DNA of 64,000 bases from Diprion similis (Eukaryota; Arthropoda; Insecta; Hymenoptera; Diprionidae): contig NC_060112.1 of the NCBI RefSeq assembly GCF_021155765.1, positions 12,772,001 through 12,836,000 on the forward strand, in the 5' to 3' direction. Below the pieces are notes generated by a model. That model was not told where the DNA came from. It searched no databases and was given only the letters and a program-made list of their open reading frames with translations. The stretch's first letter is position 1; each line of letters starts with the position of its first letter. This document shows positions 1 through 64,000 of the stretch, one piece after another. A program made the position numbers and the translations under genes.

Positions 1-420
1 AAAAACGTAATGCCGAATTTCTACTATTTCCTGCTTATATATTTCTGGTTGGCGCTTAGTAATATTATTGTTATTGGTATTATCGTTATACGATGTAATT
101 TATGTTTTAGCGTCTGACCTCTTATCTCTTATATGTATGCTGTGTGTGACATTGGTCGGCTCTGAACAAACTTTACAGTTCTAGAGTCGAATAAATATTC
201 CATCCGTCTATGTTCGTTGATTACGGGCCAAAAGAATAATCGGCTTTTTTTAACACGTGCGTGAAATAGACCTTTTTTCTTTCACGTAAAGTGGATGGAA
301 AATTGCTTTTACCACACCTGCGCGGAAAGTCCAACTTTCAGCCCCTCCCATAAACGGGAAGTTGTATTTTCAGATGCAGGGGGTGGCGATATGCAGCATA
401 CGTCACACGAGAGTCAAAAA

Positions 421-495
421 GGCTAGCCTAAACTGCGTTCCTGCTACCCTCACCTTCGGCTCGGGTTTCAATATTGCACGCAGTTTGGAATAGCC
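421..495. repeat. Imperfect inverted repeat (stem-loop)
   Basis: The left arm GGCTAGCCTAAACTGCGT (421-438) pairs with the right arm ACGCAGTTTGGAATAGCC (478-495) at 15 of 18 positions. They are separated by a 39-base loop rich in C and G. The block sits in a GC-rich island 1.1 kb before the recombinase start. Confidence 0.6.
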
Positions 496-538
496 TACTT
501 TTCCCCCCTAAGTGCGTAATACTTTGAGCGTGGACTTC

Positions 539-1215
539 ATTACCTCCCTGGGGAAATAATAGATATTAGCTTAGAGAAGTGTCCCCGAACCAGTCAGAGC
601 AAGGGACGTAGTAAGCCTACATCCCTTCTCTTTCTACGGCAGGAGCGTACCTATCGTAATTCAGTGCCCCGAGCATTGCATTGATATAATCCGGATAATA
701 TGAATACATATTATGTTCTAGTGCCTAGTGGGTGAGATTATTGAAAGAGACATGCAATAATATCAATTTTTAGCATATTTTAAAATTAAATAATATAATA
801 TATAAATGTGGAACGAGAATTTTCGCCGAAAAGTGTGATAAACAGATAAAATACTGAAACGTGAGATAAGTTTTTACAGAATAAGCTAAAAAATTCTAAT
901 AAATAACTTGCACGAAGAAACGCAATATTTTAACGGCACGATTTAGTAACTAAATGAAATTCAATAGGTACAACAACACCAACAGCAATGCTCTAACGTT
1001 TGTACGGTTTAAGTGTACAACATTCGGAGTTTGCGAGGCAGAGAAGGGACGTAGTGTTACTTCTTCCCTCTCTATGCCGTTTTCGATTTACACAAAAGGG
1101 TAGAGCCGGCGCCCTCCATGTCTGTATGCTCCAAGGATATTACCCACTTTATTACCTCCCTAGAGAAATAATGGGCATTATAACCCCCCCTACCCAGGGA
1201 AATAATGCAAACCAC
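539..1215. repeat. Two diverged copies of short sequence blocks
   Basis: Block A is ATTACCTCCCT followed by a G/A run and AAATAAT. It occurs near 540-562 and again near 1152-1173, with a partial inverted copy near 1192-1206. Block B begins AGGGACGTAGT and ends in a CTCT-rich tail with TACGGC or TATGCCG. It occurs near 601-641 and 1045-1080. The order of A and B differs between the two places, so this is not a simple tandem duplication. Block A is itself nearly palindromic. Confidence 0.45.
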
Positions 1216-1579
1216 ACCCAAAATGCGCCACGTCCCATCCACCCTACATCCCTACATGCACTATTATTCCCTTGTTGCATGTAGGTTTTTTATTCCCAAG
1301 TTAAATGTGGCCACTTTATTGACTTGAGAAGTGGATCCCACGCATTGAAACGGAGCATTTTAAATTTTCTGCGTCGCGGTCGGTGGTGCTGTTTTCATCA
1401 TTCGCGCATTGCGCATGCGTCTTGTGTAAGAGATCTCGATGGATCTCTAACTCGACCGTGGAAACGACTGTTTTTATGATAGTAGGATCGGTGCCCGGTA
1501 TGTAGTACGTAGAATTAAATTTGGTAGTTGATTTTTGTTGCATTTTTGATCGTGAAATATAATCAAATTTGTGTAGACA

Positions 1580-3064
1580 ATGTCATCGAGTGAAGACGAA
1601 AAGCAACATTTCACGTGCCAATCACCGGAGGTAATTAATATAAAAGAAGATTTCACGTGCGAATCACCCGAGTTCTTTGACGAAAAACAAGATTTTACAT
1701 GCACGTCACCGGAGTTGCTTGAAGCCGCAGATAATGTTAAAGTTGAATTGCTTCCTCAACAATCTCGAGAGCTGTATTGGTCTACGTATAATGCTTTTAT
1801 AGAATGGAAAGATGCGAACAGAGTAAAGACCATTTCAGAAAGTGTAATGTTGACTTATTTTGGTGTGTTAGCCAATAAATATAAACCTTCAACACTTTGG
1901 ACTAAATACTCAATGTTAAGAAGTACAATAAAAATCAAACACAACATTAAAGTTAAAAAGTTTACACGCCTATTGGCATTTTTAAAACAACAGAGCACTG
2001 GTTATGAAGCCAAAAAGTCAAAAGCATTAACTCTAGACAATGTGAAAAAGTTCTTGACTGATGCTCCGGATAAAACATACATGGTTACAAAGGTAATTCT
2101 AACCTATAAAGTATTTATTTATATATTATATTGCTTGTAAATTATGATTATAATAAACAAATATTTATTTTTTCTGTATATTGATATCAATAAGTTGTAA
2201 ATTGTTGTAAAATTTTAGGTCGCATTAATTTTTGGTTTATTTGGAGCTTGTCGAAATGGTGAATTATGTTCCCTCACTACTGATGATGTCATAGATCATG
2301 GCAAAATTATAGAAGTCACCTTAAAACATACAAAGAATAAGAGCACAAGAAATTTTTGCATTGAGGGAGAACCGCTTGGACTGGTTAAAGCTTATCGATC
2401 ACTACGCCCAGAAAATGCAACTGTGGATAGGTTCTTTTTGACATATAGAAATGGTAAATGTACCAATCAACCTCTTGGAAAAAATAAATTTGGTTCGATG
2501 CCAAAAGAAATAGCCAAATTTCTTCAGTTAGCGGATCCAGAGCAGTATACTGGCCATGCGTTTCGAAGATCATCAGCAACATTGTGTGCCGATCGAGGTA
2601 AAATGAAGATTTATAAGTATTAAATATCTTTCACAGTTGTTGGTGTAAATATTTTAAATTCATTTTGAATTTTTGGTATAGGCTTTACAATAACAGATTT
2701 TACAACTCTTGGTGGATGGACATCTTCAACGATAGCAGAGAGCTATATGAAAGATTCAATAAATCATAAAAGGAAAAGAAGCAGACAAATTACTGATGTT
2801 ATTGAGGGAACATCGCGCCAGGATGTAACGTCTCAACCAGAACCGAAAAGAACAAAATTACAAGTATCTGCCCAGTCAACTGCAAATATACAAAATATAT
2901 CTGATTTGATATCAAATAGAGATAATGTGTCTTTGAATATCGCACATCCAAATAACATCAATATCCATTTTCATAATTATAATTTTTTCTTGTTTTCTAT
3001 GTTTAAGTGTAATTATTTGATAAGTTTGGAATCTAAAATTTATTCTAAATCTATATTAATATAA
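1580..3064 (+). CDS. Crypton-like tyrosine recombinase (domesticated or transposon)
   Basis: Predicted 424-aa protein from exons 1580-2092, 2219-2597 and 2682-3064; all junctions are GT-AG and phase-consistent. The C-terminal half reads as a tyrosine recombinase/phage-integrase-type fold. Candidate catalytic residues are Arg183 in GACRNGEL, Lys207 or Lys210 in a LKHTKNK hairpin, His284 and Arg287 in GHAFRRSSAT, Trp310 in GGW and Tyr319 in AESYMKDS. This is the arrangement known from Crypton elements and their host-domesticated relatives. The N-terminus has three FTCxSPE repeats (about residues 10-40), then a helical region resembling a SAM-like core-binding domain. The tail after the catalytic Tyr is basic (NHKRKRSR), then low complexity, and the last 30 residues are hydrophobic, so a further splice or a different 3' end is possible. 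Whether this is a mobile element or a host gene cannot be told from one copy. The family call is firm; the exact ends are less so. Confidence 0.75.
1600..1713 (+). repeat. Threefold FTCxSPE coding repeat
   Basis: Three in-frame copies of the heptad FTC-[QET]-SPE lie within the first 46 residues of the recombinase protein, about 14 codons apart. The DNA of the copies is still similar (for example TTTCACGTGC in the first two), which suggests recent internal duplication or selection for a short linear motif. The acidic residue before F and the SPE core could be a phosphorylation or docking site; that is inference. Confidence 0.6.
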
Positions 3065-4037
3065 AATAAAGTAGTTCAAAATTAAAAAAAGAGAGAAAAG
3101 CAGAAAAACTAAAATCGCATGTGTGGGAAAAAAGTGCTACTTCTTTTCCCCCTGAGTGAAAGGAAAAAAGTAAATTTGCAGGAAAATAGTATAAGAGGGA
3201 ATTAAATGTTACTTTTGTCCCTTTTTTTCAGGCCATTAAAATGACCATTACAGTGCAATCAGGAATAAAATCTATGACACGATATTCTGAATGACCAAAA
3301 ATGTAAAGCATCCGAGTTTTTAAAAGTAAATCATGTCCATTGGGCTACATTTTTCAATTACGTAAAACAGTGATTGGTATTTTATTTCTTTTTATTGTAT
3401 TGAAAAGAAATGATCAAAATATAAAAAGAAGTGTAAATACTGATTCTTTTTTAATTATTCTGTACACGTGATATTCTTGAAATACTATAAGTTTCTTAAA
3501 GCCATCATTAATGTTGATGTGCACTTTTAAACCAAAACAAAGAAAGAAAAAATCGTAACTAATATTCAAGTTGGTGGCGGAAAATATACCAATCCATGAA
3601 AGTTTTGATTAAGTACCGAAATCACTTTTATCGTATCTTATTTTCTGTAATTAAACTTACTCTTGTGCAACAATAATTTTGGCAGTTTATATGGAGTTCC
3701 TTCAAGCTTACTCTTTTTGAACTTTCCACACCTAGACTTGGATTAAGGATGGAACAACGCTATTGGGATGTAAAAATTTAAAGGAACGTACTGTAATTTT
3801 ACTGTACGGCACTATAAATTGTATTGCAGGTTTTTGCTTTTAATAACCCGAGTCTACACGTAGTTTTAATCCTAGGATCCTCAAATTTGAATAATTTGTA
3901 TATGAAACAAGTAATCATTATGGTTTCGGGAATGGTGAGAACAGGAATATTTGGCTCTAGTTATATACTCTTACATTTCATTTAACCGTCGTTTAATGAC
4001 ATCATAATCAAAGGTTTCTGGCATTATTTGATTTCAG
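3065..4037. other. Intergenic, no feature seen
   Basis: AT-rich sequence. Around 3120-3175 there are short self-complementary GGGAAAA/TTTTCCCC stretches. The string CTACTT-TTTTCCCCC here resembles one near 500-518 on the far side of the recombinase gene. The missing first exon of the uridylyltransferase may lie in or before this region, but I could not pick it. Confidence 0.4.
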
Positions 4038-7023
<2,986 letters not shown>

Positions 7024-8437
7024 TTTATCGTATATCAAGTTTGTTCATCATATGCACAAATTGTCGTATAAATATACGAGGGCTATGATCAGCAAGAAAA
7101 AAAAAAGTGTACAAAATGTGTAATGATAATTAATCATACTCTCATTGGATAAGTTTTAGTTGTGTAATTTTATTCGTTGCTTACTGTAGCAATTTGTAAG
7201 TTTAGCTTTATCTTATATACCTATGTATACTATTTATGTACATACATATACAAAATTTAAGAGTCAAAATATTATCTTAGAGATCACCAGAAGCGCTAAT
7301 TCTAAACCACTTAAATGGACATTAAAAATACCAAATACAGGCAAGATATTACGCATAATGAAAAATCAGAATAACATTTACTGCAAGTTCCTTATATTCC
7401 GATTTCTTCCGTATTTTAAAACACAGAAATGTTATTTCAAGAAAAAATTGCCCTCGTCAACATCCAGGCGCAAACTTCACGGCCGAAGTCGTTCCGATTC
7501 ACTGGATTTTTCGTTCGGTTCTGAGCATCCACTTCGTGTTAGCATCACAGTTTGCATATGTGCCTTCATAACTGCAGGTATGTGTTCTTCATGAGTAATA
7601 GACAAATTTCAAGTATTTTTAATTTTCGGCTGCCAGTATAGTGTAATAGCTATGCACATTCTCTTCTTCTGTATGTATTTATGTATATACTTGTGTTCGT
7701 AAATACGTAAAACCCAACTTCTCTCTGCTTCATGCTCAATTCTGCCGTAAATTCGAAATACGCTGCAGCAGCATGTTGTATGCTCTAAACCAGTATGCAA
7801 AATCATGCCCAATTTTACCGTAAAGTGCTGCCGAACACCGTCTAGTATGATCAGATGGTACCTGGGATATTAGTTTGTAAACTCTACCGATTTTGAGTAT
7901 TTTTTCTTATGGATAGCTACAACGTCTGACTAGGTTTCAATCTATAATATTTCGTTACAACCAAATCAATCGTTTTAGAGATAGAACGATATTTGTCAGC
8001 CAAGTCGGAACGGGATCATACGCATATACGAACTCTGACTAACTCTTTCAGATGGAGCAAAGTTATGCTCAAGAGCTTTCAAAATCTCTATTGGTTCTAC
8101 AAAAAAGTCGCGTCGCAAGAAGCATTTAAAAATATTAGCGGGCGGAGCCGCGATAGGAAGAGAATGGCGGCTTTGGCTATCCTTGTCTTCTCACTCGGCA
8201 GTACCACTACCGACGATGAACATAGGAATTACGCCGACTCCAATGTACTGGCCATACTGTATGACCTATGTTCAGAACGCTCACGCATAAAATCAGGACT
8301 GATCAGGACAGTGAGTTACATATGTAGGTTATGTTGCATGACACGAACTCCGTTGAACAATTTCAATCTCAAGATTTATTATTGTTTGTATTTATCAACT
8401 TAGTAGCGGAGGCCGTGATAAATTTATTCACCAAAAT
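7024..8437. other. UGP 3' flank and Tim10B upstream region
   Basis: Contains the UGP 3' untranslated region and intergenic sequence. Two open frames here (7223-7594 and 7993-8403) have no recognisable domain and unconvincing composition, and I do not call them genes. No tRNA seen. Confidence 0.5.
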
Positions 8438-9039
8438 ATGGATTTAGCACAGATAAGAAATGTTTGTATTTTCTGTCATAATTTGTCATTAATTGAATGC
8501 CGCTTCTTTTTACTTCATAAGCAATTCTTACCTGAATTGATGTCATTACTTAAATAATCTTTATTGCAGTTCAAGGATTTCCTTTTGCTCTACAATCAAA
8601 TATCTGACACATGCTTCAGACGATGTACAAACACATTTAATTCCAGAGATATGGATGTGGATGAGGTGAGATGAACGATCGGTGAATGTACTCTGAATTT
8701 TGGATCAGATTTTCAGTTATTGTTACACCGTATGAAAGTACTCGCATCTTTCCAATATTATGTATATATGTACATACCTTTGCAGCATGTATTGATAATA
8801 ATCATTTATTTCTAATGCCATAGGAAGCCTGTATAAATAACTGTGCGCAGAAACACATAAACGCGAATCACAGAATAATGGAAGTCTACATGGAGGTACA
8901 ACCTCTTTTAGTGAATAAAAGGATAGAAGAAATGAATGCTGCTCAAGCTGCAGCTGTGGCACAGCAGCAACAACTGCAGCAAGACACCCAAATCACAGAA
9001 ACTAGTCAAAGTTTACAACAAAGTCAGCCACTGGTCTGA
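8438..9039 (+). CDS. Tim10B: Mitochondrial import chaperone Tim10B (Tim9b)
   Basis: Small Tim protein of the mitochondrial intermembrane space that works with the TIM22 carrier-translocase machinery. Exons 8438-8461 (only eight codons, MDLAQIRN), 8570-8665 and 8824-9039 give 111 aa. The body FKDFLLLYNQ-to-VNKRIEEMNAA matches the TIMM10B family. The twin CX3C motifs are CFRRC and CINNC, 15 residues apart, and form the two disulfides of the Tim hairpin. There is no presequence, as expected for Mia40-dependent import. The C-terminal tail is Q-rich (AAAVAQQQQLQQ), a low-complexity extension beyond the conserved fold. The first exon was found by looking for the short N-terminal helix that precedes FKDF; phase and donor fit. 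Confidence 0.93.
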
Positions 9040-12000
9040 CACATAATTCAACCTGTCGTTTTACGTGATTTAATATTTTATAATATGATATGATATATAT
9101 TTTACTTTACAATGTCCACCTTTTTATCATAGAGCTTCCTTTAGGACCAGCGTTTTCCAATCCGTGGCTCACCTTGTTATGACCGTTATGGCCTTTGTAA
9201 TGACCGTCATTTGAAACAGTTATCTCCTCCGGAATGTCTTCTTTCTTACAGTGGGCTTGTGACATTGTATTGCAAGTAATATGTCATGCGCCTTTCCCAT
9301 GTTGTATGCAACGGTCGGCAGTGGAATTATAGTTAACTACTCTGTACATATTTTCAATGTATAAAAACTGAATTTATTCATTCAACCTTTGCATTGTCTA
9401 TTTCAATATACATATTTTTCTTACCATATTCCCTGGTTCTTTGCATTTCAGATTTTGAGAAAGAGAGGTAAAAACACTAATACTCAGCTTATTACAATTT
9501 TCATATAAACTGTGATATATCATCTTGCTAAGATTGGAAATCAAAATCTAAACAAAAACAAAGACCAGTTGTATACCAGTTCCATTTGAATTAATATGTA
9601 TTTGTAAGGAACATTGAATATTATAAAATTATTATTGGAGCGATTCTAGGTAAGTAATCAGTTTAAATTTTTCAGTCTTCTAACCATCGTACTGTTGATA
9701 AATAATAAATCAATTTGTTTAAATAATAATACATGGCCGTACATGTTACATAAGCTTTGATTTATTATTGAAAATGTGTGTATATACAGAATACCGTATG
9801 TATGTATAGGTATATACGAATAATATTATTACAGTTGTGTTATAATATCCAAACATGACTATAATATATTGCGTCAAAACATTGTTTTAAAATTTAACGT
9901 ATCTCTGTTATCAATTTGCTAAAAATAATAGCATGTAATGAGCAAAATGAAATGGTTGGATTTGAAAGAATAGTGTTTTAAAATTTTGAAACGCTCACAC
10001 AAGCTTGTGGTAAATATCATTTAGATTTTCGAATTCAAACGTCGAAATATTTTTGAAGTCTGACGCAATAACATACTACTCTCTGCAACTACTACTTTCC
10101 GTTTTTTTGGACATTGTAGCAAATTCCCATCTAAAGCTGTCACAAATATTGTTGTGGAACACTAACAGTTTCATAACCAATATTACAGCAGTCTTGGTTA
10201 CACAAATTACTATATGTGCAATTGTCTACATAATGCACCTGTGATGCGTATGAGATCTGTGACATTTTAGTCACGTAATCGTAATTAGGAATGCAATTTG
10301 ACATTTTTTCTTAGTAACGCAAATTTAATTGAAATTGCATAAATTACTGATAGCAATCCATGGCACATAACAAAAAGAGACTGATTAAAAAACCAGGTAT
10401 ATTGAGTGCTCCGATGATTTAGAAACATTATTCTTCTGACGCACTTATAATTTTTATCACTGAAGCATTTATTTCGAATTTCATGAATAATTGCGTTGCC
10501 ATGTTAAATAGACGAACTTAATGTATATGGCATTGATATACACATTGGTTTCTCGATATTAAAATCATCTCTTTACCCACCAAAATGTAAATGAATAAAT
10601 TAACTTCACACGTCTATGAAAATAATAAATAATTACTATTTGCCTGCAAATCTGTAGGTAACCGAAATTACTCAAAATATTTTTTATAAGCTTTCCCATT
10701 TGCATTCACATGCCTGTAATGCTGTGTTAAAATTAAACTTAATAAGCGTTTGGTTTTCTATGTAAATATCTTATACAGCACTCTTACAGGTAATGGAAAG
10801 TCTATAAATAAAAATTAACAATCATTAAACATATTAAAAATCATAGGAGTTAGCAGACCAATGTTTGACAATACGAATTCATCAGCAATATTAGCTTTGT
10901 TACCCAAAATATATGAGTATATTTTGTACTTGTATTGTCTACTTGTATTGTCAAGTGACAAGTTATTAATATACACTTATGTATATATAACAGGCCTAAC
11001 CACAAGTCTTTTACTCCAATAAACATCTTATATTATGTATTTTTTTATGAGATTTTGTTCTTTTTGATTATAAGTGAATGAAAACGACTTTTTTCTAAAC
11101 AAAGTTTCAGTCCTATTTATGTAAAAATACAGACCTATGTACGTTTTTGTCTATCAAGTTGATATTCTCAATTTTATCATTGCCATACGAGTGCTGTAGT
11201 ATATTTTTATTTGTTAAATCGTAAAACTGGGTGGAAAATGAACGCAGGATAATCAACGTTAGAATAATTCTGTACTCAAATTCATATTCCTCATTTATAT
11301 TACTCTTGTATAAGTATGTCTCGTCCCAATTTGATTTTTTATTTTTTAGTACGTATCCTAATATTTAATGACTAGGCCCTATTTTAACATGTACTTTCGA
11401 ATCTAACAACGATTCTATCTAATCTTATCGACGTAAGTTTCTTAAGTTTTTTTTTTTTTTCGTAAATAAAATGTACCACATTCAACTACTTAGCTAGTTA
11501 AAGGTGAATATCGTGTGGAATACATGTGAAGTTCTCAGGTCTTCATTTAAGTAAATGGTCTGATTATGTTATCACTCATAATAATAACAGATCAGAAGAA
11601 AATGGCAAAGTAAAATCTAACGAAACACAGCAATACAATACCGTTACTGATGCATCCAAATAATATTATCAATGTTTCATGCGCTATTTTTTTATCATGA
11701 TAGAAGAAATGTAGAGTAAAAAAAAACACAACGAGTCGCAACAGACATAAAATAAAAAAGATTACAGAGGCATAGATAATTATTATCACGTCATTAAGCA
11801 TTACTATTGTCATTTATTAAAATATATTATACCCGAGGATGAGTTATATTGAATGGCATGATTTTTAAGCTATCAAATTTTAGAATTCTTGATCATTCAG
11901 GTTTAAGTATTTAATTCTTATTACAATGTGTCTTGCTGATAGTTCTAGTCACTTGAAAAAATTAAATTTCCAAGTTGGAAATTGTATACTATTACCTGTT

Positions 12001-13037
12001 GCAAATGCTTGCATACCTAGCAAAGAATCCTATTGTATTTCGCTACTCCAAAAGCTACAGGTTCAGTTATCAACCTGAAATACTAGTTCAAGATATGAGC
12101 ATAGTATGTTATGGCTTGGAACTGTGAATTCAAAATTATCGATATTCGTCATGTCAAATGAAAATAGAATTCACTTGTGTTCCAGATATTATTTTGAGTT
12201 TTTTATTGTTTTAACCTATACGTATCATTGGACCTTACTGCATGGTATGTGGCACAGCTTTCCGTTCAATTGAAAGGGTCTGGTAAACGAGAATATATCT
12301 CATTGTCTGGCACGAGGAATGGTGATGTAGATATCTTATCATAGGCATAAGAATAGGACGTTTCCAATCCTGGAAATGATATGAAACATGTGATTATAAC
12401 TTGGGATGTGCATAAATATTATATCAGTTTTCAGATTCCATTTTTAAAATTGTGATATCACTATATTAATAGAAATTTACACATATAAACTGTTGCAAAG
12501 CAGGTTGGTATAATTTATAATTAGTAGTTGGAATCAAGTACAACGTGATTTTTATATTTTAACATGATGAATAATAATGTCATGTTGGCTATAAAAATGC
12601 TCAAAGTATACAACTGTACATGGACTGTAATACCACCACTACAAAGAACGTCATGCAGAGAAAACATTTTATTGAGGATAAAAATTTCGTAACATACAAT
12701 TCCTTGAGTTAGATTTGTATTGAATTAACAGCAACTTGTAATGTTACTTTTATATTATATACACATACATTATAGATTAGTAAATTTTCTACATTTATAT
12801 GTCTTAAAGAATATACTGTCCAAAAAATGTCATGCACATAAGTTACGTGAATTAATCATGACAAATATGTGTATCACATATCAAATTAATTGGCAATAAT
12901 ATTGACGAGCTTTGAAAGTTATTTCGACAATTATATTGTAAAATATGTTATATCATGCGTACTGATTATTATTTCTTATTGATGAAATATTGAATACCTT
13001 GATAGCTTTTATAACAATAACTATACATACTGTATAT
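9040..13037. other. 4-kb AT-rich stretch without recognised gene
   Basis: Only short open frames; none shows a family motif. It probably includes the Tim10B 3' untranslated region on the left and a long arfaptin 3' untranslated region on the right. A perfect 13-bp tandem duplication of TACTTGTATTGTC lies at 10927-10952. Numerous TATA-like and AATAAA strings are uninformative in this base composition. Confidence 0.5.
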
Positions 13038-14489
13038 CTACTGCTCTAGCCAGGACGGTAGCGAAGAATTAGGAGATTTAACTTTGATGTTAAACTGCTT
13101 TAATGTGGCCTCCAATGCTGTTTGATTCCCAGAAAAATAAGCTGACACGGCATTGTGAAACAGCAGCAACTGCTTGTGCATTACTTTGATCTGAAACCAA
13201 ATTACAAGTAGAGAATGGGCAAATATTTTAGGTTTAGTCAGCATGCTGAATGCTAGAAAATCAAAATACGATACTGTATAATATCTTCAATAATGAAGCA
13301 AGCCATACCCTGTTTTCATCTAAAAACTTTAGTTTGATAGAGACGTCAGCTCGAAGTTTTTCAAAGTTCTGTTTATGCTGTTCATAATTTGCTTGTGCTT
13401 CTTCCATCTTAGCTGCACTGCTTGCATCTGTCTTTGCTGCTTGTGCCAATGCTTCCAGATCCGTTCTGTATGCATCATATTCTATCCTGTTAAATTTACA
13501 TGGCAATGAAACTTTTCTGTCATTCAGATTCTCGTGGCTATCACGAGATAAATTGAAACAATAATAATTACCTTGCTGTTTCATACTGACGAACAGTTAG
13601 CAGTGTGTCCTCAATCGTTTTGTTACAGAGAGTGTTAACGGACGAGACAAAAAAATTTAAGGCCCCTAGAAGTGTTTCCCCATTCTTAGTAAGGTTTCTT
13701 TGCGTTTCTGAATTGTAAAGAAACTCTTCTTGCAGTTCAGGTGATTTCTGTGCCAGATCTGAAAATGCTTCACCTAGCGCATGCTGAGTCTGAACAACGT
13801 GGTGAAAGTGAGATGCCAAGGCTCTTGATAATCGTAATATGTTACAGTACTTTTTCTGCGTGTCTCTCAAGACTTCAATCTGGGCCTCAAGCTCTGTAGA
13901 ATACGAAAAGAGAATCACTTCAGTTAAAAACGTTTTTGAATTTGAATAAATCTTTTATTCGTATTTATTTTATATTATTTCAAATTATATTGTAAGAAAA
14001 TTGAGTATATTTTACCCGAATCGACTGTGCGTGATGTTTTACCAAGTTTCTCATACATCAATTGCTTAGTGCACTTGTAGGTGGAGATACTCCAGTTTCT
14101 AATACTTTCAATCTTGCTTTGAGCAGGACGTAGTGTATGAGCATCACCATTCTGAAGCGGCGAACTGGGAGTAGTTACTGTCACTGCTGATAAGTGGTAT
14201 AAGTTCATCATTTTTATTCTAGACTATACTAAGTAACTAGAAAACTTGGTTTATAAAAATTCTTCCTTGCAGAGGAATTTATTGTCTTACAGTTTTGTGA
14301 CGTTGGACTGCCCACAGGTAAATTCATTGTGGCAGGACGCGGTGGGCCACTGGTATGATTGTTTGGGACATGAGGTGGCGGTGTTCCGGTGTGTACAGCG
14401 TTTTCACTCTCGTTGAGGGATGGGGCATCCTTGAGCATTTCGTGAATGCTGCGTTCCATTCCACCTGGCGGTAAGGCCGTCTGTGACAT
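13038..14489 (-). CDS. Arfip: Arfaptin (BAR-type AH domain protein)
   Basis: Binds Arl1/Arf/Rac GTPases and curved Golgi membranes. On the minus strand, exons 14489-14291, 14186-14016, 13893-13572, 13486-13309 and 13190-13038 give 340 aa, almost the same length as human ARFIP2. Residues 1-95 are a proline- and serine-rich linker. The AH/BAR domain runs from about 115 to the end. It carries family signatures such as [61 protein letters not shown] and [19 protein letters not shown], and ends SWLEQ. All splice phases agree. An upstream open segment ending in a strong donor (GAAG|GTAAGT near 15341) could be a 5' UTR exon or encode an alternative N-terminus. The gene lies head to head with XRCC3, 1.37 kb between start codons. 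Confidence 0.96.
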
Positions 14490-15863
14490 CTTACCTTAAA
14501 TTAATAACATCTATCCAATGGAAGTTCAGCATAGATATAAAGTTACAAATTCGGTTATCAGATTAAATAATCAGCTCAGTGCTTATCTACATCTTTCTTA
14601 ATCTTGGGGTGATGTGTGATCGAAATTTGAGTATTTGACACAATTTTCGATTTATGAGCAATAGATTTACCTGTTTACGGAATATGAATAACATATATAA
14701 TTCCTACGAGCTAGATACAAGTGCATTCCTGTTATTGTATAAAGAAATTGGTAGTTCAAGTATACAGATTCAGGGATGATTATTTATTATTTCTCACTTT
14801 TCTTAATCTCCTTTCTTATAAAAAGTTCAAAAATATAAGCAGCACCTTTCAAGTATGCTTTCGCGTCAACTTAGAACTGACTTAGACTGGCTAAAATACG
14901 TGATTCACAATTTTACAGAGTTGATAGCTCAGCTTACTAGAATTACTAAAAGAACTAGTGCATGCATGTTAATCATCACATTACATCTGCAGCCTCCACA
15001 GGAACTTTTAGCATTCGTTTTGGTTTACACACAGTTACCCATTATAATTCTGAATTAATGATTACAACAGGATTTGTATTATTCAAACAGATGTGGAGCA
15101 GAAAGTATGCAAAAAACATTCTTGAGCTGAATCTGCATGGCTGGTTAAATTGAATTACTTCATAGTCTGGGAGGTGCATGGCTTGATATTTAAAAGATTT
15201 GCGTTTGTATAGCGATAATGCAAAATATTTCCTTACAAAAAAAGGCAAGAAAATTTCTTGTAACATTAAAACTATAGATATGTTCTACACATAAGAAATA
15301 GCTTCGGATATGTAAGGTGCTTAAACTAATGTGTAAACTTACCTTCAAATCGCACGTTCGTTTTATTCGAAAGGGTACTGGTGTCGATACCTCTGTCATA
15401 CGCATCCAGTTGTGGTTAAAAATTCGGTTAAACAATGTTATGACGTCATTATAAAAATCAAAGGGGCGTAAATGCACCTGTCACTTCACACCTTGAAAAC
15501 GCAAAACTCGTTATCAACTTAAATTTAATACTGCCGATTTATGAATGTATCGCGTTGTGTAAATTATACATTATTTACTGGATAAATATGCCTTGACGGA
15601 GTATTATAAATTATTTATAAATTTATTGGATTTTAGGCCAGGTACAGGTACTGGCTATTTAACTATCCCTTGAAGTTTGCCTCACACGAGAAATGCAGTG
15701 CGGCTACGTTCATAGTTAAATCATATGTCTAGTATCTAGTCCCCAAATTTTACATTCGTCTGGTTGGCAACGTGAAACATTTTCATCGTGTCATGACAAC
15801 AATGCTTTGTGCAATAATTTGAAATTAGGGAATGAATAGCCAGTGGAAAAGGAACGGTATGTT
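14490..15863. promoter_or_regulatory. Shared divergent upstream region of arfaptin and XRCC3
   Basis: The two start codons point away from each other across 1.37 kb. A minus-strand candidate 5' exon of arfaptin ends at a strong splice donor near 15341. No specific promoter element can be defended from sequence alone. No other gene seen. Confidence 0.4.
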
Positions 15864-17563
15864 ATGGAATTCGAAGATGCAGAATTAGCAACTGAGGAAG
15901 AACCTCATTCGTCAACTGTCTCCAAACGAAGTAGAAATTCTTCTCCTTCTCGAACGGCAAATGATCGGCTGCTTTTTGGTACTATGTTTGTCTTAAATTA
16001 CAACACAGTTTTTGAAGTTCGTTCGGTTTCAATTAAATGTATAATAACAAAATCTTAGCTTGCGTAATCACTTCATTTATTTATTCTATTTCGGATTATG
16101 TCCGATAAGTGCTGCTTGTGATTTTTCATAAACATCGTCTTCTTTAGGTAAAACAGCGAAATGCTTAGCGAGCGAAGAAAAATTTCTTTCTTCGGGATGC
16201 CCAAACCTGGATTCAGTACTAAGGGGTGGTTTTGCTAACAGAGGCATTACACAAATTTATGGAGCAGCTAGTACTGGGAAAACTCAAATCGCCTTACAAC
16301 TATGTTTGACCGTTCAACTTCCAATTGTAGACGGTGGTTACGAAGCTGGTAAGCCAATTAATTTTGACAAATTTTATATTTTCAACAATCAGATTCCACG
16401 AGCAGACTTATCTGTTGGAAACAGCCTTTCTGTTATCCCATGTGTTCATGGTGGTCTATTCGTAACCCTGAATCACCAACAAAATATAATATCAATATTC
16501 ACTGTAACGTTAGAAAAAATCTTTTCATATGTGCATATGCTTGGCCAAAAGGAAGCCTTTTTGTGCACGTTGCATCATCCATTTCTCTCAGTAGTAACGT
16601 CTATCAAATTTTGGGCAAGCTGATAATGACATAGATGTATCTGAAGTATAGGAGAGTTAATATTGTGCTCATAAATATTTAATGTTTCAGGGGCAGTCTA
16701 TATTTCCACAGAGGGAACTTTCCCTTCTAGGCGTCTCCAGCAACTGCTTCGTGAATCAAACCTCACCAAAAAGTTTAATGTCACGTCTGATATAATTTTT
16801 GTTACAACGATACATGGCGAAAACACAATTGTAAAACTGATCCAGAAAATTGCGTACTTATAAACATAAATTAAGTTTCGATCTAATACTTAAACTGTCA
16901 CTGAAATTTTTTCAGCAAGAACTTGAGAATTGTATTATTGAAAGGATCCCACATTTGATGGCTTCCAGAAAAATTGGTCTGCTGATACTGGACTCTATTG
17001 CTGCACCTTACAGAGCAGGATATTCAGTCAATACATTCGGAGACAGAGCAAAGAGTCTATGGAATATTGCTAATCAATTGCACAATTTAGCCAGTCAATA
17101 TAAGCTTACAGTTATTTGTATTAATCAGGTCAGTTTTCAATGAATATATTAGCTCGGAAATATAAATTGGGCTACAAAAAAATGTAAAACTTTGTTTAAA
17201 AGTTTTTTCTTGTACCAGATAAAAAAATACAATATTCTAAAGTTTTCAATACGTTTCACTTATAACAAATAATATCTGTCCGAATTTAAACCAAAAACTT
17301 TTGTACCTTTATTTGTTTGACAACTTATTTTTTGTATACAGGTATCTGCAGCAATTTCATTAAATAATTATGAAGCAATTCATCCTACGGAACAGCCAAC
17401 ACTAGGTATAACATGGGCCAATATGATAACAAATGATTTCTATCTATGCAGAAGAGGTGACCGCCGCTACCTTTACACTATGCAGTCATCTTACCTTCCT
17501 CGCAGTCATATTGAATATGTAATCACAGGTTCAGGAGTATCGGGTGTGTGTAAAAATAAATAA
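15864..17563 (+). CDS. XRCC3: DNA repair protein XRCC3 (RAD51 paralog)
   Basis: RecA-fold ATPase of the RAD51C-XRCC3 complex, acting in homologous recombination in the nucleus. Exons 15864-15978, 16148-16348, 16691-16830, 16916-17128 and 17342-17563 give 296 aa, shorter than human XRCC3 (346). Walker A is GAASTGKT (about residues 77-84), followed by IALQLCLTVQLP; Walker B is LLILDS (about 174-179), followed by IAAPYRAGY. INQVSAA and LGITWANMIT are typical of XRCC3. The N-terminal domain is short and unlike the vertebrate one, so an upstream coding exon may be missing. A GTG lies in frame at 15843, but the first in-frame ATG is at 15864. The donor after exon 3 (GTAAAA at 16831) was chosen by alignment and phase. 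The stop lies 212 bp from the RPUSD1 stop, tail to tail. Confidence 0.92.
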
Positions 17564-17775
17564 TTTCTAATATTTGTAGTTCCATTGTATTATTTGTATT
17601 ATTTCATCTTCAAAGAACACTAAAGGTATTCAGTTTATTACTTGTTCGTCAATATGCTGCTCAATTACAGAAGTTCCGTATCGAAATGATAAAATTCGTA
17701 CATTTCTATCTAATAAACATAAATTGTAATCCATCATCGATGTGCTGTTTGAAGTACAACATTGCGTTTCATGTG

Positions 17776-19191
17776 TCAGGACATGTTTAACATGAGCTCG
17801 TCAACAGCTGCAAAGACGCTACTATCTAAAACGTGTAATGAATGTATCGGAATCCACTGATTCATTGGCTCTGAACTTGAAAATGGATCTGCCGTACTGA
17901 CGTCCAGATTTTCCACATCGTTTTGTAGTATAAGTCTGTGATAGTTGAAAATATGCTTTCATAAGTACAAAAACGTAATATTAAAAACTGATGAGATACA
18001 TGATTCTTGTTTTCAAAATATATTTTCACCATTGCTAAAGCTCTATAAATTTGGACTCAATCAATTTTTTTTTGGAATGCAAGGAGATTTCAATAACCAA
18101 ATGTAAATATGCTTATATGATCTATATGAATGGAGAAAATCACCTATATGAATGGAGAAATGTTCTATGTGGTTCTGTGTCCTGTCTTTCACTGTATGTA
18201 TAATCCCCTATGATCGTGTGCCCAATATGCGAACAGTGAACTCTCAACTGATGCCGACGACCAGTCTTAGGGCAGAGCAATACTTTAGTTGCTGGTTTGC
18301 CATTTCTAGTCCCTCTCTCAAGTACTAGTAATGCTGTGCATGAATCTCGAGGCCGTTCACAGAAGGCACTACCTCCTGTGCACATCCTATGATTTCCATT
18401 CTTTTCGCGAATATCTTCTCCTGTAGATATATAACTGAATTGTTTGGTGCATTTTTTACCCACAGTTCTTAAATTAAATAGATTATGTGTATTTTAAATT
18501 TATAGTATGTTTGATATGTTTGCAGAAAAGAATGTAATTTACATTTTATACTTCGTAATTGATGCTTACTATTCACAAAAGAAATTGGTGCAGATTTTAG
18601 ATCAAATTAATATGCCTAGTCATTTTTGAAATGAAATTTCTTGGTGTTAGTTCCTAAGTTTAAAAGTATGTACGCTTGCAAATTGTAAGATTCTATGTTT
18701 TTACATTTTTTAACAAAAATTTCAAACAGTTTAGAGGTAATTATTGAGGAAGCTAACCGATTGGCTCCGAAATGATAACATGGGTTTTGTTTATATGTCC
18801 GTGGACTAGAGCTAAATAGTACTTCTTTGCTTTTCTATTTTCAAAGGCAGTGGTGGCTGCTTTAGCAGCCTGCTTATTGAGAGCCAAGCAAATAACTCCA
18901 CTTGTAGCATAGTCAAGTCGATGAACAAAATGAAATTCGTGTCGTAGCTCTGGATTGACCAGTTCAGGGAACATCATTTGTACTTCCGTTTGTAAGGTGG
19001 ACTAAAAATTAAAGAAAACTGTGAACAGGCCATTACCACGTTACGTTTACTGTCTGAAATTTATTTATTAAATGAATTACTTTAAAATCCCGGTTATTAC
19101 TGTTTATAACCAAATCGTATGGCTTATTTACTACTAAAAAATTATTACTGCGATATAAAACGTCTAAAGTATTATTTTCGTTCCTTTCCAT
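17776..19191 (-). CDS. RPUSD1: RluA-type pseudouridine synthase RPUSD1
   Basis: Converts uridine to pseudouridine in RNA. On the minus strand, exons 19191-19081, 19001-18758, 18420-18144 and 17935-17776 give 263 aa. The catalytic motif is HRLDYATSG with Asp67 as the nucleophile. Other RluA-family landmarks are [10 protein letters not shown] near residue 20, [11 protein letters not shown], and [16 protein letters not shown] followed by IIGDYTY. The last exon, recognised by its DPF and its similarity to the RPUSD1 C-terminal tail, joins HSY to RLILQNDV. Without it the frame would stop just after the exon-3 donor. Introns are small and phases consistent throughout. The human protein is 312 aa with a long proline-rich tail that is absent here. 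RPUSD1 is head to head with Nup358. Confidence 0.93.
18122..18160. repeat. 17-bp tandem duplication across a splice donor
   Basis: CTATATGAATGGAGAAA occurs at 18122-18138 and again at 18144-18160. On the minus strand, the second copy is the very end of RPUSD1 exon 3 (ending CATATAG before GTGATT). The first copy repeats that end inside the intron but is followed by ATC, so it lacks a GT donor. Confidence 0.85.
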
Positions 19192-20757
19192 TCTGCCAAT
19201 GTGTATTGTATAAGCTTCTAGAAAATTTCCGTAACGACACTACAAGTTACGACTTCGTATTTATAACAATTCAGTTATAATCACGGTGGTTACAACTACG
19301 AGTTGCTCTCAACGCCCTAGCCTCAACTGGAAACTCACACAAAAGACTGGGACAATTTCGTGCAACTGAAATATTAACAGATTAAATAATCATCAAATCA
19401 ATTTATTGCAGAAAACGTGGAACATAAAAAATACATCCGTTTTAAACATAGAATGATCCGTTTGATTACAAGATTTCTAAAATCGAGACTCGATTTTGTT
19501 TGTAAGATGAGCTGCAGCTACTAATGCAGAAACGGTTGCTTCTGCTCTACGTCTGTGGTCTCGCCGAACACCCGAAACACAATAATAAATGAATAATTAC
19601 AAATTTTTGTTTCATTCAATTTCATTCCATTTATTGTCCTACATGTATTATATAAAAAAAACCTTGTGTAACGTTACAGAACATATATCAATAGCGGCAT
19701 GAATGGAAATTATTTTCTTTGTGATACCTCAGATGACTTCAGTTATAATAAATACATTACGATCATTGAAATTTCAGTGTAAATGGTCATTTGAGAGAAA
19801 ATTAGCTTTGCAAATGCCGGTTGGAGCACATTTCGGCTTTCAGTTGAGGCTCATGCTTATAAACTGTTCCATTGGAATAATAAATTACGAACATTTGATT
19901 TCACGCGTGAAAATTTTAGGTTAATAAGAATTTCGCAAGAAAAAAAAAAAAAAAAAAAAAAAATCACCGGATCAGAAATTGAATGCACGGTACGTGCTTT
20001 TACGCCGGGTGGATACCTTGGCGACATCACATTATATTTCGATGCATCACATTTACGCAGCCATACAAAGAATCGAATGTATGTCGTGAGTCGCAAGGAA
20101 GTAAGGGATTTTTTTAATTTTAAACCAGCAGGCATTGGTCGCTGACCACGTCCCAAAGTTTACGGGATTTGCGGACAAGTTTGAGCAAGATTTTAACCAC
20201 CGTTCGAGCAAATTTGAGCGTGGTTTCAGCTGATTTCAGTAGCTAGGTTGCAGACCTTTGGACACGGAGTACCTTTGAAAGTTTGAAGCAGAAAACCCAG
20301 TTATATCAAGCGACCAGACAGCGACGTAAACAAACGACGGTAGTGCAGTGTTGCCACGTCTTGTGTGGCTTCAAAAACCAGGATGGATCAATATTTAATA
20401 CTTAATTTAATTAATTGAAACATTGAACAAAAATTGGTGTGAAATGTATTTCTACATTAATTTTATATCTGATAATTATTTTCAATATATAACGACGGTT
20501 TTGAAGATGTTTTTATGCCTATGTCTCGTTTGACTCAACTCTATGCCGTTGTCTATCCCTATACCCGACGGAAGCCTGGTTACTGTGCTTCCTGTGCTTC
20601 AAGCTTGATTTTGGAGTTGGTTGGTAGAACTGCCTTAAAGAAGTCCGTTTGAATAGTGATGTCCACGGTGAGGCGGCGGTGGTACGCGTTAACGATATTT
20701 TTCATCCTTTAACTGTGCGACAAGAACGACAAGAGGAATTTGAAGTATTGTGGAATC
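19192..20757. promoter_or_regulatory. Divergent upstream region of RPUSD1 and Nup358
   Basis: Head-to-head gap of 1.57 kb. It contains a pure run of 24 A residues (19940-19963), then moderately GC-richer sequence from about 20150 to 20750 leading to the Nup358 start. That stretch is presumably its promoter and 5' untranslated region. Open frames at 19703-19924 (+) and 19857-20156 (-) look like chance. Confidence 0.4.
19940..19963. repeat. Poly-A run of 24
   Basis: Uninterrupted A run. It could be a retroposon tail or simple slippage. I saw no matching target-site duplication next to it, and its length is prone to assembly error. Confidence 0.9.
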
Positions 20758-23700
20758 ATGTTCCACGATAAGAAGAGCGTTGATCGCCACGTGCAGGAGA
20801 TTTTACGTAAGCTGAAGACGGAAAATGAGGTAGGAGGTTATTCTCGTATGAATACGTTACGCAGTGTATGATAAGTACCACCGAGTCACCGTATCATGCA
20901 CATGCCAATGTCGATCGTCCCGCCAGAAGTGATCCCTGCATTTCGATCCAATTTCTGTGTCAATTTTGTCGAACCGCCGCATCATCTTCTCATGCCAGCT
21001 AATGATCTAACCATTTTCAATTTATTTTTAGTCATCGACTTGCACAATGTCGCATGTTCATATATTATTCTTCATCCCAAGGCCTTGCTGGCCCGGAAGC
21101 TTTCTAGAGATAACACGCACTCACACTATCTACACATAACCTATATGATTCACATTTCTCATGCCGTTCCAAAACCGGGCTAACCACTGTTTTGTGGCTT
21201 GCTGATTATTCTTGGACATGCGATCACAAGCTGGATTGTTGTTACTTCGTTTTCTCTTCGCCACGGACTATTTTCTCTACTAAGAGACAATTGCCGCTGC
21301 ACACTTCGAAAAGCTTCCAATTTAGGATGTTTAATATATGTATCTTGAATTACCGTATTTTTCGGAGTATAAGCAGACTCCGCATATAAGACGACCTCCA
21401 ATTCTGAGATAGTATTTCGGGGTGTTTTTCTTAGTTACCCGCACGCAAGACGGGTCCGCGTGTAAGAGGAACGATGTTGGCTAGTGCTGTCAATTACAAA
21501 AAACTTTGGCTCATATTCCCCTTATATATATATAAAAAAAAAAAAAAACAATTTGGGTGTAAATTCGCACCTACAACTCAGTAATGTTAAATTACCCTAA
21601 GAAAAAAGCTGGGCGAATTTACACCCAAATTGAGGGTGTAAATTTACACCCAAGTGGAGGGTTTTTCATGAGCATCGGAACAATATGGTATTTTCTATTA
21701 GACTCCTTTATCTTCTACTCAAACTTTAGGCATTAGTATTGTTAACGTGTATGTAAACTTTCGTTACAAATATTATAGAACATTACACTCACAGGGTAAT
21801 AACGACAATATCCCTGATTCCTCTTATCTTCCCCTCCTCTTGTCTCTTCTATTCTTGATTTTGGCTTCATTCATTGTCTTTTTTAATGTATCAACGAGAA
21901 GTAATGACTTGTACTTAAATATTATTAGTAATAAGGAATGGGCTAATCATTAAGGATATGCAGTTCCATCAAGTTCAGCTTTCGTTATACCATCACTAGA
22001 ATTTTTTTTTCATGAATTATCGTACTATATTACCATCTGACACCACCAAAAAGATTCTAAACCCAGGGTTTGAGTTGTTTGAAATGATTGCTCAGGTGGT
22101 TAAGATATACTTGTTGTTTGGAAAAATTTTCCTATACTTTTTAATCTCATAACTTCAGATAAATATAAAAGAATATTTTATTGTTATTTTTATTTATCTC
22201 AAACATATCCTCAAAGTCGCATTTTTCACTCTATCTAGAATAGAATTTCGAGCATCATTATAAAAAATTGTTACCTACTCCTAGGTTTTTTTCTCTTACA
22301 GAGTTTAGGTTTTGAGTTCATGATCCCTCCAAAGTAAAAATTTAATGTAATTTGCAGAGGAACTTGAGATGTTACAATATTGCTAAACTTTATTACCAAG
22401 TTGGTGATTACGAATCCGCCAGGAGATACGTGTCATGTTACCTAGAAGTGCGAGAAGATTCAGCTAGCGCACATAAATTATTAGGTCAAACCCTCGAGGC
22501 TCTTGGTCAGAAGGAAGCTGCGTTAGCAGAATATAAATGCTCCCTTGAAATTGATGGCAAACAAGACGATTTAGTCTTGAAAGGTAGGTTCACTTGTATC
22601 ACTCACCACTGAAGTGAAGCCCTAGTCTCAAGCCTACAAATTTTCCTGCTCAAAATCAACTAGCCTATAGGTTTATTGCTATAAATAATGTTCCTGACAT
22701 GATTAGTATTTAGTGTAATATACATGTTTGTTTTATGAAACAGTTTGCGAGATTCTGGCAGATACAGATGTAGGGATGGATGTGAGCAGAGCCAGATATT
22801 GGCTGGAAAGAGCAGACAAACAGTTCCCACATCATTCTGTTGTATTTCAGCTGAAAGAAAAATTACTAACTGTAGATAGACCAAATGATAACACCGAAGA
22901 TCTTGAAGCACTTATAGCATGTAAGTTTATTGTATAAATTGTAGTTATGCGAAATCTATTACTACAATTTCATCTAATTACTTTTTCGTGGCTGTGAAAA
23001 TGGACTCAAATTCAGAACATTGCCTACTCCATCCTAAAACTGTTCTATAAATTTTCACAAAAACTAGTTGAATGTGCTTTTACTAGCATTTGAAAATAGG
23101 TTTTTGGGCGTTGAATCATTTTTCTTAAATGAATCAAGTTGCTAGTATATTTGTAACTGAAATGCTTGCACTGGTACGATGTTATCATTCATGATAACAA
23201 TTCGAATTTATTTCTTATAACCCTGTTTTTCACAATTCTCAATATTTTGAATTATTTTTCCAGCTGAATTGTCAGCCAGACCAAAAGATGTATCATTGCG
23301 TGTCAAATTATTGCACCATTACATGGTGAAAAACAGGCTTGAGAATGGATACAAACATGCAATGGGTGTGGAATCAACCTTTACCTTTAGGGATAATATC
23401 ACATGGTATCAAACAATTTGTGAATTACTTGGAAAATGCAAAGACAGCAAGTCGTCTGATTGGACTTTCTGGGTGCTATATATTTCAGCTCTTGAAAGGT
23501 TCGCTGCTCTGTCTCTTAAAGAACAGGGCGATGGACCAAAGAAATCAATCCCCGAAGCTGCACAAGCAGTATTGAAGTGAGTAAAATAGGAAATTAGAAA
23601 ACCAGAGAATTAGTATATAGTAATTAGTATTTAATTAATCTCTTTAGTATCGTAATATTACTTACAAAGTACACAAAATCGGGAGAGTCAAGTGCGTCTG

Positions 23701-26700
23701 AAATTATTAGGTGTTATCAGCAGTTCACTAAATTCAAGTATCCGGAATTTATCCATTATTAGTTCACATACATCTGTAAAACAATTTTGTGTACAATTCC
23801 AGTTTCGACCAGAACTTGACAGAAGCAGAGCATCATAAGAAACTGTCAAACGATCCAACTTTTGCTGAACATATGTTTGGGCACATGTGGGGTCAATTAC
23901 ACTTACATTTAGCATGTTTGATGCTCCGAAAAACTAAGCGTGAGCATCAGAGTTGGAGTGAAGCAGGCCGGTTGTGCTCTCCGCTTCTATTATGTGCTCT
24001 ACATACCAATCCACCTGACCCTACTGCACTTTGGGCCACAAAACTGAAAGATCAGCGCAGAGCTCAAGTTAACCTATGGTATCGAGAAGGATCTTACAGA
24101 TGCAGTCAAGCTGGTAAGTTATAATCTCCTCAGTAATTTGGTATATAAATAAAATACAAATGTAATACTTTTTGTCTACTTGCTTCTTCAAATGGTATAG
24201 TTATTTTCAGCAAAAAAATGTATATATCATTTTTTCTAGGACACATACTTCAAGACTATGCAAGAAATGATACAAAAAGATTTTTAGACAAAATTGACAA
24301 ATTTTGTACTGGTGCTTGGAGGGAACGAGTTTATCAGGTAAAAGATAGTTTTTTCACGTGATAGATGTGTACTTATTAATTAGAGAATATTACTGACAAT
24401 ATGGGACAAGACTTGTTTGAAATGCATCGTGTTTCATTAGAAAATTTTCTTTTCTTTTACTACGATTCTAGTAAGTGTACCATATTCTCTTTTCTATTAT
24501 GTAATATCAATAATAATTTATCTGTGCAGAGAATATTTGTAAGTCGTGTGCAACAGCAATTGATGAAGAGCTCCTACTTTGCCAATCATTCTACTCCAAA
24601 TCCTCCACTTAGGCTTTGCACATATAACGAGCTGAAACATCATGACGAAGGTTTGTTATACCAAGCCATGCTTTTACTGGTTAGAAATGTTGATTAATAG
24701 ATAAAAATTGAAATTCGTACCACTGGCAGTCGTTTATTAATATTGTGCAAAAAAAAATCATGAGACCTTACCACACGAAATCCATTTGCATGAATTATTT
24801 TAAGATACATTTGTAATTTTGTTTCAGTCTCAGAAGAAGTTTGGCCAAGCTCTTTGCACCATCAAGTTTGGTTGGGCATCAAACATCGGCTACATCATAA
24901 TAATCACAACAACTTTATTGGCCCTCACCCTCATCAATATTGTCACATATTTCCCGAATTACAGTTTTCTGTCTACAATCTGAACCATGCAGGAGCTGAC
25001 AGTTTGAGTCGGCTAGATATCGATGCATTTTTGAATGCTGCAGGTTAGTGTTTTAGTCAGTAAGAATTCTGAGGAGACCGGATGAAAATGTGACGAACTG
25101 CTGTAGAATGTGTGCCATGTATATATAGATCCTTCACACTTGTTTCTAGCTCACTATTGACATCACAGAAATTTTTTAAATTAACGATACATCGGTCCAA
25201 ATGAACGTAGACAAATATAAATCAGTATTGATTTGAATTGAATGTGAATCACTTTTTATTGATTAATACTAAATTTTAAAATTAGAGTAATGTTTTATCT
25301 CAATGAACCATCGAATCCACAGTGCATTTCTTAATTAATAATAAATAAAACAATTCTGCCACATAAACGTATGTATAATATTATTTCGGATGTTCAACCG
25401 CGATTTGCTGGTAGCTCTTGATATATTCGATTTAAAATATTTTTTCGCTGATAAGTAATCAGATGCACACGTTCAAAATATTAAACACATTTGATTTTTT
25501 AATCATATATTCTCTTTGTGCGAACGCATGGATGTATGTGTATGTACGTGTATGATTGTGTGACAGTTTTGTGCGCCTCTGTCATTGTGGAGGATCAACA
25601 ACGGAGTGGGTTCTGGAGTCCCGACAGGCTGCCAACTCTACCAGCTGACATCACCAACTCACTTTGTAGCAGTACTCAAGAGAAGTGGTGGGTATGATAA
25701 ATGATTGTACTCGAAAAAAATCACCTTGTGACTTTCGAGGATTCAATGAACCATCCGTAGTTAAACTTACCAATATGACAGATGGAAAAAATTATCGAAT
25801 AATTATTCCAGCATTACAAATACTCGAGTACCGTCTTTATTTATGAATAGTTTTTCATTCGTGTCTCAATGATTCATGTTAAGTTTTTTTTAACCCATTA
25901 CCAACTTATACATGCAATTATTTCAATTGAATGAGTCAATGGCACGCTTCTGTAAATATTTAACAACTTTATTTTCTCTTTTCACCTGATATTGGCATTC
26001 CTTAATGTGTTCTTATATGCTATACACTTGGCTTGCAGATGTGTTAGAATGAATGATGTATTTTTAGCATAAAAAATCAACTTTCTGAGAAGGATACTGA
26101 TTTCCTTAGCTGGTACAAACCAAATTTTTTAAATTTCATTCTACAGCAAAACTAATAAACAAGTATAAATAGTATTTCAAGTTAAAGAAATTGAGTTAGT
26201 AGTGTCACATAAAATTTCGGCTAATAGACAGATCCTTCTCCTTTACAATGCTTTGAACACATAAATATTTCGGACATGTTTGAAGTTACAATGAACGCAA
26301 TCTGAACTCAATAATATGTGATATAACAACTGTATTGACTAAGCCTAAATATCATCTTTAACAATAGGTGGACAGCAGCATATAAGATGTATCGAGACCA
26401 GGAAGGAGTTGGAAGTGAGATTGGGGAAATAAGACAAATATTACAACATGGTCTTGAGGTAGTTCGTTGCATAGACAATCATGGATTACATCCATGTCTC
26501 TTGGTCCATTTGGCGCGTATCTTCCATCACAGAGTATGTTATTATCAGGACTGGAGAGATTTTCAGAAATCGAATAATATTGGTCATAACTAATACTGAA
26601 ATCTTTCTTTAATTGCTTCAGGTTAAAGTGATGAAAGAAAAGAATGAAGAACACAGTGATATCCCAGCACTGGAGGCTCGCTGTGAACTTTATTGGTCTG

Positions 26701-29700
26701 CAGCTGTTCCTCTGTTAGAGAGACTTCAAAATAATCAGGCTATACGTACTACAGCTACGAAATTGTTTGATTATCAGGGGTCAGTATGATTTATGGTTCT
26801 TCACATTGGGATTGAATCTAAGAATATGATATCTTCCTAGAATGTCTACCAATAATTGTGTTTGTATTATTTCTTCATAGTTTGTCAATGTTTAATTAAT
26901 TTGGTTTACTCCGTTAACAACAGGAAGGACATGAACAACGTGGAATTAACAAACGCTTTGGAAGAAGGTAGATTGTTATTAGCTCAGAAATATCAACGAA
27001 ATAAACAATATGAGCAAGCAATTGAAGCGTTAAGAGCATTAAAATGCCCTGAGGCCTCTTTCCAGCAAGCTCAGGTTGGTTTGATAATAATTTCAATAAT
27101 TTTATTTGGCACTTTTGTGGGTCGTAAACTTATGAAATTAATCATTGTTTTCAGATCTATAAAACACTTGCTGATGAGCTCGTTAGTTCATTACCTAGGG
27201 AAAGCTTAACATCAGAAATGCGTTCACAGCATATTATCATGTTGTCAAAAGCTCGAGATTGCTTTTATTTAACTCTAGATCGTTTACGCAGTCCAGGTAC
27301 CAATCCGAAACACCCACTAGATTCAGAGCTTTGCCAACATATTTCTGGAATTGAAAATGAACTGAAACGCATTGATCCTGATTTGTGGCGTAATGATCGT
27401 AAGTTTCTTTATATTCTATCATAGAAATTAATCTTTTGCATAGCAAATTTATGTGTTTTGAAGTAAGGCACGTAAAATCAATTATTTCACAAGCAGAGAA
27501 CCTTACTTATTAAGAAATCTTGAAATGTAATGAAAGAGTATTTTTATGGTGGCCTCTAGTCAGGGAAAAATCAGGGAATGTAAAAAATGGTCAGAGAATT
27601 TCTTGGTAATATGGAGAGTGGAAGAATAAAATTTTATTCGCCAAAAGCCAAATTTTAACAACTTTTTTCCATGTACACGGTCTTGTGGCCATTAAATAGA
27701 TCCTAAACATATCTTAGAATATCGATCGATTCAGAGCTTTATTTCCTAAATACTCGAACTTGGACTACTAGTCAGGTAAAAATTATAATTCGGGTGGTTA
27801 GGAAAGTCAGGAAAACGTTAGGGAATTCATTTGACTGTTTTCAGCGGTTGACATGTTTGTGATTATCAATTTCTTCAACGAATTGCTTCACCTGCGTCTA
27901 TGATACATTTATAATATCAGTACATTTCAATATGTTTTCAATTATACATGTGCACAGTCAACAGGAATGAGTGCGATGAATTGTCTGATGAGAGCTACTC
28001 ATCTGCGCATAGTGGGGATCACGCTGTTATAAATACTTCTTACGGTCCAAGCAGTAATGTTCACAAATCTAATACACCCCAGAGGGCTACGCACCGGACA
28101 CCAAATCAGTCTAGCACACCTTGCAAGCCCCAACACCAAGACATCTTGGAATTGTCACGCAATCGAACTGTGAGTTATGATTTCATAAAAGATTCTAGAT
28201 GTACAAATTATTTTCGATGTCAATATGAATAGGTTACGATTCCTTAGTCGTCTTTCATTTCTCGATATTTTGTTAAATGGTGTTGGGAGAAAAAAATTTT
28301 CCCCATTATTGGTACCCCAGATTCATGCTTACTCATTCTAGTCAATTTCTTGACCATTTAGGAAGCAAGACCGAGTCCCGAGCGCTTAGATGCTCAAATT
28401 CGTCAATTGATACACTCTAGGGACAATGGTATACAAACGATAATGGATCAAATGAAAGCTCTTTCAGAGACAGATAAAGTAGTGCTAGAACAACTGAAGG
28501 AATTGAAAAAAGATATAGCGGAACAACTGAAAGAATTAAAGAAAGAAGTAGCGGACTTACGAAAAGAGACTCAAAAGCAACGTTCAGTCAATAATCCAAG
28601 CCTTGCATCTCTAATCCCAAATCCCGAAGAAGATTTGTGTGTATTAGGTGAGGAAGACTATGGAGACTTGAGTTATGGTCCGGCTGTAGCCCCCCAACCA
28701 CCAGGACCAGCTCCAGCATTTGCTGCAAATATGTTTTCACCTACACCAAGGCATCCAGCTTATTCTACGCTCGTGTATCCTCCTGCAGCACTGCAAGGAT
28801 ATTATCAAGGCACATTACCATTCAGTGATCCTCCTGCACATATTCCAACGTTGTATCCACCCAGCGTGTACCCAATGCCTGCTTTGTATCCTCGGCCTCC
28901 AGTTGATCAGAAAATTGGTGCAATGCCGAAAATACTGGATAATATAATTCAGCAAGGAATTTTCACTCCTAGATTGCCGAGTCAGGTGCCTGATTCAATT
29001 TCTGTACCTGATCAATCGCTACCAATTCAAGGACAGAGGCTGGATACTGCAAAGAATGATAACACTATCGTCAATGATATTGCTCCTACCAAGGCTCCAC
29101 CAGTTAACGTTGTGATAACTACTTCAGATACTTTACCGACAACAGTACCAACCGTTCAACCAATGTTGAGTGTTACTGTTCCTGCTCACCACAGACTAGG
29201 TGGTGGCCCGCCAGCATCGAATCTACCACATAATTATCAGATATCCATGCCTTTGCAAGCAACCATTCCAACTACTGTAAACTTACCACCATTATCTACT
29301 ACCTTGACAACAACCATTCCAACAAATTTGGCCGTTACCGAAAAGTCCAGCGGAAATGCAAGCATCTTGTCAACTAGTGTAACTAACAGTTCGAACGAGT
29401 CGTATTCACAAACTGGGCATGAATCAATTCGTGACTTCGCTCCGATTGTGTCGTTACCTGCTGATATTGAAATAACTACTACAGCATCCAGCAGTACCAA
29501 TGTAGCACAAAGAACTTCCGATTCAAAACCTACTGGATTCACATTCATCAAAACTATGCAGACTGATCTAACTCCTGCATTTTCATTTGGGAAACCAACC
29601 TTGCCAGCCGTCGCTGCTGTAAATGTGCCTAATGTGATCAGTATTCCCAATCAACCTCTGGCGTTAACTATTCCATCTCTAAAGAAATCAAATGATACAG

Positions 29701-32700
29701 AAACTCCAATAACTGGTATGCATAATGCAATTTTTTTTTTTTCTAGAACTCTTAAGTGCTAAGTGTTTTATTCTTCTGCGTTTCTTCTATGTAAGAATCC
29801 CCGAGCAATCTTCGGAAATTTACCTTCTACTTTCTGAAAATTGAAACCATAGAATAGAGGAAAAAATTTCAAATCTTTTAAAGGTGCAAACGTCTGTTTA
29901 TATTTTGTAGGTAGTACGTCACCAATTACATTATTCCCCCCCCGGACGCCACTCAGGCGCCCACATGCTCCTGCACCAGCTACTTTGGTAGCAGCAGTCA
30001 CTACTGGTATGCGAAAACGTTCACACACTAGTTGCAGTTAAATGTAGTGATGGTGTAGTTAGGGTAGTGGTCGTGGCTGCGGTGGTATCTGTAGTCATCA
30101 AGTAGATTTACATGTCTTAGTTATTCAGTTATTTTTTACAATTTGGATGGGTACAATTACACGAAATTTCAGACATTCTTATCAATATTTTCTAAATACC
30201 TCCACACCAACCAATTTCCAAGCTTGGAAGTGATTTTGAAAAATCCATGAAATTTTCAAGTTTCATATATAAATAAATACAACAAATAACTTGTGATCCA
30301 GTTGAAGGTGCTACCGTTTGATAAGGCCACGTAATATAGCAAGTTTCAACTTAGTTCACGTTTACACAGTGTTAAATTTATCAGTAATATATTCCGCCAC
30401 ATCGTAACTTCACAGCTATTTTTCTGTATCTCCAAAAAACTGCATACTAAAATCATAGTGTGAACTTTTCAGAAATTTCGATATTTTTTCCAAAATCAGC
30501 TAGTTAATTATTAGTATCGAAATCTTTATAGAAAACAACCTTTAATACCATTATGAATGGAATACTTGGTTCCAATATATTCAGTTAACTCCCTTAAATT
30601 AATCTGTATTACATGAATAGAGGTGAATAGAGTTTAGATAATTTAAATTAGATGAAGAATCAACTAGCATTTTAGAGCCAGTAATTTTGGAAGAGTGCAT
30701 TTTTTCTTCGTAGTAAAAAATTAAAAATCATTGCAGACATTTGAAAATCATACAAAGTATAAACTCCGAAAATTTAAAGTAGATCTATTATAGAGAAATT
30801 TTCCAAAAATGCTATTCAGCAAGTCCAAAGTTATTTTGTGGCAATGTTTTACCAGTAGTGAAGGTGGTTATTTAATCTTTCAGATAAAACTTATTTATGG
30901 ATAAACTTTTCAATTGAAATTTATATAATCAATTAAGCATTTGACTAGATGGTAAATTTTACTTGGAAGATGGAATGACCATCTATAACTAGCAGCTGCT
31001 AAAATGAAAACCTCCATTACCCCATTTAAATTGGTAGTAATATTATGCTTGTTTTGTATGTAGTTAGTATTTGATGTTTTTTTTTCATTCCCTTATCGAG
31101 ATTTAGGTTAGACAGGTATAATAATAATATGGTAAAATATTCTTTCATCAGGTAAATCACCTGAGAAATCTCATCAAAGTTTTGACCAGAATGTAATCAA
31201 AGACCCAGAAGATAAAGTAGACGAATTTGTCCCAACTGCTGAATTTTCTCCTGTCATTGCTCTACCAGATATTGTGGAGGTAGTTACTGGTGAAGAAGGG
31301 GAAACTGTTCTATTTCAAGAACGTGCAAAATTGTTACGGTTTGACAGCGACTCCAAACAATGGAAGGAAAGAGGAATTGGTCAAATGAAGGTAAAATTAA
31401 AAAATTTATACATTCAACTGCAAATGTCGAAACGTTATTCAATTAATGCTGTAAATTATTTATAAAACATATCACTTTGGACTTTTGCAATCAACACTCT
31501 TTAAATTATTTTCAGATTCTACTCGACCCGGCTACAGGAAAAGTTCGCTTGTTAATGCGTAGGGAACAGGTTCTTAAAGTCTGTTGTAATCATTTGCTTC
31601 TGACTGAAATAAAGTTTTCATTTATGACTGGAAACAATAAGGCTGTTAATTGGTGTGCTCAAGATTATAGCGAAGGAGAAGTTGTTCCAGTAATGTTTGC
31701 AATTCGTTTCAAAACAGCTGATCAGGTTAGATTTACTCATTCATAACTACAGTACATTTCGCATCGTAAACTTGGAGAAATCAAGGACTTTGAGCTAACA
31801 TCTGTGTTGAAAAGTAAATTCTCCGACGTTGAACTCTGGTCTTTGTTTCTACTTGGGGAATAACTTTGTCTCAAGCGTATGTTAGAGGCATACACTATAG
31901 CAATTTTCATCCGCATAACGATTATTAGGGATATTAAATTATATTATATAATACTAACAAGTTCTTTCTCTTTCAGGCATCAGAATTCTACAATGTGTTG
32001 ACTAATCAACAAAAGAAAATGGTTAATGATCGTATTCCTACAGAGGTAGTGCCACAAAAAACGACAGATAAAAATGTGAAAGAACAACCAAAAGAGGTCA
32101 AAGCTGAGAGTAAAGAAAATAAGTCATTGGCAGAAATGTTTAAACCTGCGGTTGGTTCTTGGGAATGTGGAGCATGTTACACTAGAAATGATGCAACGAA
32201 AAGTAAATGTTTGGCATGCGAATCACCTGCTCCAAATGCCATTAAAACGAATGTTATAAAATCACCTGCGACTGCTGAACAACCCATCCCAGGCACTGCA
32301 TCATTAGATGTCAAGTCCGCAGCGACTGGTCCAAGTACTATTTCATCTGACAAAGTGCCGCTTTCACAGCTTTTCAAGCCTAGCACTGGGTCCTGGGATT
32401 GCAAGGACTGTTACGTTGTTAATAGTGCAACGAACAATTATTGTGTTGCTTGTGATTCACCCAAGGATCCATCCATGCCACCTAAACCGAAAACTAGTGG
32501 TTTCAATATCACAAGCTCCTCTGCATCGGCACCATCGTTTTCATTTGGTATTTCACAAACTGCGCCAAAAGATCCTGCTCTTAGTTTTACCTTTGGTGTA
32601 CATAAATCTGATGCTAAAGCTGCTGGTGATGCGGCAAAGACCCCTACCGGGTTTTCGTTTGGAACTCAGAATCTGAATAGCAGTGCTACTTTTACTTTTG

Positions 32701-35700
32701 GGACTTCTCAAAATTTGGGAGTAGCACAAAATCACGAAAAACCGTTCCAATTTGGATCACCAGGAAAGTTATTTGATTTCCAGTTTCAACCTAAATCTCC
32801 TGTGAAGTCACCAGGTGGCGATGAAACGAGCGAAGAAGAAGTTGTTGAGAGTGAGGACGTGTATTTCCCTCCAGTTATTCCACTACCTGATAAAGTTGAA
32901 GTGAAAACTGGTGAAGAAAATGAGGCTGTACTGTACAGTCACAGAGCTAAACTATTTAGATACGAGTCTGCTACCAAGGAGTGGAAAGAGCGTGGACTGG
33001 GTGACATAAAACTTCTGAAGCACAGAGAGACCGGAAAACTCCGCTTATTAATGAGAAGAGATCAAGTACTGAAGTTATGCTTAAACCATGTCATTACTCC
33101 AGACATGGAATTCACTTCTAAAGATGACAAAACCTGGTTATGGTATGCTGCTGATTACAGTGAGGGTGATATTTCTCATGAAAATTTCGCGTGCCGATTC
33201 AAGACTGCTGAAATAGCACAAGAGTTTAAGACTGCTATCGATAATGCCAAAGGATTTGTTAAGACGCCTGCTGACAAATCTGCACCAAAGACAATTACAA
33301 AATCACCAGAAACCATTAAAAAGAATTTGTTTGGTTGTTCCGGTTCTTCCGGTTCTTCGTCAGATGTTGAAATTGTTTATGAAAAAACAGTTACAGAGGA
33401 AGAAAAAGCTGCAGCATTGAAACTCAAGTTGCCAGAAAACTTTTATGCTTACAAAAACATGCCTGACTGTCCTGGGTGCATAGGTTGCAGAGATCCAGAC
33501 CCATCTAAAATTGGTGAAAATACCGAGATATCAAAGCCAGTTATCAGTCCACCCAAATTTGAGGTTGAAAAATGGCCTGTTGGTACCGGTGTAATGCCTT
33601 CTAAATCTACTTTGTTTGTTACTCCTAATTCCACCACAGCGTCACCTCATGTCGCAACATCAGCGACTAGTCTTCCTGGTCTCGAAGAATTAAAGACAAC
33701 ATCTTCAAACTTGACAAGTAGCAGTACACCGACATCAACTAACTCTGCAAGCACACTTCCTTTGTTTGGCAAGCAAGTAGGGAACGTGTTCAGAGGTATT
33801 AGCTCCACTACAAGTTTACCAAGCGTGACACCACCCGCACTTGGAAATGTTTTTTCGCCCAAAGTTACTTTATCTTTTGAAACACCTGCAACAAGTAATC
33901 CGATTTTTGGAGAAGGTACATCAATGGCGACAACAACGTCTCAGGCTTCCGAACTATGTGGTTTTACATTTCGTCCCCCACCTAATCAAACAAATCCTAT
34001 TGTTACCTCCACTGTGCAAATCTTGGGGTCTGGTACAGGTAGTGCTAATGTTTTTTCTTTCGGTGATTCATCTGAAAAGACAGCAGGATCTGGCACTGAT
34101 GCAAAACCCTTCGATAACTTGAAAATTTGTAGCCCTGCCAGCTTTGTAACACCAACAACGTTACCAACATCTAATATCTTTTCTGGCTCAGGAAATCGAG
34201 GGTTTGGCAATAATATTACTCCTACACCATCTATATTTGATGGGACTAAGTCAGCAACACCAGGTTTTGGTACCACTACTGTATTCGGCAATACTCAAAA
34301 TCTTGCAAACAACTCATTTATCAATTTTGGTACCGGTGCTCCGAAATCTATTACTGTAGCAACAGGTACAACATCATCTTCCGAAACAGATAAAACTCAG
34401 ATACTCAAAGGACTGTCTAACGAGTCGACAACAAATTTAAAAACATTTTCTTTTCTACCAACTGATAATGCTGCAAGTTTTTCAACACTTGCTGCCAACG
34501 CACCACAACAACCAGCCTTTCAAAAAGGTGCGTCTACTTCAACAGTTGTTTTTCTTGATACTGCAGTGAAGAAAAAAAGTTCGGTTATATATTTTAAATA
34601 AACTTTGATTAAAAAACGAATATAATTTCAGATCCGAACTTTTCATTTGATGGAGCGGGCACCTCAGTATTTGGCAATAAAAAACCAGTGAACACTAATG
34701 CACTTCAATCTCATCCTCCAAAGGAAGATACAACAGGAAAGAGTAAAGATGATGACGAAGAGGTGGAGGAAAATGATAATGGTGAAGAACATGATCCACA
34801 CTTTGAGCCAATAGTACCTCTACCAGATGCCATTGAAGTGCGCACTGGAGAAGAGGATGAAGAAAAAGGTTAGAAATTTATTAACTTTTACCGGCTATGC
34901 TTAGAGGAGTACTAAATAATAATTTAACTTTACTCAAAGTATTGAACTTCTCTCAATGTAAAAAGTATCAATTCAATATATTTGGCATAGTAAAACCTCA
35001 AAAGAATGTTACATTGGGCCATATAGAGAATACGTATTTGATGCTATCTCTAACGTAACTGTGAAATTTCACTAAGCAGTGATACCGGACAAAGTGCCTT
35101 TGTTGTTGATTGACTTAAGATGGCTCAAAATTCATGCACTAAGAATCTCTTAAAAAAATTTTGCAAAGTAGAAAGCAATTCAACCTTCTCTAAAACTTCA
35201 GTCATATTTTTTGCAGCCTACAGGTACAAATCCTACTACCTTAAATCCTGTTCCACAGGACTATGTCTTTCGCCACAAATAGAAATTATAGATTATAACT
35301 CCTAACCAATATTCACTAGAATAACCCGTTATTTTTGGGCAGGTTCAATCCATTATATCTCATTTCAGAATTTTGCCAACGAGCTAAACTCTACAGATAT
35401 GTTAATGCTACCAAAGAATGGAAAGAAAGAGGTGTCGGTGAAATGAAACTGTTGCATCATGTTGAACATGGGACTTACCGTCTTCTGTTGCGTAGAGAAC
35501 AAGTTCACAAGGTAGTCTGTAACTTGTTATTGACAGCAGATCAAGAATTTCGCACACTTAACAGCTCTGATAGAGCTTGGTGCTGGGCTGGGATGAATTA
35601 TGCAGAGGATGAACCTGCGCTTGAGGAACTGGCAGTTAAATTTAAAAATTCGCACCTCGCAGCTGAGTTCAAGGAGGCCATTGATAAGGCGCAGCTTGAA

Positions 35701-38257
35701 TTGCGAAACAAACAAAACATCAGCCAAGGTAGCTAATCTATCAGAACCAATAACATAATGTATGATATTTTACCATTTATTGTTTTTATCTTCACGGTAC
35801 TCACAATTCTGAATACAAGGTTTATGTACATTTTCATGCTTTGTTATTAACATTCTGAATTTGTGATTGTTTTTTTTTCATAATTTTTTTTATTCAGATG
35901 TCTTTGAACGATTGATAGTATGCAAGATGGTGGTGAAAAATACAATCTCCTTGTACTGATTTTAAATCTAGAATGTGTTCGTTTTCTAATTGGTTAATTC
36001 TTTCGTACTATCAGTTCCACCAGTACAACTGCTAAAACTGTTTTGCTTGCAAATGTACCTGGCTTCATGATAAAAATTGTTATACTAATGTAAGAAATAA
36101 TTCTGTAACGAAGAAAATCGTTTGCGGTTCAAATGGTGTGTATAGTATAAATACAATGAAATGCTTGGTCGATTTCACTACAACAGCATACATCTGTCAG
36201 GCCACCTGCTATTTTCTGTCGAAATCATATAATACTAACACAATTGCTGATCAAATTTAATTTGATATGGCTTGGCTTAATACTAGATTGTAACATACTT
36301 TATTGCATTATTTCTCATTGTATACGAACTTCTTGATTGAACGTATATATTTTTATCGTTGCTTAAATTCATCAATTGCTTAATAGTTCAATTGATTTAA
36401 AAAATAATTAACTTATTTTTTATATAATTTCAAATTCAACTATCCAACTTCCTCACATGCGAAGAATTCATTTCCAAATTGGCAGTAAATTTATTGTTAG
36501 TTTTTGATCATTGACTTAAATTTATTGATGGAGCATAGGTAAATGGTCGATATTATTGTACAGGTAGGGTCACGAAAGAATCTTGTGTTCTTCACCTCCA
36601 TGAATAGTTTTAATTGTCCCTACTGCTCTACCCACTTTTACCATTATTACACACTATGTTTACATCTAGTACCACGTAATTTAACACTATTATTCGGTAT
36701 ATTTGCTTAATAAAATGTTAAAAATCTGTTTATGTCTATAAATGCTGCATATTTATTCGCTTATTGTCCAATTATTGCAATCCAAGATTAATAAAGCTCT
36801 GCTACTAATATTTTGACCTATACGAGCATCCACACTAAATTTCTATCAAAAATAACTTATAAGAAATATTGGACGAAGAAAGAATGAAGACTAGTCACTC
36901 ATATTAATAGGTGAGTATCTGCTACAAGTAATTATTTATTCTTCATGACAATGTGTAGCATATGGAAGATCGTTAAATTTTTCCTATCAAACATTTAGGA
37001 TAACTTATAATAATCTAAGTTATTGGTGTATCCAAAGGTTATACATATTTTTTTTCGCAATTCACATTATCAACCCATAGAGAACGGAATTTATTGGATG
37101 AATTAAAGTTTATGAGTAGCGACTTTGAAGAATGCAGATTGTCACACTTCACTTGAAATAGCACATGTGACTATGATACTGTCCTTTTTTGTTAACAGAA
37201 AATAAGTACCAAGAGTCAGTAGAACCACCAGAAGATGAAAATGAAGACGAAGATGAAAATGAAGATGAAAATGAAGACGAAGATGAAAATGAAGATGAAG
37301 ATGAAGACGAAGAAGACGACGAAGCGTCATATTCAATAATGTTTGAAAAAAGAGCGACGTTATTAGCACAAAAAAATGAGGATTCAGCATGGCAAAATGT
37401 TGCCATGGGTGATTTGAAAGTTCTTTTTGATTCTGATATTTTTGGTGCCAGGATTGTTCTTGAAGCTGATACCACAGGAGAGATAGTCAGTAATACAGTA
37501 ATCAGTATTCAAACTGAAATGCAGGTAATTAATTAAAATATATATTTCATTTTTCAATCTTGTAACTATAACATTCTCAAATATTAGTTGCAATTGTACA
37601 TGTTGACGTATACTATGAGATTATATTCTGTATAAAAATGAGAATGGTTGTGCAGATTGAAGTATTCATGATAAATCACTCAAAATGACTTCATGTTCTA
37701 CGTTACCGCTGTAGGAAGATTCCGTCTCTGAGTGTCAGTGGCCACTTTCTGAATACTAAATACTCTCGATATATCATATAAATAAGTATACCAGAGAATG
37801 TTTATATCGTATTGTGTTTTGATTTGTAGTTGAACGAAAAGGAATGCACATGGTCGGCAATAGATTATGCTTTAGAAACACCTGTGAAACGGAATTTGAA
37901 AGCAATCTTTTCATCATTACCTGTTGCCCGAGAAATGTTTACAGTCTTTGAAGAGGTAAGAATTCCTAAAAGTTAGTTTTGGCGAATTATATTGAGATTT
38001 CCTTTCCCTTGCCATGAAAGGACACGTAGAATTTTTTAAATTGCTCACGTGGGCCTACTTTCCTCTTTATGCTCATAGTAGTTTTCGTACAAATAATAAA
38101 CATCCATAAGTAATCGAACTATAGTTACTGTTATTATACCGACATTCATATTGAATGTAGCTAATATTCTAAACTGTGTATTTAATTTTAGGGGCAAGGT
38201 TTTGCCAGAGAGTCTGAAATCCTAGAACCGGAGTACTACATCCCTGAGGATGAATAA
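20758..38257 (+). CDS. Nup358: Nucleoporin Nup358 / RanBP2 (E3 SUMO ligase-like)
   Basis: Main component of the cytoplasmic filaments of the nuclear pore. It binds RanGTP and anchors RanGAP1. Twenty-four phase-consistent exons give 2716 aa: 20758-20829, 22358-22583, 22744-22920, 23264-23576, 23803-24113, 24240-24337, 24530-24650, 24828-25043, 25567-25687, 26368-26533, 26622-26779, 26924-27074, 27155-27398, 27958-28169, 28362-29715, 29911-30006, 31152-31390, 31516-31725, 31977-34527, 34632-34868, 35369-35728, 37199-37524, 37830-37955, 38192-38257. Order: TPR/helical N-terminus (1 to about 790); coiled coil (about 885-925); FG-bearing linker; Ran-binding domain 1 (about 1372-1505); two RanBP2 zinc fingers with CX2CX10CX2C (1559-1576 and 1637-1654); FG repeats; Ran-binding domain 2 (1788-1920); one SUMO/Ubc9-type repeat (1957-2003); more FG; Ran-binding domain 3 (about 2398-2532); an acidic stretch and a diverged fourth Ran-binding domain (about 2586-2695). 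There is no cyclophilin domain. Confidence 0.95.
21353..21470. repeat. Possible DNA-transposon end remnant in Nup358 intron 1
   Basis: The segment begins CCGTATTTTTCGGAGTATAA and has recurring ATAAGACG / CAAGACGGG phrases. It looks like an old dispersed element of the kind whose ends read TTTTTCGGxxTATAAGxCGxxCC. I cannot name the family or find both ends. Confidence 0.3.
21549..21651. repeat. Perfect inverted repeat plus palindrome
   Basis: CAATTTGGGTGTAAATTCGC at 21549-21568 is the exact reverse complement of 21613-21632. Directly after it, GGGTGTAAATTTACACCC at 21634-21651 is a perfect 18-bp palindrome sharing the same core. All lie within the 1.5-kb first intron of Nup358. Confidence 0.9.
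27546..27840. repeat. Iterated TCAGGGAA motifs in Nup358 intron 13
   Basis: GTCAGGGAAA, TCAGGGAATG and GGTCAGAGAATT at the left, and AGTCAGGTAAA, AGTCAGGAAA and TTAGGGAATT at the right, are diverged iterations of one short motif. They may be an old dispersed repeat. They do not affect the flanking splice sites. Confidence 0.35.
37213..37321 (+). repeat. Acidic Glu/Asp/Asn coding microsatellite in Nup358
   Basis: In-frame imperfect repeat of GAAGATGAAAATGAAGACGA-type units, encoding about 35 residues of E, D and N just before the fourth Ran-binding domain. The coordinates lie in exon 22. Length variation between individuals would be expected. Confidence 0.9.
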
Positions 38258-39661
38258 AAAGTTTTAACATTAGAATTTTGGGCATTTTCTAGTAATGCTA
38301 TAGTCAATCATGAACTGAAAACACTTCCTCAATTTACATTGAGTTTTTGAAGTTTGTAGATTTATTTTATGATAAAATTATTTCTTACATTGTTTGAGTA
38401 ATACATTGATAAATGATTTAAGGTTGTATGAACTCTTTGTGCATGGAAATTGTTTTAAAAATCAACACATAGCTGGTTATTAAATCTGAAACTTATTTCT
38501 AATAAACGACTAAATATTATAGTCTCACCGTCAAGATCAGCCTGCCTCAATGTTTTCATATCTGAAGAAACAGCGTATAATCACACATTTCTTTATTGGA
38601 AACGAAAATTCTTCACAAATGTAAATATATAAATTCAAAACTGATGAATTTTTTGTTTCCAGTACTATAGAGTTTTCTGTGTTTAATGTACAGCAATGAG
38701 TTAAGGCACATATGGTTTTGGTTACTGGAGATAGTAACTTTTTAAAAGTGTTTCAATAATTTTTCGAAGGTTTTCTAGGTGAACCTGGTACTTTACTCGT
38801 ATAAGCTGGTAGAGATACTAAAATTTGATTAATATTGGCATAGAAGCTTGTGCATATTTCGCAAATGATGCCACATTTGTATATTTACGCATAAAGGCAA
38901 TGCGTCAAACAATTTTTTATAATCCTTTTTTTCTATGGTTACATTTTTTTTTGTGTACATGCAAACTTATTTGTTTACTTTATTTAAGTTAGTAAGTATC
39001 TACTAGCCTACAACTTACGTGTACTAAATCATATTCGCACTGGATTTCGTTACCGCATTAAAGTAAATGATTTTTAATATTTTACAACAATATTACACAA
39101 ATCGAACATCAATCTCTGTTAATAGCAGTGATGAACAAAGTTGTAGGTTTTAAACAAGTGCAGTTAACCGATAAATTAAAATATTTATTACATCCGATTT
39201 TTGACGATCGCGTGGTATAGGTACCAAAATATAAAATTATACAGTTTACCTGACATATACACTTGTTGGTATGCCCTTTGTACATATACCAGATGCTCGC
39301 CAACCATCGCCCTTGAGGAATATTATGGATGTTTACAGAAACATTTAAAACTTTCAGATACATTGTTCAAAGTTGAATTTTCGAAATTGTGCCCATATTC
39401 TGCTATTCAGCAATGAATTGTGTTTGCAGTAAGAGATTAACGTATCATCAGTTGTAATAGTATTGACATTAAAATGATCGAAATATCATACCAAACCAGT
39501 GAAAAAAAAAAAAAGATTAAACGTGAGTTTCATAGCAATACCAGCAAATATTAGCACCTATGTATAAAATATATCTAGTTTTTCAAAAATGTTTCTACAT
39601 TTTTATCACAAAGAATATCTGATTATTGACATAGCTCGTAAAAATAATTATACCATGTAGT
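38258..39661. other. Nup358 3' flank and C19orf12-like 3' flank
   Basis: Convergent 3' ends of a plus-strand gene and a minus-strand gene. There are several AATAAA strings on both strands. No coding exon recognised. Confidence 0.5.
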
Positions 39662-40258
39662 TCAGTCGACAACCTCCATGCCTTGTTGAGAATTAAGAAA
39701 GGTAATTACAGTCATAGCTACAGTTGTAGCCACAGACGGGTTTTGAACAACATTTATAGCAAACTGAGCTGCATCTTGTATTTGAACAGAGCTAAGACAT
39801 TTACGGACTGCATCAGCAAGATCACGTTGTTGCTGTGGTGTAAGTTCGTACAAAATTACGTCTGTAATTGATTTAAATTTACTCCTCGCCATGTAAGCTG
39901 CGGAACATCCTCCAATTGTACCTCCTAGAACATGATACAACAAATGGAAATGGTAGTAAATTTCAAGGTAATACCAAGTAAAAGAGTAGCAATATGCTAT
40001 AGATATAGTAAATGTATTAATCAACTTGAATATGATTTTTCCAAAAATAGTAATAATAGCAGTTTATATATTGTTACAGTGTGTGTACAACTGTATACCA
40101 ATAGCTAATCCTATAGGACCGAAGAAGAGACCACCAGCCAGCGTTGACATTCCAGTTATCGCTGCTCCCTTAAAGCTTTCTTTTAAGCTGACATGAACAC
40201 TTCGAAGTTCAGTGAGTCTGGACACCTCCCATAGCAGTTCTCTTGCAGCCATCTCCAT
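39662..40258 (-). CDS. C19orf12-like membrane protein, copy 1
   Basis: Homolog of human C19orf12, a small glycine-zipper membrane protein of mitochondria, ER and lipid-droplet contacts; its loss causes MPAN neurodegeneration in people. Minus-strand exons 40258-40099 and 39924-39662 give 140 aa, near the short human isoform (141). The hydrophobic glycine-rich hairpin GGLFFGPIGLAIGGTIGG is split by the intron inside the second half. It is followed by an alpha-helical C-terminus with ILYELTPQQQRDLADAVRKC. The junction gives GLAIG|GTIGGC with correct phase. Copy 2 lies 2 kb further along on the same strand with the same intron position, so the pair arose by tandem duplication. The biochemical function of the family is not settled. 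Confidence 0.88.
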
Positions 40259-42309
40259 GATGTGTTTGTGAACTGAAACATATTACACGTAATGAACAAA
40301 AGAATGTGAAATATAACCAGGAGATAAATTTAGTGAACGTCAGTAGATGAGAATATTTTATGAACCTTAGAATAATTGAGGTGAATTTGGTAACTACTGT
40401 TGTAAACTACCTATGCCAGAAGCATACGTTGAGCAGGCTCAGCTAGACAGAGTGTAACGAATAAGCTCGGCTTTTTGGATGATCGACATCATAAGCTAAA
40501 GGTGAAACATGATGAATTAGGTTCACTTAGTTGTTACCTAAAACTAGATAGCATTTACAAAGTATACAAGACTGACGTGTAGGTGGCTTTGGATAAGGCC
40601 CCAGATTTTCTTATTCTCATCAGGATTCACCTCCACCAATTTAATGAAGGTGAAATCAAAAATGAAATCATTATAAATCGGGGGTTTTTAAGGACAGAGG
40701 GGAATTCCCTGTGGAATTCACCTAAAATACCAACCAATAAAAACCGCAATCAGAAGAGAGATAAACTCGTGTGGTAAATGTAAACTTGTAAGAATTACCC
40801 ATGGACCTTACCTGATTTACCAATGTGGTGTAGTGATGCTGCAACGATGAGTGATAACGGCACTGACGGTGATGAGGAACAAACAGCATTCCAAATTCCT
40901 TTAATTTTTCGGGACTGGAAAGAACAAAGAGTCCGATTGAACCAAAATGTAACAGAAGGCATGGATAGTAAAGCAAAGTATTAGATATCTTACAAAACAT
41001 GTTGTTGCGTGCTGTTTTGGCCTCGTCACGCGATCCTTACCAGTAGAGCACGGAAGGCGCAACTAACAGAAGCATTCCTCTCTCTAGGTAAGACGTACTC
41101 ACATTATAAATTCCCTTAAAACACAAATCGCGATAGAATGGTTGCGTCGTGTTCCGAGCGTAGAATTGGTACGACTCTAGTGTCAAGAGTACATCACAAC
41201 TTCACGTATCACGAAACCATACCATGGACGGTATGCAATGTACAGCAAAAACTTGGCATAAACTAAAATTTACGATTCCTAAGAATTATTTGCTACCAAA
41301 TTATCACTGTACTTACCACTCGAGTGGACCACTAGCTGTATCTGGGAGCGCACAGGCAGCGCACGTTGCTTGTTTTCCCGTTTTCCGAGCGCCTATTTTG
41401 AACGGTGAAAGTCTAATCTCAACTTCAACAACTATTGGTATCTAGAAGTTTGTATATTTATTTGTAAGAGAGTTGTTTTATTTAAGGATAGTCGGACGTT
41501 TTTTGTATGGAAACCATCAAAAAAAAAAATAACTTGGCTGAATACTAAAAAATTGAAAATTTATTTAAAATAAATGAGTAAATATTACAATCAGTTTATA
41601 GTAAGACACTCTTTTTCGTAAGAAAATATTTTTGATTGATTTACTATGCCAGATTATTATACATTTCCTATGAAATTTTCACCTTTACAACTACAACATT
41701 GGTGTAGATATGATGTATATTCATACTCTTATTTTATAGTATATATGATAACGTGATAAAATACTTTTTAATAGATGTGTGATATACATTGTATACATAT
41801 ACATGGTAAAAATTGTAAAAAAAACCTTTTATATACATTGAGTTGACAGAAACTAACAACTCAATAGCACGCAGCTGCATTTATGAAACTCCATGACTGT
41901 AAAACTATATACAACATTTTCGTACTATTTTATATATTGCACCAAAACTCATGTATACTGTACAAATGGTGCATGTTATGATAATATGCATTTTGTGTAT
42001 GTATAAGCTTTAAATACATGCAAAGCATGTTATATGTTCAATCGTTTTTACAACTAAACCGAGCTTCCCAGGTACAAAAACTTTAATTACTAATATCAGT
42101 GCAATTAGTCTGTTTGATTTCAATCTTAAGAGCGTGAGTCTAAGGTTGGTATAGAATATGATGCACATCCCATTAAATTCATTTGGAAATGAAAAATTCC
42201 GAGAATTCATCGCATGTGCCTGTCAAACGATTTCGGTTTTATAGGTATATATTGACTAAGTATAATTCCTGATTTTTGAGTTACATGTATTGTCTCATGG
42301 GTATAGTTA
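40259..42309. other. Spacer between the C19orf12-like copies
   Basis: Holds the upstream region of copy 1 and the 3' flank of copy 2. Around 40640-40720 there are short self-complementary strings (TTCACCTCC/GAAGGTGAA, and a GGAATTCC core). No further coding exon could be supported. Confidence 0.45.
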
Positions 42310-43249
42310 TCAGACTTCTGTTATAGTGAGATTCATAACTTTCATATTTTGGGATTCTATGAAATCAGTTACAGTCTTAGCTACAAGTTCGGAAAGACCT
42401 GGGTTTTGAGCGACCAAAAGATCAAAATCGTCGGTACTTTGCATTCTAATCAATCGGAGGCATTCACGGATTTGTGCAGCAAGCTCACACTTTTGATTTT
42501 CTGCGAATTTCATCATAATTACATCAGGGATTGATTCTAAGTTTTCCATCGTAAAGTAAACTGCCGAACCTCCCCCAATTATGGCTCCTGAAAAATGAAA
42601 CAAGTGTAAGGAAGGTAGTAAATTTTAAAGTAATTTGAGGTAAAAAAAACCAATATAAATAAACTATTAACCCTATTAGATCACTGGTGGTGAATTTCAC
42701 ACCAAACATTATTCAAACTCCCAGTAAAGTCTCTTAGTCATCGAAATGGGCTTTTTGGCGCCATTCTTCATGCGAAGTAAAGACCTTTTTCGACATTTTT
42801 GGCACTTTCTCTAACTTTGGTGCTGTTTTACAATATTTAAAAATCAATTTCGGCAGAAAAACTGAGAGAGTTTTTTCTGCCATCCTTAGTATTAGATACA
42901 CAATAATTAGATATTGTTCTTACAATTAGAATTTTCGAACTCATTTTTTAAGCAAAGTATCACGATTGGGGTGAATTTAACTCTGACCATTTTGCGATTC
43001 TATTGGGATGTGACCTATTAGGGTTAAATAAATTTTCGTTTTGATTGAAATATAATTGATGATAAACGATAATTTTATACCAATTGCTATTCCAATAGGG
43101 CTGATTAAACTACCAATCGTTCCAGCAGTTATCATTAATACTCCAATTTTTGCGATTCTTGTGTACTTTCCAGATACACCAACAACACCATATTTAAGCT
43201 GGGGTAGTTCTGATACTTTCCACAAAAGTTCCCTTGTCGTTATCTCCAT
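42310..43249 (-). CDS. C19orf12-like membrane protein, copy 2
   Basis: Second member of the tandem pair. Minus-strand exons 43249-43081 and 42587-42310 give 148 aa. It opens MEITTRELLWKVSELPQLK, clearly related to MEMAARELLWEVSRLTELR of copy 1. The intron lies at the same codon (GIAIG|GAIIGGG), and the glycine-rich hairpin SLISPIGIAIGGAIIGGGSA fills the same place. The C-terminal half is well diverged, and the intron is 493 bp compared with 174 bp in copy 1. Both copies keep open frames and intact splice sites, so neither looks like a pseudogene. A role at mitochondrial or ER membranes is inferred from the family. Confidence 0.85.
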
Positions 43250-45292
43250 GACCTTATATATAACATGATATATTAACAGTAAACGAAGACATTACAAAGA
43301 TAAGTGATCGATAGATATATGCATTCCAATTAGTGAGAACGTTTTTTAATGTGAAAATACTATTCTATTGATTAGATATCGTTATATTATGCAAAATTGT
43401 ATACGAGTTTGGAACTAGAAATATGTCGCACATCCAAGTGGCGCTTGTAAAGGCGAAAAAAATGTATTCAAGACATTTGACAGCTGGTAGATGAAAAAGT
43501 AACTAAAAAGTAGTGAAGTAGTAGGTATGTGTATGTGTATACATGTGTGTGTATGGTTTAGTCGCATGCTTATTAGGTTTTCTTATGAGGCTGAAGCCAG
43601 CAGCTAAAATTAGCAGCTAAACGTTTTAATGTTCATTTGAATAAGGTAGTGAAGACCGAAAATCAAAATTTTGTGAAATTCCCTCAATCTCTGAAACTTT
43701 TATAATATAATTATAATGACAAAACTGAACTGTATTTTTCTACTCTCTAAAAGTTTAACGTGTTTTTTGTGACGAATAAACGAATTTAATTTGTGGTTCA
43801 AGGGATTGATCATCATATGAGTAAGTAAATTTACCTCGGCTTGAATAGTTACACGAATGTACTGCACAAGGATGTGATACGTGTGCAGAATGTAGCTGTC
43901 CGGCTAATACCACAACTGTACTGATTCTTTTGGCGAACATCAGTGCACCAGCATCAAAAGGCACCAGCCGGGGTTCACCGTCCACCCGCCCAACCCAAAC
44001 GCATCAAGCTCGGCCAGTATCTAAGAAAAAGGGTATTCACCCATATCCTCAGTCAACGCAACTGGACTCTGCGGCAACGGTTCATGCAAAGATATTTAGT
44101 TATGAGTGATTTTTATTTGCGAGTGCATATGCAGCTAGTTGCTACTATCCAGCGCATTCAATTGGCCACATCTTTTTCCAGACTTATTTTGATTCACTCT
44201 TTGACCAACCTAGACCAACTGCTGAAAAAGCAATTGAATGATTAGAAAATATTGTAAGTTAAATTCCTCTGCTTTCAGAACAAAGGAAATGTTTCTTGAA
44301 AGGACGCGTTTCGAGCCACGCAGAGCGCCTGCGCAAACACACGAACGTCATTCAAACGCATCCTGTAGCCGATACCATTTTTTTCTGTTTTTAGACAATC
44401 CACTCCAATTTTGCAATAAAAAACACTCAATATATATTACCATATTACTAATCGTTAATATTAGTAGTTTTAGGTATTTAAGATTAATTAGAAAAGCTAA
44501 TAATAATAATTATTATTATTAGTATTATTATTTTATCAAGGATGGAAAAATTTTTCAAATAATTACGATTAACACACACTACAGTGTCCATGGCATTGTT
44601 CGAATATATCAGATTTTTATTCGAAAAACCAGCTTTTAGCGACATCTTACATCTGCACCGTTGTCTGCACGACGATCATCGGGCCCCTTTCTAACATCGC
44701 TGGATTAGGCTGGATTTTCACAGGCAGCGAAATCCAGCGGCAGCAAGCAGTGACGCTACGACAGCGAAAAACTGCCTGCGTTGCCCGTGAAAATCCAGCG
44801 TTACTGTCAGAGTGTTGCCAATTCTTCGATTTGAGTTCAGTCTCCTTTCGTAGGTTCCATGCTCAATACCTTTGAATATCCCCCTCTCTAGATACGAAAA
44901 TTTTATAGGTCCACGTCAGTGCGCTGTGCCATGGAGCGACCAGTAAGTGAAGTACTTGTGACGAATGTTCTGTACGACGTACCGCATAACATAACATAAC
45001 CACAACCACGAATTTGGATCGTGCCGAGTGTGCACAACTTAATAAAAACCATATAAGAGTCACGCTTGCTAGAAGATATTTACGAACAAATTATAAGATA
45101 GAAAAGGTAGGTGTACGTTCCACATACGTTATCCTGTACGTTGACGATGTAACATCATTTAGAAAGCTAACAAGAATTAGTTCGAATATTGTTCGTCCAC
45201 ATGTACCAGCTGTTAGTCAGATAACTTTCGACAAGCCCTCTCGTTGTATGGAAAATTAACTCTGCTATTTGTTTCCAAGATAAGCGCTCAAA
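43250..45292. other. Intergenic between C19orf12-like copy 2 and MCFD2
   Basis: Divergent upstream regions of the two genes. It contains a hairpin at 44709-44799. Open frames at 43943-44245 and 44238-44522 carry no family signal. The 200 bp before 45293 are presumably the MCFD2 promoter and 5' untranslated region. Confidence 0.45.
44709..44799. repeat. Inverted repeat (hairpin)
   Basis: GCTGGATTTTCACAGGCAGCG at 44709-44729 pairs with 44779-44799, whose reverse complement begins GCTGGATTTTCACGGGCAAC; 19 of 21 positions match. The 49-base loop is GC-richer than the surroundings and contains a further ATCCAGC copy. It could be a short MITE. Confidence 0.8.
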
Positions 45293-48200
45293 ATGAACTC
45301 GTTAGTGTGGATATGTCTCACACTATTGGGGCAATGTTATATAGGAATTAGTGCACAGGGTCAAAGAGTTGCACCGGGAGTTCCACCCCAACATTATCAA
45401 CAGGTTTGTAAGAAACACTTTACTCGTATCCATTTGATTTCATTGACCTATTTCTGTTCAGGATATTGTACTTAAATCTTCTTTGTAGCCACCACAGCCG
45501 CATCAGGTTCATCAGCAGCAACAAATCCATCAGCAACAACAAATCCACCAGCAGCAAGTTCATCAACAACAACAGGTGATTAATCACATGGAACTTTTCA
45601 TTTTTTTGTTGAACAGAATTATTTACTGCAAAATATGTTAGCAAAAATCGAACCAGGCCAAAAATAGTAGGTTCCGATCTTTGATAATGACAAAGTATAT
45701 CATCAAAATTTGAGATCTTTATCTAGAATTGTTTCGGAGATAGTGTAAATGCAAACACATCTTAAAATTATCAAAAGTCATATCTTGACCTGAAATTAAT
45801 ACTTTTCTTTTCACCAAAAGCGATGAAGAGTAAAAAAATTTGCTTAGTTATATCAGTTGTTATAAAGTATCTTGCACTGTTTGTTTTACATCATTTATTT
45901 CATATCATAGTTATGCATATATCGGTTATCTACTCAAAGGAATATTTAGGTAATGGATCTATGCTCGTGCTCTCATGAATCAGGTAATAATTCATTTTTT
46001 ACTTAGATCGAATTTTAAAATCCTTGCTCGTTATAGTCTGCTTGGGATCATAGATTTCCAGGTATATGTGACTAACAGAATTTTTGGATAGATGCAATTT
46101 TCAAATACCCTGGGAGAAACATGTATAATTTACTACTATATTTTATTTTTGTGATCGTTTCATCGTAATCTCATGAAGGAGTGAATTGTCAGTTTCTTTA
46201 CACAATGTTCTTTGCTTATAGTTTCAGCAAGTACCAGTGCAACAAGTTCCTGTACAACCAGTTCCCCTCCAGCAGCAACCTCAAGTTCAACATGTGCCGG
46301 TACCACAGCAACAGCAGCAACAACAACAACAACAACAACAAGTGCCACATGGTCATAACCATGGGGTACCACAGCCAGGACAAATTCTCAATGCTGCAAA
46401 CATTGAGCATGAAAAGGCGTAAGTCCAGATTCAAAATTTTATATATGATTGATAGTAAAAGTGTGAGTCATATCACTTTGTAACTTTTTTCAAAATCATA
46501 GTAATATTGTATGCATAGTAATATTGTAATGCTATTGATTATTATAAAAAATAGTACAAGATCCTTTAAACATATTACTTTAAATTTTTCATTACTTATT
46601 TTGAGAACACTTTATACTGCAGTATTTAATCAAAGAAATAGCTACTGTCGATTCTTGAATTATTACAATAATTTTTATCCAGAACTATCCAAAAAAGGGA
46701 ATAAACAATGTATATTACCTTAACTTGGTATCTCTTTTTTGCAATCAGACACATAGCAGAGCACATGGAAATACCTATGGACACAAATAAAATGACGGAT
46801 CAGGAGTTACAGTTCCATTATTTCAAAATGCATGATGCAGACAATAATAACAAATTAGATGGTTGTGAGCTTATAAAATCTCTCATCCATTGGCACGGTA
46901 TGTACTTCAATTAGTTTTATTTATCAATTTTTCACTTTGGTGAAGGGGATACAGTGTTTTTTTTTACATATTTGAGAACTTAAATTTGCCATAGTATTTG
47001 ATGCAATTGTGAATCGTTCAAATATATGATGTAATTATACGTATTATATAAGATGCGTCCCGTCTCAGCAGGGTACATGTATGGTTGAAATTATTTAATT
47101 CAATTATTCAATTAATCCCTTCTTTTTCAATAATTCTTGGAGTCAAAATCAATGATTGATACCAGATTAATCAAAGCTACGCGAATAATTGAATTCATAT
47201 GCTGGAATGTTGAAAAAGACTCTACCAATGTTTATTCAGTAGAGCGTTGATTAGCCGAACGCCAATTATTCGAATGGTGATTTGGTTTATCCAAAACGAC
47301 CAATCATCTGAATGAAGATTCGGTTCAATGGAAATGTCAGTATGTGGAATATAATCCAGTTTAAACTTTCGTTTTTTCGAATAACAGATTGTTAAATAAA
47401 TTATTGCGCGACATCGTGAGGTCAGACTTTCATGGTGTACCTCCCCTCCACCTGCCTGACCTGAACTTGCACACATTCGGTTTCCAGTGTCAATCGTTAC
47501 TCGCCTGCAAAGCGTAAAAAAGCAAGCCCTGATATTGGATCTTATGTTTTATGTACAGTAATGTTTAGAAATGCCTTGGGCTTCCGGCTAACTTGTTTTT
47601 GGTCCGAAACAAAACTCAAGGTTGATTCTATACAAAGTATGTGACAATGACTCCCAATCTATCACGTTGGCTGCATTGCCAGTCATTGTCACATAATTTG
47701 TATAGAATCGGGCTCGCATTTTGTTTTGGACCAAAAAGATGTTAGCCGGATACCCAAGGCATTAATGAACGGTACTGTAGGTATTCTATTACGTTCAAGG
47801 AATTAGCATTTTTTTTTCCAAACTGTTCGGTTATTATTTGAATTTTCAACTATCCGAATGATGTCTGGTCCCAATTAATTCAGATAATCAACTCTCTACT
47901 GTATACGTCTTTTCTAATATGCTGTACTTTATGAACAATTTTTATAGGCTATATTATTATTCGAGTTGTGTTCTAAAGATTACTTTCAAGGTATTACCTT
48001 TGAGCTCTTGAGATTGAAGTAAGATGATTTTGATCAAACCTTGTCTAAAGATACAATTATTAATATGGCCCAATAGGTGGTTCAATAAACTTATTTAGTT
48101 AGGATTCAAGCAGCCTTTTTTTAGTATTGCTCTTAATGTGGAAGTTTGTAACGAAAAGTTGTGAAGACATTTGAAAAACTTTGATTTTTAAGCCTAGCTT

Positions 48201-49053
48201 ATGAAAACGAAAAATTTTATGCGAATATCTTATGCAGCATCCATATACTGGCTTTACGATATGACGGTGTATAAGATTGTTTTTTAATGTTGTGTGATGG
48301 TTCTTGTGTTTGGCTTTTGCGTGACGTCTCGCATTGCGTTGTGTTCTTGTCGGTTTCTGGTACACAGAGCAAGGGAGTAAGGAGCCAGGGACACCTAATG
48401 CCGAGGAAAAAATATTTAAGGATGATGAGCTGGTTGCTTTAATTGATCCAATTTTGGGTATGGACGATACGAACAAAGATGGTTTTATCGATTATCCTGA
48501 ATTTATTCAGGCACAGCAAAAAGCTGCTGCCACTGGACGACCATAAACTCGTTCAGGCGAGGTCCCAATAGGTGATTCAGGTACATGATATCTTCATATT
48601 TATACATCGTTTGTGACCCTTGATGCAGATTGATGAGGTTTCATCGGGGAAGGTCAATGAAAAATTCAACATGTTTGGAAAATACGCTTTTTCCATTTGA
48701 CCTTCCCCGACGAAACCTTATCAATCGATATCCTTATAGTAACACGTGTACTGATTTTGCACCGTACCCTTAGCTTTAAGCATATATGGCGTATTTTACG
48801 TTTGTTATTTTATGTTGCTTAGTGGAAACAATTCGGCACTGAAATTTAACCAAATCTCATGCAAAGTAATAACAAGTGAGACATATTCTGATTTTATTAT
48901 TTGCGAATATGTTTAGAGACAGAAGAAGGCATGCAGACGGAAAACTATACGGATACGCAGTTGTTAAACGTCATTGAAGCAGTTATGAGTTCGACTGATA
49001 CTGATGACGACGGGTACATTACATGGTCTGAGTTTATTGCCAGTAACAGTTGA
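45293..49053 (+). CDS. MCFD2: MCFD2-like secreted EF-hand protein, alternative last exons
   Basis: MCFD2 is the soluble calcium-binding partner of the lectin LMAN1/ERGIC-53 in ER-to-Golgi cargo export. Common exons are 45293-45403, 45489-45575, 46222-46418 and 46749-46897. They end in phase 1 and can join either 48368-48546 (240 aa in total) or 48917-49053 (226 aa). The signal peptide is [23 protein letters not shown]-rich insert with a run of 12 Gln fills residues about 25-125 and is absent from vertebrate MCFD2. The core [29 protein letters not shown] is the family signature and first EF-hand. The second EF-hand is [12 protein letters not shown] in one last exon and [12 protein letters not shown] in the other. 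Both have good ligand residues at loop positions 1, 3, 5 and 12. Confidence 0.9.
46306..46341 (+). repeat. CAG/CAA polyglutamine tract (12 Gln)
   Basis: In-frame run of twelve glutamine codons, mostly CAA, in exon 3 of the MCFD2-like gene, inside a longer Q-, V- and P-rich segment. Confidence 0.95.
47237..47901. mobile_element. Non-autonomous pogo/Tigger-like MITE (outer element)
   Basis: The ends are matching terminal inverted repeats. The left begins CAGTAGAGCGTTGATTAGCC. The right, read on the minus strand, begins CAGTAGAGAGTTGATTATCT. TIRs of the type CAGTAGAnC(T)nTTGATTAnCCG are typical of pogo/Tigger elements in animals. The right flank is TA; the left flank is TT, so the TA target duplication is only partly preserved. 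There is no transposase frame. It sits in the 1.5-kb intron 4 of the MCFD2-like gene and is interrupted by a second element. Confidence 0.7.
47556..47777. mobile_element. Nested 222-bp MITE with long inverted repeats
   Basis: CAGTA at 47556 and TACTG at 47777 are flanked on both sides by TA (47554-47555 and 47778-47779), as expected for a Tc1/mariner-type insertion. The arms are nearly the whole element. 47569-47652 and 47680-47764 are inverted copies of about 85 bases, sharing AATGCCTTGGG, TCCGGCTAAC, TTTTTGGTCC and GATTCTATACAAA-ATGTGACAATGACT. It lies within the outer element, so it inserted later. Confidence 0.8.
48628..48726. repeat. Strong hairpin between the alternative MCFD2 last exons
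   Basis: The left arm at 48628-48664 (GATTGATGAGGTTTCATCGG, GGAAGGTCAATGAAAAA) pairs with the right arm at 48689-48726 (reading in reverse GATTGATAAGGTTTCGTCGG, GGAAGGTCAAATGG). Only a few mismatches and a 24-base loop. It lies 80 bp after the first last exon's stop and about 190 bp before the second last exon. Confidence 0.85.
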
Positions 49054-51865
49054 ACTATCTAGGTCACATTCCGTATAAAATGATAAAGGTTTATTCTTTA
49101 TAATTGTGAACAAAAAATGAAACAAAAAAGTTGATAACGAATTTAATAAATGAGAGGTAGTTTTAGATATAATTATAATTTATTCACTCGGAATATCGCA
49201 GTCTGCGCCTACCTTTACAGCTGGTTAAGTTTTTGGTGCTGGTTAAGGTGGTTTAATTTTGTCATCAGACAGAGAATCAACAAATCAAAAATGGTCAACT
49301 AATATTGTCATGGTACACAAAAGAAATGGAAACTTTGCTGAAACACATTGGATGGAAATCATGGAAAATGTAATTAGAGACTGTACTTGTTGAGAAAAAA
49401 AGACAGCACGTTTACTGCACCGATATTAGACATTTTATAGGCGGTTCAAAACCTTGCAGTAAATATAGCACCGTCCGAACTGGATAGATATATGATCATA
49501 GTCCTTGTTGTAATCCATGTCTCGTATCCATTATATAATTACTTACAAATACATAAAAAAATGTTAAATATTTTGAAAAAAAAAAATCGCTCAATGGAAA
49601 ATCAGTAATTCAACTGGGCTCGCTCATTCAGATGGTTTGTGCATCTTTCTCTTACAATAGTCAAACATCTTCCTTACTTCGCTATACAATTCTATTTTCT
49701 GGAATATATACAAAGTACCAATAAGGTACAAATTGTTTATGTTTTTGAGAGTTTATAAACTGATTCAACGAGTAATTCCTTAACACATATAATGGTAAAC
49801 CATTTTAGGTAACAAATATTGTCACTTTGATCTGTTGTAATGTTACACCACCGCAAATTACAACACTCTGAGCCTTTGTATATCAAGTTACCATCTGAGT
49901 ATGTAACTTAAGTGAATACATTATAGTAAAGTATTTATATGATTTTCTTCTTAAACGTATATTTATCGTAGATTGAACGAGGATAAAATGTAAATAATGA
50001 TATGCATACAGACCAGGCACTTGATAACGATTATTGTATGCAAAGAAATTTGGGTTGTGTAAATGTTTCAAGTGATATAATTACTTCAAGTGGGTTAGAT
50101 ATTTTATAATGAGTGGGTGAATTGTTTTTGTGCGTTTTATATATCGAAAAAAATGAAGATATGAAGTAAGAGAAAACTGAAGACTAAAATAACTGTCATA
50201 TTTCACTGTCTATGTAGCGCTTGATCCATGTTAATAAACACTTACAAGTCGACTCGATTGTGATTGCTCACTAGCAATGGCGGTAACTAGTTCGAATGTA
50301 TCAAGTGCACATTTTATATTTTATATACAAATAAATCGTTATTATTTTAAAAGTTGAGCTTTATTGTACTTCATTTATGACCTGTATAAGGGGATTTGCA
50401 TTTCTGGTTACGTTATGAATTAATTCTATTTTAATAATGAAAATAAATACTAGAAACATAAGCCATAATTGGTAATATTCATAAGCCAAACAGTTGAAAT
50501 TGTTATCTTATAATGACCCTAATTTATCTAAACATTTATTGTTACTTGAATCTTGCAATGCTATTGTCTACAAGAGTAATGTCTGTACATTTAAAATCTC
50601 TGAAACGGAAGTGATGCTCACCAAAAAAGATTTGCGCTACAAGTGTCATTCAAAGCCGATTATCGATACTGCTATACTTTGCCATATTTATTTTTTCGTA
50701 TCCTTAGATTAGTCGTTAACAAACTCTCGCTACAAAGAACATACTTTTTCGTGATAGAGTATGGACTGTATTTTCGAAAATCACTATGTTGAAAGTTTTT
50801 CCCAAATAGCAACAAGTTGTTATTCTTTAACTGGAACAAGAGCGGAAATTACACATTATCGAAACCAGAAATATTGCTAGATTATGCTGACGTCCGAGTT
50901 CACCGCATACAACTTACAATTACATGAGTTTTCAAACTTTTATAGACATAGCACTTTCCAATCTACTATTCGTTTCCCAGGCTACGAATACAATCATGAT
51001 ATTAAATTCGGATTGTCTTCTTAAATTCAGTTCATATTTCACTGTATTAGGTAGTAGTAAAAATGCTTTAAAAAACGCATTGTTACGTTTATATTACGAG
51101 TGAGCCAATCAATTATGTTTGAGTTATATCAGAACGACAGTTTCAAACAATTCAAGCGTTCGTCCGTTTGAAAGAAAATCATTGCAGCTTTCGAGCTCTT
51201 ATGACCGTACCGAACCAGTTCCGTTTAAAGCTGCCTCCTGATTGGTGTAGATGGCGCTGATCGCCACTTTCATGAGTGAAAAACAAAGTTAGAATTATGG
51301 TCCAGGGTCCCAGAATTATCGTGCTGCCGTCAGTCGCGTACCGAAAGCGGACAAGCTAGAACGCGCTCATCGCAGTTCACGGATCATGTTTTATTCTACG
51401 ATGTGTCTAGAATTTGATAATTCTGTAAATTGGGACATAGCCAGGAGGGCAGATACCTGATGGTTAAAAAAAAAAAAAAAATAATAATTCTGTAAATACT
51501 TTTCGAACTAGTCAGTTCAGCATAGGAGAAATGTTATGTATGTACCACAGGAAAGTAAAACCGCGTTATCCTGCCTCATTAAGACCTAAAAAATTTAACT
51601 GGAAATCAAACCCTTCGTATGAGATAATACGATGAGGCCGTGAATACAGCGAAACGATGTGAACCGTCATGATCCGATACTGTACACGCGTTAGGTGACC
51701 GGTGCATCCGCATGCATTCATTCCTTGAGATGTGTCTGTTGACTTTCTAACATTATTACGTATGCCTAGCTTGTTTCGGGATAGAAAAAGTTGTACCACT
51801 TTCAACTGCGTATTGTAAGAAGCTTCGGAAGTATTTAAGAAATTATAACTGATTCCCTAGTTAGA

Positions 51866-51923
<58 letters not shown>

Positions 51924-52000
51924 TATATATGAATAACTAAAATAATATAATATTTGATCAATGATATTGAATACGATGAGTTGTAATGGTTTTGATGTGC
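49054..52000. other. MCFD2 3' flank and intergenic region
   Basis: About 2.9 kb without a recognised coding exon. It contains MCFD2 3' untranslated sequence and a perfect AT dinucleotide run (51872-51921). Short frames at 50494-50712 and 51566-51805 show no domain. A slightly GC-richer stretch at 51180-51400 has no coding signal that I can recognise. Confidence 0.45.
51872..51921. repeat. (AT)25 microsatellite
   Basis: Fifty bases of perfect alternating AT, likely length-polymorphic. Confidence 0.97.
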
Positions 52001-52264
52001 TTACACATTGTTCATACCATTATGGTATTGATTCAAATTGTTCGGACGTATTTGAAAATCCTTGTTCTCTTCAACTTTTCCGATAATCAATGATCGTTGT
52101 TTACTTTCGCCGCGACTTTTGCCCGTAGACTTGATGCTTCGCGGTTCCGAGGACCATCTGTTGACCAATCCAGACGTCTTATAATGACTTCCACGTCTCC
52201 ATAAATTCAATGTAGAGCGATTCAAACCATACGCTTGTACTCCGTGTTGGACACTGACAATCAT
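52001..52264 (-). CDS. Possible small hypothetical protein, divergent from Vps16B
   Basis: An open frame of 87 codons from ATG at 52264 begins MIVSVQHGVQAYGLNRSTLN, is rich in basic and Ser residues and has no domain I recognise. It starts 116 bp from the Vps16B start on the opposite strand, which fits a bidirectional promoter, and the N-terminus could be a mitochondrial presequence (inference). An 87-codon frame is also possible by chance, and it might be only the first exon of a longer gene or an untranslated leader. Confidence 0.25.
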   Translation of the reverse strand: MIVSVQHGVQAYGLNRSTLNLWRRGSHYKTSGLVNRWSSEPRSIKSTGKSRGESKQRSLIIGKVEENKDFQIRPNNLNQYHNGMNNV

Positions 52265-52379
52265 ACACACTCGCGCGTGGTGGATACGCTTACGTAGGTG
52301 GGCGATCTGTACAAATGACTGACAGTTTGAACGACACTTGTGAAACGAAAATCTAGCTTCAAGTTATATTAACATAGAT
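52265..52379. promoter_or_regulatory. Vps16B upstream region, possibly bidirectional
   Basis: 115 bp between the Vps16B start codon and the start of the minus-strand open frame. It is locally GC-richer around 52265-52305. No core promoter element can be assigned with confidence. Confidence 0.3.
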
Positions 52380-55286
52380 ATGAATTCGGCAGAAGATGAC
52401 GAAAGCCATTGGAATGCTATTGATAAACTGGTATTTAATTTCGAAGATAACGAGGTGCGTTCACCAACGTCTGTCAAACTTGATTCTGTACATAACCTAT
52501 AAACTTCGTAATAAACGTGATATTCTGTATGTTTCTCTCCAGGAGAACCAAATATTCGGTGTATCGAAAACAACAGCAATTCGCTCCCAAGCAGGAACAT
52601 CCAGCTTTGATGATGATACAGATGATTACCTAAAATCCGATAACACTCCCTCCAACCTCAAACCTCTGCTGTCTGTTATTTCTGAGAAAACATTAACCAG
52701 CAGTACGTATTACAAGTTGTTGATTTGCTTTTCCTAGGGTTATCAGTTCAAAAGCTTAATCCTTGAGTTCCAGCTTATATTCAATAAAAACTATTCCAAA
52801 AATGTTGTGGGTATTCGCACTACAAAGTGTACCTATTTTTGTGTCATGTTCAGATACTCTGAATGTTTGTGTGTCCAAAATTTTCGTTTGATCTTAGAAT
52901 AAATTTAGTATTCGTTTTACTATATGTAGAATTTTAATACAGAATTTTCTTAATGTGTTGCTATCTGAACACAAGAAGGTGCAGAAATATGTTGCCTACG
53001 TTTGTTACCTTCAGAAATTTATAGAATACACTTTGAACTTTATCGGGGCACAAGACATTTTGACATGATCTGTGCACAACTCGCATATGATCACTTAAAG
53101 TGGTTACTAGCCAGCAATGTGTCTGAAATGATCCATGTAGGTTCACTTTATACTGTGAGTAGACACAACTAAATAACATACGAGCTTACGAAGTAAAAAA
53201 GGATTGACTGTATGAATCATAAAAAGTGGTGAATTCAGGTATCAATTACATTATGATACAGTGTATCGTTATTAATTTCAATTGCCCAATTTCATGTATA
53301 TTGTATTATTACAGTTTTGAAAGCTGAGAACTTGCATAATGTTCATGAAGAAAATCCTCTTGTGCAACCAGACATAACTCTGAGACGAATATTGCTAGGG
53401 CAGCCATTTATGTTAGAGCAATATAAATCGCTTGCAAGTAAAACAGAGTTACTTGACTCAGCCATTGCCTCTGGTGATGGAAAGGCCATTTTGATTGTTC
53501 GTATAGTAGAAAAAAAATTAATTCTTATTTTAATTGTTTGATATAATAAAACTGAATGTGTAGAGTATGTTTGTCCACAGGTGATAATATTCATTGCAAA
53601 AACTCTGAAACAGTCTTTGATCCAGCGGCTACTTATCGAGAGAATTGAAGCAGTTAACATATATGTTCGTTATCTTGCCACAACCTTGCGCACCAATGAG
53701 CTCACCGATCTTTTGACGTAAGTTCTGAATTTCAATCTGTAAGTCGAGATTTTTATGTGTAATATATGTGTGGTAGTTTTTAGAATGTGTTATACAATAT
53801 CATAGTATCTAATTCGAAAGCAGATTACTTGTTATTTTTCAGAATGTTGGGGCATTCCAAAGATGCTGCTGTGAGTACCAAACAATAAGTAACATGTTAT
53901 TATTATATAAGACATTGAGAAGTTTTTATAAATTTTGTAGTTTTTTAGATGACAAATTTACAAATTGATTTAAAAAATACACCCAACATCAAAAGACTAT
54001 TACAAAAACTACAGACGTGCTGTAGAATGCATTTTACTGCATTGCCAGATTGTCGGGAAGGATTTTATGTACAAAATTATATTAAGCTTCTTGGTAAGTA
54101 ATGGCAACTTGCAATTTTGTGGTAATTAGAAGAGACACGAAGGCTTTCACATTTTAAGAACTCCACTTTTCCCTCTACAGAGTGGCAAGTAGCAGTAAAG
54201 GCTACAGAACTCAGCGAACCACTTGGTATTTATTCATCTGTATTGGATTGTCTGCAGTATGCTTGCCAGCATCATTGGGATGATTCGGAAGGTTCTCTTG
54301 TGTCACCAACAAATCTTTCTAGGCAACATGACGTCTCGCCGAGACAATACCAAAGTGTAGCTCTGACCACTAGAGCATCCATGCAAGCTTGGGATGACAT
54401 TGAATCTATAGTCTTAACTAAGGTAATTTTCACTGCCAGTTTGTGAAAATTTCATCTATACTACCTGAGTTAGATATTCGATACCATGGTTTTTTTTTAT
54501 ATCAATTGCCTTTTGCTTTAATATTAAAATTTCTTTCTACGTTGGTTTTGAAGTAGTAATTGCCTTATTTGTAAATCGGAGTTTCATTAAATATATTCTC
54601 AGGGTTGGCTTGGGAGCAAAAAGTTACAGACGAGTCTAGCGATAGAAGATATTTTGAAAATTCTTCATGAAAATCAGGCTCCATCTTCTCTGCTTGCCAA
54701 ATTTCTGGGTTATGTAGACGATTTGGACAGAAGAATCAGTTTAGCGAAAAAACTTCAATGTCATCGAGCCGTTATAGATGTGAGTATGCTCATGTAAAAT
54801 CAGTTCAAATGCAGTTTTCAGTTGTAATGGTTTTAATACACAATACGAAGATATTATCTCGAACAAGTGCAACCGATTAGGCAGTAATAGTGAAAAGCCT
54901 GTGGTAAATACTAATATCAGTAATCAAAAGTTATAATTGACTTACAACAAAAGTTATAATTGACTTACAAGAAAGGTGTCCTAGGTTGATCTCTCACTTA
55001 TTTTTTAGTCTACTATAACACATTACAAAAGAAATCCATTCGGAACGATCAACCTGGGATACCTACCTTGTCAGTAAAACTTCAATGATGATTATTGATG
55101 TACAATTGTATACTTTTTTACAATATTATTTTATACCCATACATATCATTTTTTTTTTAGATATTCATTTTACAAAGAGATCGTGTGGCTTTGAGTGAGT
55201 ACAAATCCAGCCTTCACTCACAGTCAGAGCAGTACTTTTATGCTGAAAATGCGTTACGTGTCTCGACTGTGAAATGGAAAAATTAA
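52380..55286 (+). CDS. Vps16B: VIPAS39 / SPE-39 / Vps16B trafficking protein
   Basis: Partner of the SM protein VPS33B in the CHEVI complex, needed for endosomal and lysosome-related organelle maturation (fly Vps16B/full-of-bacteria in phagosome clearance). Exons 52380-52454, 52543-52702, 53315-53496, 53581-53717, 53843-53870, 53949-54093, 54181-54422, 54603-54779 and 55161-55286 give 423 aa (human 493). The acidic N-terminus is followed by the Vps16 C-terminal-like region: LASKTELLDSAIASGDGKAIL; VIIFIAKTLKQSL; a central HHWDDSEGSLVSPTNL segment; TTRASMQAWDDIESI; GWLGSKK; KLQCHRAVID; and the family ending VKWKN. Exon 5 is a 28-bp microexon. The exon 3 donor is GTTCGT, weak, but the alternatives break the frame and it preserves the exact spacing of the human protein. 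Confidence 0.93.
54926..55074. repeat. Tandem 23-bp duplication and 28-bp inverted repeat in Vps16B intron 8
   Basis: A 22-base unit starting AAAAGTTATAATTGACTTAC is present at 54926-54947 and 54949-54970. Overlapping the end of this, 54964-54991 pairs imperfectly with 55047-55074; the core GGTGTCCTAGGTTGATC pairs with GATCAACCTGGGATACC. It could be a degenerate MITE. Confidence 0.75.
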
Positions 55287-55733
55287 TTTACCATAGCGGT
55301 TAACTATATGTATGTATATTCAATTATTAAATTAAATTAAATATTTACCACAAGCATAATACTCAATACACGTATGTTTATATTATTAATTCTATTCGAT
55401 TTTTGCCTTTGACATTCTAAAGCCTTAGATCTATATTGTTCCTTCTGTTACACTAGGATTAATGCTATTGTCATTATCGTACTGAAGCTCAAGCCTAAGA
55501 GACTGACATAGATGTATTGTCTGCTCAGTTAATAACTAATGAACACAGATACGTGAATTAGATTGATAATGGGATATGAAATCGTACAATTTGGACTTGC
55601 CATTCAGGTCGCCAAGCAGTTGACATGAATGCAGGCTGTTATTGATAGTTATATTATTTATTCAGGAGCTCCAACCGCCTAATCATCAGTTTTAATCCTG
55701 CTTTTGAACAGTTCACAAATTTACTAGTTAATA
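55287..55733. other. Vps16B-to-receptor gap
   Basis: 447 bp of AT-rich sequence between two plus-strand genes, holding the Vps16B 3' untranslated region and the receptor's upstream region. Nothing else seen. Confidence 0.5.
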
Positions 55734-58696
55734 ATGTTTGCGGTTTCTTGTAGTTGTATATTATTTTTGCTAATAAGGCTCAGTACAGCTGATCATATGA
55801 TGCAATTGGTTATCAATGCGTTTTCTGAATACAATTCAGTTCACTGCCACATTTTACTATTTTCGAGTTCTGGTATATTCTATGAGCAAAGAGCATTGGT
55901 CGATTTTTATAGAGCTGCTATACTGAATAATTATACACCAACAGTCATGGAGAATATAATTGACGAAACTGGAAAAAACAATACCTTCTACAGCCGAAAC
56001 CAATGCGTTAGACCGCTCAGATCATTTATTATGGGTAATGTTAGTAACATCGCCAAGTATATGGTAAGACAAATAATATTTGATATAATTTGTGTGCTTT
56101 AATTTTTTTTTTAAATCTCGAATATTGATCAATGATGCTAATATTACTTAAAATCTTTAGTATTTAGCCAAACTTTGAAGGTTTATACGAAAAATTGATA
56201 AAATTTTCTTAGGTAATAGCAGAAAGGAGTAAAAATACATTAAAAGATATATGGTTATTGTTTGTAAAAGACAGTTATGAACAAGAACTGATAATCAGTC
56301 AAGTAGAACTTTCGATAAGAAGCGAAGTATACATAGCTAGACGAACAGTTGATGGATATGAATTTTGGGAAATTTATCAAACTGCTAAGAAAGAGTCAAT
56401 TCGTGCAATCTATTATGGTAATTGGACCATCGATGCAGGTTTATCTGTAACGGAATTGAGCGTATTGGAGCGACGAAATAATTTCAGAGGAGCTGTTCTT
56501 CGTGCTATTATGTTTGAAACGGTAGTTGCAATGTCAATACTGGCCTCTAGTATCACCTATTGTGTACCAATAAAAAGAGATTTGCAAATGAATTTCAGGA
56601 CAGATATACTAAAACTAAGGAAAGTCTTCAAACAAGATTAATGAAATGTGTTTGGAATTTGCTCGAAGAGAAGTTAAACTTTACGTGAGTAACATCAGAT
56701 CCAAAGATCTAGTGCAGCTATACACAAGTTCGTGCTCATGTTTCACATGTTTGCTCATGTTTCTACAGGACAAAACCTGTGGTCTTGTTAGATAGTTATT
56801 CGGAACATCAAGTTCACAATAATAACTGGAACGACATAATTTTTGGATTATTAGCTAAGAATAAAGCAGACGTATCCATGGTAGCCCCCTCGGCAGAGTC
56901 CTTTAGCCCACATATTATAGATCAGAGTGGCCTCCTTGACAAAACTGAGTATGTTTGTGATTGAGGCATGAGTGTATCATAAACTCCTGTATTTATTAGA
57001 TACAGTCACTAGTCGAATTTAATAAATAAACTCATTTAATTAAAGGTATAGAATATTTATAAAAAAATACGAAGTTGGTCTGGACTCATGGTTTCATTTT
57101 TTCGATCCATTGAGACCAAATGTATGGTACGTGACAGTTTTAATGACTGTTATGTTGTCGGTGATGATACTATTGATGAATCGTATTGCCTGCAAAGTTG
57201 GCCTTATTAAATCTCGGTATTATTATTCAGATGTGTGTATTGCACTACACCGCATGTTATGCTTACAAGGTGCGTATCTTATATAGTTTTACATAAAATC
57301 AATCAGGTAATCAACACTTTATTACTACTTTCATTACCGTTATGCATTCTATTACGACTAGATGTTATAATGTTCTCTTTGTTATATGCAGGAGGAGATA
57401 TACAACAAGAACTGTCTTCCATGAGTCTGCTATTTGTGTTTATAAATTTTTGGACATACTTAATTCAAATCATGTATTCCGCTGCTTTGGCTTCGAGCAT
57501 GGCTATCAAACACTACGAAGTTCCATTTCACTCATTGAAAGAACTTCTGGCAGATGGCAATTACGAATTCGGTGTTCATCGATACAGCACAGAATACGCT
57601 CTTTTTTACGTAAATAAAAATTTTGTTCTATTTTATTAAAAAATAAGTTATTTATTTTTTTACGTTTTTTAAATTTAGTTTATTCTATTCAAGAGTATTG
57701 ATTACAGAGAACGAATGATACGTTTCTTATGAAATTGAATACAGCTGTGATGGAGCAAAATGTGTCTAAGCTACCAACAACATATTTAGAAGGACTGAAA
57801 CGAGTTTGTTCTGAAAACAAATATGCTTTTATGGCTGGCAAACTGCATGTTTTTGAATTACAATCTCAATTACCTTGCGAGCTTCACTACTTAACAGATG
57901 AAGAATATACAGTGAATAGTGCCTATGCTATGTCTAAACATAATGAGTATTTGCCCCTCATCAATGGATGGTAAGATAAAACAGAGTGTATGAGGCGGTT
58001 CCATCTCAGTTGGATACTTTTTCTGAGCATAAGTTTTTCATTAAAGCGTGATTCTAAAATTTCTGCCAATTAAAGGGTAAAACATTTGCATTCCCAAATT
58101 ACCTTTGAAAATATTCTTCAAACAACAAGAAGCAAAGATGGAAATTCAAAGATTGATCCACACGCACAGAAGTTTTCACCTTTTTCAAAATTGTCGCAAG
58201 ATAAATATCTACTAAATCATTCTACTACTGGGTAAATGACTAAACCACTAGAAATTGTTTTCTTCTCAGTTAAGAACCAAAATTTCATACGCTTTAAAAT
58301 GACAGTCTCATTTACCGAAAAGTGATCCGGATGAGCTAGACCCCCTAATGCAGTATGACTATGACTGCCTATGAGAGATTCATATTGCTACAAAAGCATC
58401 AGGAATTTGTTGAATATGCACGATAGTGACACACTAAATAATTTTTCCGCAGGTTGTGCAAATTAAAGGAAGCTGGGTTGATAAGCAAAATTAATAGCGA
58501 CGTGCTAGGGCTTAGACAACATTTCTCGGATGATTCGCGGACTTTTAAAAGCAGAGAACTTCAAGATACAATCATTTTACAACTTCTGTTTATTGTAGGT
58601 ATTATACTATCGATTGTGACACTTTGTGCCGAAAGAACATATAACAGGATGAGAAGAAATGGTCTAAAAGCAAGAACTACTTCTGTTCACAGTTAG
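55734..58696 (+). CDS. Divergent ionotropic receptor (chemosensory iGluR family)
   Basis: Ligand-gated cation channel subunit of the arthropod IR family, expected in dendrites of chemosensory neurons. Exons 55734-56063, 56213-56521, 56599-56684, 56769-56948, 57046-57269, 57392-57609, 57708-57970 and 58453-58696 give 617 aa. The signal peptide is about residues 1-19. A short amino-terminal domain follows, then S1, with TM1 at about 326-346 (VWYVTVLMTVMLSVMILLMN), the pore region, TM2 at about 387-410 ending in IMYSAALASSMAI (the IR version of SYTASL), S2 beginning VPFHSLKELL, and TM3 near 571-592. The glutamate-binding residues of iGluRs are not conserved, as in most IRs. The 77-bp intron at 56522-56598 is in an open frame and easily missed; without it the protein truncates. 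NFRGAVLRA and the fold suggest the antennal IR75-like group, but that is tentative. Confidence 0.88.
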
Positions 58697-59211
58697 GAAT
58701 ATGACAAGGAGTTTGACTTAATTATACTGGCATATTCATGAACAACAATCGATCTGAAATAATTGAAGGTTTTTACTCTCCAAACTGTATTGTATACAGG
58801 AAAAAAAAATTCAGTATTTCGTTCAACAAAATTTTGTCGTTGAGTATTGTATTTACTTCATAAATTTCAAACTTGAATGGTATTAAACAATGAAGCTTAA
58901 AAAATACTTGAGTCTAAAGCAAATTCTTTTTGTACTTTGTGTGAACACAAATTACTGATTCAACTCCTCCACGTATAAACAAACACAAAATATGATTGTG
59001 TAACTTCAGCCACGTTTGAGGGCTATACAAATATGATGATAAATGTTCAATATCTATAACAAATCATGTTGATAATACATGAATGTAAATGACCTTCAAT
59101 TGGAGCTTCTTATACTAACATAATTTATAGTAAAAAAAAGTAGGTATAAGGTTAATAATGACGTTTTAAAATGTTGTCTCAATTAGAACTTCTTACGGTT
59201 TACTAAATCGT
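58697..59211. other. Convergent 3' flanks of receptor and shugoshin
   Basis: 515 bp tail-to-tail gap. Untranslated 3' sequence expected from both strands; no other feature seen. Confidence 0.5.
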
Positions 59212-62200
59212 TCAGGTGTTTCTTCTGAGCTTTCTGAAAAAGATAATGTTCAGCATGAGTGTTATTCAATACAAAGAATTTTTTTTACAATGAGACTATT
59301 TTATTCATTGAACAATGGCTAAACTATTTTAAAATTGGTGTAACTTCCGGGAAATACTTAGTGGAGTTACTAATAACAGCTATAACTTACTTTCGTAAAC
59401 TTGGTTCTTTTAAATTTACTGGTGCTTTGGGTCGTCTGGACCTGCTCGCTTCACTTGTACTGTGTGTACTGCTATTGCTATCAGTAACTGCATCAGAGTT
59501 CCTACTGTCGAGCATCCTCTGATTTGTTGTGTCGCTAATGAAAAAAATGACAAATCATATTTTGACTAACTATTTCAATAATTTGAAGTAATCAAAATGA
59601 ATTTAATAAGGGGTGTTGGATGCGTGGCTGATCTTTTATATACATATATGATAATGTTGAAAGTCTAGAACAAATTCTGTTCAATACTTGAAGTTTTTGC
59701 ATAAATGTTACAAATTTTTTAAGGAGTACGTGTACATAACGATTTCATTATGAACATTTTGCAATTAGAAGATTTAGTGAGTAGGAATAAAATATGATCA
59801 ACATTTTTTTTTTTATTCAAATTTAAAACAATCATGGCCGTTCAATTACTTAATTCATCTGATGGTAACTGTTCCAAAACGTATTGATGTAGTTATCGCT
59901 GTGGGAAAAGTTTCAACTGTGAGCAGAGACATTAGATTTCAAATAGAATCTATGTACACATGACAGCTCTCGTTCTTATTTTTATTGTAAAATATACTGT
60001 AGTTATCGAACTCAGTAAACGAAAAGGGTGAGTCAATCCTACATTTAATGATTTTGTGATAAATCAATTAGAATAAATTGATATATTATCCAAACTAATT
60101 TTTTTTGGCACTTTATGGTACACATCAGGTACCGAGTACAAAAAACTACCCACATGTAAATACCTAAAATATAGTTTACGTCAAATACATTATACTCCAA
60201 GTATACCTTTGCATCAAAGAGTTCTTCTAACCGATGAATAAATCAATTTTATAATCCTCGGGATATAAGTGAAAGCAAAGTAAATATGAGATTAAATTAT
60301 ACATACAAGTCAGTGGTTTTGTCTATAACACACTCATCAGGAGTTGTTGACTTTGCTTTCATGTCGCTGTCGGTGAGCTTTTCCAGTAGAACTTTGGCAG
60401 TGCTTGGATCTTTGACAGTTTTGAGCTTTGTTGGTTTGGTCAATTTTCTTTTAAGTACCAACTCAGAGTCTGAATCACTGGATTCATTTTCGTCAAAAGT
60501 TACATTTTTGGCGAGTTTCTTTTTTTTGGTTGGACGTTTTGGTTTATGAATATTGGAGATCTCATCAATTCTCGGTAGTTGGAGACTGACATGATTCGAA
60601 AATCTGTTTTCGACATTTTCGTCATACAAGTTTGGTGGGCCATTGGGTTGTACTATTCGTTGAATTGTAGTTGTAACTTCTGGTTCTGAATCGTTAGATT
60701 CCATCGGGGGTACAACAGGACTATTTAAAACTGGTAACCGAAGATCATTGATATTAAACCTAGAAAGTTGAGGTCTTTTGGCAAACTGCAACATGATCGT
60801 ATCTTCGTCATCATCTTCATTTTCGATATAATGCTGGCGCCGATCTGTTACAAATTCGTCTGACCGATTCATTGTAACTAATTCATCTGATTGATTCGTA
60901 GTTAGATTACAAGACGGTTCACCTCTATGTTCATAGCTGTTCGATGATTCAACTACCCTGACTGGATTTAAAGCAACATTTTCAATACTTTCATTCTGAA
61001 TGTGACGATTTGCAATACTCGTAGTAATGTGATTCAGATTAGAGATCAATTTAGTTGTTGGAACATGCGCGAGTCTTTGGCGAGTATTAATGCATTCTGT
61101 AAATTCCATATCATCTTCAGAATCGTTTCCTACTCCTTTTTCTGAGTCTGATGAGTCTATTTTTCTCACAACGTGTTTTCTGCTGAAAATTTGCGCAGTA
61201 TTTTCTAAATCTGTATCGGCAATTGACGGATCAGTGGTAGAACGATTTAGTAACCAACTAGGTCCTTCCAGAGGGTCTTCCACTTCTGGTTCGATAAGTG
61301 TATCTTGAATCGTTTCTGAGCTATTTTCAGTCTGTGATTTTCGGATATTTGAAGGGGTCTGTAGTGTGTTATCGAAGCTTTTTCGTGACCCTTTGGTCTG
61401 TTGCATAGTGATATTACGATTGGATGAGCCCGCATCAATATTTTGCGATTCATTTTCTTCAGTGTTTGATAGTCGATGCAAGTCTCCGTTTCCCTGAGAG
61501 TTTCGCAACTGCAATGAAATAGATATTGTTAAATTTATAATAGGAATATGGTAAAAAATTTAATACCACTGTGCGATCAGAAAACATTACGAGTTTAATG
61601 GGTAATCAATTTTCTACATTCTAGACTTGAGTAAAGTAACGAACCGTTCTAACATTAATAGTTTGCGAATTTCTTAGCAGCTTAGAAACATCGCATAATG
61701 CAACACTGGGACTTTGTATTTGACTAATAAGCGTCTTTCCATGTTTTCTTGTACGGCCATTGGGAAGCTCCCCAGAATGTCGTCCGGACAGCCTCGTCTC
61801 CGGTCTGTCGAGTGTACCTGCCTCGTCATCTGTGAAAAGATGATTGATCAATTAAAATGTTTCACTCTGATTCTGGAGAGTGTCAAACTATTAACGTGTA
61901 TTTTGTGTTTAGGGGGACGCAGGATTATCGAACTACAGGCTACTACTGTATCCCACTCGAAAATTTGCTACTGAAACTTCTATTGATAACAATGAGTTTT
62001 TCAGTTTTCGATTTATAGCCGTTTGAAATTAAGTTATCTAGAAGCGTCTAATGGCTCAGGACATGGTCGCTGAACTGGTGTTATTAAGCAAAAAGTAGGA
62101 TTGGCCAATTTGAAACGGCTAAAACTTGCAAACCATAAAAATAAATTTCTCATAAGCGTCCAAAGTTCCTGTAGTAAATTCTTATGAAAAATGTATTGAA

Positions 62201-63560
62201 AGCTTAAGGTAGGATAATTCTAGATCATTCTGTAGGTACAAAAGCTTACCGTCAACTCCTACGAATTCTACCGGTATTCTCTCAGGTTGTCTTCGTCTAC
62301 GCTCACTTTCCTAGGATCATAAAATGTGCTTGAAAGTATTATTAACTGTTTCTGTTGATTCTAAGTGGGTGGGAAAATGGAAGAAACAACTCTAGTACAT
62401 ACATATCCAAGCCTGCTGGAATTTGTGATGGCTGCAGTATGTCTAGTCCCGCTTGTATTGATTGTGGAATGATCATGATGCTCTGAAGATGCTTCTTGGA
62501 TAACACTAAGATCTAGCAAATTGTTCAGCCGTGACATATTAACTCTGCGTAAATTAATTGTAGGTTTAGTAATTGTGTGACCGCTGACCATAGGCTTGAC
62601 CACTCCTCGTGCTGGAGATTTTGTGGAAAGTCTACGAGTTGATTCTCGTCCTGGAAACAAGTGATGGTTATAGATGTTTTGTCTGACAACTGGATGTAGG
62701 AATATTTGTGTTCCATTAGTGTATTTGTGCTTCAAAGAATATATATCATTTTGCAATATATAGTTGATACTTGGTTCATGCAACACAAATTATTTATCTA
62801 CAAATTTTTTCTTATTTTCAAAGTCAAAGAATTGGTTGCAATAAACAGTTTGTTCACAATATGAAAAATTTTGTATGTTGATGGATATATAAACGTACAA
62901 CAGAAAGTACAGAAATTATTGATGTGCTTACTTGTGGAAAGAGCAGTGTTAGTTTGCAAACTAGTGTCATTTTTGCGTGAATATTGTTGGCAACACATTA
63001 TAGTCTGTGTCACATAGTTTGTCATTGTTACTAACATAGACAACATTTCCTTGGCATTGTTTTGTATATCTGTAAGCATCATCTGCAAAAGAAATAAAGA
63101 AAATTGCTATGATTATATTAATATAGTTAACTTTAATGTTGAATTAAAAATTATAAGTGCATTTGTTTGTATCTGATAACTTCGTGAGGGAGGAAAGAGG
63201 ATATGAGTTATTTTTACATCACGCTTGTTGCACGCCAATCTCAGTGTCTGCAGCTGACTGGTGAGATCAACTTTTTCAGAGAAGAGTAATTGATTTTCCT
63301 GTTTCTGAATGGATAAAGCCTTTGCTAATAACCTGTTGTTGGTCTTGAGTTTTCCACATACTAAAATTCATCACAGAACTTATGTATTATTTGTATTTAT
63401 TATATATTGCTTGGCAAATAAACCTTCAATTTATTATCCGAACATTTCATGACTTACATGGATTGAAAGATCTGATTTTAGAGTTTCCTCCAAACTTTTG
63501 GCCTCTCTTGGCCAGTACTTTACTTCTGTTGACACGGCGTTGTCTTGCAATTGATGGCAT
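59212..63560 (-). CDS. Sgo: Shugoshin (centromeric cohesion protector)
   Basis: Shields centromeric cohesin from cleavage by recruiting PP2A; the fly member is mei-S332. Minus-strand exons 63560-63458, 63360-63218, 63082-62932, 62650-62403, 62310-62250, 61829-61645, 61508-60307, 59534-59391 and 59233-59212 give 752 aa. The N-terminal coiled coil (about 35-85) reads CGKLKTNNRLLAKAL, QKQENQLLF, as in the PP2A- and dimer-forming helix of the family. The middle is long, serine-rich and unconserved. The C-terminal basic box SRSRRPKAPVNLKEPSLRKK, ending LRRNT, is the shugoshin signature that binds phospho-H2A. It is split over the last three exons, with only seven codons in the last one. Exon 7 ends at CTT|GTATGT; using the next GT would break the frame to the C-box. 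The exon 6 donor is a weak GTTCGT. Confidence 0.92.
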
Positions 63561-64000
63561 TTTGGATTATTCTGTAACGATAGCGCAAGGAAATGACTGA
63601 TCATTTGGCTCAATTTGCATTTAAAACATCAAGCTGTGATCGAGATTATTTAACTTTTAGCTTATTATGATAAAGTACAAGTATTCACAATAGATAAGTT
63701 TAGGTCACTCATATTTGAATTCGATGTTACCTAATTACATTTGAGAATTGAACTTCAGTTGCCAATAAGGGCTAATGATGTTAGGATTGCAAGGGAGCGT
63801 AATTCTGATTGAAATGATTCTAGGAGACCGATTTGACCAATGTTGGGCAAAACATAATTCAGCTTATCAACCGTGAACACTGGGATCTTAGAGCACAAGT
63901 GTAATTGCCCAGTTTTTAGACTTTTGAGTAATGCAAAATAAATTTTAATGATTTGATTATGCATGAAGAAATAGAGTTGAAATGAAAGGTAACAGACTAC
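63561..64000. other. Upstream of shugoshin, no feature seen
   Basis: Presumed promoter and 5' untranslated region of shugoshin. The minus-strand open frame at 63755-63964 has no recognisable content. Confidence 0.4.

Follow-up and report, generated by a model that had tools for sequence, protein, structure and literature searches.

The window analyzed here, a 64-kb stretch of Diprion similis DNA, carries on its forward strand a predicted three-exon gene for a tyrosine recombinase, followed on the same strand by a gene for UTP-glucose-1-phosphate uridylyltransferase (UDPGP). Exon 1 (1580–2092; residues 1–171) contains the ATG, three 14-residue repeats, a probable N-terminal helical (core-binding, SAM-like) domain, and the start of the catalytic domain; exon 2 (2219–2597) encodes the part of the catalytic domain with R183 (codon at 2252–2254), K207, K210 (2333–2335), H284 (2555–2557), and R287 (2564–2566); and exon 3 (2682–3064) adds W310 (2717–2719), the putative nucleophile Y319 (2744–2746), a KRKRSR stretch (2768–2785), the C-terminal tail, and a TAA stop codon (3062–3064). 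The predicted introns, both GT–AG, lie at 2093–2218 (126 nt, phase 0) and at 2598–2681 (84 nt, phase 1, between the H-x-x-R motif and the W and Y positions). Both are multiples of three in length, yet they contain three and two in-frame stops, respectively, and their G+C content is 15% and 20%, versus 29–38% for the exons. As the preliminary description had proposed, the three exons are phase-consistent and join without stop or frameshift (1275 nt, i.e., 424 residues plus TAA), and all seven of the active-site residues it had named are found at the positions it gave.

The reading frame was compared with sequences simulated by a first-order Markov model trained on the local flanks: 5000 such sequences contain on average 28 stops over 1275 nt and never fewer than 11, while the recombinase frame has none. 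The codon periodicity of the whole frame was equalled by 0 of 1000 shuffles, and that of exons 1, 2, and 3 by 1, 4, and 2 of 1000; the corresponding counts for non-coding sequence are 252 for the introns, 113 for the upstream flank, and a borderline 30 for the downstream flank. Third-position G+C is 0.278 in the recombinase gene and 0.283 in a long RanBP2-type exon elsewhere in the window. At the level of sequence, the three-exon model is confirmed. It should be noted that the last ∼180 nt of exon 3 show no significant periodicity (116 of 1000 shuffles), so that the last ∼60 residues lack independent coding support and are the least certain part of the protein.

Outside the catalytic domain, the 14-residue repeats correspond to three in-frame 42-nt tandem repeats (1598–1723; residues 7–48), each with the motif K[QE][HD]FTCxSPE. 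Pairwise comparison of the copies gives pS values of 0.48–0.63 and pN values of 0.21–0.25 (14 codons in three copies, with 7–8 synonymous sites); pS thus exceeds pN by a factor of two to three, which faintly suggests purifying selection on the protein. Residues 51–114 match PF13495 at E 0.0099, below Pfam’s cut-off, and a low-confidence single-sequence structure model of exon 1 (mean pLDDT 42.7) has helices at residues 60–79, 87–100, 103–119, and 125–139; this model and that of exon 2 (38.8) were set aside as too weak for use. The basic KRKRSR stretch after Y319 is a possible nuclear signal, and an AATAAA directly 3′ of the stop codon (3065–3070) reads as a possible polyadenylation signal. In front of the gene, we infer that a G+C- and CpG-rich block at 1350–1460 (G+C 0.495, CpG observed/expected 1.78, with TGCGCATGCG at 1410–1419) may be a promoter.

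Profile searches place the protein within the tyrosine recombinases at E values far beyond chance, in agreement with the preliminary description. PF00589 (Phage_integrase) matches residues 149–323 at E 9.2e-13, scoring 48.8 bits where 27.1 are required, and is the only Pfam family above its cut-off, PF13495 and DUF3091 both falling below theirs; PHROG_1 (integrase) matches residues 63–379 at E 1.7e-25 and PHROG_216 gives E 4.9e-16. A model of archaeal XerA matches residues 60–326 at E 9.3e-10, but its score of 38.5 bits is far below the equivalog cut-off of 220, so that the recombinase is related to XerA without being that equivalog. The R-K-H-R-(H/W)-Y order is complete (R183, K210, H284, R287, W310, and Y319), and in a weak phmmer match to XerA (4a8e_A; E 0.013, and weaker still, E 0.11, with the core alone) these residues align with R, K, H, R, H, and Y, which we take to be the catalytic residues of XerA. 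Because K210 pairs with the XerA lysine in this alignment, it is a likelier catalytic lysine than K207. The fifth catalytic position is a tryptophan, as in Cre. The sequence thus supports a tyrosine recombinase whose active-site set is complete, and the protein carries the residues needed for the chemistry of this family. The Pfam search recognized no C-terminal GCR1_C or C48 peptidase domain in the recombinase, and no match to GCR1_C, the CryptonF domain, was found with a Pfam copy containing that model. DUF3504 (PF12012), whose model is likewise present in the Pfam copy, gave no match at E up to 1, a setting at which the search filters remove most matches above about 0.1.

The recombinase gene ends 974 nt upstream of the first recognized exon of UDPGP (4038–4274; PF01704, E 3.6e-62 with a partial translation of the joined exons), although it may possibly sit in an unrecognized 5′ intron of UDPGP rather than upstream of it. 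A recombinase–UDPGP fusion was considered; with a possible first UDPGP coding exon that ends in an ATG at 3932–3934 and has the donor GTGAGA, we infer that a separate gene is likelier. Farther downstream lie arfaptin, Rad51-type, and RanBP2-type genes, as well as probable ionotropic receptor exons at 56213–56638 and 57211–57636 (IR75a N-terminal domain, E 2.7e-9; Lig_chan, E 0.0087, below cut-off), a receptor type suggestive of an insect host, and the window also contains pseudouridine synthase and C19orf12-like frames, both below the Pfam cut-offs. By its gene content, the window resembles a normal, gene-rich part of a chromosome rather than a virus or plasmid. No Rfam family is found in it. 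Some other repeats were seen in passing. Positions 39795–39983 and 42458–42645 are 70% identical and carry reverse-strand frames, one of them weakly C19orf12-like (E 0.0039, below cut-off); they are possibly tandem paralogues. A 226-nt near-palindrome at 47554–47779, which shares 79% identity with its reverse complement, starts with TACAGTA, ends with TACTGTA, and resembles a foldback element or a mariner-type MITE, and a stretch at 5041–5160 (CAGTAGAACTCC...), apparently within a UDPGP intron, is reminiscent of decayed mariner/pogo MITEs.

In the 64-kb window, neither tblastn with the protein nor blastn with positions 1–4100 detected a further copy beyond the locus itself. Element ends were sought by direct and inverted alignment of the flanks, followed by seven comparisons against 300 shuffles each. 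No firm ends emerged: four of the five flank-to-flank comparisons are ordinary (equalled in 102, 101, 48, and 103 of 300 shuffles), and the remaining one, an imperfect inverted match between 225–322 and 3116–3221, was equalled in 2 of 300 shuffles of a stretch that had been chosen after the alignment had shown it. This pair is the best lead for candidate terminal sequences. Within the upstream flank, an imperfect 46-nt inverted pair (586–631/1040–1085) and a direct pair (534–568/1146–1180) were equalled in 1 and 5 of 300 shuffles, and the repeated word ATTACCTCCCTRGRGAAATAATR, a pattern drawn from its own copies at 539–561 and 1151–1173, occurred twice in 0 of 100 shuffles. These degenerate repeated words between 534 and 1180 may possibly be what is left of an old non-autonomous element; the stretch 480–1320, folded as one strand, surpasses all 20 of its shuffles in stability (z = −2.5), as would suit the remains of a repeat upstream of the gene. 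An inverted repeat with 19-nt arms and a 39-nt loop at 420–496 is a possible further repeat remnant.

Short palindromes are found near 599–630, 1037–1079, and 3125–3150; folded as DNA, they were matched by 1, 0, and 0 of 200 shuffles, respectively, while three other stretches folded alongside them are ordinary (75, 189, and 50 of 200). They share the words AAGGGACGTAGT and AGTGYTACTTCTT, each present twice, the patterns having been drawn from the copies. A count of palindromes of fixed quality gives 17 in the window, versus 7–14 in eight simulated sequences, and two of the 17 (600–628 and 1424–1453) fall within 1–4030, where about one is expected by length. The three palindromes look like pairs of recombinase half-sites, and we regard them as a lead rather than as called sites.

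Relatives were sought in several collections. With an E limit of 0.1, tblastn returned 38 plasmid records (best E 1e-6), and the 20 listed among these 38 show 21–29% identity to plasmid integrases over up to 67% of the query; against phages it returned six under that limit (24–29% identity, best E 4e-4), and blastn gave no match. Where annotated, the phage and plasmid matches are distant integrases. Viral contigs, scanned twice with peptides and once with a motif, yielded no relative, the sole hit (L001) being an out-of-frame match that overlaps a long phage frame and was dismissed as chance, and peptide and motif scans of prokaryote genome contigs detected none either.

The preliminary description had taken eukaryotic tyrosine recombinases to be either Cryptons or genes derived from them, a premise that is incomplete: excerpts of the family analysis of Kojima and Jurka (2011; PMC3212892) also list DIRS/Pat, Ngaro, and VIPER retrotransposons, the 2-micron plasmid, and Tec elements as carriers, and according to excerpts of a further report (PMC10871703) nimaviruses carry them too, two crustacean ones with predicted multi-exon recombinases. 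With DIRS/Ngaro elements and large DNA viruses thus among the carriers, the gene could be a fragment of a DIRS/Ngaro retrotransposon or stem from a large DNA virus (nudivirus or nimavirus-like) that has become endogenous, and the multi-exon nimavirus genes lend this some plausibility. However, of the 33 stop-to-stop frames of at least 45 residues that overlap positions 1–4030, the three exon frames included, none outside the exons is longer than 95 residues, and in the 11 further frames that were scanned with Pfam there is no reverse transcriptase, RNase H, or viral replication domain, but only matches to DUF1977, DKCLD, and TM_ErbB1, all below Pfam’s cut-offs. (The DUF1977 match, at E 0.0025, is in a frame on the reverse strand that spans the start codon and is taken as chance.) Moreover, the peptide and motif scans detected no relative in the viral collection, and all the named neighbouring genes are cellular. 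Although a DIRS/Ngaro fragment may begin upstream of the window, outside the frames scanned, we consider such an origin highly improbable.

The gene is instead probably the sole enzyme of a low-copy, CryptonI-like insect Crypton DNA transposon, an assignment made by anatomy and elimination only, from published descriptions of Cryptons. The recombinase-only anatomy, the intact frame with its codon periodicity, and the host-gene setting argue for this reading; the single copy in 64 kb and the lack of firm ends argue against it, but both weigh little either way, since terminal repeats are reported to be lacking in animal Cryptons, and Cryptons to remain mostly at very low copy number (PMC3212892). 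That a Crypton was domesticated into a host gene, with its active site kept complete and a role in site-specific DNA binding or recombination, seems to us rather unlikely: it would fit the intact frame, the single copy in the window, the place in a gene-rich stretch, 974 nt upstream of the first recognized UDPGP exon and behind a CpG-rich block, and the N-terminal repeats, whose excess of pS over pN across 14 codons in three copies hints at purifying selection, yet all of these are equally expected of an intact transposon copy. Furthermore, excerpts of the family analysis describe all six human DUF3504 genes as lacking the tyrosine and the second arginine (PMC3212892), and the recombinase has no DUF3504 match. 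More doubtful still is a recently dead or immobile single relic of a Crypton, intact through youth and not through selection; the single copy without firm ends and the low third-position G+C could be read in this way, though the RanBP2-type exon is as low, and the absence of stops, frameshifts, or loss of catalytic residues and the excess of pS over pN in the repeats speak against it.

Cryptons of fungi contain introns, and similar proteins are probably abundant in other insects. Since introns are thus known from fungal Cryptons, and since nimavirus recombinases are reported as multi-exon, the presence of introns does not discriminate, nor is it by itself a pointer to domestication. A transposon and a host gene cannot be told apart by introns, low copy number, or an intact active site. 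As to the earlier suggestion that the gene is a good candidate for either a recently active element or a domesticated gene, nothing in our analysis shows recent activity, and for domestication there is a weak hint only, that is, the excess of pS over pN in the repeats.

The chemistry of the superfamily, summarized in part in PMC3212892, consists of tyrosine attack on DNA followed by paired strand exchange. If the recombinase behaves like its family, it would enter the nucleus and bind inverted half-sites at the recombining ends, Y319 would attack the DNA and form a phosphotyrosyl link, strands would be exchanged in pairs, and the element would leave as a circle and reinsert at a short matching sequence. 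A circular intermediate has been proposed for Cryptons. Excerpts of the 2011 family analysis describe their transposition as unstudied at that time (PMC3212892), and a copy from an insect that looks intact and has its exons defined is therefore a usable start for testing whether animal Cryptons leave as circles. Should the gene instead prove to be conserved in the host, it would be one of the rare cases of a tyrosine recombinase domesticated with a complete active site; a still more specific idea, to which we give little credence, is that this gene is conserved among insects as a single copy, descends from a Crypton, and retains the ability to cut DNA, acting at fixed sites on the chromosomes. 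If true, this would make it an animal recombinase that is site-specific and programmed.

In terms of fold family, the protein resembles XerA, XerD, and the Int of 6en0, 6emy, and 6emz, which we take to be Tn1549 Int, and it shares its catalytic positions with XerA; unlike it, however, these proteins are prokaryotic and they are distant, the Int matches (E 0.22–0.57) not being significant alone. The DUF3504 genes (KCTD1, KIAA1958, WOC/ZMYM, and QRICH1) are likewise Crypton-derived and in host genomes, but, as excerpts of the family analysis have it, they have lost catalytic residues and carry the domain within longer proteins (PMC3212892), whereas here the active-site set is complete. The recombinase in an ATF7IP intron of birds, with an intact frame in zebra finch (PMC3212892, excerpts), is similar in being in the neighbourhood of a host gene, though it lies within the ATF7IP intron while the present gene lies upstream of UDPGP, or possibly in its 5′ intron. 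Among the titles and abstract openings listed in a literature search, whose lists were limited in length and included few subscription journals, there was no domesticated, catalytically intact insect Crypton gene, a weak sign that none is known.

The closest likeness by description is with CryptonI, reported only from insects, and CryptonA, reported from various animals; the excerpts of the family analysis describe animal Cryptons as having a recombinase only, without a C-terminal domain and without terminal repeats, and three CryptonA-type recombinases as matching DUF3504 (Kojima and Jurka, 2011; PMC3212892). Here, too, the tyrosine recombinase is the only domain recognized and neither a C-terminal domain nor terminal repeats were found; unlike those three CryptonA-type recombinases, the Diprion similis protein does not match DUF3504, and beside these likenesses the present gene has three exons and an N-terminal array of 14-residue repeats. 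Surveys, as far as their excerpts go, differ on how widely Cryptons occur: one of arthropods counts Crypton as a superfamily shared by every species it investigated (PMC6327564), whereas a nematode-centred one with outgroups accepts a single Crypton, from a sea anemone, and takes a Nasonia match as contamination (PMC4157794). A survey of the aphid Schlechtendalia chinensis counted 1929 Crypton elements that are incomplete (PMC9783078, excerpts), and a copy that looks intact is thus a useful addition. On the likeliest reading, an insect Crypton recombinase is of a kind already described, and the present gene is a further one.
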